From contig NZ_RQWN01000001.1 of NCBI RefSeq assembly GCF_003977755.1, positions 760,995 through 824,994 on the forward strand: a DNA stretch of 64,000 nucleotides. Reading direction: 5' to 3'. The notes under the pieces are model-generated. The model made no database searches. It was not told the DNA's origin and was given only the letters and a program-made list of their open reading frames with translations. Below, in pieces: positions 1 to 64,000 of the stretch; within the stretch, counting starts at the first letter, position 1; every line of letters starts with the position of its first letter. The stretch is from Haloterrigena salifodinae. GTDB lineage: Archaea > Halobacteriota > Halobacteria > Halobacteriales > Natrialbaceae. The position numbers and the translations under genes are program-made.

Positions 1-993
1 ACACAGCTCTCCGACGGCACCTGGCCCCACCGGGTGTGGCCGTACAACGGCGCGCTCGCTCCCGGCTGGGCCCACGGCCGCCTCGAGGGAGGCGAGTCCA
101 AGGAGTACCAGGCGGATCAGACCGCGAGCGCGGCGGCGTTTCTCGCGACGTACCTCCGGCGCGTTGATCCCGACGACGGGCAGGTTCGGGAGACGCTCGC
201 GGCCGCGGTCGACGGACTGGACGACTCGCTCGCGGCCGACGGCCTCCCCGAACGAGTCCAGAACGCCTGGGAGAACATGACCGGGCGCTTTGCCCACACC
301 GCGGCGACGTTCCTCGAGGCCTACGCGGCGGTCGCCAAGGCGCCCGTCGACGACGCGCTCGCGGCGCGAGCGCGGGAGCGAGCGCGAACCGTGTACGACG
401 CGGTCGACGACCTCTGGGTGCCCGAGCGCGGGATCTACGCGATGCGGACCGACGGCGACGACGTCGACGACCGGCTCGACGGCAGCACGCTCGCGCTCGC
501 GTCGGCCCACCGGGAGTACGCCGCGCTCGAGGACGTCGACGGCGAGCGACTCGATCGGCTCGTATCTCACGTTGAGACCACGATCGACGGGCTCTACCGG
601 AACCCCGCGGGGCCCGTCGAGGGGCTCGCGCGCTTCGAGGGCGATCCCTGGCGGGTCCGCGACCAGGACGCTGCGAAGATCTGGACGGTGACGACGGCGT
701 GGGGCGCACACGCCGCCGTCGAACTCGGCGAGTTACTGGCGGCGAGCGACCGCGAGGAGAGCGCGGCGTTCGACGAACGCGGGCGCGACCTGCTCGCGCT
801 GGTCGGGCCCGGTGGACCGCTCCGCAGACCCGGCGGCTATCTCCCCGAGCAGGTGTTCGACGACGGCACGCCGGACAGCGCCACGCCGCTGGGCTGGCCC
901 CACGCTATCCGACTCGCGACGGCGAGTCTCCTCGAGGCGTCCGGATCGCCCGCGCGTGCTGACGCCGAGGACCGCGCGCCGCTGCAGGACTGA
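1..993 (+). CDS. Glycoside hydrolase family 15 (glucoamylase-like), C-terminal part
   Basis: The reading frame is open from base 1, so the gene begins upstream and only about 330 C-terminal residues are visible. Near the end lies the pattern GYLPEQVFD...SATPLGWPHAIRLATASLLEA. It matches the end of the GH15 (alpha/alpha)6 barrel, with the LPEQ loop and a PLGWPHA stretch corresponding to the family's P-L-x-W-S-H-A. GH15 enzymes release glucose from the non-reducing ends of alpha-1,4 glucans. Next to a maltodextrin-type ABC importer, a role in starch or maltodextrin breakdown is likely. The first catalytic acid and the N-terminal domain lie outside the window, so activity and exact substrate cannot be judged. 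Confidence 0.8.
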   Translation, partial: TQLSDGTWPHRVWPYNGALAPGWAHGRLEGGESKEYQADQTASAAAFLATYLRRVDPDDGQVRETLAAAVDGLDDSLAADGLPERVQNAWENMTGRFAHTAATFLEAYAAVAKAPVDDALAARARERARTVYDAVDDLWVPERGIYAMRTDGDDVDDRLDGSTLALASAHREYAALEDVDGERLDRLVSHVETTIDGLYRNPAGPVEGLARFEGDPWRVRDQDAAKIWTVTTAWGAHAAVELGELLAASDREESAAFDERGRDLLALVGPGGPLRRPGGYLPEQVFDDGTPDSATPLGWPHAIRLATASLLEASGSPARADAEDRAPLQD

Positions 994-1059
994 GTCTCCG
1001 CCTCGCGAGCGACGGTTTTCACGATATCGAACGGACCGCGGCGCGTACGGTCTCGAAAA

Positions 1060-2196
1060 TCAGGACGTGACGGTCGGCGCCTCTCGTTCGCGGGTGAGGA
1101 CGTTCCGACCCGTTTCGGCGTCGAACAGGTGGACGTCCGACTCGTCGAACGCGATCGTCACCCGATCACCCGACTCGAGGCGCACGTCCGAGTCGACGCG
1201 GGCGATGAACTCGTCGCTCAGCCCGAGGTGCAGGAAGTTGTCGGAGCCGACGGGTTCGACGACGTCGATGGTGGTCGCGATCGCGTTGGCCGCACCGTCG
1301 TCGGCGACGGTGACGTTCTCCGGCCGCACGCCGAGCGTGTACCGGCTCGACTCGAGGTCGTCCGCGTGACGGTCGACGTACGCCGCCGAGAGGTCGTACG
1401 CGAACTCGCCGTCGGGACCGATCAGCTGAAGTCGATCGCCGTTGGGCTCGACGGCGACGTCGACGAAGTTCATTGACGGCGAGCCGATGAAGCCGCCGAC
1501 GAACCCGTTGACCGGCCGCTCGTAGACGTCGGTCGGCTTCCCCTGCTGCTGGAGTTCGCCGCCGTCGAGGATGACGATCCGGTCGCCCATCGTCATCGCC
1601 TCGTGCTGGTCGTGCGTGACGTAGACGGCCGTGATCTCGAGTTCGTTCTGGAGCCGCTGGATCTCCGCGCGCATGGTCGTCCGGAGCTTGGCGTCGAGAT
1701 TGCTGAGCGGTTCGTCGAACAGGAACAGATCGGGTTCCCTGACGATCGCGCGGCCGAGGGCAACGCGCTGTTTCTGGCCGCCGGAGAGCTCGTCGGGCTT
1801 GTCCTCGAGGAGGTCCGCGATGTCCATCATCTCGGCCGTTTCGACCACCTGCGCTTCGCGCTCGGCCTCGGTCAGCTCGGTGCTCATCCGGAGCCCGAAC
1901 GCCATGTTCTCGAAGACGGTCTTGTGAGGATACAGCGCGTAGTTCTGGAACACCATCGCGACGTCCCGGTTTTTCGCGTGGACGTCCGTGACGTCCTCGC
2001 CGCCGATCTCGATCCGGCCGCCGGTCGGTTCCTCGAGGCCCGCGAGCATTCGAAGCGTCGTCGTCTTGCCACAGCCCGACGGCCCGACGACGGTCACGAA
2101 CTCGCCGTCCTCGATTTCGAGGGAGAGGTCGTTGACGGCGACGACTGATCCGGTGTCGTATTCTTTCCGCAGTGCGTCGACTGTGACCCGTGCCAT
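1060..2196 (-). CDS. ABC transporter ATP-binding protein, MalK/UgpC type
   Basis: This is the cytoplasmic ATPase of a carbohydrate importer, 378 residues. From the chosen ATG the Walker A motif GPSGCGKTT is at about 38-46, the Q-loop QNYALYPH near 84-91, signature LSGGQ at 137-141, Walker B LFLFDEP near 157-163 and the H-loop histidine at 195. The last ~130 residues form the beta-rich regulatory domain typical of MalK/UgpC proteins. An in-frame ATG 13 codons upstream would add residues unlike the family, so MARVTVDALRKEY is taken as the start. It is divergent from the binding protein and the two permeases and should energise them. MalK-type ATPases can be shared among several sugar importers, so the substrate is not fixed by this gene. 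Confidence 0.93.
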   Translation of the reverse strand: MARVTVDALRKEYDTGSVVAVNDLSLEIEDGEFVTVVGPSGCGKTTTLRMLAGLEEPTGGRIEIGGEDVTDVHAKNRDVAMVFQNYALYPHKTVFENMAFGLRMSTELTEAEREAQVVETAEMMDIADLLEDKPDELSGGQKQRVALGRAIVREPDLFLFDEPLSNLDAKLRTTMRAEIQRLQNELEITAVYVTHDQHEAMTMGDRIVILDGGELQQQGKPTDVYERPVNGFVGGFIGSPSMNFVDVAVEPNGDRLQLIGPDGEFAYDLSAAYVDRHADDLESSRYTLGVRPENVTVADDGAANAIATTIDVVEPVGSDNFLHLGLSDEFIARVDSDVRLESGDRVTIAFDESDVHLFDAETGRNVLTREREAPTVTS

Positions 2197-2442
2197 GACA
2201 CCACAATTACCCGGGGGCGATAAAACCCTTTCCAAAATTCGCTATCTTGGAAGTAATATCTCATCTAATGTTTTGAACGGGTGACGGACCCGGTTTCGCA
2301 ACCGTCTGGTTGGCCAAACGCGCCGGTCGCGATCCTCGGGCGCTCTCTCTACTCGAGCCCGAACGTTCGGATTCTCCCCGACTGCTGGCCCACAGAGCGA
2401 CGATGGGGCGGGTGAGAGACGACGAAAACGAACATCCCAAAT

Positions 2443-2466
2443 CATTAAATACGTGAAGATATAATT
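2443..2466 (+). promoter_or_regulatory. TATA-like elements before the ABC operon
   Basis: Two AT-rich TATA-like stretches (CATTAAATA at 2443 and GATATAATT at 2458) stand in a GC-rich region. The second is centred about 27 bp before the ATG at 2489, the spacing of a leaderless haloarchaeal transcript. This supports 2489 over the ATG at 2483. The divergent intergenic region 2197-2482 probably also holds the promoter of the ATPase gene. I saw no recognisable TrmB-type operator. Confidence 0.45.
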
Positions 2467-2488
2467 CATCATCGATTGCAGCATGCCA

Positions 2489-3676
2489 ATGAAACGCAGA
2501 CCCGTGCTCAAGGGTATCGGCGGAGCGATGGCGGGGGCGACTCTCGCAGGATGTACGAGCATGTTCAGCGGCGACGGGAGCGCTGAACTCTGGCACGAAT
2601 TCACCGATTCGGAGGAAGAGACCTTCGACGGGCATCTCGAGACGTTCAACGAGGACGCCGATCAGGAACTCGATGCCTCCGGCGTCTCCAGTATGGACGA
2701 GCAGTTGGAGACCGCGCTCCCGGCCAACGACGGGCCGATGAGTTTTACCTGGGCGCACGACTGGATCGGCGTCCAGCACGAGAACGGGAACCTCTACGAC
2801 GGGAGCGATGCGTTCGACGTCGACCTCGAGGGGACGTATACGGAAGCAGCCGCCGACGCGGTCCAGTGGGAGGGGAACGTGTACGGGCTCCCCTACGCTG
2901 CGGAAACGGTGTCGCTGATGTACAACAAGGACATGGTCGACGAACCGCCGGAGACGGTCTCCGAGATGGTCGATATCATGGAGCGCGAAGGGGAGTACGG
3001 CATCGGCTATCCGGGCGATCCGTACCACTACAGCGCCTACCTGCAGGGGTTCGGCGGCGTCCTCTACGACGAGGACGCCGACGAACTGGGCGTCGACGAC
3101 GACGCGGTCGTCGAGGGACTCGAGCTCATCCGCGACAATATCTACGAATACAGTCCGAACGACCTCGAGGAAGACACGAACCTCTCGGTATTCCAGGACG
3201 GGCAAGCGCCGTTCGCCGTTACCGGTCCGTGGAACCTCGGCGATCTCCGGGACGCCGGGATCGACGTCGGCGTCGCACCGTTGCCCGCGCCCGACGGCGG
3301 CGAGCCGACGCCGTTTACAGGCATTCAGATGTGGTACCTCACGTCTCGCCTCGAAGAGGCCGACGACGCGGTCCACGACGCGGTCCTCGACTGGGCGGAG
3401 TGGTACACCACGACCGAAGACGTCGCGACGACCAACGCGCAGGATCACGCGACCATCCCCGTCCTCCAGTCGGTCGTCGGAAACGGCGACCTCGGGGACG
3501 ACGTCGGCGCGTTCAGTCAGACCGTGGATATGGGAATGCCGATGCCCGCGAGCAAAAAGATGGACGCCGTCTGGGATCCGGTCGAGTCCGCGCTCGACGT
3601 CGTCCTCGGGTCGGGCGGCGATCCGCGGGAAGAGTTAGAGAACGCCGCCGAACAGATTCGAGACTCCTGGAAATAA
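2489..3676 (+). CDS. Sugar ABC transporter substrate-binding lipoprotein
   Basis: Extracytoplasmic solute receptor of 395 residues. The N-terminus carries a twin-arginine (KRRPVLKG), a hydrophobic stretch and a lipobox LAGC with the cysteine at residue 22, as expected for a Tat-exported haloarchaeal lipoprotein. The rest reads as a MalE-type (family 1) binding protein: an N-terminal ELWHEFTDSEEETFD strand-helix, a YGLPYAAETVSLMYNK hinge segment and PFAVTGPWNLGDLRDAGIDVGVAPLP near the middle. It is followed after 27 bp by the first permease. The neighbouring glucoamylase and remnant amylase suggest maltose or maltodextrin as ligand, but this is inferred from context only. Confidence 0.9.
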   Translation: MKRRPVLKGIGGAMAGATLAGCTSMFSGDGSAELWHEFTDSEEETFDGHLETFNEDADQELDASGVSSMDEQLETALPANDGPMSFTWAHDWIGVQHENGNLYDGSDAFDVDLEGTYTEAAADAVQWEGNVYGLPYAAETVSLMYNKDMVDEPPETVSEMVDIMEREGEYGIGYPGDPYHYSAYLQGFGGVLYDEDADELGVDDDAVVEGLELIRDNIYEYSPNDLEEDTNLSVFQDGQAPFAVTGPWNLGDLRDAGIDVGVAPLPAPDGGEPTPFTGIQMWYLTSRLEEADDAVHDAVLDWAEWYTTTEDVATTNAQDHATIPVLQSVVGNGDLGDDVGAFSQTVDMGMPMPASKKMDAVWDPVESALDVVLGSGGDPREELENAAEQIRDSWK

Positions 3677-3703
3677 CGTCCACCAGTATTCAATACTAGC
3701 AAA

Positions 3704-4729
3704 ATGTCTGTAGATACACCCGAGGGCGTGGGAAATCGAATCCGTCGTCTCCTCCCGTCGAGAGCGACGGATATCGGGGTGGTACTGGTCTTACCGGGGC
3801 TAGTGCTGTTCTCGCTGTTCATGCTGTTCCCGATCGCGTTTCTCGTCTACCTGTCGATCACCGACGTGAGTCGAGCGGGCGACGTGATCGGGATCTTCCA
3901 GGGCGAGGCATCGATCGTCTGGTTTGCGAACTACCTCGAACTGTTCACCGACGGGGAGTTCTGGAACTCCATTGGGGTCACCTGGCTCTACGTCGGCGTG
4001 AGTCTGGGCCTGAAACTCGTACTCACGCTGGTGATCGCCATCCTGCTCACGCACGACCGGGTAGCCGGAAAGCGGTACATGCGGACGCTCGTCATCGTTC
4101 CCATGGGCTTTCCGCCGATCTTCGTGATCACGATCTGGCGGGCGATCTTTAGTCCGGCCAAGTTCGGACCGTTCAACCGGCTCGTGTCAGCGTACAACGA
4201 CGTCGTTATCGGCCTCACCGAACTCGTCGATACGATCGCCTTCTTCCTCGCGCTCAGGGCTCCGGAACTACTGCTCGTCGACGTCCCAGTGAACTGGACG
4301 GGGGGCAGGTGGGCCGCCTTCTTCGGTTACGTCGTGACCGAAACGTGGCTCGCGTATCCGTTCATGGTGATCATCGTCGTCAGCGCGCTCCAGGACGTGC
4401 CGATGGAGCTTCACGACGCGGCGAAAGTCGATGGGGCGGGCTACCTGAATCGGCTCCGGCACGTGACGATCCCCGCGATCAAGGGTCCGCTAGTGTTTGC
4501 GTCGATTCTCACCGCCGCGACGTCCTTCCAGAACTTCCTGATTCCGTGGGTGTTCAACAAGGGCGGGCCCGGTCGGAGCAACGAACTGCTCCTGGTCTAC
4601 GGCTACCGGGAGGCGCGCGTGTTCAACGAATACGCGATGTCGTCGGCGATCATGGTCGTTGCGATCGGATTCATTGGGCTGTTCATGTGGCTCGCCGTCA
4701 AGAAAACCAATCTCGCGGACGGGGTGTGA
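3704..4729 (+). CDS. Sugar ABC transporter permease, MalF-type
   Basis: Integral membrane subunit of 341 residues with about six to seven hydrophobic segments. The EAA-loop motif that docks onto the ATPase is seen as ELHDAAKVDGAGYLNRLRHV followed by TIPAIKGP near residues 237-262. The long loop between early segments (around residues 150-195) fits the MalF/UgpA side of these heterodimers. It lies 27 bp after the binding-protein gene, and its stop is followed 4 bp later by the second permease start. Together they form the translocation path of the importer energised by the divergent ATPase. Confidence 0.92.
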   Translation: MSVDTPEGVGNRIRRLLPSRATDIGVVLVLPGLVLFSLFMLFPIAFLVYLSITDVSRAGDVIGIFQGEASIVWFANYLELFTDGEFWNSIGVTWLYVGVSLGLKLVLTLVIAILLTHDRVAGKRYMRTLVIVPMGFPPIFVITIWRAIFSPAKFGPFNRLVSAYNDVVIGLTELVDTIAFFLALRAPELLLVDVPVNWTGGRWAAFFGYVVTETWLAYPFMVIIVVSALQDVPMELHDAAKVDGAGYLNRLRHVTIPAIKGPLVFASILTAATSFQNFLIPWVFNKGGPGRSNELLLVYGYREARVFNEYAMSSAIMVVAIGFIGLFMWLAVKKTNLADGV

Positions 4730-4733
4730 TCAA

Positions 4734-5627
4734 ATGAGTACGATACTAGATGCGATCGCAGATCTCCGAGCAGGTCGTCGAAGTCCGGTAGACGTCGCGA
4801 AGTCCGCCCTCACGACTGGAGTCGCCATCGGACTCCTCCTGATCCTGCTATTCCCGGTGTACTGGATCGTTACCGTCGCACTGTCCAGAGGGACGACGCT
4901 GTCGTCTCCAGGGAGTCTGTTCGGCGACCCGGCCACGTACACGCTGGATTCGTTCCGATGGGTCCTCGAGAACGAGTCCTTCCGACGGGGGCTCCTGAAC
5001 AGCCTGATCGTCGTCACCGTGACGGTCACCGTCACGTTGGCGTTCTCGATCCCCGGGGCCTACGCGCTCTCGCGGCGGGAGTTCTTCGGTCGGCGAAAGC
5101 TCCTCTACGGCTACATCCTGTTCACGCAGGTGGGGGCTGGCCTCTCGATCGCCGTCCTCATCGCGCTCTACGCGCTGTTCTCGGGCATCGGCCTGACCAA
5201 CAACCTGCTCGTGCTCGGCCTCTTCTATGCGGCCGGGGCGATCCCGTTCAACACGTGGTTGCTGAAGACCTTCATGGACAACATCCCCGTCTCCTACGAG
5301 GAGGCGGCCATCGTCGACGGCGCCAGCCAGTGGCAGGTCATGCGGGAGGTCATTCTGCCGCTCGCGAAACCCGGCATCGCCGCCGTACTGGTGTTCGCGT
5401 GGACCGCCGGCTGGAACGAGTTCATCGTGGCACAGACGCTGATCCACGATCCCGACCTCTACCCGCTGTCGGTGGAACTCTACGGGCTCATCGGCGACCG
5501 GCGTGGGACGTCGTGGCCGCAGTTCGCCGCCTTCGCCTTACTGTTCGCCCTTCCGGTCGCGATCATCTACTTCCTCGCCCAGAAACAGGTCGAAAGCGGC
5601 CTCTCCTTCGGCGGGATGGAGGGCTAA
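4734..5627 (+). CDS. Sugar ABC transporter permease, MalG-type
   Basis: Second membrane subunit, 297 residues from the ATG just after the first permease's stop. An upstream in-frame start at 4659 would overlap the first permease by about 70 bases and is rejected. The EAA motif is clear (YEEAAIVDGASQWQVMREV then ILPLAKPG). Six predicted membrane segments and the C-terminal GLSFGGMEG, close to the usual MalG ending KGLTAGAVKG-like tail, place it in the MalG group. It is the last intact gene of this operon. What follows on the other strand is decayed sequence. Confidence 0.92.
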   Translation: MSTILDAIADLRAGRRSPVDVAKSALTTGVAIGLLLILLFPVYWIVTVALSRGTTLSSPGSLFGDPATYTLDSFRWVLENESFRRGLLNSLIVVTVTVTVTLAFSIPGAYALSRREFFGRRKLLYGYILFTQVGAGLSIAVLIALYALFSGIGLTNNLLVLGLFYAAGAIPFNTWLLKTFMDNIPVSYEEAAIVDGASQWQVMREVILPLAKPGIAAVLVFAWTAGWNEFIVAQTLIHDPDLYPLSVELYGLIGDRRGTSWPQFAAFALLFALPVAIIYFLAQKQVESGLSFGGMEG

Positions 5628-5694
5628 TCAGCCGACCCCTGTCCCCTCGTTTCTGTCCTCACCGCTCGCTCGAGTCTCCCTCGAGCCAACTCGC

Positions 5695-5825
5695 TTACGA
5701 CCTGTCTCCCTCGAGGACCGCGACCGAATTGACGGCGAGGGTCCCGTCGGACGCGAGCGCGTCGGCGCCGATCAAGAGGTCGGCCTGGGCGACGGACTCG
5801 TCGAGTTCGCGGGCGACTCGAGCAC
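5695..5825 (-). pseudogene. Short coding remnant, origin uncertain (eIF2B-family-like motif)
   Basis: On the minus strand, one frame reads ARVARELDESVAQADLLIG followed by ADALASDGTLAVNSVAVL and then a stop. It has no start of its own and is joined out of frame to the amylase-like remnant just upstream. The DLLIGADAL..DGT pattern recalls the GADxxxxDGxVxN segment of the eIF2B/ribose-1,5-bisphosphate isomerase family, but the match is short. I see it as a gene scrap, not a working gene. The origin is an inference that needs a translated search. Confidence 0.35.
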
Positions 5826-6077
5826 GCGCCAGCGGTAGTCGGCATCGCCGTCGGGGTTCCGCGGCGCGAGGTCGTCCCGCGTCTCTATCTCGTTCCCGTT
5901 CGGGTCGACGATCCCCTCGCCGACGGTGACGAACCGCGGCGGCCCGGGGTGGTGCGAGCCGCCGCCGCGCTCGAGCGCGGGATCGGGATCGGGTTCGCCG
6001 CCGTCCGCGAGCAACCGTCGTCGGTCCGGTTCTCGAGTTGCGTCGTGAATCCGTCTCCGTGAGGGTCGCCGGTCCAT
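5796..6077 (-). pseudogene. Remnant of an alpha-amylase-type N-terminal domain
   Basis: The minus strand reads SHHPGPPRFVTVGEGIVDPN and, soon after, ETRDDLAPRNPDGDADYRW, ending RVLESP before the frame runs into unrelated sequence and a stop. From memory, a HHPGPPR...LAPRxPDxDAxYRWR start is typical of the N-terminal beta domain of haloarchaeal alpha-amylases of the maltose locus. No GH13 catalytic domain follows, so this would be only the first ~100 residues. The upstream part (DRRPSRRRIHD) has no clear counterpart. Its position in a sugar-uptake locus fits a decayed amylase gene. The rest of the interval 5628-6232 shows no other gene. Confidence 0.45.
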
Positions 6078-6232
6078 GGGCTGACTTCTACGCCCGGAGC
6101 TAAATCTATGGTGTAATAGTACGTCATTAATACAGACCGCTCAAAACCGCTCACTTCGGTAGTCGCACCGGAACGGGAGTGAGACGCTCGAGACCGAATC
6201 GAACAGAAAATGGAATTCGCTGATTCGACGCG

Positions 6233-7471
6233 TTACGCTTCGTCGAAGAGTTCCTCGCCTTCGACCATGTGCTCCTCGACGACGTCCATATCGAGGGTCA
6301 CGCCGAGCCCTGGCTCCTCGGGAATCTCGATGTAGCCGTCCTCGATGACGTCTTCCTCGACTAAGTCCTCCCACCAGCCGAGTTCGTAGGAGTGGTACTC
6401 GACGGCCAGCGAGTTCGGGATCGCCGCGCCGACGTGGGCGCTGGCCGTCGTCGCGACCGGTGAGGAGACGTTGTGCATCGCGACCGGCACGTAGTACATG
6501 TCCGCGAGGTCGGCGATCTTTCGCGTCTCACGCATGCCGCCGACTTTGGGCATGTCGGGCGCGATGATGTCGACGGCCTGCTCCTCGAGCAGGCGGCGCT
6601 GGCCGTGTTTCCGGTAGACGTTTTCGCCGACCGTGATCGGCGTCTCGGTCGACTGGGTAACCTCCCGCTGAACGTCGTGGTTCTCCGGCGGGACGGGGTC
6701 TTCGAGCCACCAGACGTCGTACTCCTCTAAGCGCTTTGCGAGTCGCTTCGCGCTGCCTCCGGAGAACGTCCAGTGGCAGTCGAAGGCGACGTCGGCGCGG
6801 TCGCCGACGCGCTCGGTGACCTTCTCGACGATCTTGGCCTTGTGCTCGATCTCGGGCTCGCGGAGGTGGCGGTTCGCGCGGTCCTTCTCGTGGCCCGAGG
6901 GGACGTCGAGGTCGAACTTCAGGGCGTCGTAACCCAGGTCCTCGACGACGCGTTCGGCCTCGTCGGCGCAGGCCTCGGGGTCGGCCTCCTCTTCGGTGTG
7001 ACAGTCACAGTAGACACGGACCTCGTCGCGGTACTTCCCGCCCAGCAGCTGGTAGGCCGGCACCTCGAGAATCTTCCCCGCCAGATCGTGCAGGGCGACC
7101 TCGATGCCCGCGATGGCGGTGACGGTGACGCCGGCGATCGACCCCTCGCCGGACATCTTCTGGACGAGGTGCTCGGTCAGCCGATCGATGTCCAGCGGGT
7201 TTTCGCCCTGCAGGAAGGGCGTCATCCGCTGGATCAGTTCCGGGACGCCGGCGCCCCAGTAGGCTTCGCCGGTGCCGACGATGCCGGCGTCGGTGTAGAT
7301 TCGGACCAGCGTCCACGGGAAGTTCCCGTCGATCATCGTCGTCTGGATGTCGGTGATCTCGATGTCCCGGCCGCCCCCGCGTTCGCGGGTGACCTGCATC
7401 GTCTCCGCCGAGAGGTCGCGCATCGTATACTCGGCGTTCGGATCGTGCAGCTGTGAGTAATCGACTCCCAT
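6233..7471 (-). CDS. gnaD: Enolase-superfamily sugar-acid dehydratase, gluconate dehydratase-like
   Basis: 412 residues of the mandelate racemase/muconate lactonising group. The capping domain (TTMIDGNFPWTLVRIYTDAG) is followed by the barrel: catalytic lysine region DALKFDLDVPSG, and metal ligands in the segments AFDCHWT, WWLEDPVPPENH and ITVGENVY. AMHNVSSP carries the conserved late histidine. Length and sequence style match the haloarchaeal D-gluconate dehydratase, the first committed step of the semi-phosphorylative Entner-Doudoroff pathway: gluconate to 2-keto-3-deoxygluconate. A xylonate or galactonate dehydratase is the main alternative. It stands alone near the glucan importer and would process the glucose that locus supplies. 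Confidence 0.75.
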   Translation of the reverse strand: MGVDYSQLHDPNAEYTMRDLSAETMQVTRERGGGRDIEITDIQTTMIDGNFPWTLVRIYTDAGIVGTGEAYWGAGVPELIQRMTPFLQGENPLDIDRLTEHLVQKMSGEGSIAGVTVTAIAGIEVALHDLAGKILEVPAYQLLGGKYRDEVRVYCDCHTEEEADPEACADEAERVVEDLGYDALKFDLDVPSGHEKDRANRHLREPEIEHKAKIVEKVTERVGDRADVAFDCHWTFSGGSAKRLAKRLEEYDVWWLEDPVPPENHDVQREVTQSTETPITVGENVYRKHGQRRLLEEQAVDIIAPDMPKVGGMRETRKIADLADMYYVPVAMHNVSSPVATTASAHVGAAIPNSLAVEYHSYELGWWEDLVEEDVIEDGYIEIPEEPGLGVTLDMDVVEEHMVEGEELFDEA

Positions 7472-7618
7472 GGTTGTAAATTCACTTCGAAGATAGTAAT
7501 AGTTTCTACCTTCCGTGAGCGAGCCGCCGAGATATAGCTACGTAGTAATCCGGAACATGGAGTTATGAAACCAGTGCTTGCGACGATCGCCAGTCTCCCC
7601 TGAGCGCGCCGTCGGTTC

Positions 7619-8476
7619 TCAGGCGCGTTCGAGTTCGTCGCCGACGTCCTCGAGGTCGACGTCTAATGCTGCCGACGCGGCGAAGGCGGCCCGCTTCTCG
7701 GCCGTCCGTCGGTCGATCGCCTGCGGACCGACGGCGAACTCGATCCGGCGGATTCCTTCGTCGGGGCTCGAGCAGCCGAGCACCGTGACGGGTCCGACCT
7801 CGCGGGTGTTCCGGACATGGGTCCCGCCGCAGGCCGCCACGTTCCACGGCTCCCCCGCGTCCGCGGTCGCCATTCCGTGGCCGGTGTCGTCCTCGTCGCC
7901 GATCGTCACGACGCGGACCCGTCCCTTTTCGACGGCCGTCCCGGATCGCTCCGCGTCGAAAATGATATCGTCGCGCTCGCGCGCCGTCGCGACGGGGACG
8001 CTCTCCCAGGAGATCGGCCTCGACTGCCAGACGGTCCGGTTGATCAACTCGTCGAGTTCGATCAGTGCCTCGTCGTCGAGCGGCGCGGTCTCGAGGTCGA
8101 TCGCAACCGTCTCCTCGCCGATCTCGAGGCCGGCGTACCCCGGGGACTCGATGCAGCGCCTGGCGGCGCCGTAGCAGATGTGGGCGGCCGTGTGCGCGCG
8201 CATGCAGTACATGCGAAACGACCAGTCGATCGAACAGAGCACGCGATGGCCCGCCCTGAACGACGGTTCCTCGGCCAGCACGTGAGCCTGTTCGCCGTCG
8301 ACCAGTCGCACGTCGGTGACCGTCGCGTCGCCGACGGTCCCGCGGTCGGCCGGTTGGCCGTCGCTCGTCCCGTAGAAGTAACTCGTCTCCAGCCAGACCG
8401 TGCGCCCGTCGATGGACGTCACCTCGGTTTCGAATCGCGTGGTGTAGGGCTCCCTGGCTGCCCGTTGTCCGGTCAT
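7619..8476 (-). CDS. AlaX-type trans-editing protein (second additional domain)
   Basis: 285 residues from the ATG at 8476. A GTG three codons upstream is an alternative start. The zinc site of the alanyl/threonyl-tRNA synthetase editing domain is complete: HTAAH with histidines near 95 and 99, and CGGTH with Cys216 and His220. Proteins of this kind hydrolyse mischarged tRNA, usually Ser- or Gly-tRNA(Ala), in the cytoplasm. The GxxG segment expected near the N-terminus is only loosely present (YGTSDGQPADRG). The gene is alone, downstream of the aMBF1-like gene on the same strand, with 76 bp between them. The exact tRNA specificity cannot be read from the sequence. Confidence 0.82.
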   Translation of the reverse strand: MTGQRAAREPYTTRFETEVTSIDGRTVWLETSYFYGTSDGQPADRGTVGDATVTDVRLVDGEQAHVLAEEPSFRAGHRVLCSIDWSFRMYCMRAHTAAHICYGAARRCIESPGYAGLEIGEETVAIDLETAPLDDEALIELDELINRTVWQSRPISWESVPVATARERDDIIFDAERSGTAVEKGRVRVVTIGDEDDTGHGMATADAGEPWNVAACGGTHVRNTREVGPVTVLGCSSPDEGIRRIEFAVGPQAIDRRTAEKRAAFAASAALDVDLEDVGDELERA

Positions 8477-8552
8477 TGGGTCCACTCTCTCGTCAGCTAT
8501 GAAAAGTCTGCTTGCCGAAACAGTCAGTCGAATCGATACGCCGAACGCGATC

Positions 8553-9083
8553 TCACTCGGACAGCGTCACGTCCAGTCGCTCCTCGAGGGCTTCGATCAG
8601 GCCGCCGCCGACGCCGTCCTGAGCCGCCCGGCCCTGTTCGACCGCGAGGAGGTCCTTCTCGCGCGCGCCGAGTTCCTCGGCGAGTTCCTCGCGCTGCAGG
8701 CCGGCGTCCTGGCGCGCCGCCTCCAACTTATCGCCGTAACCGGAGACGAGATACGGCAGCGGATCGTCGTCGTAGTTCGTTCCCTCCTGCTCCCAGTGCT
8801 TGGAGTCGCCGTCCCAGACCGGGTTCGCCTTGGCGACGTTCTGAGCGGCCTTCTGCTTGCGGCTCGGTTCGTCGTTCGAGTCGCTCCGTCCCTGTCCCTG
8901 GCCTCGAGAGCCGCGACTGGACCCCGAGCGCTGCTGGGTGTCGTCGTGAGGTGCACAGTCCGGACAGACCTCGAGTTCGGCGCCGGCGACCGTGGCGAGT
9001 CGAAGCGAGTCACTCTCGGCACCGCAGAGTTCGCAGCTCGTCCCGCCGCCGCCGGAGGACGAACCGGTCGAATACTTAGCCAT
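8553..9083 (-). CDS. Archaeal MBF1-like transcription factor (zinc ribbon + HTH)
   Basis: 176 residues starting MAKYSTGSSS. The first zinc ribbon has cysteines at 17, 20, 40 and 43 (CELC...CPDC), then a Ser/Gly/Gln-rich basic linker, then a Cro/C1-type helix-turn-helix (YGDKLEAARQDAGLQREELA with a following AVEQG) in the last 75 residues. This order is that of archaeal multiprotein bridging factor 1, a basal-transcription-associated protein that in archaea also contacts ribosomes. An upstream ATG at 9107 would add eight residues that break the family start. It is a single gene between the AlaX-like gene and tRNA-Leu. Confidence 0.88.
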   Translation of the reverse strand: MAKYSTGSSSGGGGTSCELCGAESDSLRLATVAGAELEVCPDCAPHDDTQQRSGSSRGSRGQGQGRSDSNDEPSRKQKAAQNVAKANPVWDGDSKHWEQEGTNYDDDPLPYLVSGYGDKLEAARQDAGLQREELAEELGAREKDLLAVEQGRAAQDGVGGGLIEALEERLDVTLSE

Positions 9084-9229
9084 GGTACCTTTTGGCAACT
9101 CGAGCATTTCAAATCACCGCCTCGAATTCCCTCAGTCCCGTGTGACCTCGGCGCAGGCCGGGAGAAAAAGAAAGGGCTTTTGTAATACCGATGGATACGG
9201 TTGAGTGCAGTAAGACAAAGACACCGCGA

Positions 9230-9314
<85 letters not shown>

Positions 9315-9321
9315 TCGCATG

Positions 9322-9363
9322 CGCGGCGCTACGCGCCGCGAAACGCGAGGCGATGTAATCGCC
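9322..9363. repeat. Two tandem triloop palindromes after tRNA-Leu
   Basis: Starting eight bases past the tRNA there is CGCGGCGC-TAC-GCGCCGCG (8-bp perfect arms, 3-nt loop), followed after eight bases by GGCGAT-GTA-ATCGCC (6-bp arms, 3-nt loop). They could form a tRNA-precursor 3' hairpin or terminator, or belong to the dispersed palindrome set seen elsewhere in the window. No T-run follows directly. The rest of 9364-9572 shows no gene. Confidence 0.55.
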
Positions 9364-9572
9364 GAGCGCAACGATGCAGGTGATTTCCCTTCGCGGACAT
9401 CACCCACGCATAACTTCTGACAGACACTACACCAGACAGCGAGAGCGCTGTCCGACGGTTCTGCAAGTAGACGAGCGATTCTTAGCGAGAGGCTACGACG
9501 TTACCGACTCGAGAATCACCGCTCCCGACGAGAGTCAGTAACCACTTTCCCCGCACGGTCGAATCTCGAGGT

Positions 9573-10136
9573 ATGGAGTACGTCCCTCGAGAGCGCGTCA
9601 ATATCCTGACGGCCGTCCTGAGTGTCGTCTCACTCGCGATCGTCTTCGCGGCCGCGGGCGGCCGGATACCGTCCTCAACGGTACCAATCGCGCCCGACTG
9701 GGTCCTCGAGTCGATCCCCCTCCTCAACGCACTCATCAGCGCCGCGGCGATCGGGACGATTACCGTGGGTTGGCGGGCGATCCGTCGTGGGAACGTCGAT
9801 CGCCACCGGCTGGCGATGGTCTCCTCGTTCGTCCTATTCGCGGCCTTCCTGACCTTCTACCTCTACCGGCTGGTTGCGACCGGGGGACCGCAGCCGTTCC
9901 CCGGACCCGAGACGATCAAACAGTTCGTCTACTACCCGGTCCTCGCGATTCACATTTTCCTCGCAATCGTCTGCGTGCCGCTGGTCTACTACGCGCTGTT
10001 GCTCGCCGGCGCGTATCCGATTGACGAACTCTACCGGACGAACCACGCCCGCGTCGGTCGAATCGCCGCGAGCCTGTGGCTGATCTCCTTCTCGCTGGGG
10101 ATCGTCGTCTACGTGCTGTTGCACGTGGTCTACTGA
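9573..10136 (+). CDS. DUF420 family membrane protein
   Basis: 187 residues with about five hydrophobic segments (roughly 11-28, 48-66, 82-102, 118-142 and 162-185). The pattern HRLAMVSSFVLFAAFLTFYL in the middle and NHARVGRIAASLWLISFSLG near the end is that of DUF420 proteins. Conserved histidines stand in HRLAM, IHIFLA and NHARVGR. DUF420 proteins often sit near cytochrome oxidase genes and are thought to help haem-copper oxidase function or assembly, but no oxidase gene is present here. It stands alone between the tRNA and purF. Confidence 0.85.
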   Translation: MEYVPRERVNILTAVLSVVSLAIVFAAAGGRIPSSTVPIAPDWVLESIPLLNALISAAAIGTITVGWRAIRRGNVDRHRLAMVSSFVLFAAFLTFYLYRLVATGGPQPFPGPETIKQFVYYPVLAIHIFLAIVCVPLVYYALLLAGAYPIDELYRTNHARVGRIAASLWLISFSLGIVVYVLLHVVY

Positions 10137-10212
10137 GAGAGCGCTCGAGGCAAACCGAAGTTTTCGCGGTGGGTTGAGGGGTGGTTTAGCGGAAATAGTT
10201 GTAACCGCGAGC

Positions 10213-10339
10213 GACCGAAGGGAGTGAGCGGGCCGACGACCGATGTGGAGGACGCTTCGCGTCCAGAACGGAGGGAGGAGTGCTTTTCATCAACGTTTTG
10301 CCGAGGGCCGGCGAAGCCGGCCCGCAGCGCAAAACGTTG
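10213..10339. repeat. Palindrome cluster downstream of purF
   Basis: Three hairpin-forming elements lie back to back. At 10213-10224 is GACCGAAGGGAG, whose reverse complement recurs at 33495-33506 behind aspS. At 10250-10264 is GGACGC-TTC-GCGTCC. At 10291-10339 an outer 11-bp stem CAACGTTTTGC/GCAAAACGTTG encloses an inner perfect 8-bp stem GGGCCGGC-GAA-GCCGGCCC. The last hairpin starts just after the purF stop on the minus strand and could act as its terminator or 3'-UTR structure. No protein-coding gene is supported in 10137-10344. Confidence 0.6.
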
Positions 10340-10344
10340 TTGTT

Positions 10345-11856
10345 CTAGTCGTCCGCCGGAAGCTGCTGCCCGCCGACATCCGGGCGAGAGACGTCGCGGT
10401 CGGTTTCCTCACCCTCGATATCGTAGGGGTATTCGCCGGTGACACAACCCAGACAGAGGTCGAGTCGCTCTTTCCCGAGCACCTCGGCGACGGCGTCGGT
10501 CGAGAGGTAGGCGAGGCTGTCGGCCTGAATCTCGTCGCGGATCTCGTCGGTCGATTTATCCGAGGCGATCAGTTCCTCGCGGGTGGCCATGTCGATCCCC
10601 ATGTAGCAGGGCGCGACGATCTCCGGGGCGCCGATGCGGACGTGGACCTCCTCAGCACCGCAGTCCTTGAGCAGCTGGACCAGTTGCGTGGAGGTCGTCC
10701 CGCGGACGATCGAGTCGTCGATGACTGTGACGGTCTTGCCCTCAATCGTCGATTTGATCGGGTTGAGCTTCAGCCGCACCGCGCGCTCGCGCTCGTCCTG
10801 GGTCGGCATGATGAACGTGCGGCCGACGTAGCGGTTCTTCATCAGCCCCTCGGCGAACTCGACGCCGATATCCTCGGAATCTCGAGGCTCGCCGTCGGCG
10901 GTCGTCTCGCTCGCGGCGTCCGCGTAGCCCGAGGCGAAGGCGCGCCCGGAGTCCGGAACGGGCATGACGACGTCGGTCTCGACGCCGCTTTCCTCCCAGA
11001 GCTTGCGGCCGAGGTTCCGGCGGGCCTCGTAGACCAGCGTCTCGTCGATGACGCTGTCGGGGCGGGCGAAGTAGACGTGTTCGAAGAAGCAATGCGCGGT
11101 GTTCTCCTTCTCGACGAGCTGGTAAGAGTCGAATCCCTGGCCGTCGGCCTGCAGGACGACGAGTTCGCCCGGTCGCACGTCGCGGACGAGTTCGCCGTCT
11201 AACGTGTCGATCGCCGCCGACTCCGAGGCGAGGATGTAGCCGTCCTCGAGTTCGCCAATACAGAGCGGCCGGTTCCCCTGCGGGTCGCGCACGCCGAGGA
11301 TGGTGTCGTCGTGGCTGATCGTCAGCGAGTAGGAGCCGTGGATGCGTTGCATCGTGTGCTTGACCGCACGCACGAGGTCCTCCTCGAGTAAGTTGCGCGC
11401 GAGGTCGTGGGCGATGACCTCGGTGTCGCCGTCGCTGGTGAAGGCGTGGCCCGCGGCGGCGAGTTCGTCGCGGATCTCGTCGGCGTTGACGAGGTTGCCG
11501 TTGTGGGAAAGCCCCAGCGAACCACTCTTGAAGGAGACGGAGAACGGCTGGGCACACGAGGAATCGACCGAGCCGGCCGTCGGATACCGGACGTGGCCGA
11601 TCCCCGCTGCCCCGTTGAGCGTGTCGAGGTCGTCCTCGCCGAAGGCGTCGCCCACCAGGCCCATCTCGACGTGGCTGTGCTGCTGGAAGCCGTCGTGGGT
11701 GACGATTCCGGCAGACTCCTGGCCGCGGTGCTGGAGCGCATAGAGCGCGTAGTACAACGGCCGCGCCGCGTCTCGACCGTCGAGTGAGACGCCGACGACG
11801 CCGCACTTTTCGGTCATCCCTGTTCGCCGGGGAGTTTCGCCCCGCCCATCAGTCAT
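10345..11856 (-). CDS. purF: Amidophosphoribosyltransferase
   Basis: 503 residues. Class II glutamine amidotransferase domain first, with the nucleophile in TEKCGVVGVSL (Cys18 from this start), then LQHRGQESAGI; the C-terminal phosphoribosyltransferase domain has the PRPP loop TVIDDSIVRGTTST. The enzyme makes phosphoribosylamine from PRPP and glutamine, the first step of purine synthesis. Start chosen at the ATG at 11856 because a TATA box lies about 28 bp upstream. ATG 11817 (four residues before the CGVVG cysteine) would resemble bacterial PurF with a short propeptide and is possible. The C-terminus holds cysteines (LDLCLGCVTGEYP) that fit the Fe-S type of PurF. It is monocistronic. Confidence 0.95.
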   Translation of the reverse strand: MTDGRGETPRRTGMTEKCGVVGVSLDGRDAARPLYYALYALQHRGQESAGIVTHDGFQQHSHVEMGLVGDAFGEDDLDTLNGAAGIGHVRYPTAGSVDSSCAQPFSVSFKSGSLGLSHNGNLVNADEIRDELAAAGHAFTSDGDTEVIAHDLARNLLEEDLVRAVKHTMQRIHGSYSLTISHDDTILGVRDPQGNRPLCIGELEDGYILASESAAIDTLDGELVRDVRPGELVVLQADGQGFDSYQLVEKENTAHCFFEHVYFARPDSVIDETLVYEARRNLGRKLWEESGVETDVVMPVPDSGRAFASGYADAASETTADGEPRDSEDIGVEFAEGLMKNRYVGRTFIMPTQDERERAVRLKLNPIKSTIEGKTVTVIDDSIVRGTTSTQLVQLLKDCGAEEVHVRIGAPEIVAPCYMGIDMATREELIASDKSTDEIRDEIQADSLAYLSTDAVAEVLGKERLDLCLGCVTGEYPYDIEGEETDRDVSRPDVGGQQLPADD

Positions 11857-11880
11857 GGTCGTCCGTAGGGGGCCCAGTCG

Positions 11881-11888
11881 ATAAAAAT
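11881..11888 (-). promoter_or_regulatory. TATA box of purF
   Basis: On the minus strand ATTTTTAT is centred about 28 bp before the ATG at 11856. This is the spacing seen for leaderless haloarchaeal mRNAs and favours that ATG over the one at 11817. A second AT-rich stretch further up (11926-11934) is less well placed. Confidence 0.5.
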
Positions 11889-12297
11889 CCCCGTGTTTGT
11901 GCCTCATCAGCTCCCGGTGTGGCAAAATATATGCACTATCGTGTACATTCCTCGCGGAACGACGCGACGGCGGCGTCTCATCGCGAGCCCCATCCGCGGC
12001 GGTGGCTGGAAGCCGATCGTCAGCGACGGCGTTTTCGACCGTTCGATACGATCAGTCGATCCGCGATCGCGGCAGCTACCACGAACGTGAGGGGGGTTCG
12101 CGGTCGCCGGACGACTCGACGGTCTCGCTGGGCCCTCGAGTCGTCCCATTCTCTGCGATGGGGCTCGGGCCCTCGGATCCTCGAGACGATACGGATCCCG
12201 CAGCGGATGGGTTGCTGTGCGTCGATATGCCGCAGGGAACCGGTACCACCGCTATTCCACTCCCGTTCATCGCGGAAATAGCTCGATAAACCGCGGC
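11889..12297. other. Intergenic region without a recognised gene
   Basis: About 410 bases between the divergent purF and the SLC13 permease. Frames open here on both strands are Ser/Arg-rich and lack any family pattern, so I treat them as chance. I saw no RNA gene. An AT-rich patch at 11926-11945 may contribute to upstream control of purF. Confidence 0.5.
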
Positions 12298-12306
12298 AAT
12301 TTTACT
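12298..12306 (+). promoter_or_regulatory. TATA box of the SLC13 permease gene
   Basis: AATTTTACT, centred about 28 bp before the ATG at 12330, in an otherwise GC-rich region. The spacing again suggests a leaderless transcript. Confidence 0.45.
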
Positions 12307-12329
12307 AGTGGGTCGACGACCACTGGCCG

Positions 12330-13721
12330 ATGAACCGATCGGACGCGATCGACGTCGCGCGGTCGCCGGTGGTAGCGTTCCCGCTCGCCGTCGTCGTCGC
12401 CGTCGCGACGTGGGTTCTCGCCTCGGGGTCGGCGGCGACGATGCTATCGATCACGCTCTTCTGTATCGTCCTCTGGGTCCTGACGCCGGTACCGCCGTCG
12501 TACACGGGGTTGATCGCGCTCGGACTGATCGCCGTTGCCGTCTCGACGGAACTCGCACTCGCCGGATTCCAGAAGCCGGCGACGTGGCTCATCGGCTTCG
12601 GGTTACTGATGGGCGAGGCGACGCGCCAGAGCGGCCTCGCGAACGGCGTCGGTCGGTGGATCGCGACCAGAAGCATCGGCGACGCGGCCGACGGCGACTC
12701 GCTCCGAGCGTACCGTCGCCTGTTGCTCGCGCTCTCGATCGGCGCCCACGCGCTTGCCTTTCTCGTGCCGTCGGCGCTCGTCCGCATCCTCGCGCTCGCG
12801 CCCATCCTTCGGGAACTCGGCTCCCTGTTCGACTCCCGCCGGGCGCAGGTCGGCCTCTATCTCGGCCCGCTGTTCGCCACGTTCTACGGCTCGGCGGGGA
12901 TTCTGACCGCGGACCTGCCGAACATCATCATCTCCGGGTTCGGGGAATCGATCGCCGGCCACACCATCTCCTGGTCCGAGTGGTCGCTCCACATGTATCC
13001 CGTCATGGGGCTTCTCCGTGTGCTGCTGGTCGTCGGCATCGTCTACGCCCTCTTCCGGCCCGCGGCCGACTCGAGTTTCGAACTGCCCGGAGACGAGCGG
13101 TCGTCCGACGACGGAGCCCAGCGACGGATGCTCGCGTTCCTGCTCGTCGGGACGCTGATCTGGGCGACGGACTTCGTCCACGGCTTCCATCCGGTGGTCG
13201 GTGCGGTCGCCGTCGTCATCCTGGCGTACCTGCCCTCCCTCGGCGTCGCCGACTTCGAGACCGTCGGGAGCGACGTCGACTTCACGATCCTCTTTTTCAT
13301 CGCCGCGGTGTTCGCGATCGGCGACGGACTGACCCGAACCGGGTTCACCGATAGTGCGGCGACCCAGCTACTCGCGTTCGTCCCGTCCGACGGACCGCTC
13401 GCGGTCGTTCTCGCCGCCGTCTTCCTCATCACGTTCGCGCTGACCTTCCTGATGGAGGGGTTGGCCGTCGCGAGCGTGCTGACGCCGATCCTGATCCCGT
13501 ACATCGACGCGGCGGGGCTCCCGTTTACGCCCGTCTTGCTCGCGGAAACGATGGCGCTGAGTTCGTACTTCTTCCCCTACCAGTCGGCGGTCCTCATCGT
13601 CATTCTGAACGAGGGCGACGTCCGGACGCGGGAGTTGATCGTCGCCACGGTCGCCTGCTCGCTCGCGACGATCCTGCTCTTGCTCCCCGTTCAGTTCGGT
13701 CTCTTCAGCCTCTTCTACTAG
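12330..13721 (+). CDS. SLC13/DASS family anion permease
   Basis: 463 residues, strongly hydrophobic, with about eleven or twelve membrane segments. The two-fold layout of the divalent anion:Na+ symporter family is visible: the first half ends in a re-entrant region with LYLGPLFATFYGSAGILTAD, the second half has DFTILFFIAAVFAIGDGLTR and a C-terminal SSYFFPYQSAVLIVIL segment. Members carry sulfate, dicarboxylates, citrate or related anions with Na+. The canonical SNT motifs are not clean here, so substrate and ion cannot be assigned. An anion channel or an ArsB-superfamily relative is possible. It is a single gene, 105 bp before the MutS-like gene. Confidence 0.8.
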   Translation: MNRSDAIDVARSPVVAFPLAVVVAVATWVLASGSAATMLSITLFCIVLWVLTPVPPSYTGLIALGLIAVAVSTELALAGFQKPATWLIGFGLLMGEATRQSGLANGVGRWIATRSIGDAADGDSLRAYRRLLLALSIGAHALAFLVPSALVRILALAPILRELGSLFDSRRAQVGLYLGPLFATFYGSAGILTADLPNIIISGFGESIAGHTISWSEWSLHMYPVMGLLRVLLVVGIVYALFRPAADSSFELPGDERSSDDGAQRRMLAFLLVGTLIWATDFVHGFHPVVGAVAVVILAYLPSLGVADFETVGSDVDFTILFFIAAVFAIGDGLTRTGFTDSAATQLLAFVPSDGPLAVVLAAVFLITFALTFLMEGLAVASVLTPILIPYIDAAGLPFTPVLLAETMALSSYFFPYQSAVLIVILNEGDVRTRELIVATVACSLATILLLLPVQFGLFSLFY

Positions 13722-13826
13722 GGGTGTCGACGAGGGGCCACGAGTCGCACCGAGAGTCCGCTGATTCGGACTGGCGAGACGACTCGAGGCACAGTGTTCA
13801 AGACGGTTGCCTCGAATCCGACGAGT

Positions 13827-15614
13827 ATGCGACTCGAGGAGTTCTGGGGCGTCGGGCCGAAGACGCGGGCGACGCTGGTCGAGGAACTGGGACGGGACCG
13901 CGCGATCGAAGCGATCGAGAGCGGCGACGTGCGGACGCTCGCGGACGCCGGCCTCGCTCGCGGCCGGGCGACGCGGATCCTGCGCCGAGCGACGGGCGGC
14001 GACGGGATGGACCTGCTGGCGACGAGCGACGCCCGGTCGGCGTACAAGGAGCTGCTGGACCTGGCGGTCGAACACGGCGTCACGCAGCGCGCGGCCGACC
14101 GGATTCGCGTTCTGACGCCGCTGACCGAGCGCGGGGCCATGGAAGAACGGCTGGACGACGTCCTCGCGGCACGGGACGCCTGGGCCGCACTCGTGGCGGA
14201 CGACCGCGAGGCCGTGCTCGCGGCCTACGAGCGCTACGACGAGCGCGCGGGGAGCGAGCACGCCGCCGTCGAGGCCGCGCTCGCCCTGCTCGAGGCCGGC
14301 GTGGACTCGGGCCCGTTCGCCGCCGTCGCGGATCTCGAGCGAGAGCGACTTGCGGAAGCCGCCGAGGCGCTCGCGGCGCTGGACGGCGACCGCGGGCGAG
14401 TGCGCGAGGGCGCCGACGAGGAACTCGACCGCCTGCGCGAGGCGCTCGGCGCGGTCGAGGACATGGACGCCAACGCCCTCGCGTTGATCGAGGAGTTGCG
14501 TTCGGACGGCGTCCGCGACGTCGGCCGGTTCCGCGAGGCCTTCGAGGATCACCTGCTGACCGAGACGGCGGTGACCGTCGACCGGGTTCGGGACGCGATG
14601 CCGACGGACGCGACCGACGCGACGGACTTCGTCGGTGCCACGCTGCGAACCCTCCGGAGCGACCTCACCGACGCGATCGACGAGCGCGAGGAAACCGTCG
14701 CGAGCGAACTCGAGGCGACCCTCGAGGAGACGGGCGACGCCGTCGAGCAGGCCGTCTCCGCCGTCGACGACATCGCCTTGCACCTCTCGCTGGCGCGGTT
14801 TGCCCTCGAGTACGACTGTACCCGGCCGACGTTCGTCGAGCGCCCGGACGCGGCCGTTTCCGTCATCAACGCTCGAAATCTCACCCTCGCCGCCGTCGAC
14901 GACGAGGCAGTCCAGCCGGTCACCTACGCGCTCGGCGACCACGGCGTGACCGCGGTGCCGACGGGCGTAAACGCGGTTCCCGGCGAGGAGCGCGTCTCCG
15001 TGCTTACCGGGGCCAACAGCGGCGGGAAGACGACGCTGCTCGAGACGCTGTGTCAGGTCGTCCTGCTGGCGATGATGGGGCTGCCCGTCCCCGCCGAGCG
15101 GGCCGAGGTGACGCCCGTCGACGCGCTGGTCTTCCACCGCCGCCACGCGAGTTTCAACGCGGGCGTCCTCGAGTCGACGCTGCGCTCGATCGTGCCGCCG
15201 CTGTCGGCCGGCGGACGCACTCTAATGTTGGTCGACGAGTTCGAGGCGATCACCGAACCCGGGAGCGCGGCCGACCTCCTGCACGGACTGGTGACGCTGT
15301 CCGTCGACCGCGACGCGCTGGGCGTCTTCGTCACCCACCTCGCGGACGACTTAGAGCCGCTGCCGCCGGAGGCGCGGGTCGACGGCATCTTCGCGGAGGG
15401 ACTGAACCCCGACCTCGAGTTGCTGGTCGACTACCAGCCCCGGTTCGATACGGTCGGGCGGTCGACGCCGGAGTTCATCGTCTCGCGACTCGTCGCGAAC
15501 GCCGACGAGCGCGGCGAGCGCGCGGGCTTCGAGACGCTCGCGGAGGCGGTCGGCAACGACGTCGTCCAGCGGACGCTGGCCGACGCCCGCTGGACGGAGA
15601 CGGGGCCCGACTAG
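13827..15614 (+). CDS. MutS-family ATPase with N-terminal helix-hairpin-helix
   Basis: 595 residues from the ATG MRLEEFWGVGPK; an ATG 11 codons upstream is less likely. Residues 1-60 hold a helix-hairpin-helix (WGVGPKTRATLVEEL). A long coiled, Ala/Glu-rich core follows, then a MutS ATPase domain with Walker A LTGANSGGKTTLLETL near 400 and Walker B TLMLVDEFEAITEPGSAADL. The mismatch-recognition domain of MutS1 is absent. The layout fits the haloarchaeal MutS5/MutS2-like group, whose role (recombination control or branched DNA) is not settled. No Smr nuclease domain is seen. It is convergent with the next gene, with a 4-bp overlap. Confidence 0.85.
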   Translation: MRLEEFWGVGPKTRATLVEELGRDRAIEAIESGDVRTLADAGLARGRATRILRRATGGDGMDLLATSDARSAYKELLDLAVEHGVTQRAADRIRVLTPLTERGAMEERLDDVLAARDAWAALVADDREAVLAAYERYDERAGSEHAAVEAALALLEAGVDSGPFAAVADLERERLAEAAEALAALDGDRGRVREGADEELDRLREALGAVEDMDANALALIEELRSDGVRDVGRFREAFEDHLLTETAVTVDRVRDAMPTDATDATDFVGATLRTLRSDLTDAIDEREETVASELEATLEETGDAVEQAVSAVDDIALHLSLARFALEYDCTRPTFVERPDAAVSVINARNLTLAAVDDEAVQPVTYALGDHGVTAVPTGVNAVPGEERVSVLTGANSGGKTTLLETLCQVVLLAMMGLPVPAERAEVTPVDALVFHRRHASFNAGVLESTLRSIVPPLSAGGRTLMLVDEFEAITEPGSAADLLHGLVTLSVDRDALGVFVTHLADDLEPLPPEARVDGIFAEGLNPDLELLVDYQPRFDTVGRSTPEFIVSRLVANADERGERAGFETLAEAVGNDVVQRTLADARWTETGPD

Positions 15615-16222
15615 CGGTCTCTCCTCTCGCGATCCTCGTCCGGATTCCAGCGCTTGGTTCGTTCTCGTCCGTCCCGCCCATCCTCGTCGAACCACTCGTT
15701 GGACGACGGCGCGTAGTCGACGGTGTCGGTATTCGACGCGCCGTACGTGTAGACCGCGCCGTCCTCGTCCTCGCAGATCCGGGCCTCGAGGTAGGTCCGG
15801 GCCGCGCGCCACGAGAGGACGCCCATCTCGACGACGTCGGCGAGCGCCGTCTTCGTCGCGCGAAACCACGTCCGGACCCGGCGGTCCGCGGCGTCGTTTT
15901 CGACGGCGACGATCGCGCCACGATTCCCGTCGCGTCCGTCGGGCCACTCGAGCCAGCAGACGCGGTAGGCCGTGACGCGGTAGTCCCCGCCGGGTTCGAC
16001 GACATACAGCGCCTCGTAGCAGCAGGGGTCGAGGTACTCGATCAGGAGTCGGTCGCGGTCGATCGCTTCCGCGAGCAGGTCGCCGTCGACATCGCCGTCC
16101 CCCAGCGGCGTCTCCGCGCTGATCCGGTCGGCGAGGGTGATGTCCTCGCCGCCCCAGTGGCTGTACCGGAGGTCGTACCGCCGGTCCGGTCGCCGGTAGG
16201 CGACGAGCGCTCTATGCCCCAT
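15611..16222 (-). CDS. DUF6735-like haloarchaeal protein
   Basis: 203 residues starting MGHRALVAYRRPDRRYDLRY. Notable parts are YSHWGGEDITL near the start, LLIEYLDPCCYEALYVVEP and YRVTAYRVCWLEWPDG in the middle, and a charged C-terminal tail. The family is widespread in haloarchaea and has no established function; the DUF number is from memory. The frame continues upstream to another ATG at 16450, but that extension is Arg/Ser-rich and unlike the family. It overlaps the MutS-like gene end by 4 bp in convergent orientation. Confidence 0.7.
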   Translation of the reverse strand: MGHRALVAYRRPDRRYDLRYSHWGGEDITLADRISAETPLGDGDVDGDLLAEAIDRDRLLIEYLDPCCYEALYVVEPGGDYRVTAYRVCWLEWPDGRDGNRGAIVAVENDAADRRVRTWFRATKTALADVVEMGVLSWRAARTYLEARICEDEDGAVYTYGASNTDTVDYAPSSNEWFDEDGRDGRERTKRWNPDEDRERRDR

Positions 16223-16397
16223 CGGCCTCCGGGAGCCCGCGCGGCGAGTTGCTGTCTGTGCGCCTCGAGCGACGGGGCGGGGGAAGCAGGGATTCCATCG
16301 CCGATGCTGGTCGCCCGTTCGTACTTGAACCTGCGGCCCGACTCGAGTCGACACGAAAGAAGAAGCGAACGATCGGACGGGTTCGATCCCCGCGTCG

Positions 16398-16562
16398 TCA
16401 CTCCGGCCGAAACTCGAAGCTCCCCCGTTCGCGGACGTCCAACTCCGCACACTTCGGACACCGTTCGTGCGCCGTATCGAAGACAGCCCCGCACGATGGA
16501 CACTGGTACTCGACCCCGTCGTCGGTGGGTAACGTCCGCTCGAGTCGCTCGAGAAATCCCAT
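16398..16562 (-). CDS. Small zinc-ribbon protein
   Basis: 54 residues beginning MGFLERLERTLPTDDG. Two CxxC pairs (CPSC and CPKC, about 15 residues apart) form a zinc ribbon, and the chain ends RGSFEFRPE. Such tiny haloarchaeal zinc-finger proteins are common; some affect growth or biofilm formation in Haloferax, but nothing here sets a particular role. It lies upstream of and on the same strand as the DUF6735-like gene, about 175 bp away, and diverges from the HAD phosphatase gene. Confidence 0.75.
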   Translation of the reverse strand: MGFLERLERTLPTDDGVEYQCPSCGAVFDTAHERCPKCAELDVRERGSFEFRPE

Positions 16563-16707
16563 AGGCGACGGGTGTAGGAACCGGGCGGAAGTTAGCGCCG
16601 TGCATGCACACGCTACGTCGCGCGACGACGCCGTTCGCGACCGCGACGGATCGGGAGACCTCGAGCACAACACCGAAATCCCCCCGGACCGTAGCGAACG
16701 GTCCCGA

Positions 16708-17361
16708 ATGGACGCAGCCTACGACGCAGTACTCTTCGACAACGACGGCGTCCTGACGACGCCGACCGATCGCGAGGTGCTCATCGACGCGATGCACGAC
16801 GCCTTCGCGGCCGTCGGCGTCGTCGACCCGCCGTCCGAGCACGTTCGGACCGTGATGGGGCCGAGCGTCGACTCGCTGCGCGAGGTCGCCGACACCCACG
16901 ATGTCGATCCCCACGAACTCTGGACGGCTCGCGAACACGCCGCCGTCACGGCCCAACTCGAGGAGATCGAGGCCGGCCGGAAACGTCCCTACGACGATAT
17001 CGACGCGATCCGCGACCTCGAGGTCGCGACGGCGATCGTCAGCAACAACCAACACGAGACGATCGGCAACATCGTCTCCCAGTTCGAACTCGACTGGTTC
17101 GACGTCTGGTACGGCCGCGAGCCGACGGTAAAGGGAATCGATCGCAAGAAGCCGACGCCGTACTACCTCGAACTCGCACTCGAGGAACTCGGCGCCGAGA
17201 ACGCGCTGTTCGTCGGCGATAGCTGGGTCGACGTCGAGGCGGCCGACGCCGCCGGCATCGACGCCGCCTTCCTCCGGCGCGACCACGTCGAGGGCGTGGG
17301 GCTCCCGCGGGCGCCGACCGTCGAAATCGAGAGCCTCGAGGCGATTCCCGAGCTGCTGTAA
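16708..17361 (+). CDS. HAD-superfamily hydrolase
   Basis: 217 residues. HAD motif I is FDNDGVL (the first Asp of DxDGVL is present as D-N-D: nucleophile and acid/base both kept), motif II is in ATAIVSNNQ, and motifs III/IV are KPTPYYLELAL and FVGDSWVDVEAADAAG. The helical cap between residues 20 and 95 is of the C1 type found in phosphoglycolate phosphatase-like enzymes. It is a soluble phosphatase; the substrate cannot be told. It diverges from the zinc-ribbon gene upstream. Confidence 0.88.
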   Translation: MDAAYDAVLFDNDGVLTTPTDREVLIDAMHDAFAAVGVVDPPSEHVRTVMGPSVDSLREVADTHDVDPHELWTAREHAAVTAQLEEIEAGRKRPYDDIDAIRDLEVATAIVSNNQHETIGNIVSQFELDWFDVWYGREPTVKGIDRKKPTPYYLELALEELGAENALFVGDSWVDVEAADAAGIDAAFLRRDHVEGVGLPRAPTVEIESLEAIPELL

Positions 17362-17417
17362 CCGATCGCGGATATTTTCAGTCGCTCATCGGACGATTTC
17401 CGACTACAGCGCGGGGA

Positions 17418-17597
17418 TCAACCGACGACAGTGCCCGTCGTCGTCCGATAGGCCGAACCGGCAACTGTGAGGAGTCCGAGTCCCAGTACCGCGTACTGGA
17501 GATACCACGCTGTTGTCTCCAACAAGAGCAAGCCGACGACCACGAGTCCCATCCCGACGACGAATAGCGGAACCCATTCATTCCCTCGTGTGTCCAT
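17418..17597 (-). CDS. Small two-helix membrane protein
   Basis: 59 residues starting MDTRGNEWVPLF. It holds two hydrophobic helices (about 9-26 and 30-48) separated by a short turn, and the C-terminus is Thr-rich and short. No family recognised. Codon use and the start next to an AT-rich patch (TTAAAAAACATAAC near 17620) make a real gene likely. It is convergent with the HAD hydrolase. Confidence 0.55.
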   Translation of the reverse strand: MDTRGNEWVPLFVVGMGLVVVGLLLLETTAWYLQYAVLGLGLLTVAGSAYRTTTGTVVG

Positions 17598-17714
17598 ACG
17601 TCTAATCTTCGTACAACTGTTAAAAAACATAACTATCGGACAACAATCTGCTCGCGATGCCGGGCGCGAGGGCCGACCGAACTTCTGAACACCGGCCCCG
17701 TATTACTGATCCCA

Positions 17715-18179
17715 TCACGTGGCGGCGGCGATTCGACGCTCCGCCCGTTCCTTGATAGCCGCGTTCATCGCCGCGAACCCCTTCTCGAGGGACTCTCGAT
17801 CGAATAACAGCGGAACGAGCGCGCCGCGGAACGTCTCGCGGTGGAGCAGCCGCGTCCGGTCGCCGTCGGCCACGGGCTCGAGGCGGACCTCGTGGTAGCC
17901 GTCGAAGGCGAAGGGAACGACCAGTCGACCGACCCACGCGAGGCGGCGGTTCTCCTCGACGACAACGACCTCGGGCTCGAACGTCATCCCGCGGGCGCCC
18001 GGCGGCTCGATCCGCACTCGGAGGCGTTTGCCCGGCGTCGGGTCGCCCTCGATTGCCCGAACGAACGGGTTCCACTCCGGGTAGCGCTCGAACTCGAGGA
18101 GGACGTCCCAGACGACGTCGGGCGGCGCGTCGATCTCCTCGAACAGTTCGATCTCCTCGAAGACGTCGAATTCGGTCAT
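17715..18179 (-). CDS. SRPBCC (START-like) domain protein
   Basis: 154 residues. The opening IELFEEIDAPPDVVWDVLLEFERYP matches the first strand and helix of the SRPBCC fold, followed by EWNPFVRAIEG and a beta-rich middle with EVRLEPVADGDRTRLLH. The last helix covers SLEKGFAAMNAAIKERAERR. These helix-grip proteins bind hydrophobic ligands or lipids in a deep pocket. No partner enzyme is adjacent. The gene stands alone between small hypothetical genes and katG. Confidence 0.83.
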   Translation of the reverse strand: MTEFDVFEEIELFEEIDAPPDVVWDVLLEFERYPEWNPFVRAIEGDPTPGKRLRVRIEPPGARGMTFEPEVVVVEENRRLAWVGRLVVPFAFDGYHEVRLEPVADGDRTRLLHRETFRGALVPLLFDRESLEKGFAAMNAAIKERAERRIAAAT

Positions 18180-18375
18180 GCGAAGATGTGGCGCGCCGAC
18201 GCGCTATGCCCCTGTCGCCGTCGCTGGCCGGGTCGATCCCGTCGTCCCGCTTCTTCAAGCGGAGTTCGACGACCCGTACCTCGCGTTCGACTCAGGAGGG
18301 ACTATTTCCCGAAACCGGCGACGCTGGGATCGTTAGCACCGGTCACCTGAGACGACGAGTCCGTTTCAGCCGGAC

Positions 18376-20610
<2,235 letters not shown>

Positions 20611-20787
20611 TTACGTTTCAACTTGGCCCGAACCAACGATCGGAATGGAGACGAGAAATCTTCTTCTGAGCCGTACTAACGGCGGAAACGGGACGTTCCC
20701 GGAACCGAACAGTCGGGTTCAGTTCCCGTTCACGGTCGAGTCGGCCGACCCCGAATCGTTGAAGGCGCGCGATACGAACACGTGCCT

Positions 20788-21819
20788 ATGGAACGAACGG
20801 GAACGATCCTCCGAGGTCGCGAGTTCGAGCCCATCGAGGGCCGCGTCGTGATCGGCGACGACGGCCGGATCGAGGCGATCGAAGAGACCACCGTCGAGAG
20901 CGAGGACATCATCCTGCCGGCGTTCGTCAACGCCCACACGCACATCGGCGACTCGATTGCGAAGGAAGCGGGCGGCGGACTCTCCCTCGAGGAACTCGTC
21001 GCGCCGCCGGACGGGCTGAAACACCGTTTGTTGCGACAGGCGTCCCAAGAGGAACTCGCCGCTGCAATGCGTCGCTCGCTGCAGTTCATGCAGAAATCGG
21101 GCACCACGGCCTGCCTCGAGTTCCGCGAGGGCGGCGTCGAGGGCGTCGAGACGCTCGAACGGGCCGCTGACGGCCTCGAGATCGATCCGATCGCCTTCGC
21201 CCGCGGCTCGATCGACGCGATGCACGCGGGCGACGGGTTCGGCGCGAGCGGCGCTAACGACGCCAATTTCGACACCGAACGCGAGGCGACCCGCGAGGCG
21301 GGCAAACCCTTCGGGATCCACGCCGGCGAGGTCGACGAAACCGACATCGATCCCGCGCTGGACCTCGAACCGGAGTTTCTGGTCCACATGGTCCACCCCG
21401 AACCGGACCACCTGGACCGGGTCGCCGAACAGGAGGTCCCGATCGTCGTCTGTCCGCGGTCGAACCTCGTGACCGACGTCGGGCTGTCGCCGTACGCGGA
21501 ACTGAGCGAGCGGACGACGCTCGCGCTCGGCACGGACAACGTGATGCTCAACTCGCCGTCGATGTTCCGGGAGATGGAGTTCCTCGCCAAGCTGTCGGAG
21601 CTGTCGGCTACCGAAATCCTCCGGATAGCCACAATCAACGGGGCCGAGATCGCCGACCTCGAGTACGGACTCGTCGAACCGGGCAGGGAGGCCCGGCTGC
21701 TGGTCCTCGACGGCGACTCGCACAACCTCGCGGGGGCGCGAGATCCGGTCCGGGCCGTGGTCCGACGGGCCGGCGTCGACGACGTCCGCGAGGTCGTCTT
21801 CGGTTCCGCGACCGTCTGA
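20788..21819 (+). CDS. Amidohydrolase-family protein
   Basis: 343 residues from ATG 20788; a GTG two codons upstream is possible. The metal-dependent hydrolase signature is present: LPAFVNAHTHIGDS (HxH), GIHAGEV with the third histidine, MVHPEPD with the fourth, and the final aspartate in LALGTDNVML. The C-terminal strand LEYGLVEPGREARLLVLDGD is typical of the chlorohydrolase/cytosine deaminase-like group. It probably deaminates or hydrolyses a small cyclic nitrogen compound; the substrate is unknown. It is divergent from katG and followed by uspA on the same strand after 121 bp. Confidence 0.85.
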   Translation: MERTGTILRGREFEPIEGRVVIGDDGRIEAIEETTVESEDIILPAFVNAHTHIGDSIAKEAGGGLSLEELVAPPDGLKHRLLRQASQEELAAAMRRSLQFMQKSGTTACLEFREGGVEGVETLERAADGLEIDPIAFARGSIDAMHAGDGFGASGANDANFDTEREATREAGKPFGIHAGEVDETDIDPALDLEPEFLVHMVHPEPDHLDRVAEQEVPIVVCPRSNLVTDVGLSPYAELSERTTLALGTDNVMLNSPSMFREMEFLAKLSELSATEILRIATINGAEIADLEYGLVEPGREARLLVLDGDSHNLAGARDPVRAVVRRAGVDDVREVVFGSATV

Positions 21820-21904
21820 TTCGTTCCTCGTCGTCTCTTGCGGCTCTTGTCCGTCGCCCGCGGCTATCACCTCACGTGACCGTCCGGCTGGACCACGACA
21901 ACGC

Positions 21905-21913
21905 TATTATAGT
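21905..21913 (+). promoter_or_regulatory. TATA box of the UspA gene
   Basis: TATTATAGT, about 32 bp before ATG 21941, inside an AT-rich stretch that runs to the start codon. It favours ATG 21941 over the ATG at 21917, which would lie only a few bases from the box. Confidence 0.45.
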
Positions 21914-21940
21914 AGTATGTTGTATGTTAGCATAATTCGC

Positions 21941-22420
21941 ATGTACGACTGTATTCTCGTTCCGACCGACGGCTCGCCGGAGGTGGAACATGCTCTCGAG
22001 TATGCGTTCGATCTGGCCCGGGCTCACGATGCCACGGTGCGAGCGATCTACGTCGTCAACGTCGCCGGCTACGGGGGCCTCCCGATGGAGACCGCACTGG
22101 AGGGCGTCGCTGAAGCCCTCCACGAGGAGGGAAAGCGAGCGATCAGTCGGGTCGAGGACCTCGCGCCGGACGACGTTGACGTCGAGACGGAGATCTTCGA
22201 GGGATCGCCGAGCCGCATCATCGTCGATCAGGCCCAGCCGGGGGAGTGCGACCTCGTCGTCATGGGAACGCACGGCCGGGCCGGCATCGACCGACTCCTG
22301 CTCGGCAGCGTCACCGAACGCGTCGTCCGCCGCGCGCCGGTACCGGTGCTGGCGGTCCACGTCGACCCGACCGACGACGAGGGGACCCGCCGGGATCGAA
22401 AACGCGTCGCCGTCGAGTAA
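21941..22420 (+). CDS. UspA-family universal stress protein
   Basis: 159 residues with the Rossmann-like alpha/beta fold of UspA: ILVPTDGSPEVEHAL at the start, and the ATP-binding GxxGxxxxxxGS-V pattern near the end as MGTHGRAGIDRLLLGSVTERV followed by PVPVLAV. The nucleotide-binding residues look intact, so ATP binding is expected. Haloarchaea carry many such proteins. It is convergent with birA, with only 10 bp between the stop codons. Confidence 0.92.
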   Translation: MYDCILVPTDGSPEVEHALEYAFDLARAHDATVRAIYVVNVAGYGGLPMETALEGVAEALHEEGKRAISRVEDLAPDDVDVETEIFEGSPSRIIVDQAQPGECDLVVMGTHGRAGIDRLLLGSVTERVVRRAPVPVLAVHVDPTDDEGTRRDRKRVAVE

Positions 22421-22430
22421 TCGGCCGTTC

Positions 22431-23369
22431 TCAGACCGGTCGCAAGTGTTCGCAGTCTCCCGCCGAGACCGTCTGCCGCCCGTCGTCCGTCTCGATTACG
22501 AGCGCCCCGGAGTCGGTGATATCGACCGCCTCGCCGACAACCTCGCCTGCGGGCCGATCGACCCTGACGCGCTGGCCTAGCGTCAGCGCAAGGTCGCGCC
22601 ACGCCGGCACGACGGTCTCGAGGTCGCTCCGGTAGTCGTCGAACTCCTCGAGCAGCCGCTGGACGAACCGTCGGCGGTCGACGTCGCCCGCCTCGTCGCG
22701 GATGCTCGTTGCCCCCTCCGGCAGCGCGTCGGCGTCTACGTTGGCGTTAACGCCGATTCCAGGAACGATCCAGTCGACACGGTCCGTCTCGCCTTCCATC
22801 TCGGTGAGGATGCCCGCGAGTTTCCGGTAGTCGCCGTCGTCTCCGACCGGGACGACCACGTCGTTCGGCCACTTGATCCGCGCGTCGACGCCAGCCTCGC
22901 GGGCCGCTCGAGCGATCGCGACCGCGGCCGCGAGCGTGTACAGCGGCGCCTTCGCGGGCGTGATCGTCGGCCGCGAGACGACGCTCACCCAGACGCCGCC
23001 CGGGGGCGACGACCACTCACGATCGAGCCGGCCGCGACTGCCGATCTGCTCGTTGGCCAGCACGGCCACGTCGGCGGCGCCCTCCGCGGCGAGTTCGCGC
23101 GCGCGATTGTTGGTGCTTCCGATCGTCTCGTGGTACTCGACCGAAAACGGTGCCTCGAGGCCGAACTCGACGGCCGGCCCGGTGTACGCCTCGACGGCGA
23201 CCAGTTCGTAGCCGGTCGGCCCGCTCTCGATCTCGAACCCGGCGTCGCGGAGGCCGTCGATCTGTTTCCAGACGGCCGCCCGCGAGACGTCCAGCGACTC
23301 GGCCAGCTCCGGCCCGGAGACCGGCCCATTGGACAGCGCCTCGAGGATCGCACGTCGCGTCTCGTTCAT
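22431..23369 (-). CDS. birA: Biotin-[acetyl-CoA carboxylase] ligase / repressor (BirA)
   Basis: 312 residues. An N-terminal winged helix (MNETRRAILEALSNGPVSGPELA..VSRAAVWKQI) is followed by the biotin protein ligase domain: STNNRARELA, the biotin-AMP loop region GSRGRLDREWSSPPGG, KWPND and KLAGILTEM. A small C-terminal SH3-like domain holds GEAVDITDSGALVIET. It activates biotin to biotinyl-AMP and attaches it to carboxylases. The helix-turn-helix suggests it also represses biotin genes, none of which are nearby. Start taken at MNETRR; an ATG ten codons upstream is less typical. Confidence 0.93.
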   Translation of the reverse strand: MNETRRAILEALSNGPVSGPELAESLDVSRAAVWKQIDGLRDAGFEIESGPTGYELVAVEAYTGPAVEFGLEAPFSVEYHETIGSTNNRARELAAEGAADVAVLANEQIGSRGRLDREWSSPPGGVWVSVVSRPTITPAKAPLYTLAAAVAIARAAREAGVDARIKWPNDVVVPVGDDGDYRKLAGILTEMEGETDRVDWIVPGIGVNANVDADALPEGATSIRDEAGDVDRRRFVQRLLEEFDDYRSDLETVVPAWRDLALTLGQRVRVDRPAGEVVGEAVDITDSGALVIETDDGRQTVSAGDCEHLRPV

Positions 23370-23516
23370 GGACGCGAGAGGGGCGCGCTCGCACTTCAAT
23401 CGGCGGGATCGTTGCCGAACGACGGAACGGAACCGTTCGGTCTGCTGGCCGATCCGTAGGCTTTTACCGGCGGTTCACGAAGCCCCGAATAAGCGTGTAA
23501 TACGCTAGCACAACTC

Positions 23517-23687
23517 ATGAAAATCGGACGCCGCTGCACCACCTGTGGATGCCGAATCGAGGAGCGCGAACTCGTACACTGCGAGACGTGCGGTCAGGAA
23601 GTCCACGAGCCGTGCGAGGAGTACCGAACGAGCTTCGAGTGCGATCGATGCGGGGACGAGCCGGCGATCGGCGCGGTGGAGTTCTGA
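23517..23687 (+). CDS. Tiny Cys-rich zinc-finger protein
   Basis: 56 residues starting MKIGRRCTTCGCRIEE. Nine cysteines and two histidines are arranged as CTTCGC, HCETCGQEVHEPC and ECDRCG, which would fit two zinc-binding knuckles of a double zinc-ribbon. The start follows an AT-rich leader (GTAATACGCTAGC). The family is not known to me. It runs into the acyl-CoA dehydrogenase remnant that lies on the other strand after its stop. Confidence 0.7.
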   Translation: MKIGRRCTTCGCRIEERELVHCETCGQEVHEPCEEYRTSFECDRCGDEPAIGAVEF

Positions 23688-23711
23688 CCGCAATTTTTCG
23701 CCCCGCGACGG

Positions 23712-23803
23712 CTACAGCGACCGCTCGGCGATGATGTTCTTTCGGATCTCGCTTATCCCTCCTCGAGGGCCGCCTGCGCGACGCCGATCGTCCTGTTCCC
23801 GAG
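23712..23803 (-). pseudogene. Remnant of an acyl-CoA dehydrogenase C-terminus
   Basis: On the minus strand, GISEIRKNIIAERSL followed by a stop reproduces the invariant end of acyl-CoA dehydrogenases (GTSEIQxNIIAExxL). Just upstream in another frame is GNRTIGVAQAALEE, which resembles the GRIxxAAQxLGIAQxALE helix that normally lies some 130 residues earlier in the enzyme. The residues between the two are missing and the frames differ, so this looks like an internally deleted, frameshifted scrap. No start codon or catalytic part is present. The remainder of 23688-23958 shows no gene. Confidence 0.6.
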
Positions 23804-23958
23804 TGGGGTAGAAGAACAGACCACGATTCCCGAGGCCGACGGTCGTCAAATCACCGGTAGACGCGGCGGCGAACGGTACCGAATTCGGTGCCGATCGACG
23901 AAAGAAGCCTGCTATGGACTGCGAAAGTGAACAGTACCACGACCGCGAACGTTGAAAG

Positions 23959-24669
23959 ATGATGGGCCGAGGTCAGGGCGAGAACCGCGTCGTCGAAGTC
24001 GAGTTCCGCGTCGACGATCCGTCGTATCCGTTCGTCGACGTGTCGCGGACGGCGGACTGCCGGCTCGATCTCGAGGTTCTCTTTCCCCACTCAGACGGCG
24101 GGTTCGTCGAGTACTTTACCGTCGAGGACGCCCCGCCGAAGCGAGTACTGAAACCGATCAACGAGACCGACACGGTCGACGCAAACCTCGTCGCTCGGCA
24201 CGACGACGGCGGGCGAGTACGGCTTCACGTTCGCGACGACTGCGTCGCGATCACCGTCGTCGAGTTCGGGGCGATTCCGCGGACCGTCGAAGCCGAGGGC
24301 GGTGACGGGCGGGTCGTCGTGGAGGTCGCTTCGAAGTCGGACGCCGCGGAGCTCGTCGATCGGCTCGAACGGGAGCATCCAACCGTAACCGTCGACGACT
24401 GTCGCGATCGGCGGCGATCGACGCCGCTCTTTGCGCGTCACGACTTCACCCAGTCCGTCGTCGAGACGCTCACCGACAGACAACGAGAAGTATTTCTGAC
24501 GGCCTACATGAACGGCTTCTACGACTGGCCGCGGAAGCACGAGGCCAGCGAACTCGCCGCAAAGCTGGAGATCGCGCCGGCCACCTTCTCACAGCACCTC
24601 CGGGCCGCCGAAGGGAAGATCTTCAGTTCGCTCCTCGATACCGATGACGAGAACGTGTTTATCGAGTAA
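23959..24669 (+). CDS. Bat-type HTH-10 transcription regulator
   Basis: 236 residues. The C-terminal ~60 residues form the HTH_10 (bacterio-opsin activator) DNA-binding domain: LTDRQREVFLTAYMNGFYDW, then ASELAAKLEIAPATFSQHLR. The first ~170 residues are a beta-rich sensor-like domain (VEVEFRVDDPSYPFVDVSR) without PAS or GAF signatures. Many such paralogues exist in haloarchaea; targets are mostly unknown. A second Met directly follows the first and either may be used. It is convergent with tyrS, 21 bp apart. Confidence 0.88.
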   Translation: MMGRGQGENRVVEVEFRVDDPSYPFVDVSRTADCRLDLEVLFPHSDGGFVEYFTVEDAPPKRVLKPINETDTVDANLVARHDDGGRVRLHVRDDCVAITVVEFGAIPRTVEAEGGDGRVVVEVASKSDAAELVDRLEREHPTVTVDDCRDRRRSTPLFARHDFTQSVVETLTDRQREVFLTAYMNGFYDWPRKHEASELAAKLEIAPATFSQHLRAAEGKIFSSLLDTDDENVFIE

Positions 24670-24690
24670 GTCGATCCGCTGTGCGTCTCC

Positions 24691-25686
24691 TTACTCCCGA
24701 AGCTCGCGGAGCTTCTCGCGGCCCGGCGCGATCAGCTCATCGAGGTAGCTCGCCAGCGTCCCCTTCGCGTCGGCGGGGTGGAGTTCGCCGGACTCGAGGT
24801 CCGCGGCCAGCGACTCGTAGGTCTCGTAGGTCAGATCGCCGCCGTACTTCTCGGGGCGCTCGACGACGATCTCCTCGAAGCGCGGGAAGACGTGGTACTC
24901 GAACAGTTCGAGGACGGGGTTCTCGCGTTCGTTGCCGTCCTCGTCGGGCTCGGGATCGCGGGTCGGCGGACAGTACGCCGAGTTGACCTTCTCCTCTACG
25001 TCCTCCGTCGAGTCTTCCATCGAAATGGTGATCCCCTCGCTCGAGGACATCTTCCCCTCGCCGCTGGTGAGGTCGGCGACGATGGGGGTGTGGAGGGCGG
25101 GCCGAACCTCGTAGTCGACCTCTGGCAGCTTCTCGCGGGCGAGCATGTGGACCTTGCGCTGGTCGAGTCCGCCGACGGCCAGATCGAGGTCGAGGTACTC
25201 GATGTCGAGCGTCTGCATCAACGGGTAGACGAGGTGGCTTACCTTCGCCGTCTCGTCGCCCTGAATCTCGGCCATCGCACGCTGAGCCCGGTTCATCGTC
25301 GTCGAGAGCTCGAGTTCGTGGAGATCGAGGGTGTACTCCTCATCGAGCTGGAACTCAGAGCCGTAGACGAACTCCGTCGATTCCTCGTCGAGCCCGTAGG
25401 CGATGAACTGGGCCTTCATCTGCTCGGCGGTATCGCGGATCTCCTCGAAGGTGCCCTTCCCGTTGAGGTAGGCATGGACGTCCGCCAGCAGGACGACGAC
25501 CTCCATGCCGGCCTCCTGGAGGTCGATGAGCTTGTTCGCCGTCAGCAGGTGGCCGAGATGGAGCACGCCGGAGGGCTCGTAACCGACGTAGGCGCGTTTG
25601 CCCCCGGGATCGGCGGCCAGTTCGCGCACCTCCTCGTCGGTCACGACCTCCTCGGCGTTCCGGGTGATCAGGTCGTAGGTATCCAT
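24691..25686 (-). CDS. tyrS: Tyrosyl-tRNA synthetase
   Basis: 331 residues, the compact archaeal type without the bacterial S4-like C-terminal domain. HIGH appears as HLGH at 43-46 and KMSKS as KMSSS at 212-216. The tyrosine pocket residues lie in YVGYEPSG and in the YPLMQTLDIEYLDLDLAVGG segment, whose D-L-D-L..GG-Q pattern fits TyrRS rather than TrpRS. It charges tRNA(Tyr) with tyrosine. It is a single gene with an AT-rich promoter region upstream (ATTTATGCTTTCTTG near 25712). Confidence 0.95.
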   Translation of the reverse strand: MDTYDLITRNAEEVVTDEEVRELAADPGGKRAYVGYEPSGVLHLGHLLTANKLIDLQEAGMEVVVLLADVHAYLNGKGTFEEIRDTAEQMKAQFIAYGLDEESTEFVYGSEFQLDEEYTLDLHELELSTTMNRAQRAMAEIQGDETAKVSHLVYPLMQTLDIEYLDLDLAVGGLDQRKVHMLAREKLPEVDYEVRPALHTPIVADLTSGEGKMSSSEGITISMEDSTEDVEEKVNSAYCPPTRDPEPDEDGNERENPVLELFEYHVFPRFEEIVVERPEKYGGDLTYETYESLAADLESGELHPADAKGTLASYLDELIAPGREKLRELRE

Positions 25687-25879
25687 TGCTGTCTGTGTGG
25701 AATCAGCGGACGGATTTATGCTTTCTTGAACGGTGGTAGTGTACCGGACGATCTCAGGGCGGCGTCGAGACCGTCTCGATCCGGTCCGACCGGTCCCGCG
25801 AGAGCGTCGGCGCTCGCGCTCACTCGAGATCGAACTCGTCGCTCCGAGGACGACCGCAATCGCCGGCAGAAGACGGCGG

Positions 25880-26167
25880 CTACTCCGACGGGTCCCGGAT
25901 CACGACGGTGCCGTCCTGTCGAACGGTGATTCGGTATCCCTGGTAGGAAAACTCGAGTTTCGCGGCGGCGGCGGGTTCGGGCGGCGACTCGAAGAGGTCG
26001 GCGACCAGATCGTCGGCCCGATCGTAGATCGGTGTGAGCTCCATCGCGTCGGTTCCATCGACGTCGGCGACGATCTCGACGAGCCCGATCGCCGGGGCGT
26101 CTCGCGAGGTGTCGAGGGTTCGGCGCGTGACGACGTCGTCGTCGGACGGATCGATCGACCCGGGCAT
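25880..26167 (-). CDS. HalOD1 output-domain protein
   Basis: 95 residues from MPGSIDPSDD. The core pattern LTPIYDRADDLVADLFESP, followed by FSYQGYRITVRQDGTVVI, matches the haloarchaeal output domain 1 (HalOD1), usually fused to response regulators or found alone. The role is thought to be in signal output, but the mechanism is unknown. A frame extension upstream to 26251 overlaps the promoter of the divergent gene and looks wrong. A second stand-alone HalOD1 gene lies at 36454-36741. Confidence 0.8.
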   Translation of the reverse strand: MPGSIDPSDDDVVTRRTLDTSRDAPAIGLVEIVADVDGTDAMELTPIYDRADDLVADLFESPPEPAAAAKLEFSYQGYRITVRQDGTVVIRDPSE

Positions 26168-26283
26168 CGGTCCTACCGTTGACGAGAATATCCCTAATCG
26201 TTTTACCGGCTGTGGCAGGCCCGACCGCGAACGCTGCCGTCCCGAATACACTTCCCGCTGGCTCGCGTACTCCGCCCGATCAC

Positions 26284-26940
26284 ATGACGTACAGAGAGGA
26301 CGCCGTCAACGCCGTGCGCCGGAGTCTCTTGCCGCAGCTCCACTACCTGTTCGCGGGGACGTTCGGCGGTTACGCCATCAGCCACACCACGGCCGACGAG
26401 TACGTACTGACGGCCCACTGTTCGGAGGCTCGCCTCGAGTCGATCCTCGACGAACTGGGCTTCTCGCGAAACCCTATCGCGTCGCTGAAGGTCCGATTCG
26501 ACGGCAACACCTCCGAAGGGTCGTGGGTCTGGCGGCCGTCACCGCTGGCCGACGAGCAACTCCACGTCGTGCTCCACGCGCTCGAGGACGCCGAAAAGGT
26601 CGACGTCTACGCCCACTGGGAGTGTTCGTGGATTCGCCACCCCTACAAACACTACGTCGCGCGGGGGTACGACGCCGAAACGGGCGTCGCGATGGCGCGG
26701 AAGTGGCTCGTCGACTACGACCGGCGGTGTCTCAACGGCTCCGACGGGATCGAGTACGAGATCGACGACTCGCTGTCGCGGGCGGCCAGCGAGTACCTCT
26801 CCCTGTCGTACTACCGCGTCGAGGAGCGCATCGCCGAACTGAAGTCGCGAATTCCCGGCGTCGACGCCGAGCGGAGCTACGTGATCGACCGCGAAGACGC
26901 GCGTGACGCCGTCTCACCGCTGATTACGGACCGGTTCTGA
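26284..26940 (+). CDS. Haloarchaeal hypothetical protein
   Basis: 218 residues beginning MTYREDAVNAVRRSLL. I do not recognise the family. Visible features: a mixed alpha/beta first half with FGGYAISHTTADEYVLTAHC, an aromatic and histidine-rich middle (YAHWECSWIRHPYKHYVAR) with Trp, Cys, His and Tyr close together, and a charged helical end. No signal peptide or membrane segment. The frame continues 35 codons upstream to 26179, but those residues overlap the divergent HalOD1 promoter. It is convergent with the pantothenate gene. Confidence 0.65.
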   Translation: MTYREDAVNAVRRSLLPQLHYLFAGTFGGYAISHTTADEYVLTAHCSEARLESILDELGFSRNPIASLKVRFDGNTSEGSWVWRPSPLADEQLHVVLHALEDAEKVDVYAHWECSWIRHPYKHYVARGYDAETGVAMARKWLVDYDRRCLNGSDGIEYEIDDSLSRAASEYLSLSYYRVEERIAELKSRIPGVDAERSYVIDREDARDAVSPLITDRF

Positions 26941-26976
26941 GCGCTGGGTACGAACGGACCCGTCTCGAGTCGACCG

Positions 26977-27756
26977 CTACAGGTCGCCCGATCGAATCCG
27001 TTCCTCGGCCTCCTCGAGGGCCGCCTCGCGATCGAATTCCTCGACGATCGCCTCGAGTTCCGACTCGTCGGCGTCGGCCAACTCTCGGGCGTGTGCGGTC
27101 ACGTTCGGCACGGCGCGGATGATGTTATCGACGATCGGCACGTCGGCGACCTGGGGCGACCGCGAGAGCGGGTTGAGGTCGATCACGATCTCGGTCTTGC
27201 CCATCTCGTCTAAGGCCTCGGCGCGGTCGCCGTCCTCGAGCGGGACGAGCACGACGTCGGCCGCGTAGATGCCGTCCTCGTCGACCTTCGCGCGCTGGTG
27301 GTCCAAGTTCGGGATGCTCGCGTCGGCCTCGAGGCCCTTCACGTCCTCGGCGCCGTGCTCGCGGAGGTGATCGGCGATCGCCTGAATGCGCTCCTCGGTC
27401 CGGTTGAAGAGGTTGACCTCGAGGTCGGCCCCGGTCGCGTCGGCGAGTTCGGCCATCTCGCCGGGGACGAGTGCGGCGACGTTGCCGTTGATCGAGAGCA
27501 CGGGCCGGTCAGCCAGCAGGAGGTGGGCCGCGGCGGCGCGTTCGGCAGCGTCGGCGCTGGGAATCGTCTCCTCGCCGAGCAAGTAGTCGAAGGCGCTGCC
27601 CCGACCCTCGGCGTGCATCCCCTGCAGGTGGGTGATGCCCTTCTCGACGCCCTTCTCGATACGGTGGCGGGTGAGCAGGTCCTGGTATCGCGGATGGTCC
27701 TCCGGGATTTCCTCCTCGTGGTCGACCTCCGCGGAGACGGTGTCGTAGTCTGTCAC
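26977..27756 (-). CDS. 4-phosphopantoate-beta-alanine ligase (archaeal phosphopantothenate synthetase)
   Basis: 259 residues of the archaeal DUF137 family. It shows HPRYQDLLTRHRIEKGVEKG near the start, LSINGNVAALVPGE in the nucleotide region, the NLFNRTEERI segment and EIVIDLNPLSRSPQ near the end. The enzyme joins 4-phosphopantoate and beta-alanine using ATP to give 4'-phosphopantothenate, and replaces bacterial PanC/CoaA in most archaea. The GTG start at 27756 agrees with the family start. Its pathway partner, pantoate kinase, lies at 31171-32004 on the same strand with the DUF1508 repeat gene between them. Confidence 0.88.
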   Translation of the reverse strand: MTDYDTVSAEVDHEEEIPEDHPRYQDLLTRHRIEKGVEKGITHLQGMHAEGRGSAFDYLLGEETIPSADAAERAAAAHLLLADRPVLSINGNVAALVPGEMAELADATGADLEVNLFNRTEERIQAIADHLREHGAEDVKGLEADASIPNLDHQRAKVDEDGIYAADVVLVPLEDGDRAEALDEMGKTEIVIDLNPLSRSPQVADVPIVDNIIRAVPNVTAHARELADADESELEAIVEEFDREAALEEAEERIRSGDL

Positions 27757-27941
27757 GGTCGGTCACTGGATTCGGTTGATAAAAAACGGTCCGATCCGCC
27801 GACTCCTCGCAGCCCGATCGAACCGCGAGGGATCCCGAGCGGAGCACTGCCGTCCGCAGCTCCGATCGCGATCGACGTCGAGCGAAATCGGCGAAAACGA
27901 GCGTCGGTCAGCGAGCGGGTCGGCTCGGCGCGGTCAGCGGG

Positions 27942-30851
27942 TTACTCCGTGAAGGTGATCCAGCCGTCAGGCGCGTGGGCTTTCACGTCGTTCATCGCCT
28001 CGCGAGCCTCGGTGCGGTTCTCGTAGGTCTGGGTGCTCTCGGCCATCGTCGTCCCGTACTCGTCGATCAGCTGCCAGACCCAGCCGTCGCCACCCTCGGC
28101 GGTGTGGAGTTCGAAGGAGACGCTGTCGATCTCGAGGATGCTCGCCTCGGCGATCAGTTCGCAGACGTCCTCGAGGGCCGCGCGGGCGGCTTCGGTCGAC
28201 GCGTGCGCTTCGGTGCCGCTCGCGATGGTGCGGCCGTCCTCGTCGATGAGCCGCCACTGCCAGCGGCCGTCCTCGTCGGCGACCAGTTCGAACGAGGCGA
28301 CGTCGAAGTCGACGCGGCCGGCCATCGGCGCCAGCTGGCGCACGGATTCGATATCGTCGAGCACGGCGGCCTTGGACGCCCCTGCGCCGACCGCGCTCGC
28401 GATCACTTCGCGCTCGCGGTCGACGAGTTCCCACGACCAGCCGTCGTCGCGGTCCAGTCGGATCGCGGCGTCCTCGATGGCGAAGATAGGCGCGTCGGCG
28501 ACGTGGGTCTGCAGCGCTTCGACCCCGCCGACGGCGCCGTCGCGGTCGTCGTAGGTGACCGTCGAGTCGGCGACCTCCTCGCGGTCACGGTCGAGCAGCC
28601 GCCAGTGCCAGCCGCCGCTGTCGTAGAGCTGGACGGCGACCTCGCCGATCGCGTGTGTGCGGGCCGACGCGGCCGACTCGCGAACGTCGTCTAAGTCCGC
28701 GACGAGTTCGTCCCGGGTGGCGTGGGTTTCCCCGGCCTCCGCGACGGTCTCGCCCGAGGGCAGAACGAAACGCCACTGCCAGTCCTCGTCCGCGTAGGGC
28801 TGGAAGATCGCGTCGTCCATCGTCCGGACGTCCGAATCGAGGTGCTCGAGCAGTCGGTTCATCGCCTGGCGGGCGGCGCCGCGGGTGGGGTGGGTCGCGG
28901 GATCTTCGGCGACGAGTTTGCCGGCCTCGTCGATGAGCCGCCAGCCCCACTCGTCGTCCTCGTTGACGAACAGTTCGAAGGCGGCGGTCTCGATCTCGAG
29001 CAGTTCGGCCTCCGGGGCCTGTTCCTTGAGCGTCATCATCGCTTCGGCGGCCTCGCCGCGGGAGGTGTGTTCCTCCCCGCTGTCGGCCAGCACGTTGCCG
29101 TCCTCGTCGATGAGCCGCCAGCGCCACTCGCCGTCGTCGGCCTCGTAGACCTGGAACGCGGCGTGTTCGAACTCGATGAGATCGGCCTCGCTGGCCTGCT
29201 GGCGAACGCGCTCGATGGCCTCGGTCGCCGACTCGGCGTCGGGGTGGGGCTCGGTGCTCGCGGCGACGACGTCGCGGTCCTCCGTGACGAGCCGCCAGTT
29301 CCAGTCGGGACCGGGCGGCGTCTGGTCCGCCACCTCGTCGAACTCGAGTTCGGTGCCACCGTCGGCCATCGCCTCGTCGACCGCCGCCGGGAGATCGTCA
29401 CCGTCGTCCGCGGCGGCCGATAGTTCGTTTTCCGCGGGGTAGATCTCGTATTCCGCGTCGTCGATTTCGACGACATCGGCGTCGCGGACGTGGTCGCCGA
29501 ACCGATCGGCGCCCGCTTCGACGGCCCCGCGGGCCGTCGTCTCGGTCGGACTCCGGGCGACGACGTGTTCGGACTCGTCGACGAGCCGCCAGCGCCACTG
29601 CGAGCCCGACTCGTAGCACTCGTAGGTCGGCTCCCCAGCGACCGTGACGGCGGCCGACTCGAGCGCGGGGAGCAGCGCTTCGGCGGCCGCCTCGGCGTCC
29701 CGGCGGGAGTCGTAGGCGTCGGAGGCAGTTGCGACGACTTCGTCGCGGTCGTCGACGAACCGCCACGTCCAGTTCCCGGCGCGCTCGACGAGTTCGACGC
29801 CGACGTGCTCGACATCGAGCAAGCGAGCCCGGTCGAACCGCTCGGCGAACGTCTGTGCGGCCTCTTCGGCGGCCTCCTGCGTTCGGTGGCCGGTATCGGT
29901 CGAGGCCAGCGGCGTTCGCTCGTCGTCGACCAGTTGCCAGTACCACTGGTCGCGCCGTTCCTCATAGGTGAACGCCGCGCCCTCGATTTCGATGACGTCG
30001 GCCTCCGGACCGCGGTCCTTGAGGAAGCTGACCGAGTTTTCGGCGCCGTCGCGTTCCTCGAACTCGCCGGTGCTGGCGCCGACGACGCTGCCGTCGTCGC
30101 GAGCCAGCGTCCACTGCCAGGTACCGTCGCGATCCTCGTAGAGTCGGAACGCGGAAGTGGTCAGTTCCATCAGCCCCGCGGAGCTGATCTGGGACTGGAC
30201 GCGCTCGATGCTCTCGGTCGCCTCGGGTCGCGTGACCGCGCTGTCGTTGCTCGCCGCCAGCGCCTCGAGGTGGAGGACGTGCCACTGCCAGTCGCCGTCC
30301 TCGTCGCGGAAGACGGCGAACTGGGCACCCTCCATCGCGTCGCCGGTCATGATCTCCGGATCGTCGGTCGCCCCCTCCTCCTCGACGAACATCCCCTTCT
30401 GGCCAGTCAGAATGGGAACGAGAGCGGTGACACCCGCGATCAGTCCGATCCCGAGCGTGTAGACGGAGATGACCTGAACGCTGTAGTCGGTTCCCAGATC
30501 CCGCCAGTTGTTGGGGTAGGCCCAGCCGAAAAAGACGACGCCGCCGAGTGCGACCAGCAGTCCGAGCGCGCTCGCGTAGATCCCGATCCTGCGCACCGGG
30601 AGCATCAAGACGATGCCGAACAGACAGAGCGCTAGCCCCGTCGCCGCGGTGATGCCGGAGATTCTGATCAGGGTGTACGAGCCCGCGCTACCGGCGTAGC
30701 CGATGACGTAGGTAAAAATGCCGGCCGCTCCGAGCAGGTAGCCCACGATGAACACCCAGTAGCCGTAGACGTCCTTGCTCGAGTCGGGTTCACCGACGTA
30801 GTGTTCGTACAGCCGAAACAAGTTTTGGTGAATTTCACTCGGGGAAGACAT
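27942..30851 (-). CDS. Membrane protein with 13 tandem DUF1508-like repeats
   Basis: 969 residues. Residues 1-150 hold four membrane segments (about 31-51, 61-83, 91-110 and 126-148). From about residue 177 to the end I count 13 consecutive units of 57-60 residues, each starting with a hydrophobic strand plus an acidic turn, a W-x-W pair (for example DWQWHV, EWRWRLIDEDG, RWQWRLIDEDG), a VVA-S/T strand and a helix like EAAEEAAQTF. This is the YegP/DUF1508 pattern, normally present once or twice per protein. The sixth unit carries a ~40-residue acidic insertion. The repeats are acidic and probably cytoplasmic or surface-exposed. Function unknown. It lies between the two archaeal CoA-pathway genes on the same strand. 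Confidence 0.88.
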   Translation of the reverse strand: MSSPSEIHQNLFRLYEHYVGEPDSSKDVYGYWVFIVGYLLGAAGIFTYVIGYAGSAGSYTLIRISGITAATGLALCLFGIVLMLPVRRIGIYASALGLLVALGGVVFFGWAYPNNWRDLGTDYSVQVISVYTLGIGLIAGVTALVPILTGQKGMFVEEEGATDDPEIMTGDAMEGAQFAVFRDEDGDWQWHVLHLEALAASNDSAVTRPEATESIERVQSQISSAGLMELTTSAFRLYEDRDGTWQWTLARDDGSVVGASTGEFEERDGAENSVSFLKDRGPEADVIEIEGAAFTYEERRDQWYWQLVDDERTPLASTDTGHRTQEAAEEAAQTFAERFDRARLLDVEHVGVELVERAGNWTWRFVDDRDEVVATASDAYDSRRDAEAAAEALLPALESAAVTVAGEPTYECYESGSQWRWRLVDESEHVVARSPTETTARGAVEAGADRFGDHVRDADVVEIDDAEYEIYPAENELSAAADDGDDLPAAVDEAMADGGTELEFDEVADQTPPGPDWNWRLVTEDRDVVAASTEPHPDAESATEAIERVRQQASEADLIEFEHAAFQVYEADDGEWRWRLIDEDGNVLADSGEEHTSRGEAAEAMMTLKEQAPEAELLEIETAAFELFVNEDDEWGWRLIDEAGKLVAEDPATHPTRGAARQAMNRLLEHLDSDVRTMDDAIFQPYADEDWQWRFVLPSGETVAEAGETHATRDELVADLDDVRESAASARTHAIGEVAVQLYDSGGWHWRLLDRDREEVADSTVTYDDRDGAVGGVEALQTHVADAPIFAIEDAAIRLDRDDGWSWELVDREREVIASAVGAGASKAAVLDDIESVRQLAPMAGRVDFDVASFELVADEDGRWQWRLIDEDGRTIASGTEAHASTEAARAALEDVCELIAEASILEIDSVSFELHTAEGGDGWVWQLIDEYGTTMAESTQTYENRTEAREAMNDVKAHAPDGWITFTE

Positions 30852-31170
30852 TCGGAAACTTGAACAGATAACTGAAACCCATCATAATAAAGCTCCGGCC
30901 ACCAAACTTATCGCTGACACATAACTCAAAAAATATATTTGGCTTGTTCGGAAACTACCTCAGAACCACACTCAAAGCCCTAACTCGTATACTCAGCATC
31001 CAAACATACTGAAAGTGAGTCTATTATTCTCGGCTCTGGGGATAGAATGAAAGGATGTGCGCGGGGAGCAACGAGAGGATTTCAACTCGGGTGGATTCCG
31101 TCGCAAACGGTGGCTCGCCGAATAGAGGTGTGTTATCTGATAGGAACGGCTGATATGTAACGGACGGCGG
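30852..31170. other. AT-rich intergenic region before the repeat protein
   Basis: About 320 bases between the DUF1508 repeat gene and pantoate kinase. The part next to the repeat gene (30880-31030) is strikingly AT-rich for this genome. It contains a TATA-like TATTATG on the minus strand near 30885, placed to serve the repeat gene, so that gene probably has its own promoter. I saw no gene or RNA. Confidence 0.5.
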
Positions 31171-32004
31171 TTACTTCAGCATCGCGCCCGCCGGATGGGT
31201 CGCACAGACGGTCGGCTCGTAGCCCGCGTCGGAGAGCCCCGTGCCGAACGCGAAGACGGTTTCGCCGAGCATCGCCATCGAGGCCTGGCCGTCGACCTCC
31301 GTGACGTCGCCGATCGTTCGCGCGACCTGCTCGGTCAACAGCTCCGCTTCGCGGGCGAACAGCCGCGAGGCGTACATAAAGGAGAGTAGCGTCGGCTCCT
31401 CGACGACCCGTGACAGCGCCTGCTTGCCGGCCGCCGAGAGCCGGTCGGTCTCGCCCGAGAGGACGTCGGCCGTCGAGAGTTCCCCGAACGTCACGTACTC
31501 GACGCGCGCCCGTGCGGGAATCGCGTCCAGCTTGTTCACCTGCGGCCCGCCCGGTTCGAGTCGAATCGGGACGCCGCCGCGGGCCTGGGCGACCACGTCA
31601 CCCAGCCCGGTCCCGGCCTGCACTTCCGCCCCGTGGGCGATCGTCACGAGTTCGTTCCAGGAGAGGTCGCGTTCGAACACGCGGTTGGCCGCCAGCGCCG
31701 TCCCCAGCGCCATCGCCCCCGAGACGCCGAAGCCCGCACCCAGCGGCAGGTCCGACTCGGCCTCGACGCGGGCCGTAACCGCGAGCGTCTCGAGGACGGT
31801 CTCGACGGCGTCGATCTCGAGCGTCGTCCCGTCGAGGACGATCGTCGATGCCGCCTCGTCGGTCGGTTCGACCGTTACCTCGACGCCGTCCGTAAGCGTC
31901 ACTCCCGCGCCGCGAGAGCCCGCCTCGGTCGGATCGTCGTCTGGGTGAGCGCTGAAAAAGCCCGTGATATGCCCCGGTACGAACGCCATCGCCTCCTCGC
32001 GCAT
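31171..32004 (-). CDS. Pantoate kinase (GHMP family)
   Basis: 277 residues from ATG 32004 (MREEAMAFVPGH); ATG 31989 five codons later is possible. The archaeal pantoate kinase start FVPGHITGFFSAH is clear. The GHMP ATP-binding motif is PLGAGFGVSGAMALGTALAA (PxGxGxGxSG), and a third motif lies near ASMAMLGETVFAFGTG. It phosphorylates pantoate to 4-phosphopantoate, which the ligase at 26977-27756 then joins to beta-alanine on the way to coenzyme A. It is separated from that ligase by the DUF1508 repeat gene, so an operon is unlikely unless transcription runs through. Confidence 0.9.
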   Translation of the reverse strand: MREEAMAFVPGHITGFFSAHPDDDPTEAGSRGAGVTLTDGVEVTVEPTDEAASTIVLDGTTLEIDAVETVLETLAVTARVEAESDLPLGAGFGVSGAMALGTALAANRVFERDLSWNELVTIAHGAEVQAGTGLGDVVAQARGGVPIRLEPGGPQVNKLDAIPARARVEYVTFGELSTADVLSGETDRLSAAGKQALSRVVEEPTLLSFMYASRLFAREAELLTEQVARTIGDVTEVDGQASMAMLGETVFAFGTGLSDAGYEPTVCATHPAGAMLK

Positions 32005-32310
32005 TGCCCCCCGATTACGACTCGGACGACATAACGTTGTAGATTCGGTCATTTCCGCGGCCCCACTCGGATCCGGTACCGCGGTCACTCGACGGCGGAC
32101 CCTCGTCGCACCGCTCGCGCGTTCGCCGTCGAACTGCCCCTCCACACGGCGGTTGCCCGTTCTCGAGAGCGAACCGTCCCGCCATCGCGTGGCGTCTCGA
32201 ACTCGAACGCGTCGAGTAGCGGGGCACTCTAATACACTAACTGCGACATTTTATGTTTCATCCTAGAAGTTAGAATTAAATATGTAATCTAAAAATGTAC
32301 TGAATGGGTT
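32005..32310. other. Intergenic region between pantoate kinase and the exported hydrolase
   Basis: About 300 bases between divergent genes. The right end (32230-32310) is AT-rich and holds ATTAAATA at 32275-32282, about 32 bp before the hydrolase ATG, a good TATA box. A frame continuing pantoate kinase upstream to 32145 is Arg-rich and not part of the family. No other gene seen. Confidence 0.5.
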
Positions 32311-33192
32311 ATGACGGATACCACCACTCTGGAACGATCGGAATCGACCGATGATCGGACCGCTACGAGTCGACGAACGCTGCTGCAGGCGGCCGGAACG
32401 ACGGTCGTCGGCGGCGCCGGACTGGCCGCCGTGTCCGGTTCGGCGTCGGCACAGGTCCTCGGTCCCGACGTCATCGGAATCGACGACGGCCTGCTCGGTT
32501 GGAGCGCCGACGGCAGCCTCCCGGTCACGGACGAACTGCTCGTGTTCATCCACGGCTGGTTCGGCGACACCACCGTCTCGAGTCAGGCCTCGAGCGTCGA
32601 GAGTTCCCTCGTGTCGGGCGGCTATTCGCCCAACGAGACGGTCGCTATCGAGTGGCCCGCGACCAACTTCAACTACATCGGTGCGGAAGCCGACACGGAG
32701 AACGTCGGCGAGGTTATGGCCGGCCTCATCGAGGAGTTCTACGATAGCGGCGGCGGCAACGTTCGACTGGTCGGCCACTCGCTGGGCGGTCGCTGCGTCC
32801 TCTGGACCGCGACCAAACTTAGTAGCGGCTACCAGATCGAGACCGTCGCCCCGCTGGGCGCGGCCGCCGCCGGATCGGAAGTCTGCGGCAGTCCGTGGAA
32901 CGCCGGTCTGGACAATACCTGCGAGGTCCGCAACTACCACTCGAACAACGACTCGACGGTCGGCAGCGCCTACGGCGGCTTCGGTGATACGGCCCTCGGG
33001 ACCGAGGGAGCCGGCTGCGATCCCGCCCCGAACTACACGGACGTCGACGTCACCGCCAGCGTCGGCAGCCACCTCTCATATCTGGGCGACTCGATGGTCG
33101 GTAACGACCTCGCCGACGCTATCAACAGCGGTTCCTGTGACAGCAATACCGGCGGCGACGACGACGGAGACGACGGTTGGGGCTGGTTCTAA
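32311..33192 (+). CDS. Tat-exported lipase-like alpha/beta hydrolase
   Basis: 293 residues. The N-terminus has a Tat signal: TSRRTLLQAAG, a hydrophobic stretch and a likely cleavage after GSASA near residue 47. The mature part has the oxyanion-turn FIHGWFGDT and the lipase elbow LVGHSLGGR with the nucleophile serine; the acid and histidine are likely in the HSNNDSTVG and VGSHLSYL regions. The end is a Gly/Asp-rich tail (TGGDDDGDDGWGWF). Four cysteines in the second half could form disulfides. It is probably a secreted lipase or esterase; substrate unknown. Its 3' side is followed by the repeat field. Confidence 0.82.
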   Translation: MTDTTTLERSESTDDRTATSRRTLLQAAGTTVVGGAGLAAVSGSASAQVLGPDVIGIDDGLLGWSADGSLPVTDELLVFIHGWFGDTTVSSQASSVESSLVSGGYSPNETVAIEWPATNFNYIGAEADTENVGEVMAGLIEEFYDSGGGNVRLVGHSLGGRCVLWTATKLSSGYQIETVAPLGAAAAGSEVCGSPWNAGLDNTCEVRNYHSNNDSTVGSAYGGFGDTALGTEGAGCDPAPNYTDVDVTASVGSHLSYLGDSMVGNDLADAINSGSCDSNTGGDDDGDDGWGWF

Positions 33193-33395
33193 CGTCCGAT
33201 AGCGCCCGCCGTGAACCGCGACTCCGAGCGCCCGCCTCGATTTTTCGCGACGTTCCGTCGTTCCCGTCTCGGTAGCACACTCGTTTACGATTCGATAGCG
33301 ATGCGACTACCGGGGTACGTAGCCGCATACGGCGAGAAATGCCGGCGATGGCGCGTGAACACCGTTGACTCGCCTGCTCGTCCAACGAGCCCCCG

Positions 33396-33842
33396 CTCGA
33401 CAGTGGCGCCGTCGCCGTACGGCGACAGGCGTTGCCGGTCCTGCGAGACTCCTCTTCGCTCACGGGTCATCGCTCCTCGTTCGCTACTCGAGGCCTCCCT
33501 TCGGTCAGCCTCGCACCGCTCGTCTCGCTGGCTCTCAGGTCTGTCGCCTATGGCGACAGACGCTGACGATCTCGAGGAAACGCACTCGCGCTACGCGCTC
33601 GTGGTTTCCACGCGCTCTCAACGTCTTCGTCTACGGGCTCAGACGTTGACGATCTCGCGGGAACAGCGAGAGACTCACTCCGTTCGTCTCTCTGGCACCC
33701 ACTCGACAGTTGCGCCGTCGCCTTACGGCGATAGGCGCTGCCGGTCTCGAGGAAACGCACTCGCGCTATGCGCTCGTGGTTTCCACGCGCTCTCAACGTC
33801 TTCGCCTACGGGCTCAGACGTTGACGATCTCGCGGGAACAGC
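33396..33842. repeat. Repeat and palindrome field overlapping the aspS 3' end
   Basis: A 97-bp direct repeat occurs at 33571-33667 and 33746-33842 with only two mismatches; the second copy contains the last 12 codons and stop of aspS. A 45-bp module at 33396-33440 recurs at 33702-33746 with four differences. Inside are hairpins: GTCGCC-GTAC-GGCGAC (first 45-bp copy), TCTGTCGCC-TAT-GGCGACAGA (33540-33560), CAACGTCT/AGACGTTG (33619-33648 and 33794-33823) and AGAGAC/GTCTCT (about 33670-33691). The motif CTCCCTTCGGTC (33495-33506) is shared with the purF repeat cluster. No gene is supported in 33193-33805. Confidence 0.8.
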
Positions 33843-35110
33843 ACAGCTTCTCGGATGTTGTCCAGTCCGAGGAGCGTCATGATCAGGCGCTCGCCGCCGA
33901 GGCCGAAGCCGGCGTGGGGCGGCATGCCGTACTTGAACATCTTCGTGTAGTACTCGAACTGGTCGGGGTCGAGTCCCTGCTGTTCGAAGCCTTCGATGAG
34001 CTTCTCGTGGCGGTGCTCGCGCTGACCGCCCGAAACCAATTCCATGCGCGGGTGCATCAGGTCGAAGCCGGTCGACAGTTCGGCGTCGTCGTCGTGGTCC
34101 TTGATGTAGAACGGCTTGATCTCGCTGGGCCAGTCGGTGATGAAGTAGTGGCCGCCGACGTCCTGTCCGAGGGCCTCCTCGGCCGGCGTCGAGAGGTCGT
34201 CGCCCCAGACGAGCTGCTCGTCGAGTTCGCCCGTTGCGTTGATGCGCTCGATGGCCTCCTCGTAGCTGATGCGCGGGAAGTCGCCCTCGGGGACTTCGAA
34301 CTCGTCCGCGATGCCGATCGCCTCGAGTTCGTCGCCGAAGTTCTCCTGGACCGCCTCGTAGGCCGACTTGACGACGCCTTCGGCGACGTCCATGGCGTCC
34401 TGGTGGTCGCAGAACGCGCCCTCGAAGTCGATCGAGGTCGCCTCGTTGAGGTGTCGCGGCGTGTTGTGCTCTTCGGCGCGGAAGATCGGCCCGATCTCGA
34501 AGACGCGTTCGACGTTCGAGCCCGCGATGAGCTGCTTGAACAGCTGCGGGGACTGGTTCATGAAGGCCTCCTCGCCGAAGTAAGTGATCGGGAAGAGCTC
34601 GGTACCGCCCTCGGTCCCGGTGGCGACGATCTTCGGCGTGTTGATCTCCGTACAGTCGAACTCGCGGAATTGATCGCGAACCGCGTTCAGGACGCCCGAG
34701 CGGATCTCGAAGACGGACTGGACGTCCTCCTTCCGGAGGTCGAGCGTCCGGTTGTCGAGTCGCGTCGAGAGGTCGGCGTCGACCTTCCCCGACGGGTCCA
34801 GCGGCAGTTCGGGGTCCGCGGGCGCGACGACCTCGACCGATTCGGGCGTGACCTCGACGCCTGTCGGCGCGCGCGGCTCTTCTTCGACGGCGCCGGAGAC
34901 TTTGACGACGCTCTCGCGGGAGGCGTCGAGTCCCGTCTCGACCAGGTCGTCATCCATCTCGTCCTTCTCGAACTTGATCTGGATCTTGCCCGACGTGTCG
35001 CGGAGAATCAGGAAGGCGATCCCGCCGAGGTCGCGGATCTCGTGGACCCAGCCGGCGACGGTGACGTCGTCGCCCGGCTCGGCGTCAGCAGTGTAGGTTC
35101 GGTCCTGCAT
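33806..35110 (-). CDS. aspS: Aspartyl-tRNA synthetase
   Basis: 434 residues of the short archaeal class II form. The N-terminal OB-fold ([21 protein letters not shown]) binds the anticodon. Motif 2 is [20 protein letters not shown] and motif 3 is [16 protein letters not shown]. The C-terminus [15 protein letters not shown] is the normal archaeal end, so the repeat that covers its last codons has not damaged it. The start is the ATG at 35110, with a TATA-like CTTAAG about 27 bp upstream; an upstream start at 35134 is less likely. Whether it also charges tRNA(Asn) cannot be judged. It is divergent from the sirtuin gene. Confidence 0.95.
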
Positions 35111-35284
35111 ACACCTCGATTCCGGTCGCCGCAACTTAAGCGCAATCGTTCGCGGCCGTTCGATTCGTGCGACGCTTACGCTCGTCCGTTCGCTCGAAGA
35201 CGGGCCGTCGACACCGCTCGAAGTGCGACCGAGCGGTCCCGGCCGCCCTCGAGTCGTGCGGTTGCAGTCGCACGCACCACGGCG

Positions 35285-35293
35285 AATTTTTAC
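35285..35293 (+). promoter_or_regulatory. TATA box of the sirtuin gene
   Basis: AATTTTTAC centred about 26 bp before ATG 35315, so this start is likely and the mRNA leaderless. It helps reject a much longer open frame that runs through from 33710 opposite aspS. Confidence 0.5.
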
Positions 35294-35314
35294 GATCCGC
35301 CCCGACCGTCCGGT

Positions 35315-36160
35315 ATGGACGACCTCGAGTCACTCGCCGCGGATATACAGAGCGCAGACACCGTCGTCGCGTTCACCGGCGCGGGTATCTCCGCACCCTC
35401 GGGCGTGCCGACGTTCCGGGGCGACGACGGCGTCTGGGAGAAGTTCGACGAAGGGCAGTTCACCTACGGTCGGTTCCGGAGCGATCCGGCGGGGTTCTGG
35501 ACTGATCGCGTCGACCTGCAGCGGGAACTGTTTGCCGAAGAGTACCAACCGAACACGGCCCACGACGCGCTGGCCGCGATGGGACGGGACGGCCACCTCG
35601 AGGCGATCCTCACGCAGAACACCGACGGATTACACGCGAAGGCCGCCGACGAGAATGCCGCGGGCCCGAGCGAGAACGACGACGAAAGCAGCGGCGGTCG
35701 AACGGACGAAGCCGCTGAAGCGGACGCCGAGACCGCAGCGGACAACACGACGCTCCTCGAGTTACACGGTAACGCCCGGCGCGTCCGCTGTACGGACTGC
35801 GGTCGGCGACGGGACGCCGATCCGATCTTCGACCGGGCCGCGAACGGCGAGTTGCCCCCGACCTGCGACTGCGGCGGCGTCTTCAAACCCGACGTCGTCC
35901 TCTTCGGCGAACAGCTACCGGGCGCGGTCATCCAGCGCGCCCGGTCGCTGGCCCGCGAGAGTGACGTCTTCCTCGCCATCGGCTCCTCGCTGGTCGTCGA
36001 GCCGGCCGCGTCGCTGCCCCGTCAGGCGGCGTCTACGGGGGCTACCGTCGGCATCGTCAACCTCGAGTCGACGCCGGTCGACGACGCGGCCGACCTGATC
36101 CGTCGCGAGGACGTGACCGAGGTACTGCCGCGGCTCCGGGAACTCCTCGAGACGCCGTAA
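35315..36160 (+). CDS. Sir2-family NAD-dependent protein deacylase
   Basis: 281 residues. The sirtuin motifs are complete: GAGISAPSG at 22-30, TQNTDGLH around 100-107, catalytic His151 in LELHGN, zinc cysteines 159, 162, 184 and 186, and [13 protein letters not shown]. Sirtuins remove acyl groups from lysines using NAD+. Unusual is an acidic, Ser/Ala-rich insertion at about 110-145, between TDGLH and the catalytic histidine strand, which probably loops out. Start fixed by the TATA box and the family N-terminus ([20 protein letters not shown]). Confidence 0.93.
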
Positions 36161-36244
36161 TGCCGGTTTCGAGCCGCTAGAAACGGCGGGGAAGCGGAGA
36201 GTGACAGTAACAACTCGGGAGCGAGCGGTTCCCGAGTCGGCGTT

Positions 36245-36457
36245 TTAGACCGACTGACCGAACGTCCCGACGAGGTCCCGGACGAGGAACGCCTCGCAGA
36301 TGGCCGGTGTCGTCGGCCGTCCGACGGAGTCGCTCGAGTCGATCGAGTGACCCGTTTCGACGAAGTGTTCGAGCGCCGCTTTCGAGCGCTCGTCGTCAAG
36401 GGCGTCGGTCTCGGTCCCAGGATCCGCGAACCAGTCGCACTCGAGGCAGTACTTCAT
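36245..36457 (-). CDS. Small haloarchaeal protein with Cys/His motif
   Basis: 70 residues. It begins MKYCLECDWFADPG with a CxxC pair, followed by ALEHFVETGHSIDSSD with two histidines nine residues apart (H31 and H37 region), which could complete a zinc site. The start codon overlaps the stop of the upstream HalOD1 gene by 4 bases (ATGA), so the two are probably translated together. No known function. The pair is convergent with the sirtuin gene. Confidence 0.7.
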   Translation of the reverse strand: MKYCLECDWFADPGTETDALDDERSKAALEHFVETGHSIDSSDSVGRPTTPAICEAFLVRDLVGTFGQSV

Positions 36458-36741
36458 CGCGAACGCTGTCGCTGCGGGTCGTGTTCCGGATCGATCCTCA
36501 CCTCGCCGTCGCTGTCGACGGTCACCTGTTTCCCGTCGTAAGCGAAGGTCACGCGGCCGTCGCGGGCGCTCTCAGCGTGCGTCGGTTCGAAGAGCGCGTC
36601 CAACGCCGCGGGGTCGACGCTCCGGAACAGCGGCGGCGACAGGTCCATCGGGTCGACGCCGTCGTGGGCGGCGACTTCGCGGACGACCCTGATCGACAGC
36701 GCTTCGCCGCTGGAAGGGGAGGGAGACTGGGCTGTCATCAT
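36454..36741 (-). CDS. HalOD1 output-domain protein
   Basis: 95 residues from the double Met at 36741/36738. The HalOD1 pattern is present: SIRVVREVAAHDGVDPMDLS, PLFRSVDPAALDALFEP and VTFAYDGKQVTVDSDGEVRI. The tail is Arg/Gln-rich. It forms a two-gene unit with the following small Cys/His protein (4-base overlap). It is similar in size to the other stand-alone HalOD1 protein at 25880-26167. Confidence 0.82.
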   Translation of the reverse strand: MMTAQSPSPSSGEALSIRVVREVAAHDGVDPMDLSPPLFRSVDPAALDALFEPTHAESARDGRVTFAYDGKQVTVDSDGEVRIDPEHDPQRQRSR

Positions 36742-36853
36742 CAGTATAAGGCCGCTGCAGCGGATAAGAATGACGGGCACGTTCCTTGTGAGACACCAGC
36801 AGCAAAGATTCGTTCTGGCCGGTCGCCACGCAACAAACTCGCGCTCGAATCGC

Positions 36854-37075
36854 TCACTCCGATCCGGTCTTCGAGTCGAACTCCTCCGTTCCGAACTGGT
36901 CGAACGGCTGGTAGTCGTTCGACCGCAGAATCTCCACCTCGTAGATCTCGAGTCCCAGGGCATCCAACTCTTCGACGGCGGTTTCGTCCTTCGAGGCGTC
37001 CGTCGCGACAACCTCGACGTGGAGGTTTCTGGTCCCGGTCAGCAGTTCGCGAACGTTGACGACAGTCGGGAGCTC
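36854..37075 (-). pseudogene. C-terminal fragment of an Lrp/AsnC-type regulator
   Basis: On the minus strand directly behind the GGGP synthase stop, the frame reads ELPTVVNVRELLTGTRNLHV, then EVVATDASKDETAVEELDAL, and ends with QPFDQFGTEEFDSK before a stop. VVNVRELLTGTRNLHVEVVA is the effector-binding (RAM) strand-helix pattern of haloarchaeal Lrp/AsnC proteins, and the PFDQFG end is typical of them. No start codon precedes it: the frame runs back into the synthase's TGA, so the helix-turn-helix half is lost. About 74 codons remain. Confidence 0.65.
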
Positions 37076-37111
37076 GAGTGCGAGTCGCGGTACTCGGCGG
37101 CGACGCGTTCG

Positions 37112-37816
37112 TCAGGCGTTCTGGGCCGCCTCGACCGTATCGCGGACGGCCTCGACCCCTTCCTCGTGAGCGAGGTCGCCGACGACGATCACGTCGGCGT
37201 GCCGGGCCATCGTCGCGGCCGAGTCGTAATCGTGGATGCCGCCACCGTAGAACAGCGTCGTCTCGTCGGTCGCTTCGCCGGCCGCTTCGACGATCTCCTC
37301 GTCACCGAACGTCCCGGAGTACTCGAGGTAGACGATCTCCTGGCCGAACATCCGTTCGGCGACCTCGGCGTAGGCGGCGACGTCGTCCGGCCCGAGGTCG
37401 CAGTCGGCTTCGGTGTACTCCGCGACGTCGGCTTCCGGGTTCATCACGATGTAGGCTTCCGTCCAGGTCCGATCCCAGTCCATGTCGCCGTCGGTTCGCA
37501 CCCACTCCTTGTGGGCGCCCGTGATCCAGAACGGCGAGCCGGCGTTGAACACCGTCGGGATGAGATACCCCTCGAGCGCCCGGTTGTCGATGACGACGTC
37601 GGGGCTCGAAGGTTCCTGATAGAGCGGCACGTCGTGTTCGGCGCAGGCGTCGACGACGGCTTCCATGTTCTCCTCTGTGATTCCCATGGTGCCGCCGACC
37701 TCGATGGCGTCGGTGCCGGTCGCACAGAGGTCTCCGTAGGTGACGCCCTCGGGGAGCTCCTTGTCCGGGTCGATCTTGAGAATATGGTTCCAGTCGTCCC
37801 AGGGGCAGGCAGTCAT
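37112..37816 (-). CDS. Phosphoglycerol geranylgeranyltransferase (GGGP synthase)
   Basis: 234 residues, TIM-barrel, group I. Characteristic pieces are [12 protein letters not shown] at the start, [44 protein letters not shown] and the phosphate-binding [13 protein letters not shown] with [11 protein letters not shown]. It joins geranylgeranyl diphosphate to sn-glycerol-1-phosphate, the first ether bond of archaeal membrane lipids. Start at [11 protein letters not shown]; an ATG nine codons upstream is unlikely. Directly behind its stop lies the truncated Lrp/AsnC fragment. Confidence 0.92.
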
Positions 37817-37902
37817 ACCGCGTCGTTTCCGGAGAACCGGCAAAAACGCTACGAAACGGCCGCTGGTGGAAAACGCCCTCGGGCGTCATTCTCGAGGCCC
37901 GT

Positions 37903-38904
37903 TCACGACGACCGATCGGCGACGCGTTCGGAGACCGTAAGCAGGTCCCGAAGAGCCGTCAGCGTCTCGTCGACCGCGGCCTCGTCGATCGCCGTCGCGT
38001 CGCCGTCGAGCGCGTCGTCGTCCTCGCTCGAGTCGAAATCGATCACCGGTACTAGCAGCCGGAGTACGAGCGCGTCGCCGTCGGTCAGCAAATCCGTCGC
38101 CGGCGGGATCGCGGTCGCGTAGCGGGCGGCGAACGCCCGGAGATGCACCGCGGCGCCGGGAATGCGGAGGTCGACGGTGCCGTCCGTCAGCGCATGAACG
38201 AGTCGGTGGTCGTCGGCCAGCGGCGGGGCGTCGATCGCGACTGCTGTGTCGTCGTCAGCGACCGTATCGGCGTCCTCGTTCTCGGCTTCGAGATCGAACG
38301 CCGGATCGCGCTCCCTCACCAGCGCGCGGTACTCTGCGACGAACGACGGCGGTCCATCAGCGCTCGCGCTCCGACGGCCGCGATCGATTGCCGCCTGAAC
38401 CAGGGCAGTCCGGTACTCGTCCCGGTCGCCATCGCGCGCCGCGAACCGATCCCGGAACGACTCGAGCGAAATCGTCGCGTCCGCCGGTAGCTCGGTATCG
38501 GTCGTCCCGGTCTCGAGGGCGCTCTTCGGCGCGATCGATACTAGCCGACAGTCGTCCCAGTCACCCTCGAGCGAGCGGTCCCGTCGTGTCCGAATCGACT
38601 CGAGCGCGTCCACGTCAGTATCGACGGCAGGTCCAGTTCCGATCGTCAGGACGAGACGAACCCGCTCGTCCGCGGTCTCGAGCCCGACCTCGAGTGCGGA
38701 CCACCGACGCGTGGCATCGAACTCGGCGCTCTCGGGCCCGCCGAGCGAATCACTCGCCTCGAGGATCGTCGTGGATTCGGTCTCGAGACCGATCGACTCG
38801 AGCAGCCACGCTCGAACCGACGCCGCGTGCGTCAGTTCCTCGAGGACGACCAGCGCGACGTCTCGGGCCGCGACTGTCTCGAAGCGAATGAGGTCCATAG
38901 ACAT
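37903..38904 (-). CDS. Haloarchaeal hypothetical protein, acidic
   Basis: 333 residues (or 331 from the second ATG at 38898). No family recognised. The N-terminus MDLIRFETVAARDVALVVLE looks like a real folded start. The middle is Asp/Glu/Ala-rich with a low-complexity stretch (EAENEDADTVADDDTAVAID), then a leucine-rich segment (LRIPGAAVHLRAFAARYATA), and the chain ends in a short helix. No signal peptide or membrane segments. Codon use is like its neighbours. It stands alone on the minus strand behind the divergent hydrolase gene. Confidence 0.6.
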   Translation of the reverse strand: MSMDLIRFETVAARDVALVVLEELTHAASVRAWLLESIGLETESTTILEASDSLGGPESAEFDATRRWSALEVGLETADERVRLVLTIGTGPAVDTDVDALESIRTRRDRSLEGDWDDCRLVSIAPKSALETGTTDTELPADATISLESFRDRFAARDGDRDEYRTALVQAAIDRGRRSASADGPPSFVAEYRALVRERDPAFDLEAENEDADTVADDDTAVAIDAPPLADDHRLVHALTDGTVDLRIPGAAVHLRAFAARYATAIPPATDLLTDGDALVLRLLVPVIDFDSSEDDDALDGDATAIDEAAVDETLTALRDLLTVSERVADRSS

Positions 38905-39090
38905 CTCTCGTCTCGGTGCTGACGGGCTGTCGACAAGAGCGTTCGCCTCTCGAAGCGACGGATGAGTCGGTGCGAATACGAACTCGCGGGTCGCAGTCGA
39001 TCGTAACGGGAGTTCCGCGCTCGGTCTCCGGATCGCTGTGAACGGCGAATGCGGTACCTATTTGATGATGTAGATTCGGTGATATTTCCG

Positions 39091-39888
39091 ATGAATCTCC
39101 CCGACGGGTGGACGACCGGAATCGCCTCGTCGAACGGCGTCGAGCTCCAGTACTACCGAACCGGGACCGGGCCACCGATCGTTCTCGCTCACGGGTTCAA
39201 CGACACCGGCCGCCGCTGGGTCCCACTGGCGGAGGACCTCGCTGAGGACTACGAGGTGGTCGCGTACGACGCACGCGGACACGGTCGCTCCGCCGCGCCG
39301 GAGACGGGATACCGTCTCACCGATCGGGTCGCCGATCTCTGCGGTCTGGTGACCGCGCTCGACCTCGAGAATCCCGTCCTGATGGGACACTCCATGGGCG
39401 GCGGAACGGTCGCGTGGACGGCGGCGAGACGTCCAGCCCTCGTGAAGGAGGTGGTCCTCGTCGATCCGGACTGTTTCCACCGACTTCCGGAGGCGGACCC
39501 GGACGAACTGTTCGAGCAATCGCGAACCGCGCTAAAACGAAGCTCCGACCTGACCGTCGAAGAGATCGTCGAGGAGGAGTATTCCGACCTGGATCCGACG
39601 CACGCCCGCCGCCTCGCGACCGGCCATCTCGAATCCGATCCGGCGATCGCGGAACTCGCGCGTCACGGCTATCCGTCACCGCTCGTCGACGTGCTTCCGG
39701 ACGTTTCCTGTCGGTCTCTCGTGTTGCGGTCCGATGCCGACATCGAGCAGCGGGTCGCCGACCTGAACGCGGCTGACTCGCTTCCATCCGGACGATTGAT
39801 CCACATCCCGAACGCCGGTCACTACGTGTTTCGTGACGCGTACGACGCCGCATACACGGAACTCCGGACGTTCCTCCGGCGAGCCTGA
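39091..39888 (+). CDS. Alpha/beta-fold hydrolase
   Basis: 265 residues from MNLPDGWTTG; an ATG 14 codons upstream is less likely. Oxyanion turn LAHGFNDTGRRW, nucleophile elbow LMGHSMGGG with Ser, the acid in LRSDAD and the histidine in PNAGHYVFRD form a full catalytic triad. The cap between residues 125 and 190 is helical and acidic. It is soluble and its substrate is unknown: an esterase, haloperoxidase-like or epoxide-hydrolase-like role is possible. It is convergent with ilvE. Confidence 0.87.
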   Translation: MNLPDGWTTGIASSNGVELQYYRTGTGPPIVLAHGFNDTGRRWVPLAEDLAEDYEVVAYDARGHGRSAAPETGYRLTDRVADLCGLVTALDLENPVLMGHSMGGGTVAWTAARRPALVKEVVLVDPDCFHRLPEADPDELFEQSRTALKRSSDLTVEEIVEEEYSDLDPTHARRLATGHLESDPAIAELARHGYPSPLVDVLPDVSCRSLVLRSDADIEQRVADLNAADSLPSGRLIHIPNAGHYVFRDAYDAAYTELRTFLRRA

Positions 39889-39972
39889 TGTCCCTGCAAC
39901 CTCACGCGAGGAGCGGCCGTACAACGGCGAACGACCGGTATCAGGTCTCGTGTGACTCGTGTGATTGCCGGC

Positions 39973-40902
39973 TCAGACGTACTCGAACCACTCGTCGTAC
40001 TCGTCGGTCTCCCGTTCGACGACCTCGAAGAACCGCTGTTGAATCTCCTCGGTGACGGGGCCGCGCGAGCCGTCGCCGATGACGACGTTGTCGACCTTCC
40101 GGATGGGCGTGACCTCGGCTGCGGAGCCGGTGAAGAACAGTTCGTCGGCCGTGTTGAGTTCGCCCCGCGAGATCGAGGCGCCGTCGTGGACCGTATAGCC
40201 CAGATCCTCGGCGATCTCGATCACGGTGTCGCGGGTGATGCCGTCGAGGATGGACTCGGAGAGGCCGGGCGTGTGGAGCTCGCCGTCGCGCACCAGGAAG
40301 ATGTTCTCGCCGGGGCCTTCGGCGACGTTGCCCTCCTTGTTGAGGACGATCGCCTCGGCGTAGCCGTTTCGGCGGGCCTCCTCGCCGGCGAGCATGCTGT
40401 TGACGTACAGGCCCGTCGTCTTCGCGTTCGTCGGGATCTGGCTCGAGGCGTGTTTCCGCCACGAGGAGATCATGACCTCGATGCCCTCTTCGAGGGCTTC
40501 CTCGCCGAGGTACGCGCCCCACGGCCAGACCGCGATCGCGGTCTCGGTGGGACAGTCCTTGGGACTGACGCCCAGCGAGTTGTAGCCGTAGAAGGAGATC
40601 GGACGAATGTAACAGGACTCGAGGTCCTGGCGCTGGATGAGCTCCTTCGTCGCCTCGGTGAGTTCTTCCTTCGTGTAGTCGATATCCATGTCGTAGGGCT
40701 TGGCCGACTGGAAGAGTCGCTCGAGGTGTTCCTCCCAACGGAAGATCGCGGGGCCCTCCGCGGTGTCGTAACACCGTGCGCCCTCGAAGACGCCGCTGCC
40801 GTAGTGCAGTCCGTGCGTGAGGACGTGGACCTGCGCCTCGTCCCAGTCGACGAACTCGCCGTCCATCCAGATCGTATCGACGTCCATCTCGTCGAATCCC
40901 AT
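39973..40902 (-). CDS. ilvE: Branched-chain amino acid aminotransferase
   Basis: 309 residues of the fold-IV PLP family. The catalytic lysine is Lys161 in NAKTTGLYVNSMLA. The sequence GLHYGSGVFEGARCY near 31-45 and the phosphate-binding region NVAEGPGENIFLVRDGEL are typical of IlvE. It transfers amino groups between glutamate and the keto acids of Leu, Ile and Val. The start MGFDEMDVDTIW is well supported; upstream extension to 41316 is not. A TATA-like CTTAGTA lies about 30 bp upstream. It is monocistronic. Confidence 0.95.
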   Translation of the reverse strand: MGFDEMDVDTIWMDGEFVDWDEAQVHVLTHGLHYGSGVFEGARCYDTAEGPAIFRWEEHLERLFQSAKPYDMDIDYTKEELTEATKELIQRQDLESCYIRPISFYGYNSLGVSPKDCPTETAIAVWPWGAYLGEEALEEGIEVMISSWRKHASSQIPTNAKTTGLYVNSMLAGEEARRNGYAEAIVLNKEGNVAEGPGENIFLVRDGELHTPGLSESILDGITRDTVIEIAEDLGYTVHDGASISRGELNTADELFFTGSAAEVTPIRKVDNVVIGDGSRGPVTEEIQQRFFEVVERETDEYDEWFEYV

Positions 40903-41138
40903 GATCGAGAGTGTTACAAGCCACCGTACTAAGTGTTCGCGGTTTCGGGTTCGAAAACCGCGCCGGGCGGCGTTCCTCGCCGTCGAATCTCCCTCGGACG
41001 GCGGCCGTGGTGACGAACGACTGCGGATATCGGATGCAGACGTCGGACCTGGCAGATGATTGTCCCGCTCTGCGGATGGCCAGCGCCTGTCTCGAGACGA
41101 GGTCGGAGACCAAACGCAGGTAACCGAGCCGACCGCGC

Positions 41139-41666
41139 CTACTCGGAATCGACTGAGTTCTCGAGCAGGCCGTCGACGAGCCGCGTAAATCGATCGACCA
41201 ATCGGTCCGGCACCGTCGGCGAGATCTCCGAGAGCAGCGGCGCGGTTTGACCGGGTCGGGACAGCGAGAGCGTGACGCGATTGCGTTCTCCATACTCCTT
41301 CTCGACGATATCGCACTCGACCAGGTTATCGAGGTGGTACTCGAGGGTGCTTCGGGCGATGTCGAGTTCGTCCGCGACCGCGGCCGGTCGGCACGAGCCG
41401 TGCTCGATCAAGAAGAGGACGATCTCGCGGGTCGTCTCGCGGCGGAACAGCGCCAGCGCGGCGCGTTCCCACTCGTCGTACTGCGGGGGGTAGTAGTGGG
41501 TCTGTCCGTAGAGTTCCTCGCGGACGAGTTCGTCGGCGGCGATCAGTCGACGGACGTGATACTGGATCTGTCCCGGCGCGTACGTCGACTCCCGGACGAG
41601 TTCGTTGAAGTGGATTCCGACGTTGGCCCGAACGTGTGCCCTGATCTGTCGTCGTGTCTCGCTCAT
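41139..41666 (-). CDS. Double winged-helix transcription regulator
   Basis: 175 residues with two tandem winged helices. The first is RRQIRAHVRANVGIHFNELV with PGQIQYHVRRLIAADELVRE; the second is TTREIVLFLIEHGSCRPAAVADELDI with RSTLEYHLDNLVECDIVEKE. A short helical C-terminus follows. This two-wHTH layout is common in haloarchaeal regulators related to ArsR/MarR types. A perfect 6-bp-arm palindrome lies 25-39 bp upstream of its start. The divergent gene at 41952 encodes a small membrane protein and may be its target or partner. Confidence 0.87.
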   Translation of the reverse strand: MSETRRQIRAHVRANVGIHFNELVRESTYAPGQIQYHVRRLIAADELVREELYGQTHYYPPQYDEWERAALALFRRETTREIVLFLIEHGSCRPAAVADELDIARSTLEYHLDNLVECDIVEKEYGERNRVTLSLSRPGQTAPLLSEISPTVPDRLVDRFTRLVDGLLENSVDSE

Positions 41667-41690
41667 TGTGAGGTGGTCGTCGTGATCGAT

Positions 41691-41705
41691 GCCCCGCTAC
41701 GGGGC
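41691..41705. repeat. Triloop palindrome upstream of the winged-helix gene
   Basis: GCCCCG-CTA-CGGGGC, 6-bp perfect arms and a 3-nt loop, 25-39 bp before the regulator's start codon, flanked at some distance by GGTGGT (41672) and ACCACC (41709). It could be an operator for autoregulation or a member of the dispersed palindrome set. The remaining bases to 41951 show no gene. Confidence 0.45.
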
Positions 41706-41951
41706 TGGTACCACCGACTAGCGACCACGTCCGGATAACGGGTTCCGCTCGTTCCCGGCAGGTGAGAACGGGTCAGACGACCCGTCTTGATGAGACGATC
41801 GGCTGAGTACGAAACTGGCGTACACGCAAACGAGGGCTCGAGACGGCCGTCTTCGACTGCTTCGACGAAAAACGGACGATCGCTGTGGGACGACAAACCG
41901 TTAACAACCGAAGCGCATAGGTAGCTTTCCCACCCAGATAGCGTATCGCGG

Positions 41952-42314
41952 ATGGAACACACGAGTCCCCTCGACATCCCGTGGCTGGATCCGCAACTGG
42001 CGCCGGTGTTGCTGGCCGTGATCGTCCTCGCCGCCGTCGGGACGACGATCCTCTTTTGCTGCGGGCTCGTCGCGTACTCGAGACGGCGCTCGCCCCGGTA
42101 CCTACTGATTACGGCCGTGCTCGGACTGCTCGTGGTGCGGTCCGTCGTCGGCCTCGGCACCGTGTTCGGCGTGGTCCCGATGACGGTCCACCACCTCGTC
42201 GAACACGGGTTCGACTTCGCGATCGCCGTGCTCGTCCTCTATGCGGTCTACCGAAGCGGACCGATAACGGACGCCGAGACGAACCGCGAACCGCCCTCGA
42301 GGTCCGACGACTAG
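41952..42314 (+). CDS. Small membrane protein beside the regulator
   Basis: 120 residues with three hydrophobic segments (about 15-40, 47-68 and 75-100) and a hydrophilic C-terminal tail. A conserved-looking HHLVEHGFDF stands before the third segment, with histidines that might bind a metal. I recall similar small proteins (DUF7471-type) encoded next to winged-helix regulators in haloarchaea, but function is not known. The preceding AT-poor region gives no clear TATA box. Confidence 0.7.
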   Translation: MEHTSPLDIPWLDPQLAPVLLAVIVLAAVGTTILFCCGLVAYSRRRSPRYLLITAVLGLLVVRSVVGLGTVFGVVPMTVHHLVEHGFDFAIAVLVLYAVYRSGPITDAETNREPPSRSDD

Positions 42315-42424
42315 CCTCGAACGACGGCCGAAAATACCGTTTTCTAGAGTGAGGGATTTGCCCGTTCCGATCGTGCTCTCCGAACGGTTACCGACCGAAT
42401 CGACGCGTTCGACGTGACGCCGCG

Positions 42425-42853
42425 TTATTCGTCCTCGAACTCGAGTGCCACCGAGTTGATGCAGTAGCGCTTGCCGGTGGGATCGGGGCCGTCCTCGAAG
42501 ACGTGGCCGAGGTGGCCGCCGCAGTTGGCACACAGGACCTCGGTGCGGCGCATCCCGTGACTGTTGTCCTGCCGTGTCTCGATGCGGTCGTCGTCGACGT
42601 CGTAGAAACTGGGCCAGCCGCAGCCGGACTCGAACTTCGTGTCGTCGTCGAACAGTTCGGCGCCGCAGCCGGTGCAGGCGTACGTCCCGTCCGCTTTGTG
42701 ATCGACGTACTCGCCGCTAAAGGGCGGTTCGGTGCCGGCCTCGCGCAGGATTCGGTACTCCTCCTCGCTCAGCCGGTCGCGCCACTCGGCATCGCTGTCC
42801 GGAAGGTCGCCCTCGGCGTCGTCGCGGGACTGATCGCTCGTATTGCGTTCCAT
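42425..42853 (-). CDS. msrB: Peptide-methionine (R)-S-oxide reductase
   Basis: 142 residues from [12 protein letters not shown]. Zinc cysteines are 60, 63, 108 and 111 (CTGC and CANC), the catalytic cysteine is 131 in KRYCINS, and Cys78 in SGCGWPSFY is a likely resolving cysteine. The [21 protein letters not shown] segment is a family hallmark. It reduces methionine-R-sulfoxide in proteins, usually with thioredoxin. Starts nine codons upstream would add a non-homologous tail. It is followed on the opposite side by a zinc-ribbon gene on the same strand. Confidence 0.95.
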
Positions 42854-42922
42854 GGAGGAGCCTAGGGGGGAGACGCCCAAGAGTCTGTGCGTTCCGACGG
42901 GGGTCTCGAATCGCGGTCGACG

Positions 42923-43084
42923 CTACCGACTCGTGATGACGTCGGTGCTCTCGCAGTCGGGACACTGTGTCATCCGTCCCAGTTTCGGGACGTCAATGCG
43001 ACGCCACGCGTCGTCGCCGCCGGGCGCTTCGAACCCGCACTTGCGACACCGGGACAGGCCGAGGGTAGTCGAGTTACTCGCCAT
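42923..43084 (-). CDS. Small zinc-ribbon protein
   Basis: 53 residues starting MASNSTTLGLSRCRKCGF. CRKC and CPDC pairs, about 30 residues apart, make a zinc ribbon with WRRIDVPKLGRMTQ between them. The family has no known function to me. It is upstream of msrB on the same strand with a gap of about 70 bp, so the two may share a transcript. Confidence 0.72.
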   Translation of the reverse strand: MASNSTTLGLSRCRKCGFEAPGGDDAWRRIDVPKLGRMTQCPDCESTDVITSR

Positions 43085-43300
43085 GGCCCATACTATGTGA
43101 CACGGTCGCATAGATGTTATTCACGACGATCCTGACAGTCAGTCATCGAAACGGGAGCGAAACGGTGGCGCCGATCGGTTTCCCACTTGATTCGGTCCGT
43201 CGAGCACGATAGGGTTCAACGCGGGGTGGCGTTCGGTAGCCGGTCGAGTAGGCAGTCGATCGTTCGGCCACCGCCCGACGCGGTTCGGCAGGGAATAGAA

Positions 43301-43873
43301 TTAGTCGGAGCGAGACGGTTCCAGGTCGATGCGACTCTGCCCGTAGTCGGTCGCTGGATCCGACGAGCGCTCGGTCAATCCGTCGCCCGACCCCCCGTCG
43401 ACGGCCGTCGGCGCCTCCGGGTCCTCGAGGAGCGACTCGAGACGGTCGAAGACGTCGATCGTTCGATCGCCGTCACGACAGGGCGCGACGTGGAGGAGTT
43501 CGTCGCCGTCGAACTCCGCGACCGCGATCGTCGGCAGCCGCCATACGTCGTGGGATTCGCCCGTGATCGACGACTCGATGCGCGTGTTTCGGAAGAACGG
43601 CTCGAGCCGGCGCCCCGTGCGAGCGGCCCAGTTCTCGAAGGCTTCGAGTCGGCGTTCGATCCGACAGAGTTGGGGAATACGCATCGCTCGCTCGGGTCGA
43701 TTGATCTCGACTTCCTTTCCCCAGACGCTCACGTCCACCGACTCGATCGGCGCCTGCGACTCGAGGTCGGAGAGCCGCTCGAGGGCACGCTCCTGCGTCG
43801 GGCCGGCGCTCGTGGGGGCGAACGACCGGATCCACAGTTCGACTGACGTCGGTGTTGTTGTTGGGTGCGACAC
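43301..43873 (-). CDS. Haloarchaeal HTH-type protein
   Basis: 190 residues from a GTG start (VSHPTTTPTSVELWIRSFAP). The segment ELWIRSFAPT...QERALERL, VDVSVWGKEVEI and RRLEAFENWAARTGRRLEPFF followed by SSITGES identify a family common in haloarchaea that databases often call an HTH domain protein; the DNA-binding part is not obvious by eye. The GTG fits the family start better than ATG codons further upstream. The tail after residue 155 is acidic and variable. Divergent from the ornithine cyclodeaminase-like gene. Confidence 0.75.
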   Translation of the reverse strand: MSHPTTTPTSVELWIRSFAPTSAGPTQERALERLSDLESQAPIESVDVSVWGKEVEINRPERAMRIPQLCRIERRLEAFENWAARTGRRLEPFFRNTRIESSITGESHDVWRLPTIAVAEFDGDELLHVAPCRDGDRTIDVFDRLESLLEDPEAPTAVDGGSGDGLTERSSDPATDYGQSRIDLEPSRSD

Positions 43874-44101
43874 GTATCTGAGCCGTCCACAGATGTGCAC
43901 AAAAGCGTTGTCTAAACCATCATTTGAGGTGAAATAATGGTCGATGGTGGCTGTGACGATTTTCCGCGACGCGGGCCCGCCGGAGAGCGTGCGAACACTG
44001 CTGCTCGGTCGCGGTGTTTCACACCGGCGAGTGCCGTCGCCCATTGTCGACCGGCACCGAAACGCACACATTCACGGTCCCCGGTCGCCAACGCTGCACC
44101 G

Positions 44102-45334
44102 ATGACCGTTTCGCGAACCGTCGAACTCGAGGGACACATCATCGATTCGGGGACGATGGGCCACTGTTTCGGGGTCGTAATGGATATGGGCGGCGAGTTC
44201 GAGGTCGAGGAGTTCGAAGTCGGCCGCCACAAGCACGCGGAGACCTACTGCCGGATGCGAGTGATGTCCGAGACCGAGGAGGATCTGCGGGCGATCCTCC
44301 ACGAACTCAACCAGCAGGGCGCGACCGTCGCCGATCCGCGCGACGCGACGCTCGAGGCGGCGCCGGAGGACGGCGTCGTCCCCGTCGACTTCTACTCGAC
44401 GACCAACCACCCGACGTTCGTCCGCGTCGACGGCGAGTGGGTCGAGGTCGAGGACGTCGAGATGGACTGTACCCTCGTGGTAGAGAAAGGCGAAGACGAC
44501 GAGCGTCCGCGCGTCTACACGAAGGTCCTGAACGCAGTCGAGGAAGGCGACCTTGTCGTCACCGGCGAAACCGGGATCCGCGTCGAACCGCCGGAACGCC
44601 CCCGCAACGGCAGCGGTTCGTTCGGCTTCATGCAGGGCGGCGTCTCGAGCGAGCGACCCTCGGCGTCGCTGATCGAGGAGATCGCCGACGAGATGCGCGA
44701 GGTCCGGGAAAACGACGGAAACGTCCTCGTCGTCTGCGGCCCGGCGATCGTTCACTCCGGCGGCCGGGACGCGCTCGCGGAGCTCGTCCGCGGGGGCTAC
44801 ATCGACGCGCTTTCGGCCGGCAACGGCTTCGCCGTCCACGACTTAGAGCGCGACCTCTACGGCACCTCGCTGGGCGTCGACACCGAGAGCCTCGAGCACC
44901 CGCGAAAGGGACACAAACACCACATCTACACGATCAGCGAGATCGCCCGCCTCGGCGGGATCGAGGAGGCCGTCGACGAGGGCGTCGTCGACGACGGCGT
45001 GATGTACGAGTGCGTGCGCAACGACGTCCCCTACGTCCTCGCGGGCTCGATCCGCGATGACGGTCCGCTTCCGGACACGGTCACCGATTCGATCGAGGCC
45101 CAGAACGCGATCCGCGAGCAGGCCCAGGAGGCCGACATCGTGCTCATGCTCGCGACGCTGCTTCACTCGGTCGCCGTCGGCAACTGCCTCCCCTCGACGA
45201 CCAAGACCGTCTGCGTCGACATCAACCCTGCAACCGTCACCCAACTTCTCGACCGAGGCAGCGCGCAGGCCATCGGCATGGTCACCGATATCGGGACGTT
45301 CATCCCGATGCTCGCCGAGGAACTGCTCGAGTAA
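44102..45334 (+). CDS. LOR/SDH-domain protein, ornithine cyclodeaminase-like
   Basis: 410 residues. The first part (VELEGHIIDSGTMGHCFGVV, then EVGRHKHAETYCRMRV) and the Rossmann-like second part (LVVCGPAIVHSGGRDALAEL, IDALSAGNGFAVHDLE, and the long acidic GHKHHIYTISEIARLGGI) are those of the TIGR00300/LOR-SDH family. Members have been described as archaeal ornithine cyclodeaminases (ornithine to proline) and as parts of ArgZ/AgrE-type enzymes. The arginine-dihydrolase half is absent here. No proline or arginine gene is adjacent, so the assignment rests on the family alone. Confidence 0.8.
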   Translation: MTVSRTVELEGHIIDSGTMGHCFGVVMDMGGEFEVEEFEVGRHKHAETYCRMRVMSETEEDLRAILHELNQQGATVADPRDATLEAAPEDGVVPVDFYSTTNHPTFVRVDGEWVEVEDVEMDCTLVVEKGEDDERPRVYTKVLNAVEEGDLVVTGETGIRVEPPERPRNGSGSFGFMQGGVSSERPSASLIEEIADEMREVRENDGNVLVVCGPAIVHSGGRDALAELVRGGYIDALSAGNGFAVHDLERDLYGTSLGVDTESLEHPRKGHKHHIYTISEIARLGGIEEAVDEGVVDDGVMYECVRNDVPYVLAGSIRDDGPLPDTVTDSIEAQNAIREQAQEADIVLMLATLLHSVAVGNCLPSTTKTVCVDINPATVTQLLDRGSAQAIGMVTDIGTFIPMLAEELLE

Positions 45335-45578
45335 CTCGCATCCGGTCGAACGCTATCCTCGTTTTCTGCCCGGCGGACTCGAGCGATAGCCGGCGATGGC
45401 GAGGCTGACGATACTGGCACCCAGCCACACGTATCAGGCGTCGACGGTGCTTCCCAGTCTATCGCCGCTGCTGGCTCGGTTACATCCGGAGACGAATCCA
45501 AAGTCGATCGCGCTTCGGGGAGGATCAGTCCCTTCTTAGCCCGAGTTCATATGGCTATCAAGCACGAACTACTACCTG

Positions 45579-47297
45579 ATGGATGCCGGGAAGACACTCG
45601 TCGACGCCGCCCTCGAGACGCTCCCCATTACCGTCGTGGTCATCGACGAGAACGGAGAGATTCTGTTGACCAACGACTCCTGGCGGGCGTTCGGTTCCGA
45701 CGATCACCAGACGGACCACGTCGGCGCCAACTACATCGTGACGGCGAAGGCGGACGTCGATACCGACGAATACGCCAGACGCGCGGTCGAGGGTCTCGAG
45801 GCGATCATCGACGGCGAGCGAGAGACGTTCACGATGGAGTACCCCTGTCACTCGCCCGAGCGAAAGCAGTGGTTCCTGATGTGGGCGAAGCGATTCCACG
45901 TTGGCGGGGAGCTCCGCGTCTCGGTGGTCCACCTCGATATCACCGAGCGCAAACTGGCCGAGATCACCGTCGAGGAGACCGCCGCGGAACTCCGCGAGGA
46001 ACACCGGGCGCTCGAGCACGTCCTCGAGCGCGTCGACGGCCTGCTCCGTGACGTCACCGACGCCGCCGTCGGCGCGACGACCCGCGAGGAGATCGAACGC
46101 TCGGTCTGTTCGCGTCTCGCCGACACCGACCCGTACGTGCTCGCCTGGATCGGTCGCGTCGATGTCACCAACCGCCGCCTCTCGCCGCGCGAGTGGGCCA
46201 GCGCGGGCGACGTCCCTCTCGAGGACGAGACGCTCGTCCTCGCGTCGGACGAAAGCCACCCCGCCGTTCGGGCGCTCGCGGAGGGAGAGGCGAAGGTGGT
46301 TCAGGACCTCGATTCGTTCGACGACGCGAGGCGGTGGTGGCCGACGGGCGCCGGAGACCGGTTTCAGTCGGTCGCCGCGTTGCCGCTTCGCTACGGCGAC
46401 GTCACGTACGGGGTACTCGTGGTGTTCGCCGACGAACCGGCGGCGTTCTCGGAGCGCGAACTGCTCGTCCTCGACTCGCTCGCCGGGGCGATCTCGACCG
46501 CGATGAACGCGATCGAGGCGCGACAGATGCTCGCGACCGGCGCCGTCGTCGAACTCGAGCTGTCGATCGCGGACCCCGACCTGTTCGTCGCGGCGTTAGC
46601 GACGGAACTCGAGGCGGCGGTCACCTTCCGGGGACTGACCGACGAGGAGGGGACGCCGATCGCGTTCTTCCACGCCGACCGCGCCGTCGACGGCGCCCCG
46701 GACGCGGCGGCGATCGACGGCGTCACCGACGTTCGAATCCTGTCGACGTACGACGGCGGGACCCTCCTCGAGGCTGCCGTCGACGACGGGATCGTGCGGA
46801 CGATCTCCGAACACGGAGGGACGGTTCGACGGTTCGAGACCAGGGGGGACGCATCGCAGGCCGATCGGAGTGCCGTCGGCGACGCAAGCGTCGAACTCAC
46901 CGTCGACCTCCCGAACGGACAGGCCGCACGCTCGGTCTACGACCTCTTGGACCGGTGGTACGACGCGGTCGAGTTGATCAGCTACCACGAGACCGATCGC
47001 CCCAGGCGAACGCCGGGAGACGTGATGGGGCGGCTGGAGTCGTCGTTGACCGATCGCCAGCAAACGGCGCTACGGAAGGCCTACTACGCCGATTACTTCG
47101 AGTGGCCCCGCAACGTCTCCGGCGAGGAACTCGCCGAGTCGATGGGCATCACCCGCTCGACGTTCCACCAGCACCTCCGGACCGCACAGCGGAAGCTGCT
47201 GGACGAACTGTTCGATAGCGCGGAGCTTCGTTCTGCGGACCATGCGAGCGGGCTTCGAGGCGGTGAAACCGCCTCGAACGAGACGAGCGCGGAGTAA
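45579..47297 (+). CDS. Bat-like PAS-GAF-HTH regulator next to crtB
   Basis: 572 residues. A PAS domain covers about 5-125 (VVVIDENGEILLTNDSWRAF ... VHLDITERK), a GAF domain about 150-305 (CSRLADTDPYVLAWIG ... ALPLRYGDVTYGVLVVFAD), then a Bat-specific domain, and HTH_10 at about 490-545 (LTDRQQTALRKAYYADYFEW, then GITRSTFHQHLRT). This is the order of the bacterio-opsin activator Bat, an oxygen and light responsive regulator of purple-membrane and carotenoid genes. No bop or brp is in the window; crtB follows directly. The last ~25 residues, after LLDELFDS, are encoded by a palindromic element and are likely an added tail. Confidence 0.88.
   Translation: MDAGKTLVDAALETLPITVVVIDENGEILLTNDSWRAFGSDDHQTDHVGANYIVTAKADVDTDEYARRAVEGLEAIIDGERETFTMEYPCHSPERKQWFLMWAKRFHVGGELRVSVVHLDITERKLAEITVEETAAELREEHRALEHVLERVDGLLRDVTDAAVGATTREEIERSVCSRLADTDPYVLAWIGRVDVTNRRLSPREWASAGDVPLEDETLVLASDESHPAVRALAEGEAKVVQDLDSFDDARRWWPTGAGDRFQSVAALPLRYGDVTYGVLVVFADEPAAFSERELLVLDSLAGAISTAMNAIEARQMLATGAVVELELSIADPDLFVAALATELEAAVTFRGLTDEEGTPIAFFHADRAVDGAPDAAAIDGVTDVRILSTYDGGTLLEAAVDDGIVRTISEHGGTVRRFETRGDASQADRSAVGDASVELTVDLPNGQAARSVYDLLDRWYDAVELISYHETDRPRRTPGDVMGRLESSLTDRQQTALRKAYYADYFEWPRNVSGEELAESMGITRSTFHQHLRTAQRKLLDELFDSAELRSADHASGLRGGETASNETSAE
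47254..47278. repeat. Perfect triloop palindrome inside the bat-like 3' end
   Basis: TTCGAGGCGGT-GAA-ACCGCCTCGAA: 11-bp perfect arms around GAA, located within the last 15 codons of the Bat-like gene. It encodes part of the non-conserved tail GLRGGETASNETSAE. The GAA loop between inverted arms is the same arrangement as the purF-downstream element at 10305-10323. In RNA it would make a very stable hairpin just before the stop codon. Confidence 0.75.
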
Positions 47298-47369
47298 CAT
47301 CCGCGAGCAGTCGAAGGGGCAAGGCCCGTGAGAGGGCGTCGCCGTCTCGTGGCCCGCGAGCAGACGATG

Positions 47370-47399
47370 ACCCCACTAGGTAGGGGTAGCTATTTTATA
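47370..47399 (+). promoter_or_regulatory. crtB promoter: Bat-type UAS plus TATA box
   Basis: ACCCCACTAGGTAGG at 47370-47384 matches the Bat upstream activating sequence known from the Halobacterium bop regulon (as I recall, ACC-c-n-actag-TT-n-GG) at all but one position. Seven bases further on is the TATA box TATTTTATA (47391-47399), the UAS-TATA spacing of bop-type promoters. crtB's ATG is at 47452, so a short leader is expected. With the Bat-like gene immediately upstream, local control of carotenoid synthesis is likely. Confidence 0.7.
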
Positions 47400-47451
47400 C
47401 GCAACTGTCGTATCAGTTACATCCCACCGCGGGGAGGGCCACGAACAGAGC

Positions 47452-48402
47452 ATGCAGCAGAAACACATCGACGCCGGCAAGACGATCCAGCAGCGCACGG
47501 GGAAGACGTTCTACCTGGCGACGAAGTTCCTCCCGGAACGGGTTCGCCACGCGACGCACGTCCTCTACGGGTTCTTCCGGATCGCCGACGAGGTGGTCGA
47601 CGACGCGGAGGGCGTTCCGCCCGACAGGCAGCGCGCCGAACTCGAGTCGCTCCGAGCGCAGGCCCTCGGTGAAACCGAGCCCGAGGGACCCGTCCTCGAG
47701 GCGTTCGAGGAGCTCCGGCGGGAGTACGACATCGCCGACGACGAAATTAACTCGTTCGTCGACGCGATGCAGTCGGACATCGAGACCGACCGGTACGAGA
47801 CCTACGACGACCTCGAGTCGTACATGCGTGGCTCGGCGGCCGCCGTCGGCGTGATGATGACGGCGATCATGGATCCCGACGAGCGCGAGGTCGCGCTCCC
47901 CCACGCCGTCAAACTCGGCGAGGCGTTCCAGATGACGAACTTCCTGCGGGACGTCCGCGAGGACGTCGTCGAGCGCGATCGGATCTACCTGCCACAGGAG
48001 ACGCTCCGCTCGTACGGCGTTTCGGACGCCCAGATCGAACGCCTCGAGTACTCCGATTCCTTCGCGGCCGCGATGACGGCGGAGCTCAAACGAACTGAGG
48101 AACTCTACCGCGAGGGCGTCGCCGGCATCCGCTATCTCCCCGAGGACTGCCAACTGCCCGTTCTGCTGGCGGCCGTCCTCTACGCGGAACACCACACCGT
48201 GATCCGATCCCAGGAGTACGATGTCTTGTCCCGCGAGCCGTCGCTCTCCACGACGCGAAAGCTTCGGTGTCTCGCGAAGACGCGCTGGCACTGGCACTGG
48301 AGCCGCGATCCGGATGCCGTCTTCCGGCGGGTCTCGGCCGTTCCCGATCGCGACCGCGACCGCCACGAGGCCGGACACGGCGGTCGCGTCCCGACGCAGT
48401 GA
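47452..48402 (+). CDS. crtB: Phytoene synthase
   Basis: 316 residues of the squalene/phytoene synthase family. The first Asp-rich motif is RIADEVVDDAEG (Asp46 and Asp50), the second NFLRDVREDVVERDRIYLP near 160-180, with the central RGSAAAVGVMM segment. It condenses two geranylgeranyl diphosphates to phytoene, the entry into C40 carotenoids, which the crtD-lyeJ-cruF genes turn into C50 bacterioruberin, and into retinal when a brp gene exists elsewhere. The phytoene desaturase crtI is not in the window. The promoter carries a Bat-type UAS. Confidence 0.94.
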   Translation: MQQKHIDAGKTIQQRTGKTFYLATKFLPERVRHATHVLYGFFRIADEVVDDAEGVPPDRQRAELESLRAQALGETEPEGPVLEAFEELRREYDIADDEINSFVDAMQSDIETDRYETYDDLESYMRGSAAAVGVMMTAIMDPDEREVALPHAVKLGEAFQMTNFLRDVREDVVERDRIYLPQETLRSYGVSDAQIERLEYSDSFAAAMTAELKRTEELYREGVAGIRYLPEDCQLPVLLAAVLYAEHHTVIRSQEYDVLSREPSLSTTRKLRCLAKTRWHWHWSRDPDAVFRRVSAVPDRDRDRHEAGHGGRVPTQ

Positions 48403-48484
48403 CACCGAACTCGGCGACCGCTTTTCAATTCCCTCGATATAATGGATTTCCCGTTGTTATCCGTCAGGGCGTAGGTCGCCGTGT

Positions 48485-48637
48485 ATGTCCACTACCGGTT
48501 CACACGACCCCGTCGACATCGACCGAGAGAACGCGCGCCGGGCCGCGGTCGGTCTCGGCATCTGGCTGATGCTCACGATGGCCGCGGTGCTGCTGTTGCT
48601 CCTGTTCGGAAGTTCCATCACCAGCCTGCTCGTCTGA
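48485..48637 (+). CDS. Tiny single-span membrane protein
   Basis: 50 residues: a polar, acidic start (MSTTGSHDPVDIDRENARR), then one hydrophobic helix of about 28 residues with LWLMLTMAAVLLLLLF-like composition ending near the C-terminus. It is a typical tail-anchored or single-pass layout. The family is not recognised. The gene lies 82 bp after crtB on the same strand and may be cotranscribed. Confidence 0.55.
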   Translation: MSTTGSHDPVDIDRENARRAAVGLGIWLMLTMAAVLLLLLFGSSITSLLV

Positions 48638-48669
48638 CCCGCGCCAGCGCGAACGGCCACGGACGGCGC

Positions 48670-48831
48670 TCACTCCGAGACGTCCCTCGCGTTCAGCGCC
48701 TCGGCTTCGGCGACGACGAACCGCGCTAACCGCCGTTTGGTGTGAGCGTCGACGAGGTGGTCCTCGAGGCACCCGTCAGCCTCGAGTTCGGTGCGACAGA
48801 GCGGACACTCGACCGGTACTATGGTCGCCAT
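48670..48831 (-). CDS. Small C2H2-type zinc-finger protein
   Basis: 53 residues starting MATIVPVECPLC. A CPLC pair is followed 12-17 residues later by HLVDAH, giving a C2H2 zinc finger; the rest is an Ala/Arg-rich helix (RRLARFVVAEAEALNARD). Such single-finger haloarchaeal proteins are common and poorly understood. Start chosen to begin right before the finger; a longer upstream frame to 48915 is not supported. It is convergent with the tiny membrane protein. Confidence 0.72.
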   Translation of the reverse strand: MATIVPVECPLCRTELEADGCLEDHLVDAHTKRRLARFVVAEAEALNARDVSE

Positions 48832-49150
48832 ACGACCAGTAGCGGCCGGGTGAGCAAAAACCTCGAGCAAGCATGGCTCGCCCGAACATTCGCCGCGGTC
48901 GTCGGTAGCCAACACCCAGTGGCGGGACGCTGATTCAGATCGCCGTCGACTGTGACGGGACGACCTCGGGCGGACGGACGGCAGTCGTCGCCCGTACCAG
49001 CTGCGGCGCGATTCTCGACGCCGAGGCGCGGGGACGGATCGTCCGCGTCGCTCGGCACCGAAGACGAGTGCGCTTGCGGCGCGTCGACGTTCCGCCGACT
49101 TCGGGACGTCTCACGTCGGCGGATGCGCCGCCGAACGTCCTGACCTGTGC
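48832..49150. other. Intergenic region between zinc-finger gene and cruF
   Basis: About 320 bases. Open frames here lack family patterns. A 7-bp inverted repeat CCGCCGA/TCGGCGG around 49102-49132 lies downstream of cruF on the minus strand and could act in termination. No RNA gene recognised. Confidence 0.4.
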
Positions 49151-50089
49151 TCACGAGTCGCGATCCGTCCCGATACTCGCGGGAAGCGCTGTCAGGAGCA
49201 GCTCGCGGTCGTAGCGCTCGGTCCGGAACAGACCGAGGCAGAACAGGCCGGCGACGGCGGCGGCCAGCCAGTTCCCGTAGAGGACGTTGATCGCCCCCCA
49301 GAGCACCACGAAGCTCACCAGATCGTCGAGGACGAACTCGCAGGTCCGGACGCGCTCGAGCAGCGCCGCGCGGTCGAAGGCGCGGTCGACGAGGAGAACC
49401 GCGACGGTTCCCGAGAGGAGCCAGCCGACGTAGTTCGAGGCGGGAACGCCGTAGTAGCCGCCCGGCGGGATGTACGCCCAGAACCCGATGGCGACGGCGG
49501 CCGGATCGAGAACGAGGTCGACGGCGACGACGGCGGCGATCGCGGTCGGGATCCTGACGAGGGGCCGCGCGCTCCACCCGTCAAGGACCAGTAGCGTCAG
49601 CAGGAAGGCGTTCAGGACCAGTGGGAGGAAAAACAGCGGGAGCGCGAGCGGGATTTCGCCGAGCAGCATCGGCCCCAACTGGATCCCGTACTCGAAGGTC
49701 CCGTAGGGCCAGCCGGTTCGCACGCCGACCAGTTCGATCGCGTACGTGTATGCCGTCACGAGACCTAGATAGACCAGCGCTCGGCGGTCGACCTGCGGAA
49801 GCAAGCCGACGACGAGCGGCGAACGCATCACCAGCGTCCCGAACAGGATCAACAGCGGGTTGTACGCGAGCGGTCCCGGAAGCAGTCCCTCCGCGCTCGC
49901 GACCAGCGTCACCGCGCCGACGACCGGGAACACGACCGCGATCGTAAAGCGGTTCTCGCGGATCAGCGCCTCGAGGCGTCGCTCGAGAGCTGCCCGACGC
50001 TCGTCGGTATCGGGGTCGGTCTCGGAATCGGGATCAGTAACGGCGTCCGAATCGATATCGGCGTTCGCCGTCGTGTCCGGATCAGCCAT
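49151..50089 (-). CDS. cruF: C50 carotenoid hydratase CruF
   Basis: 312 residues. After an acidic, Asp-rich N-terminal tail come about seven membrane segments, with the typical YAIELVGVRTGWPYGTFEYG motif, LDPAAVAIGFWAY-IPPGGYYGVP and SNYVGWLLSG. The family hydrates the C-1',2' double bonds of C50 carotenoid precursors in the membrane, the final step to bacterioruberin in haloarchaea. The start overlaps the lyeJ stop by 8 bases, so translation is coupled. The order crtD-lyeJ-cruF is the standard haloarchaeal bacterioruberin operon. Confidence 0.92.
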   Translation of the reverse strand: MADPDTTANADIDSDAVTDPDSETDPDTDERRAALERRLEALIRENRFTIAVVFPVVGAVTLVASAEGLLPGPLAYNPLLILFGTLVMRSPLVVGLLPQVDRRALVYLGLVTAYTYAIELVGVRTGWPYGTFEYGIQLGPMLLGEIPLALPLFFLPLVLNAFLLTLLVLDGWSARPLVRIPTAIAAVVAVDLVLDPAAVAIGFWAYIPPGGYYGVPASNYVGWLLSGTVAVLLVDRAFDRAALLERVRTCEFVLDDLVSFVVLWGAINVLYGNWLAAAVAGLFCLGLFRTERYDRELLLTALPASIGTDRDS

Positions 50090-50954
50090 AGAGCACCCTC
50101 CAGAGGCCGCCCATCGTCAGCGTCGCACCGACGACCGTGTTGATCGCCGGGAACCACCAGTACGCGCGGTCGACCGCGACGCTCGAGGTCGCGATCGCGG
50201 CGACGAGGCCGGGGTAGACGAGCATGAGCGCGCCCAGGCGGAGATCGAGCGCGCCGAACGCGGCGGCGCTCGCGAGCCAGCAAGCGCCGCAGTAGGCGTA
50301 GGTCCAGCGCTCGCCAAGCGCCGTCGCGGTCGTCCGGATGCCGGTCTCCTGATCGGGTTCGATGTCGGGGATCGCGGAGAAGGTGTGCATCCCCATCGCC
50401 CACAGCCAGCCGCCGAGGACGGCGAGGACCGGGGGTTGGCTCCCCGCGACGGCGGCGTAGGCCGCCGCACCGGGGGCGATGTAGAGCCCGTTTGAGACCG
50501 AGTCCAGTAGCGGCGTCGTCTTGAACCGGACCGGCGGCGCGCTGTAGGCCGCCCCGAGGACGAGAAAGACCGCGAGCCACGGCCACGCCGCCGACGGGAC
50601 GAGCGGGAGGAACGCCAGCGGCAGGAGCGCGCAGACGGTCACGACGACGGGAACGATCCGCTGGCCGCGGTACCGGGCCTCCTGCTCCGATTTCTTCGGA
50701 TTCGCGGCGTCGATCTCGCGATCGTAGATGTCGTTGATCCCATAGAGGAAGACGTTCGCCGGAAGCAGGAAGTAGGCGAACAGGACAATCGCCGCGGGTG
50801 CGAACACGTCGCCGACGCCGGCGGCGGCGTAGGCGACGCCGACGAGCACCGGGCCGGCGAGATAGAGCCAGAACCGCGGGCGAGAGAGGGTCAGCAGGTA
50901 CCGGAGTCGGTCGCCGTATCGGCCGTCGCCCGCCGCCGTCGAGTTCGCGGTCAT
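50082..50954 (-). CDS. lyeJ: Lycopene elongase / hydratase (UbiA-type prenyltransferase)
   Basis: 290 residues of the UbiA family with eight or nine membrane segments. The first Asp-rich site is YGINDIYDREID (Asn74, Asp75, Asp78) followed by NPKKSEQEARY; the second is IPDIEPDQETGIRT near 195-210. It adds C5 dimethylallyl units to both ends of lycopene, giving the C50 skeleton, and in haloarchaea also hydrates it. It starts 13 bp after the crtD stop and overlaps cruF by 8 bases, so the three form one operon. Confidence 0.93.
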   Translation of the reverse strand: MTANSTAAGDGRYGDRLRYLLTLSRPRFWLYLAGPVLVGVAYAAAGVGDVFAPAAIVLFAYFLLPANVFLYGINDIYDREIDAANPKKSEQEARYRGQRIVPVVVTVCALLPLAFLPLVPSAAWPWLAVFLVLGAAYSAPPVRFKTTPLLDSVSNGLYIAPGAAAYAAVAGSQPPVLAVLGGWLWAMGMHTFSAIPDIEPDQETGIRTTATALGERWTYAYCGACWLASAAAFGALDLRLGALMLVYPGLVAAIATSSVAVDRAYWWFPAINTVVGATLTMGGLWRVLYG

Positions 50955-50967
50955 GGCGATGGGGCGA

Positions 50968-52464
50968 TCATCGGCCGGTCGGTCGGCCGTAGTCCTCGAG
51001 GACCTTCTCGGCGGTCAGCTCGCCGCTAATGAGACACATCGGGACGCCGATCCCGGGCGTCGTGTCCCCGCCGACGAAGTAGAGGCCGTCGACACCCTTG
51101 GCGCGGTGGGGCGGGCGGAACAGCGCGGTCTGGCGGAGCGTATGGGCCAGTCCGAGGGCCGTCCCGTCGTAGCTGTTGTACCGGTCGGCGAAGTCCTCGA
51201 TGCAAAAGCGCTCCTCGAGGACGATCCGGTCGCGCAGATCGACCCCGGTGTTGACCGCGATGTCCGCGAGGATCCTGTCGCGGTATTCCTCGCGGGTTTC
51301 GGGGGTGTCCTCGAGGCCGGGCGCGATGGGAACGAGGACGAACAGCGCGCTGTGGCCGTCGGGAGCGACGTCGTCGTCGGTCTTCGAGGGCACGCAGAGG
51401 TAGTAAGCGGGATCCTCGGGCCACTCGGGGTCCTCGAAGATCCGATCGAAGTGGTCCTGCCAGTCCGTGGGGAGGACCAGCGTGTGGTGGGCGAGTTCGT
51501 CGACCGACCCCTCGACGCCGAGGTACAGCAGGAACGCGGAGGGCGCGTAGGTTCGCTTCTCCCAGTAGTCGGCGTCGTAACCGCGCTGTTCGGGCTGTAA
51601 GAGCTCCTGTTCGGTGTGGGCGTAGTCGGCGTTGCTGACGACCAGGTCCGACCGGACCGGTCCCTCGGGCGTCTCGACGAGGAAGGCCCCCTCGCGGCCC
51701 TTGATCGCCGTCGCGGGCCGATCGGTGTCGTACTCGACGCCTAGTTCGCGCCCCAGTTGCGCGATGCTGTCGACGACGGCGGCGATCCCCCCGTCGGGAT
51801 ACCAGACGCCGAGGTTGAAATCGACGTGGCTCATCAGGTTGTACAGCGCCGGCGTGTTCGTCGGCGACCCGCCGAGAAACACCAGCGTGTACTGCATGAT
51901 CTGCTGGAGCTTCGGGTGATCGAAGTAGTCCTCGACGTGGCCCTGCATCGACCCCAGCAGGGACAGCCCGCGCGCCTGCCGGGCCACGTTGGGATCGATG
52001 AAGTCCCGCAGCCGCGTGCGGTCCTCGTAGACGAAGTGTTCCATCCCGACCTCGTAGTTCTCCTTCGATTTCTCGAGGTAACGCTCGAGGGCATCACCCG
52101 CGCCGTCCTCGTACTCATCGAAGACAGCCTTCGTTCGCTCGAGGTCGGGCGTGACATCGACCCGATCCCCGTCCTTGAAGAACAGCCGGTAGTGCGGATC
52201 GAGGTGCGTCAGTTCGTAGTAGTCCGAGGGCGTCCGATCGAAGTCGCCGAAGAAGCGCTCGAAGACGTCCGGCATCAGGTACCACGAGGGGCCCATGTCG
52301 AACCGGAAGCCGTCTTTCTCGAGGCGACTCGCTCGACCGCCGACCTGCTCGTTCTTCTCGATGACCCGCACGTCGGCGCCCGCGTCGGCGAGGTAACAGG
52401 CCGTCGCGAGGCCGCCGATTCCGGCGCCGATCACGACGACCGACTCACCGGCCAGCGATTGCAT
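50968..52464 (-). CDS. crtD: Carotenoid 3,4-desaturase
   Basis: 498 residues of the CrtI/CrtD FAD amine-oxidase-like family. The FAD fold is at the start: VVVIGAGIGGLATACYLADA, then RVIEKNEQVGGRASR. A C-terminal FAD segment reads GLYFVGGDTTPGIGVPM, and the substrate-binding region has FLGGSPTNTPALYNLMSHVD. It introduces the 3,4 double bonds on the way from C50 intermediates to bacterioruberin. It could also be read as a phytoene desaturase, but its place in front of lyeJ and cruF favours CrtD. First gene of the operon; the spacer to 52656 carries a weak TATA-like CTTTTC. No Bat UAS seen there. Confidence 0.88.
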   Translation of the reverse strand: MQSLAGESVVVIGAGIGGLATACYLADAGADVRVIEKNEQVGGRASRLEKDGFRFDMGPSWYLMPDVFERFFGDFDRTPSDYYELTHLDPHYRLFFKDGDRVDVTPDLERTKAVFDEYEDGAGDALERYLEKSKENYEVGMEHFVYEDRTRLRDFIDPNVARQARGLSLLGSMQGHVEDYFDHPKLQQIMQYTLVFLGGSPTNTPALYNLMSHVDFNLGVWYPDGGIAAVVDSIAQLGRELGVEYDTDRPATAIKGREGAFLVETPEGPVRSDLVVSNADYAHTEQELLQPEQRGYDADYWEKRTYAPSAFLLYLGVEGSVDELAHHTLVLPTDWQDHFDRIFEDPEWPEDPAYYLCVPSKTDDDVAPDGHSALFVLVPIAPGLEDTPETREEYRDRILADIAVNTGVDLRDRIVLEERFCIEDFADRYNSYDGTALGLAHTLRQTALFRPPHRAKGVDGLYFVGGDTTPGIGVPMCLISGELTAEKVLEDYGRPTGR

Positions 52465-52655
52465 ACTCGAACGTGACCGTCGGCACGGTGAAAAGCGTAT
52501 GTCATACCCATGTAGGGTCGGCCCGCCACGTGCGGCGAGGGTCCGACGGCAGCGACCGTTCTCGACGGCCTCGCTTCACTTCCGATTTGACACGTGATAA
52601 CTCGAGTCGTCCTCAAAGCCAAACGCTTAGTTCGTTCCGTGATTCGGTCTCGACA

Positions 52656-54533
52656 ATGAGCGATCACGAGCAGCCCGGCAGCGCGGAGTCCGCCCGCGCC
52701 GACCGGGAACGAGAGGAGGCACCGCCCCCCGACCACGACGCGGAGGCGGAACGGGTCCGCGAGGCCGTCGACCGCTCCCGAAGCGGGGCGCCGGCGGCTG
52801 GATCGGTCGTCCGCGACCGGTTCTCCTCGGACGAGGTCTTTCAGCGGATCGTCGCGGCGGCCGACGAGGAGGTCACCTCCGGCAGCCGCGAACTGTTCTT
52901 CAGCGGCATCGCCGCCGGCTTCGCGATCACGATCACGGTCTTGCTGTACGTTTCGCTGTACGGGGCGACCGACGGCCACCCGATCCTGAGCGCCCTGCTG
53001 TATCCGCTCGGATTCATCTACATCATCATCGGCGGCTACCAGCTCTACACGGAGAACACGCTGCCGCCGGTCGCGCTCACTCTGGAGCGGATCGCCAGCG
53101 TTCCCGCACTGCTGCGCCACTGGTCGATCGTGCTCGCCGGCAACTTCACCGGCGGCGCGATCGGCGCCGCCGTACTCGCGTGGGGCGGCGTGCTCTCTCC
53201 CGAGGCGTTCGATGCGGCGGTTTCCCTCGGAACCCACGGTCCGGAGACCGCGTGGTTCGACCTGTTCTTCAAGGCCGCCTTCGCCGGCCTGATAGTCGCC
53301 GGCGTCGTCTGGGTTGAGTACGCCGCCCGCGAGACGGTCGCCAGAATCCTGATCGTCTACATGGCCTTCCTCGCGATCCCGATCGGGAACCTGTTCCACG
53401 TCGTCACCTCCTTCACCGAGATGGCCTTCGCCGTCTTCCTCGGCGAACTCTCCCTCTACGTGGGCGTCGTCCACTTCGTCCTCCCGGTGGCGCTGGGCAA
53501 CACCATCGGCGGCATTCTGCTGGTCACCGTCGTCAACTGGTTCCAGACCAGCGAGGAACGTCTTGAGTCCGCTCGGTTCGAAGGGATCGAACGACGCCTC
53601 TCGGTTCAGGAGTGGCTGTTCGGGGGCTTCGCCGGGCGATCGTACGTTCCCCTGATCGATACCGGGGAGACGACTGCACCCGCCGACGACGACACCTACC
53701 GGGTCGTCGTTCCGATCGCGAATCCGCGGACCGAGTCGCGACTCGTCGAACTCGCCGGGACGCTGGCGAACAGACACGAGTCGGCGATCCTCCACGTCGT
53801 CCACGTCGTCCAGACGCCCGACCGACCGTCGGCGGTCGGCAGCGACAGACAGCGCGCCCGGATCGTCGACGAATCCGAGGCACTGCTCGAGGACATCACC
53901 GGCTCCATCGACGACTACGACATCGACAGCGAGACGTCGACGATCGTCACGCATCGCTCGTTCGAGGAGATCTTCGACACCGCCGTCCGCGAACACGCCG
54001 ACCTCGTGGTGATGGGCTGGGGCGACAACAACCTGTGGGACGCCGCGCGCGCCGAGCGCCCGATCAGCGAACTCACCAGCCAGCTCCCGTGTGACTTCCT
54101 CGTCGTCAAGAACCGCGGGCTGGACACCTCGCGGATCCTGCTGCCGACCGCCGGCGGCCCGGACTCGGATCTGAGCGCCGAGGTCGCGAAGACGCTCAGC
54201 GACACCGCCGGCGCCCACGTCTCGCTGCTGCACGTCGTCGACGGCCCCGACGAGCGCCGGGCCGGCGAGGAGTTCCTGGAGGAGTGGGCCATCGACCACG
54301 ACCTCCACGACGCCGAGATCCTCGTCGACGACTCCGGTGACGTCGAGGGCGCGATCTGTCGCGCGGCCGACGACCACACGACCGTGATGCTCGGCGCAAC
54401 CGAGCGCGGCCTGCTCTCGCGGCTCGTGACTAGCTCGCTGCATCTGGACGTCGTCAACGACGTCGACTGCTCAGTGATGCTCGCGGAGCGTCCGAGCGGG
54501 CGGAGCGTCTTCAGGCGGCTGTTCGGTCGGTAA
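52656..54533 (+). CDS. FNT channel fused to two Usp domains
   Basis: 625 residues. After a charged, disordered ~55-residue start, residues 60-330 make six membrane segments of the formate/nitrite transporter family, with pieces such as GIAAGFAITITVLLYVSLYG, WSIVLAGNFTGGAIGAAVL and HFVLPVALGNTIGGILLV in the places of FNT helices. After residue ~360 come two UspA-type domains (YRVVVPIANPRTESRLVELA and SRILLPTAGGPDSDLSAEVA). The fusion suggests that nucleotide or stress signals act directly on an anion channel. The usual FNT substrates are formate, nitrite, lactate or HS-. It is divergent from crtD. Confidence 0.87.
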   Translation: MSDHEQPGSAESARADREREEAPPPDHDAEAERVREAVDRSRSGAPAAGSVVRDRFSSDEVFQRIVAAADEEVTSGSRELFFSGIAAGFAITITVLLYVSLYGATDGHPILSALLYPLGFIYIIIGGYQLYTENTLPPVALTLERIASVPALLRHWSIVLAGNFTGGAIGAAVLAWGGVLSPEAFDAAVSLGTHGPETAWFDLFFKAAFAGLIVAGVVWVEYAARETVARILIVYMAFLAIPIGNLFHVVTSFTEMAFAVFLGELSLYVGVVHFVLPVALGNTIGGILLVTVVNWFQTSEERLESARFEGIERRLSVQEWLFGGFAGRSYVPLIDTGETTAPADDDTYRVVVPIANPRTESRLVELAGTLANRHESAILHVVHVVQTPDRPSAVGSDRQRARIVDESEALLEDITGSIDDYDIDSETSTIVTHRSFEEIFDTAVREHADLVVMGWGDNNLWDAARAERPISELTSQLPCDFLVVKNRGLDTSRILLPTAGGPDSDLSAEVAKTLSDTAGAHVSLLHVVDGPDERRAGEEFLEEWAIDHDLHDAEILVDDSGDVEGAICRAADDHTTVMLGATERGLLSRLVTSSLHLDVVNDVDCSVMLAERPSGRSVFRRLFGR

Positions 54534-54675
54534 CCGACCGCCCGCCGTTCTTTGAGCGACCGAACTCGGCTATTTACCTCTGGCGACGAACTCGAGTGAC
54601 CCGAGAGACGATCGGCTCGAGCGCGGATTCGCGAGTCCGACACGCTTATTCACGAACGGCGACGAAAGACGTGTA

Positions 54676-56337
54676 GTGAGTACCGAGACGCCCGAACCGA
54701 CCGAAACCGAAGCGTTCGAGCGGGTCTGTGAGACACTCGTCGAGCGGATCATCAACGGCGAGATCGAGCGCGACGAGGTCGAGAAAGCCAAACTCGAGGC
54801 CTGTTCGGAACACTCGGCGCCGAAAGTGCCGAAGAACTCCGAACTGCTCGATTACGCGCCCCAGGAGTACCGCGAGGATCTCGAGACGGTGCTCCAGCGC
54901 AAGCCCGTCCGCACCGCGTCGGGCGTCTCGCCGGTCGCGATCATGACGTCGCCCGAGCGGTGTCCCCATGGGAAGTGTCTCTACTGCCCCGGCGGCCCCG
55001 ACTCGGAGTTCTCCTCCTCCCAGAGCTACACGGGCGAGGAGCCCGCGGCCGCCCGCGGCGTCCAGAACGATTACGACCCTTACGGGCAGGTAACGCTGCG
55101 CTTGGAGCAACTGCGGGAGATCGGCCACCCCGTCGACAAGGTCGAACTGATCCTGATGGGCGGCACGATGACCGCCCGGAGCCACGACTATCAGGAGTGG
55201 TTCGTCAAGCGGGCCCTCGAGGCGATGAACGACTACGACGTCGAGAAGGAGCCCGAACCGGCCGAGGGCGAGAGCTTCGCGCAAGACCCCGAGGAGTACG
55301 ACTGGAAGTACGTCGAGGACGTCATCGCGGAAAACGAGACGGCGGATATCCGCAACATCGGCACCACGTTCGAGACCAAGCCCGACTGGTGCGACCCCGA
55401 GCAGATCGACCGCATGCTCGATCTCGGCGGAACGAAAGTCGAAGTCGGCGTCCAGACCACCTACGAGCGGATCAACCGCGAGATGCACCGCGGCCACGGC
55501 GTCCAGGAGTCGATAGAGGCCAACCAGCGGCTGCGGGATTCGGCGTTCAAGGTCGGCTTCCACATGATGCCCGGCCAGCCCGGGATGAGCAAGGAGATGT
55601 GCCTCGAGGACTTCCGCCGAATCTTCGAGGAAGAGGCCTGGAAGCCCGACTACCTGAAGATCTACCCGACGCTGATCGTCCGCGGGACGGCGACCTACGA
55701 CTGGTGGCACAAGGGCGAGTTCGACCCGCTCGACAACGAGGAGGCCGCCGAGTTAGTCGCCGAGATCAAGGACATGATTCCCCGCTACACGCGCCTCCAG
55801 CGTGTCCAGCGGGACATCCCGGCGGACTACATCGACGCCGGCGTCTGGAAGTCCAACCTCCGGCAACTCGCCCGCAAGCGAATGGACGACCACGACTGGT
55901 CCTGTGAGTGCATCCGCTGTCGCGAGGCCGGGATGAACGACGAGACGCCCGAGAACGTCGAACTCGACGTGATGACCTACGACGCCTGCGGCGGGACGGA
56001 ACACTTCATCTCCTTCGAGGACTTCGAGCAGGACCTGCTGGTCGGCTTCTGCCGCCTGCGGTTCCCCAACGATCCCGTCCGACCGGAACTCGAGAACACC
56101 GCGCTCGTGCGCGAACTGCACGTCTACGGCAGCGAAGTCACAGTCGGCGACAAGGGAGCAACGGACCAGCACCAACACCGCGGCTACGGCCGCCGACTCA
56201 TGGCCCGCGCCGAGGAACTCGCCGCCGACGCCGGCTACGACAAGGTCAGCGTCATCTCCGGAATCGGCGCCCGGGAGTACTACCGGGAGAAACTCGGCTA
56301 CCACCAGGACGGGCCGTACGTCAGCAAGCGACTCTAA
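54676..56337 (+). CDS. tRNA uridine-34 carboxymethyl synthase Elp3
   Basis: 553 residues with a radical-SAM domain and a C-terminal GNAT acetyltransferase domain, the Elp3 layout. The 4Fe-4S cysteines are 96, 101 and 104 (ERCPHGKCLYCPGG). VEVGVQTTYERINREMHRGH is the family's substrate segment and DQHQHRGYGRRLM the acetyl-CoA binding part. In archaea Elp3 alone modifies wobble uridines of tRNA with acetyl-CoA and SAM. The start is a GTG right after an in-frame TAG. It is a single gene; no other Elongator subunit is near, as usual in archaea. Confidence 0.95.
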   Translation: MSTETPEPTETEAFERVCETLVERIINGEIERDEVEKAKLEACSEHSAPKVPKNSELLDYAPQEYREDLETVLQRKPVRTASGVSPVAIMTSPERCPHGKCLYCPGGPDSEFSSSQSYTGEEPAAARGVQNDYDPYGQVTLRLEQLREIGHPVDKVELILMGGTMTARSHDYQEWFVKRALEAMNDYDVEKEPEPAEGESFAQDPEEYDWKYVEDVIAENETADIRNIGTTFETKPDWCDPEQIDRMLDLGGTKVEVGVQTTYERINREMHRGHGVQESIEANQRLRDSAFKVGFHMMPGQPGMSKEMCLEDFRRIFEEEAWKPDYLKIYPTLIVRGTATYDWWHKGEFDPLDNEEAAELVAEIKDMIPRYTRLQRVQRDIPADYIDAGVWKSNLRQLARKRMDDHDWSCECIRCREAGMNDETPENVELDVMTYDACGGTEHFISFEDFEQDLLVGFCRLRFPNDPVRPELENTALVRELHVYGSEVTVGDKGATDQHQHRGYGRRLMARAEELAADAGYDKVSVISGIGAREYYREKLGYHQDGPYVSKRL

Positions 56338-56715
56338 GCGGCCGGCGAGCGGTCCGATTACGACTTTCTTCCCGACGATGGCGTGTCGATTGTTCCTCGA
56401 GTCCCGTTCCTCGTACCCATATAAAATAATCCACAGTATACAGAAAATTTATGGGTAATCGGGACAGAGTATTAGGCGCCGACGATCGTCGGCACCGTTG
56501 TCAACACTCCCCAGACCGACAGCGGCACACCGAGTTGCCTCTCACCCAGCACGCCGGGGCTGCTCCCCGAACCGCTCGTCCCCCACCGAGCGATCCACTC
56601 CCGGCGTGTATTCTCTCACTGTACTTCAGCGCCCCTCGAGTCGATTCGCCGGTCAGTTCCCGAGCCGGACGCGATGTCGAGTCGCTCTTCGAATACAATC
56701 GAGTTGTACCGATGA
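56338..56715. other. Intergenic region between elp3 and tenA with a 16-bp palindrome
   Basis: About 380 bases. It contains an AT-rich island at 56419-56456 and, 20 bases later, the perfect palindrome GCCGACGATCGTCGGC at 56478-56493. The open frames further right are Arg/Ser/Pro-rich and look like chance. The TATA-like island followed by a palindrome could mark an unrecognised small RNA or an operator. No thiamine (THI-box) riboswitch elements such as CTGAGA were seen. Confidence 0.4.
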
Positions 56716-56724
56716 TTTATAATA
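56716..56724 (+). promoter_or_regulatory. TATA box of tenA
   Basis: TTTATAATA, centred about 33 bp before ATG 56753, so the transcript should start only a few bases before the start codon. Confidence 0.5.
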
Positions 56725-56752
56725 GCCTGCTGTCCGTCAGCGTCGATTCGAG

Positions 56753-57412
56753 ATGGCTTTCAGCGACCAGTTACTCGAGGCGGGAGCGGACGTCTGGGCG
56801 GCACAGAAGGACCACTCGTTCGTGCGCGAGCTCGCGGCGGGGACGTTGGACGAAGATGCCTTTCAGCACTGGGTGAAACAGGACTACCGGTACCTCCTCG
56901 ACTACGCGCGGGTGTTCTCAATCGCGGGCACGAAGGCCCGCGACGAGGCGACGATGACCCACCTGCTGGGGGTCGCCCACGAGGTTTTGGACCACGAGAT
57001 GGATCTCCACCGGGATTTCGCCGCCGACTACGGCATCTCCCCCGAGGAACTCGAGGCCGTCGAGAAGGCGCCGACCTGCCACGCCTACACGAACTTCCTC
57101 GTGCGAACCGCGTACGAAGGGTCGATCGCCGAAATCGCCGCTGCGCTTTACCCCTGCATGCAGGGGTATCTCGACGTCGCGGAGCATATGGCTGACCTCA
57201 CCGAGGAGGACCACCGGTACACGCCCTTCATCGAACTGTACACGGGCGAAGAGTTCCGCGAGGCTACCGCGTGGTGTCGGACGTTCGTCGACGACTGCGG
57301 CGAGCGGTATCCGGGCGAGCACGACGCGATGCGCGAGGCGTTCCTGACGAGCGCCAAACTCGAGTACCGGTTTTGGGAGATGGCCTACACCCGCGAGGAC
57401 TGGGGACTCTGA
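56753..57412 (+). CDS. tenA: TenA-family aminopyrimidine aminohydrolase (thiaminase II)
   Basis: 219 residues, all-helical. Conserved pieces: FQHWVKQDYRYLLDYARVFS, TCHAYTNFLVRTA, the active-site cysteine in LYPCMQGYLDVA, and KLEYRFWEMAYT at the end with the conserved Glu. TenA salvages the thiamine pyrimidine from degraded thiamine (aminopyrimidine to HMP). The gene is not next to thiamine synthesis genes here. A 20-bp perfect palindrome lies in the codons of the active-site segment. It is followed by a small gene on the same strand after 64 bp. Confidence 0.93.
   Translation: MAFSDQLLEAGADVWAAQKDHSFVRELAAGTLDEDAFQHWVKQDYRYLLDYARVFSIAGTKARDEATMTHLLGVAHEVLDHEMDLHRDFAADYGISPEELEAVEKAPTCHAYTNFLVRTAYEGSIAEIAAALYPCMQGYLDVAEHMADLTEEDHRYTPFIELYTGEEFREATAWCRTFVDDCGERYPGEHDAMREAFLTSAKLEYRFWEMAYTREDWGL
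57149..57168. repeat. 20-bp perfect palindrome inside tenA
   Basis: TACCCCTGCATGCAGGGGTA is its own reverse complement over 20 bases, with no loop. It encodes the YPCMQGY active-site part of TenA. A protein constraint on both arms makes an accident possible, but a palindrome of this length is uncommon in coding sequence. Confidence 0.6.
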
Positions 57413-57476
57413 CCGCGGCCGCGACAGAGACGGTCGGACCGTTGCGGTCATACCGACGGTGCCCCAATCGCCGCGC

Positions 57477-57809
57477 ATGAGCGAGCGCGACACCGTCACC
57501 GAACGCATCGCGGCGGCGACCCTCCGGGTCGACGTCCCCCTCGAGCGCGGCGGCGAACTGGCCGTCGCCGCACAGGAGGTCCTCGAGTCGCTCGCGATCG
57601 TCCGGTACGCCGACGTCAGGGAACTCGGCGCGGTCGACGCAGGCGACGACGGGTTGGCGGTGACGATCGACTGTCGGCTGACGCTCCACGGCGACAACGC
57701 GACCGCGGCCGAAGCGACCGGACGGCAGGCCCTCCGCGAGGCGGACCGAGTGCTCGGGATCGATCGGTTCGAGACGGTCGACGGGCCGTACCGTATCGAA
57801 CGGTGGTGA
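57477..57809 (+). CDS. Small haloarchaeal protein of unknown function
   Basis: 110 residues starting MSERDTVTERIAAATLRVD. Alternating strands and helices (LERGGELAVAAQEVLESLAI, VRYADVREL, LAVTIDCRLTLHG, EAADRVLG region) give an alpha/beta sandwich-like pattern, with 17 acidic residues. I do not recognise a family. It is on the same strand as tenA, 64 bp later, so shared transcription is possible. An ATG at 57459 would add six residues. Confidence 0.62.
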   Translation: MSERDTVTERIAAATLRVDVPLERGGELAVAAQEVLESLAIVRYADVRELGAVDAGDDGLAVTIDCRLTLHGDNATAAEATGRQALREADRVLGIDRFETVDGPYRIERW

Positions 57810-57988
57810 ACGTCCCGCTGCATCGGACCGATCGTGATCGTCGCTCGACTCGCGATTTTGACCGACTCGGTAACAGCGACCGACCGCCAATTCCAGCCGG
57901 ACGCCCCTGGAATCTACCGGCGACGACCGGAATAGGAACCGAAAGGCGACGATTTAAGTACGCCGTCTCGGTAGATTAGCAAAACTAG

Positions 57989-60349
57989 ATGCCGCCAGAG
58001 TTGTCGGTAGTGCTGGCTGCCGTCGCCCTTCCCTTCGTCGCCGCTGTGAGCACGCCCGTCCTGTACCGTCTGCTCGGCGAGCGGACCGGCTACGCCGGCG
58101 TAGCGGTCGCGCTGGCGAGTTTCCTCCTGCTGGCGAGCCAGCGCGGCACCGAGGGCACCGTCGGCCTCGAGTGGATCCCGTCGCTCGATGTCGCCCTGCG
58201 CTTCTACCTCGACGGCTGGGGACTGCTGTTCGCGATGTTAGCCTGCGGTATCGGGACGCTCATCTTCCTCTATTCGCCGGCGTACATGCACGGCGAACCC
58301 CACCTCGCTCGCTTCTACACCGCGTTACTGGCGTTCATGGGCTCGATTGTCGGCGTCGCGCTAGCAGCCGACCTGATCGCGATCTTCCTCTTCTGGGAAC
58401 TCACCAGCCTCTGCTCGTTCGTGCTGATTGGCCACTACACGGCCGACGACTCCTCGCAGTACGCCTCTCGGATGGCGATGTTCATTACCGTCGGCGGCGG
58501 TCTCTTCCTGCTCGTGGGGCTACTCTTGCTGTCAGTCGTCGCCGGCGACGTCGTCGGCCCCGACGCCGCCTTCAATCTGGCCGCGATGCTCGAGACCCCC
58601 GAGGCGATGGCCGAGGCCCTCCGCGAGCAAGGGCTGTTCCTGCCTGTGCTCGGCCTGCTCGCGATCGGCGCAGGGGCCAAGTCGGCCCAAGTTCCGCTGC
58701 ACTTCTGGCTGCCCAACGCGATGGCGGCGCCGACGCCCGTCTCGGCCTTCCTCCACTCCGCGACGATGGTGAAGGTCGGCGTCTACTTCATCGGGCGGAT
58801 GCGCCCCATCCTCGTCGGCGAGGAGTGGCTGTTCCTGTTCGCGACGCTCGGCCTGACGACGATGACCGTCTGCGCGATCATGGCCGTCGCCGCGACGGAC
58901 ATCAAGGAACTGCTGGCCTACTCGACGGCGAGCCACCTCGGGCTGATGGTCGCCGGCTTCGGCTTCACGTCGATCTACGGCGCCGAGACCGGCGTCTTCC
59001 ACCTGCTCAACCACGCCCTGTTCAAGGCGGCGCTGTTCCTCGTGGCCGGAATCGTCGCCCACGAGGCCGGTACCCGCAACATCGACAACCTCGGTGGCCT
59101 CCGTCACGACCTCCCGGTCACGGCGATCATCACGGTTATCGTCGCGCTGAGTATGGCTGGCATTCCGCCGTTCAACGGCTTCTACTCGAAGGAGCTGCTG
59201 TTCGAGGCGGCCGTCGAGGCGAGTCACCACCACGATATCGGTGTGCTGGGTGTGCTCTACCCCGCGGTCGCCGTCTTCGGGAGCGTCTTCACTGTCCTCT
59301 ACTCGCTGCGCTTCCTCTCGCTGTTCTTCGGCGACCGACCCGACGCGCTCGGCCACGTCCACCGCCCGTCGACCACGCTGGTCGTCGCACCGGGCGTGCT
59401 GGCGCTCCTGGCCGCTGCCGTCAGTATCCGGCCGCAACTCGCCGTCGACGTGATCGTTCAGTCGGGCGTCGACGCGACCGCCCTCGAGCACCACGAAATG
59501 CACGTCAGTCTCCCGACGTCCTACTCCCCGCCGGTGGGGATGAGCGCGGTCACGATCGCGGTCGGACTGGCCGCCTACCCGTTCTACGACCGGATTCACG
59601 ACGGACTCAACGCGACGCTGGACGCGGCCCCGCCGATCGCCGCGAACTGGTGGTACGACGCGATCGTCGGCGGCCTCACCGGCGGCGGCGCCTGGGTCGG
59701 CGACCGCATCCACAACGGGCTGCTCCGAACGTACGCGACGTGGACGCTCCTCGGCACCTGCGGGCTGGCGCTCGCGGGGTTCGCCGCGGCCGGCACCGTC
59801 GCCTCGTCGGAGCTCATCGGCTTCGACGCCGCGCCCGCGGTCGCGCTCGTCTTGCTCGTCGCGGTCGTTGCGGGGCTCGCGGTCGCGCTCTCCGACTCCC
59901 ACATCGCCGGCGTTCTCACGCTGTCGATCCTGGGCTTTATGATCGCCATCTTCTACATCCTCGCGAGCGCGCCCGACCTCGCGCTGACCCAGCTGGTCGT
60001 CGAGACGCTCGTGCTCCTGATCTTCCTGCTGGTGATCGAGGAGATCCCCGAGTACTACGAGGTCAGCCTCGGCAAGTACGCCCGCGACGCCGTCGTCTCG
60101 CTGGCCGTCGGTGCGACCGCCTTCATCACGGTCCTCGTCACGACCGACGCCCGTCCCGAGGGCTCGACGGATATCGCCCGCGCCTACGCCGAACAGGCCG
60201 TCCCGGAGGGCGGCGGAACGAACATCGTCAACGTCACCCTCGTGGACTTCCGCGGCTTCGATACGATGGGCGAACTCATCGTGGTCGCGATGGCTGCGAT
60301 CTCGATCCTGACGCTGATCGTGATGCGATCGGGAGGTGACGACGAGTGA
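57989..60349 (+). CDS. mrpA: Mrp antiporter subunit A
   Basis: 786 residues, the largest subunit of the Mrp-type Na+/H+ antiporter. The NuoL-like proton channel core shows HFWLPNAMAAPTPVSAFLHS with the conserved lysine region AKSAQVPLHF upstream and HALFKAALFLVAG later. The C-terminal third has extra membrane helices of the MbhD/DUF4040 type (SDSHIAGVLTLSILGFMIAI, then ALTQLVVETLVLLIFLLVI). At 786 residues it is shorter than typical bacterial MrpA, with the fused MrpB-like helices at the end. A TATA-like TTTAAGT lies 35 bp upstream. It is the first gene of a tightly packed operon. Confidence 0.93.
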   Translation: MPPELSVVLAAVALPFVAAVSTPVLYRLLGERTGYAGVAVALASFLLLASQRGTEGTVGLEWIPSLDVALRFYLDGWGLLFAMLACGIGTLIFLYSPAYMHGEPHLARFYTALLAFMGSIVGVALAADLIAIFLFWELTSLCSFVLIGHYTADDSSQYASRMAMFITVGGGLFLLVGLLLLSVVAGDVVGPDAAFNLAAMLETPEAMAEALREQGLFLPVLGLLAIGAGAKSAQVPLHFWLPNAMAAPTPVSAFLHSATMVKVGVYFIGRMRPILVGEEWLFLFATLGLTTMTVCAIMAVAATDIKELLAYSTASHLGLMVAGFGFTSIYGAETGVFHLLNHALFKAALFLVAGIVAHEAGTRNIDNLGGLRHDLPVTAIITVIVALSMAGIPPFNGFYSKELLFEAAVEASHHHDIGVLGVLYPAVAVFGSVFTVLYSLRFLSLFFGDRPDALGHVHRPSTTLVVAPGVLALLAAAVSIRPQLAVDVIVQSGVDATALEHHEMHVSLPTSYSPPVGMSAVTIAVGLAAYPFYDRIHDGLNATLDAAPPIAANWWYDAIVGGLTGGGAWVGDRIHNGLLRTYATWTLLGTCGLALAGFAAAGTVASSELIGFDAAPAVALVLLVAVVAGLAVALSDSHIAGVLTLSILGFMIAIFYILASAPDLALTQLVVETLVLLIFLLVIEEIPEYYEVSLGKYARDAVVSLAVGATAFITVLVTTDARPEGSTDIARAYAEQAVPEGGGTNIVNVTLVDFRGFDTMGELIVVAMAAISILTLIVMRSGGDDE

Positions 60350-60810
60350 CGACCGTCGTCATGCGCACGACCGCTCGCGTGATCGTTCCGATCATCCTCG
60401 TCGTTTCGACCTCGCTGTTCGTCGAGGGCCACAACCTCCCTGGCGGCGGCTTCATCGGCGGCGTCCTCACGACGACGGCGTTCGCGATCATCTACCTCGC
60501 GTTCGGGCTGGACTTTGTAGAGCGCGGGGTGCTCGGTCGCGACGTCGACCCCGGCAAGGAGCCCTCGAGGGACCGCGTCGTCGTGGCCTACCGACGGCTC
60601 TTCGAGTACGGGCTGGCGATCGCCGTCCTGAGCGGGCTGGTCCCGCTGCTGTTCGGGCGGCCGTTCCTGACCCAGACGTTCGTCATCTTCGAGCACGTCC
60701 CGCTCTACGGCGAGATCGAGATCGCCAGCGCGCTGGCCTTCGACTTCGGGGTCTACTGCGTGGTCGTCGGCGGTCTCCTGACGATCCTCTCGGTGGTGGG
60801 AGCCGAATGA
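60346..60810 (+). CDS. mrpB: Mrp antiporter subunit B
   Basis: 154 residues (GTG start, overlapping the mrpA stop by 4 bases; the ATG at 60361 is an alternative). Four membrane segments. The family motif FVEGHNLPGGGFIGG is clear near residue 25. It is an obligatory small subunit of the Na+/H+ antiporter complex in the membrane. Its stop overlaps the mrpC start by 4 bases, so translation is coupled. Confidence 0.93.
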   Translation: MTTVVMRTTARVIVPIILVVSTSLFVEGHNLPGGGFIGGVLTTTAFAIIYLAFGLDFVERGVLGRDVDPGKEPSRDRVVVAYRRLFEYGLAIAVLSGLVPLLFGRPFLTQTFVIFEHVPLYGEIEIASALAFDFGVYCVVVGGLLTILSVVGAE

Positions 60811-61160
60811 CGGCCGTGATACTCGCCGCCGTGGTCGGCGCACTGTTCGCCCTTGGCACGTTTCTGCTGCTCCGCCGGGATCTGATCCGGGTCGTCTGGG
60901 GGCTGGCGATCATCAGTCAGGCGGCCAACGTCTATCTGCTGGCGATGGGCGGCCTCGCGAAGGGGACCGCCGACTCGGTCCCGATCCTGGCGGGCCACGG
61001 CGATCACGTCCCCCAGACAGCCGATCCGCTGGTGCAGGCACTCGTGCTGACCGCGATCGTCATCGGCTTCGGGATGACCGCCTTCGCGCTCGTGCTGTCG
61101 TATCGGGTCTACGAGGAACACGACACGCTGGACGTCTCCGAACTGGGTGATCGCGAATGA
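60807..61160 (+). CDS. mrpC: Mrp antiporter subunit C
   Basis: 117 residues, three membrane segments, NuoK-like. It contains GLAIISQAANVYLLAMGGL and, later, DPLVQALVLTAIVIGFGMTA, which holds the family's conserved D-P-L-x-Q-A-L-V-L-T-A-I-V-I motif. It pairs with the NuoL/N-like subunits of the complex. Its start overlaps mrpB and its stop overlaps mrpD by 4 bases. Confidence 0.94.
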   Translation: MTAVILAAVVGALFALGTFLLLRRDLIRVVWGLAIISQAANVYLLAMGGLAKGTADSVPILAGHGDHVPQTADPLVQALVLTAIVIGFGMTAFALVLSYRVYEEHDTLDVSELGDRE

Positions 61161-62887
61161 TGACGACGCAGCTACTGACGATACTGACGGGACTCGAGTC
61201 GACGCTGAGGACGGGTGCGGGAATCGAGCCGACGGCGCCGCTCGCCGCGGTTCCGGGCGGCTCCGAATCGGGACTGGTGATCGCGCCGATGCTCATCGTG
61301 CTCGTCGCGGCCGTCGCGAGCCTCCTGCTCGGCCGGTGGCCGCGGGTCCGGATCGGCGTCAGCCTCGCGGGCGGCGCGGCTTACGCGGTCGTCGTCGCGG
61401 CGATCGACTGGTACGTCGTGCTCGCGCCGGACGCGCCGGGGGCCGCGACCTACCAGGTCGGCGACTGGCCGGCGCCGTTCGGCATCACGCTCGTCGTCGA
61501 CGGGCTCTCGGCGTTCATGCTGACGATGGTCGCCGTCCTCGGGATCGCGTCGCTGGTCTTCTCGACGCGTGTCCTTCCCGAGATCGACCGCCGCAGTTAC
61601 TACTTCCCGCTGTTTCACTTCCTGGCGCTGGGCGTCACCGGCGCCTTCCTCACCGGCGACCTGTTCAACCTCTTCGTCTGGTTCGAGGTCATGCTGATGG
61701 CCAGCTACATCTTCGTCGCCTACTACGGCGGCCCCCAGCACACCCGCGCGGCCTTCTGGTACGTCTCGCTGAACCTGCTCGCGAGCGCTGTCTTCCTGCT
61801 CGGCGTCGGCGGCATCTACGCGACGACGGGGACGCTCAACATGGCCGACCTCGCGCAGCGACTCGCCGACCCCGGCGCCTACGGGCTCGAGCCCGCGCCG
61901 GTCGTCGGCCTCTTCGCCCTGTTGCTGTCGGTGTTCGCGATCAAGGCCGGCCTCGTCCCCTTCCAGTTCTGGATCCCGACGGCCTACCGGGCCGCGCCGC
62001 CCCAGATCTCGGCCCTACTGGCCGGCGCGACCAAGAAGGTCGGCATCTACGCGATCATCCGCCTCTCGTTTACCGTCCTCGCGGACGCGGACGTGCCGGT
62101 CGAACTCGCCGTGCCGGGCGTCGGAACCGTCGTCGCCGGCGACTCACCGCTCGCGTTCATCGGAGCGGTGCTGTTCGTCATGGCCGCCGCGAGCATCCTC
62201 GTCGGCGGGATCGGCGCCGTCGGCCGGGACTCCATCGAGGGCGTCCTCGCCTATTCGAGCATCGGGCAGGTCGGCTTCATCGCCCTCCCGGTCGCCCTCG
62301 CGGCGACGACTGCGAGCGCCGAGTTGCGCCACCTCGCCGTCGTCGCCGCGCTGGTGTACGCGCTCAACCACACGCTGGCGAAGGGGCTGTTGTTCCTGGC
62401 GGTCGGCGCGATCCGGTCGGCGACCGGGACGAGCCAACTCTCCGACCTCGGCGGACTGGCCGGCCGGTCGCCGCCGCTGGCGATCGGCTTCTTCGTCGGC
62501 TCGCTCGCCCTCGTCGGAATCCCGCCGCTGTCGGGCTTCTTCGGCAAGTTCCTCGTCTTCGATGCAGCGGCTCGAGCCGAGTCGGCGCCGCTGATCGTCC
62601 TCCTGTTGACGGGGTCGCTGTTGACCATCGCCTACGCGACGCGGACGTGGAACCGGAGCTTCTGGGGGGCCCGAACTGACGCCGTCGAGGAGGCGTCCGT
62701 CGACGTCGTGCAGGTGGGCGTCGTCCTCGTCCTCGCGACGGCCATCGTCGCGGTCGGCGTCGGCTTCGAACCGGTCTACGAGTTCGCCGACGCCGCCGCG
62801 TCGGCCGCGCTGGACAGCGAGGCGTACGTCGACGCGGTCGATCCGGTCGAGCCCGACGACCTCGGGACCGGAGGAGGTGAGCACTGA
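61157..62887 (+). CDS. mrpD: Mrp antiporter subunit D
   Basis: 576 residues, NuoN/NuoL-like proton channel subunit with about 14 membrane segments. Conserved are LFNLFVWFEVMLMASYIFVA with its glutamate, the lysine-containing IKAGLVPFQFWIPTAYRAAP, and NHTLAKGLLFLAVG. A variable cytoplasmic tail ends the chain. It pumps ions with MrpA in the antiporter complex. Its stop shares one base with the mrpE start (TGATG), so they are translationally coupled. Confidence 0.95.
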   Translation: MMTTQLLTILTGLESTLRTGAGIEPTAPLAAVPGGSESGLVIAPMLIVLVAAVASLLLGRWPRVRIGVSLAGGAAYAVVVAAIDWYVVLAPDAPGAATYQVGDWPAPFGITLVVDGLSAFMLTMVAVLGIASLVFSTRVLPEIDRRSYYFPLFHFLALGVTGAFLTGDLFNLFVWFEVMLMASYIFVAYYGGPQHTRAAFWYVSLNLLASAVFLLGVGGIYATTGTLNMADLAQRLADPGAYGLEPAPVVGLFALLLSVFAIKAGLVPFQFWIPTAYRAAPPQISALLAGATKKVGIYAIIRLSFTVLADADVPVELAVPGVGTVVAGDSPLAFIGAVLFVMAAASILVGGIGAVGRDSIEGVLAYSSIGQVGFIALPVALAATTASAELRHLAVVAALVYALNHTLAKGLLFLAVGAIRSATGTSQLSDLGGLAGRSPPLAIGFFVGSLALVGIPPLSGFFGKFLVFDAAARAESAPLIVLLLTGSLLTIAYATRTWNRSFWGARTDAVEEASVDVVQVGVVLVLATAIVAVGVGFEPVYEFADAAASAALDSEAYVDAVDPVEPDDLGTGGGEH

Positions 62888-63492
62888 TGCGGGTCAAGAC
62901 CTGGCCGCTGGCTGGCGCCGTCTTCGCCGTGCTGTGGATCTTCGTCCGCGGCCCGTCGCTGGCGCCGTCGGCGCTCCTCGGCCAGTTTCTCTTCGGGTTG
63001 CTCGTCGGCCTCCCGACGGCGTTCGTCTTCCGACGGCTGTACATCGAGCGGGTCGACGTCGCTCGGGGGATGCGTGCGCTCCCCGCCGCTGGACGCTACC
63101 TCGCGGCCTTCTCCTGGGAGGTCGTCCGCGCGAACATAGACGTCGCCTATCGGGTGCTCTCGCCAGGAATGCCGATCGAACCCGAGGTGATCCTCGTGCC
63201 GCTCCGGGTCGAGACGGATCTGGCGGTCACGACCATCGCCAACAGCATCACGATCACGCCCGGGACGGTCACGCTCGATCACGACGGGGAGACCAACGCC
63301 CTGTACGTTCACGCGGTCGACGGCCGCGACCCCGAGGCGATCGTCGCGCCGATTCGGACGTGGGAGGACTACGCCCTCGAGATGTTCGACGAGGAGGCCT
63401 CGCCCGACGACCCGGCGCCGCGGATCGTCGTCTCCGGCGGGGAAAGAGACAGGGGCCCCGCCGGCGAACACGGAGGTGAGAACGATGAGTGA
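62887..63492 (+). CDS. mrpE: Mrp antiporter subunit E
   Basis: 201 residues with a short membrane part (two or three segments in the first ~70 residues) and a soluble C-terminal domain holding ANSITITPGTVTLDHD, the signature of MrpE. The last ~20 residues (GERDRGPAGEHGGENDE) are a charged tail. Its end overlaps the mrpF start by 8 bases. Confidence 0.92.
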   Translation: MRVKTWPLAGAVFAVLWIFVRGPSLAPSALLGQFLFGLLVGLPTAFVFRRLYIERVDVARGMRALPAAGRYLAAFSWEVVRANIDVAYRVLSPGMPIEPEVILVPLRVETDLAVTTIANSITITPGTVTLDHDGETNALYVHAVDGRDPEAIVAPIRTWEDYALEMFDEEASPDDPAPRIVVSGGERDRGPAGEHGGENDE

Positions 63493-63784
63493 AGCCGCCG
63501 ACCCGGCGCTGCTCGACGCCGTCGTTGGCGGGGCGCTGATCCTCGTCAGCGGCCTCTGCGTGCTCTGTAGCTACCGCGTCATCTCCGGGCCGACGAACCC
63601 CGACCGGGTCGTCGCGCTGGACGCCATCGCGACGAACGTCGTCGCCATCGCCGTCCTCTTCGCCCTCCAGACCGACCGCGGGCTCTTCATCACGGTGAGT
63701 CTGGTGCTCGCGATCATTGGCTTCATCGCGACGGTCGCCGCCGCCAAGTTCATCACCGAAGGGGAGGTGATCGACGAACCATGA
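63485..63784 (+). CDS. mrpF: Mrp antiporter subunit F
   Basis: 99 residues, three membrane segments. Family pattern CSYRVISGPTNPDRVVALDAI, with the D-R-V-x-A-L-D motif, and TNVVAIAVLFALQT. Start at ATG 63485; a GTG at 63476 is less likely. Its stop overlaps the mrpG start by 4 bases. Confidence 0.93.
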   Translation: MSEAADPALLDAVVGGALILVSGLCVLCSYRVISGPTNPDRVVALDAIATNVVAIAVLFALQTDRGLFITVSLVLAIIGFIATVAAAKFITEGEVIDEP

Positions 63785-64000
63785 TCCGAACCGGACTGGA
63801 GATCGCACTGATCGTCGTCGGCGTCTTCTTCCTGACGGTCGGCACCATCGGCATGCTCCGCCTGCCGAACGTCTACAACCGAATGCACGCGACGAGCAAG
63901 CCCACGACGCTGGGGACGGCGGCGATTTTCTTCGCCGGCTTCGCTCACTTCGGCCCCGGCGCGGAGGGGTTGACCGCGCTCATCGGGATCGTCTTCCTCT
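63781..64000 (+). CDS. mrpG: Mrp antiporter subunit G (cut by the window edge)
   Basis: The first 73 residues are visible. They show the first two membrane segments and the family motif GTIGMLRLPNVYNRMHATSK. The gene runs past base 64000. It completes the order mrpA-B-C-D-E-F-G in one operon whose genes overlap by 1-8 bases. Confidence 0.9.
   Translation, partial: MIRTGLEIALIVVGVFFLTVGTIGMLRLPNVYNRMHATSKPTTLGTAAIFFAGFAHFGPGAEGLTALIGIVFL

Follow-up and report, generated by a model that had tools for sequence, protein, structure and literature searches.

A Bat-UAS-like element before crtB in Haloterrigena salifodinae and its probable use by an adjacent Bat-type regulator in Natrialbaceae

The window, a stretch of 64,000 nt from Haloterrigena salifodinae (NZ_RQWN01000001.1, positions 760,995 to 824,994), contains the phytoene synthase gene crtB, preceded on the same strand by a gene for a Bat-type regulator and facing a convergent bacterioruberin operon (Table 1). 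Phytoene synthase catalyses the first committed step to bacterioruberin, and crtB starts the synthesis of the red pigment. The crtB product was recognized as SQS_PSY (Pfam, 1e-69) and is 96% identical to that of Haloterrigena salina, the nearest named relative; its assignment with respect to the crtB1 and crtB2 types of Halobacterium was judged by synteny. The 5′ neighbor of the regulator gene is an ArgZ-like/TIGR00300 ornithine cyclodeaminase gene (43937-45334, + strand), which is found directly before crtB in Natronococcus lacking the regulator, so that the regulator gene separates two genes that are otherwise neighbors. Just 3′ of crtB, a gene on the opposite strand (48670-48831) codes for a C2H2-like zinc-finger protein of 53 aa (CPLCRTEL...DHLVDAH); this small gene is kept beside crtB in Haloterrigena, Natrinema and several Natronorubrum, and its product calls to mind the small zinc-finger proteins that act as regulators in the bop region.

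Table 1. Genes and promoter elements around crtB, in coordinates of the window.
Feature	Position	Strand	Evidence or context
Bat-type regulator gene, PAS (non-LOV)-GAF-BAT-HTH_10	45579..47297	+	Pfam, phylogeny, helix, adjacency to crtB
Motif ACCCCACTAGGTAGGGG	47370-47386	+	Between Bat-type gene and crtB, just 5′ of TATA box
15-mer ACCCCACTAGGTAGG, part of the motif	47370-47384	+	Pattern search of the window
Bat-linked half-site ACC-CC-ACTAG	47370..47379	+	ACTAG substitution counts; same half in rhodopsin promoters
Right half GTAGGGG (family consensus TGAGGGn)	47380..47386	+	Equally conserved with or without Bat
TATA box TTTTATA	47393..47399	+	Core nearly invariant across all crtB copies
Conserved CTGTCGTA, 5 bases 3′ of TATA box	47405..47412	+	crtB promoter comparison
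crtB, phytoene synthase of the bacterioruberin cluster	47452..48402	+	Pfam SQS_PSY; adjoins cruF, lyeJ-like UbiA, crtI/crtD
Convergent bacterioruberin operon	49151..52464	-	Pfam; synteny in relatives
CruF	49151-50089	-	Bacterioruberin operon
UbiA/LyeJ-type prenyltransferase	50082-50954	-	Bacterioruberin operon
CrtI/CrtD desaturase	50968-52464	-	Bacterioruberin operon

The original prediction described the sequence before crtB as a Bat UAS with a single deviating position, followed by a TATA box and directly preceded by a gene for a Bat-like PAS-GAF-HTH protein, and this description was confirmed. The 15-mer ACCCCACTAGGTAGG carries G in place of T relative to the Bat UAS consensus, which we take to be ACCnnACTAGTTnGG, a sequence also seen directly in rhodopsin promoters of other families; the TATA box TTTTATA lies behind the motif and ahead of the crtB start codon, and the Bat-type gene ends 72 bp 5′ of the motif. 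The 15-mer is the sole match in the window with zero to two mismatches, the chance expectation for up to three mismatches being 0.44. The strict pattern ACCNNACTAGKTNGG occurs at three places in the 4.96-Mb genome; apart from the site before crtB, these are two non-genic copies of a single sequence on contig C4, and the pattern CCNNACTAGNNNGG-N2-12-TTTATA has exactly one site in the genome, that before crtB.

Comparison within the family Natrialbaceae extended this picture. The pattern of motif plus TATA box gave 38 matches in 125 family genomes, 36 of them at crtB, and a reversed control pattern gave one match in the same genomes. Nearly every crtB of the family is preceded by a gap-free footprint of 44 bp with the consensus ACCnnACTAGTGAGGG-n7-TTTTATA-n5-CTGTCGTA, which was present in all 46 crtB promoters first compared and later in more than 100. 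In an order-wide search, a 34-bp core of this footprint appeared once each in 48 of 63 Natrialbaceae genomes and was absent from ca. 230 genomes of other families, and the 30 places that were fetched all lie before crtB. The right half takes the form GTAGGGG in five Haloterrigena genomes. The element CTGTCGTA follows the TATA box with constant spacing in nearly all of the family's crtB promoters; the stretch from the TATA box to CTGTCGTA was also considered as a symmetric second operator, and no covariation was seen by eye in the promoter comparison.

The regulator encoded upstream of the motif contains GAF, BAT (PF15915, 1.8e-28) and C-terminal HTH_10 (6e-20) domains, together with a PAS_4 domain below its cut-off, and the recognition helix in HTH_10 is TRSTFHQHLRTAQRK. 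The helix RST(F/Y)HQHL was found in each of the 49 sequences of crtB-linked Bats that were read, a set in which some genomes were read twice, and in the four rhodopsin-linked Bats compared. None of the 49 crtB-linked sequences contains the LOV motif GRNCRFLQ, which is present in three of the four rhodopsin-linked Bats, and because of its absence we refer to the protein as Bat-type and not as Bat proper. The crtB-linked Bats form a clade of their own (support 100/100) and are sister to the rhodopsin-linked Bats, both groups being separated from 14 of the 15 other HTH_10 paralogues of the genome (support 100/99). There are at least 15 such further HTH_10/BAT-family paralogues in H. salifodinae (L386-L400); they share the GAF-BAT-HTH_10 architecture and 30-37% identity with the crtB-linked Bat, but have different recognition helices and, except for L388, fall outside the group of both Bats. 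Paralogue L388 (contig C2) has the LOV motif and the helix RPTFHEHL and was considered as a possible true Bat, but no UAS-TATA site lies beside it. Searched by sequence, the PDB yielded no protein related to the regulator.

Gene crtB is present in 123 of the 125 family genomes and the Bat-type gene in 62, and in all of these 62 the latter is situated directly 5′ of a crtB, on the same strand, with gaps of 303 bp or less in 61 cases and of 1640 bp in one. Four Natrialba genomes contain two copies of crtB (L281, L285, L290, L292 and L287, L296, L300, L301). One copy lies behind Bat and the other has no Bat and, where read, lies behind an ornithine cyclodeaminase-like gene. The copies behind Bat have (A/G)CCA(C/T)ACTAGTGTGGG with a decayed core, whereas those without Bat have lost the left half (e.g., CTGCAGTCAGGG) and keep the core, with TATTTTATA and CTGTGGTA. 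These paralogue pairs are a natural experiment that separates the two halves of the element.

Selection on each part of the promoter was examined on a tree of 114 crtB copies, counting parsimony changes inside clades in which all or none of the members have Bat. The five positions of ACTAG showed 0 changes with Bat (tree length 4.58) and 31 without it (5.23; p = 5e-9), and again 0 vs. 31 (p = 3.5e-6) after removing the 18 copies whose Bat frame runs into the motif, an exclusion in which ten Bat tails were not located by the search pattern; these p-values are approximate, because parsimony changes are treated as independent and changes between clades are left out. On induced subtrees, the ACTAG rates were 0.26 with Bat and 1.14 without. 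TGAGGG accumulated four changes with Bat and six without (0.15 vs. 0.19 per site per unit tree length), the TATA box five and six, and no difference in rate was found in these pure-clade counts for the spacer and the upstream flank, the latter not being conserved. ACCCC and CTGTCGTA evolve two to three times slower when Bat is adjacent, the factor for CTGTCGTA being about three, and the downstream flank evolves slightly slower. Since ACTAG is frozen only with Bat, whereas TGAGGG and the TATA box are kept either way, the promoter appears to be composite; the persistence of the TGAGGG half and the TATA box without Bat, also in lineages lacking it, points to another function for them.

The contrast has limits. 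Most ACTAG changes fall in older Bat-less clades, there are as yet none in the Natrinema clades of recent Bat loss, and recent losses have mostly not yet been followed by erasure of ACTAG; additionally, ACTAGTGAGGG occurs in some Bat-less lineages, among them Halostagnicola. The presence of TAG was not associated with that of Bat in nine supported independent pairs, about eight of which showed no difference, in a test without power. The recent-loss clades and the null pair test lower, but do not remove, the support for a Bat-linked constraint on ACTAG.

Elsewhere, a Bat-type switch turns on the light-driven pump bacteriorhodopsin. At four rhodopsin loci of other families (L401-L404), a Bat gene is located directly 5′ of the rhodopsin gene, which is followed by a gene resembling a lycopene cyclase (named by eye), and the known site can be read directly in rhodopsin promoters of other families, for example in the forms TACCACACTAGTTTGGT, TACCCAACTAGGTTGGT and, as a palindrome, TACCACACTAGTGTGGT. 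The loci of H. salifodinae and L401-L404 share the order of Bat gene, UAS of the ACC-n2-ACTAG type and target on one strand, as well as, between their Bats, the helix RSTFHQHL and an alignable region from GAF to HTH with 32-40% identity; they differ in the bacteriorhodopsin target, in a right half that is mostly TTGG and in the LOV motif of most rhodopsin-linked Bats. The ACC-n2-ACTAG half is common to the crtB promoter and these rhodopsin promoters and lies, in the window, directly 5′ of the promoter, as expected for a Bat UAS. The TTnGG right half of the bop UAS is absent from the window site (GTAGGGG) and from the family consensus (TGAGGG); right-half variants GTTGG and TGTGG exist among rhodopsin promoters.

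In Halobacterium salinarum, Bat acts through the UAS on bop, brp, bat and crtB1 (PMC1502140, PMC1885257), two of which, bop and crtB1, are targets of Brz as well (PMC2253796). The likeness to the Natrialbaceae system lies in an activator with PAS, GAF and C-terminal HTH domains and in a UAS before target promoters that include that of a phytoene synthase gene. However, the H. salinarum regulon is devoted to bacteriorhodopsin and retinal and involves Brz as a further factor, whereas crtB of H. salifodinae is part of the bacterioruberin cluster, in a genome where no bacteriorhodopsin gene was found, and a single site per genome was found. As noted originally, there is no rhodopsin gene near the site; a genome search of H. 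salifodinae identified one rhodopsin, of the sensory type, in another contig (C3), and no bacteriorhodopsin gene. The partner of the Bat-type gene is crtB, and linkage to bop or brp was not encountered.

We consider a composite promoter the probable explanation of these data (ca. three chances in four), on comparative sequence evidence. An old core formed by TGAGGG, the TATA box and CTGTCGTA would drive crtB in nearly all Natrialbaceae and, in about half of the genomes, the Bat-type regulator encoded upstream would bind the ACC-n2-ACTAG half directly 5′ of the TATA box and modulate, most likely activate, transcription of the phytoene synthase gene. The predicted protected stretch is ACCCCACTAG, and protection should depend on ACTAG and not on the right half. 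The original proposal that crtB is controlled locally by its Bat-like neighbor gains support from the 62/62 linkage, the selection on ACTAG, the Natrialba pairs and the helix and half-site shared with rhodopsin-linked Bats. Binding itself, the sign of regulation and the signal are those parts of the model that we infer: activation is suggested by the known role of Bat and by the position of the site directly 5′ of the TATA box, and, as the LOV motif is absent, the regulator probably does not respond to a flavin signal of the LOV type as in rhodopsin-linked Bats. With a crtB from the bacterioruberin cluster and a regulator without LOV, it should therefore not be assumed that crtB answers to light or low oxygen in the way bop does.

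A different reading, in which the whole element works independently of Bat, through some other factor or the basal machinery, while the Bat-type gene acts elsewhere or on itself, would agree with the occurrence of the footprint in lineages without Bat, with the persistence of TGAGGG, the TATA box and CTGTCGTA there, with the retention of ACTAG after recent losses and with the near confinement of the element to crtB. It leaves unexplained that the constraint on ACTAG is lost where Bat is absent, as well as the Natrialba pairs and the helix and half-site in common with rhodopsin-linked Bats, and we judge it unlikely. ACTAG could also be conserved because the end of the Bat gene needs it as coding sequence or stop codon, or because it belongs to a bat terminator: among the 62 copies there are 18 in which the Bat frame was seen to continue into the motif, where it encodes ...PTSEG-stop or similar. 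This explanation is weakened, to the point of being very improbable, by the ACTAG contrast that stands after removing those copies (with the ten unlocated tails), by the Bat frame of the window, which stops well before the motif, and by the lack of conservation in the upstream flank. Finally, a chance resemblance to the Bat UAS might be argued from the strict 15-mer pattern, which by itself also hits two non-genic repeats, but the gap-free footprint kept in over 100 crtB promoters, unique in the genome once a TATA box is required, rules it out as far as conservation goes and makes it hardly credible.

Promoter and regulator most likely form a rewired Bat-UAS module with an altered sensor. We would give an even chance to a more specific history, by which a bacteriorhodopsin-type activator became a single-target regulator of bacterioruberin, keeping its helix and ACC-n2-ACTAG, with a non-LOV sensor, its half-site being overlaid on an older TGAGGG read by another factor and the operator half decaying upon loss of the regulator. 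The literature searched revealed no transcriptional regulator dedicated to the bacterioruberin pathway. The locus would offer a candidate for this role with its putative operator, and the family supplies, as a natural comparison, genomes that have the regulator and genomes that lack it; one half of the site is predicted to be Bat-dependent and the other not. Among the relatives, Natrinema gari J7-2 is tractable, CRISPR-based genome editing being reported for it (PMC10433800). The locus would also suggest that an archaeal regulator can switch both its target and its sensor while an operator half is retained.
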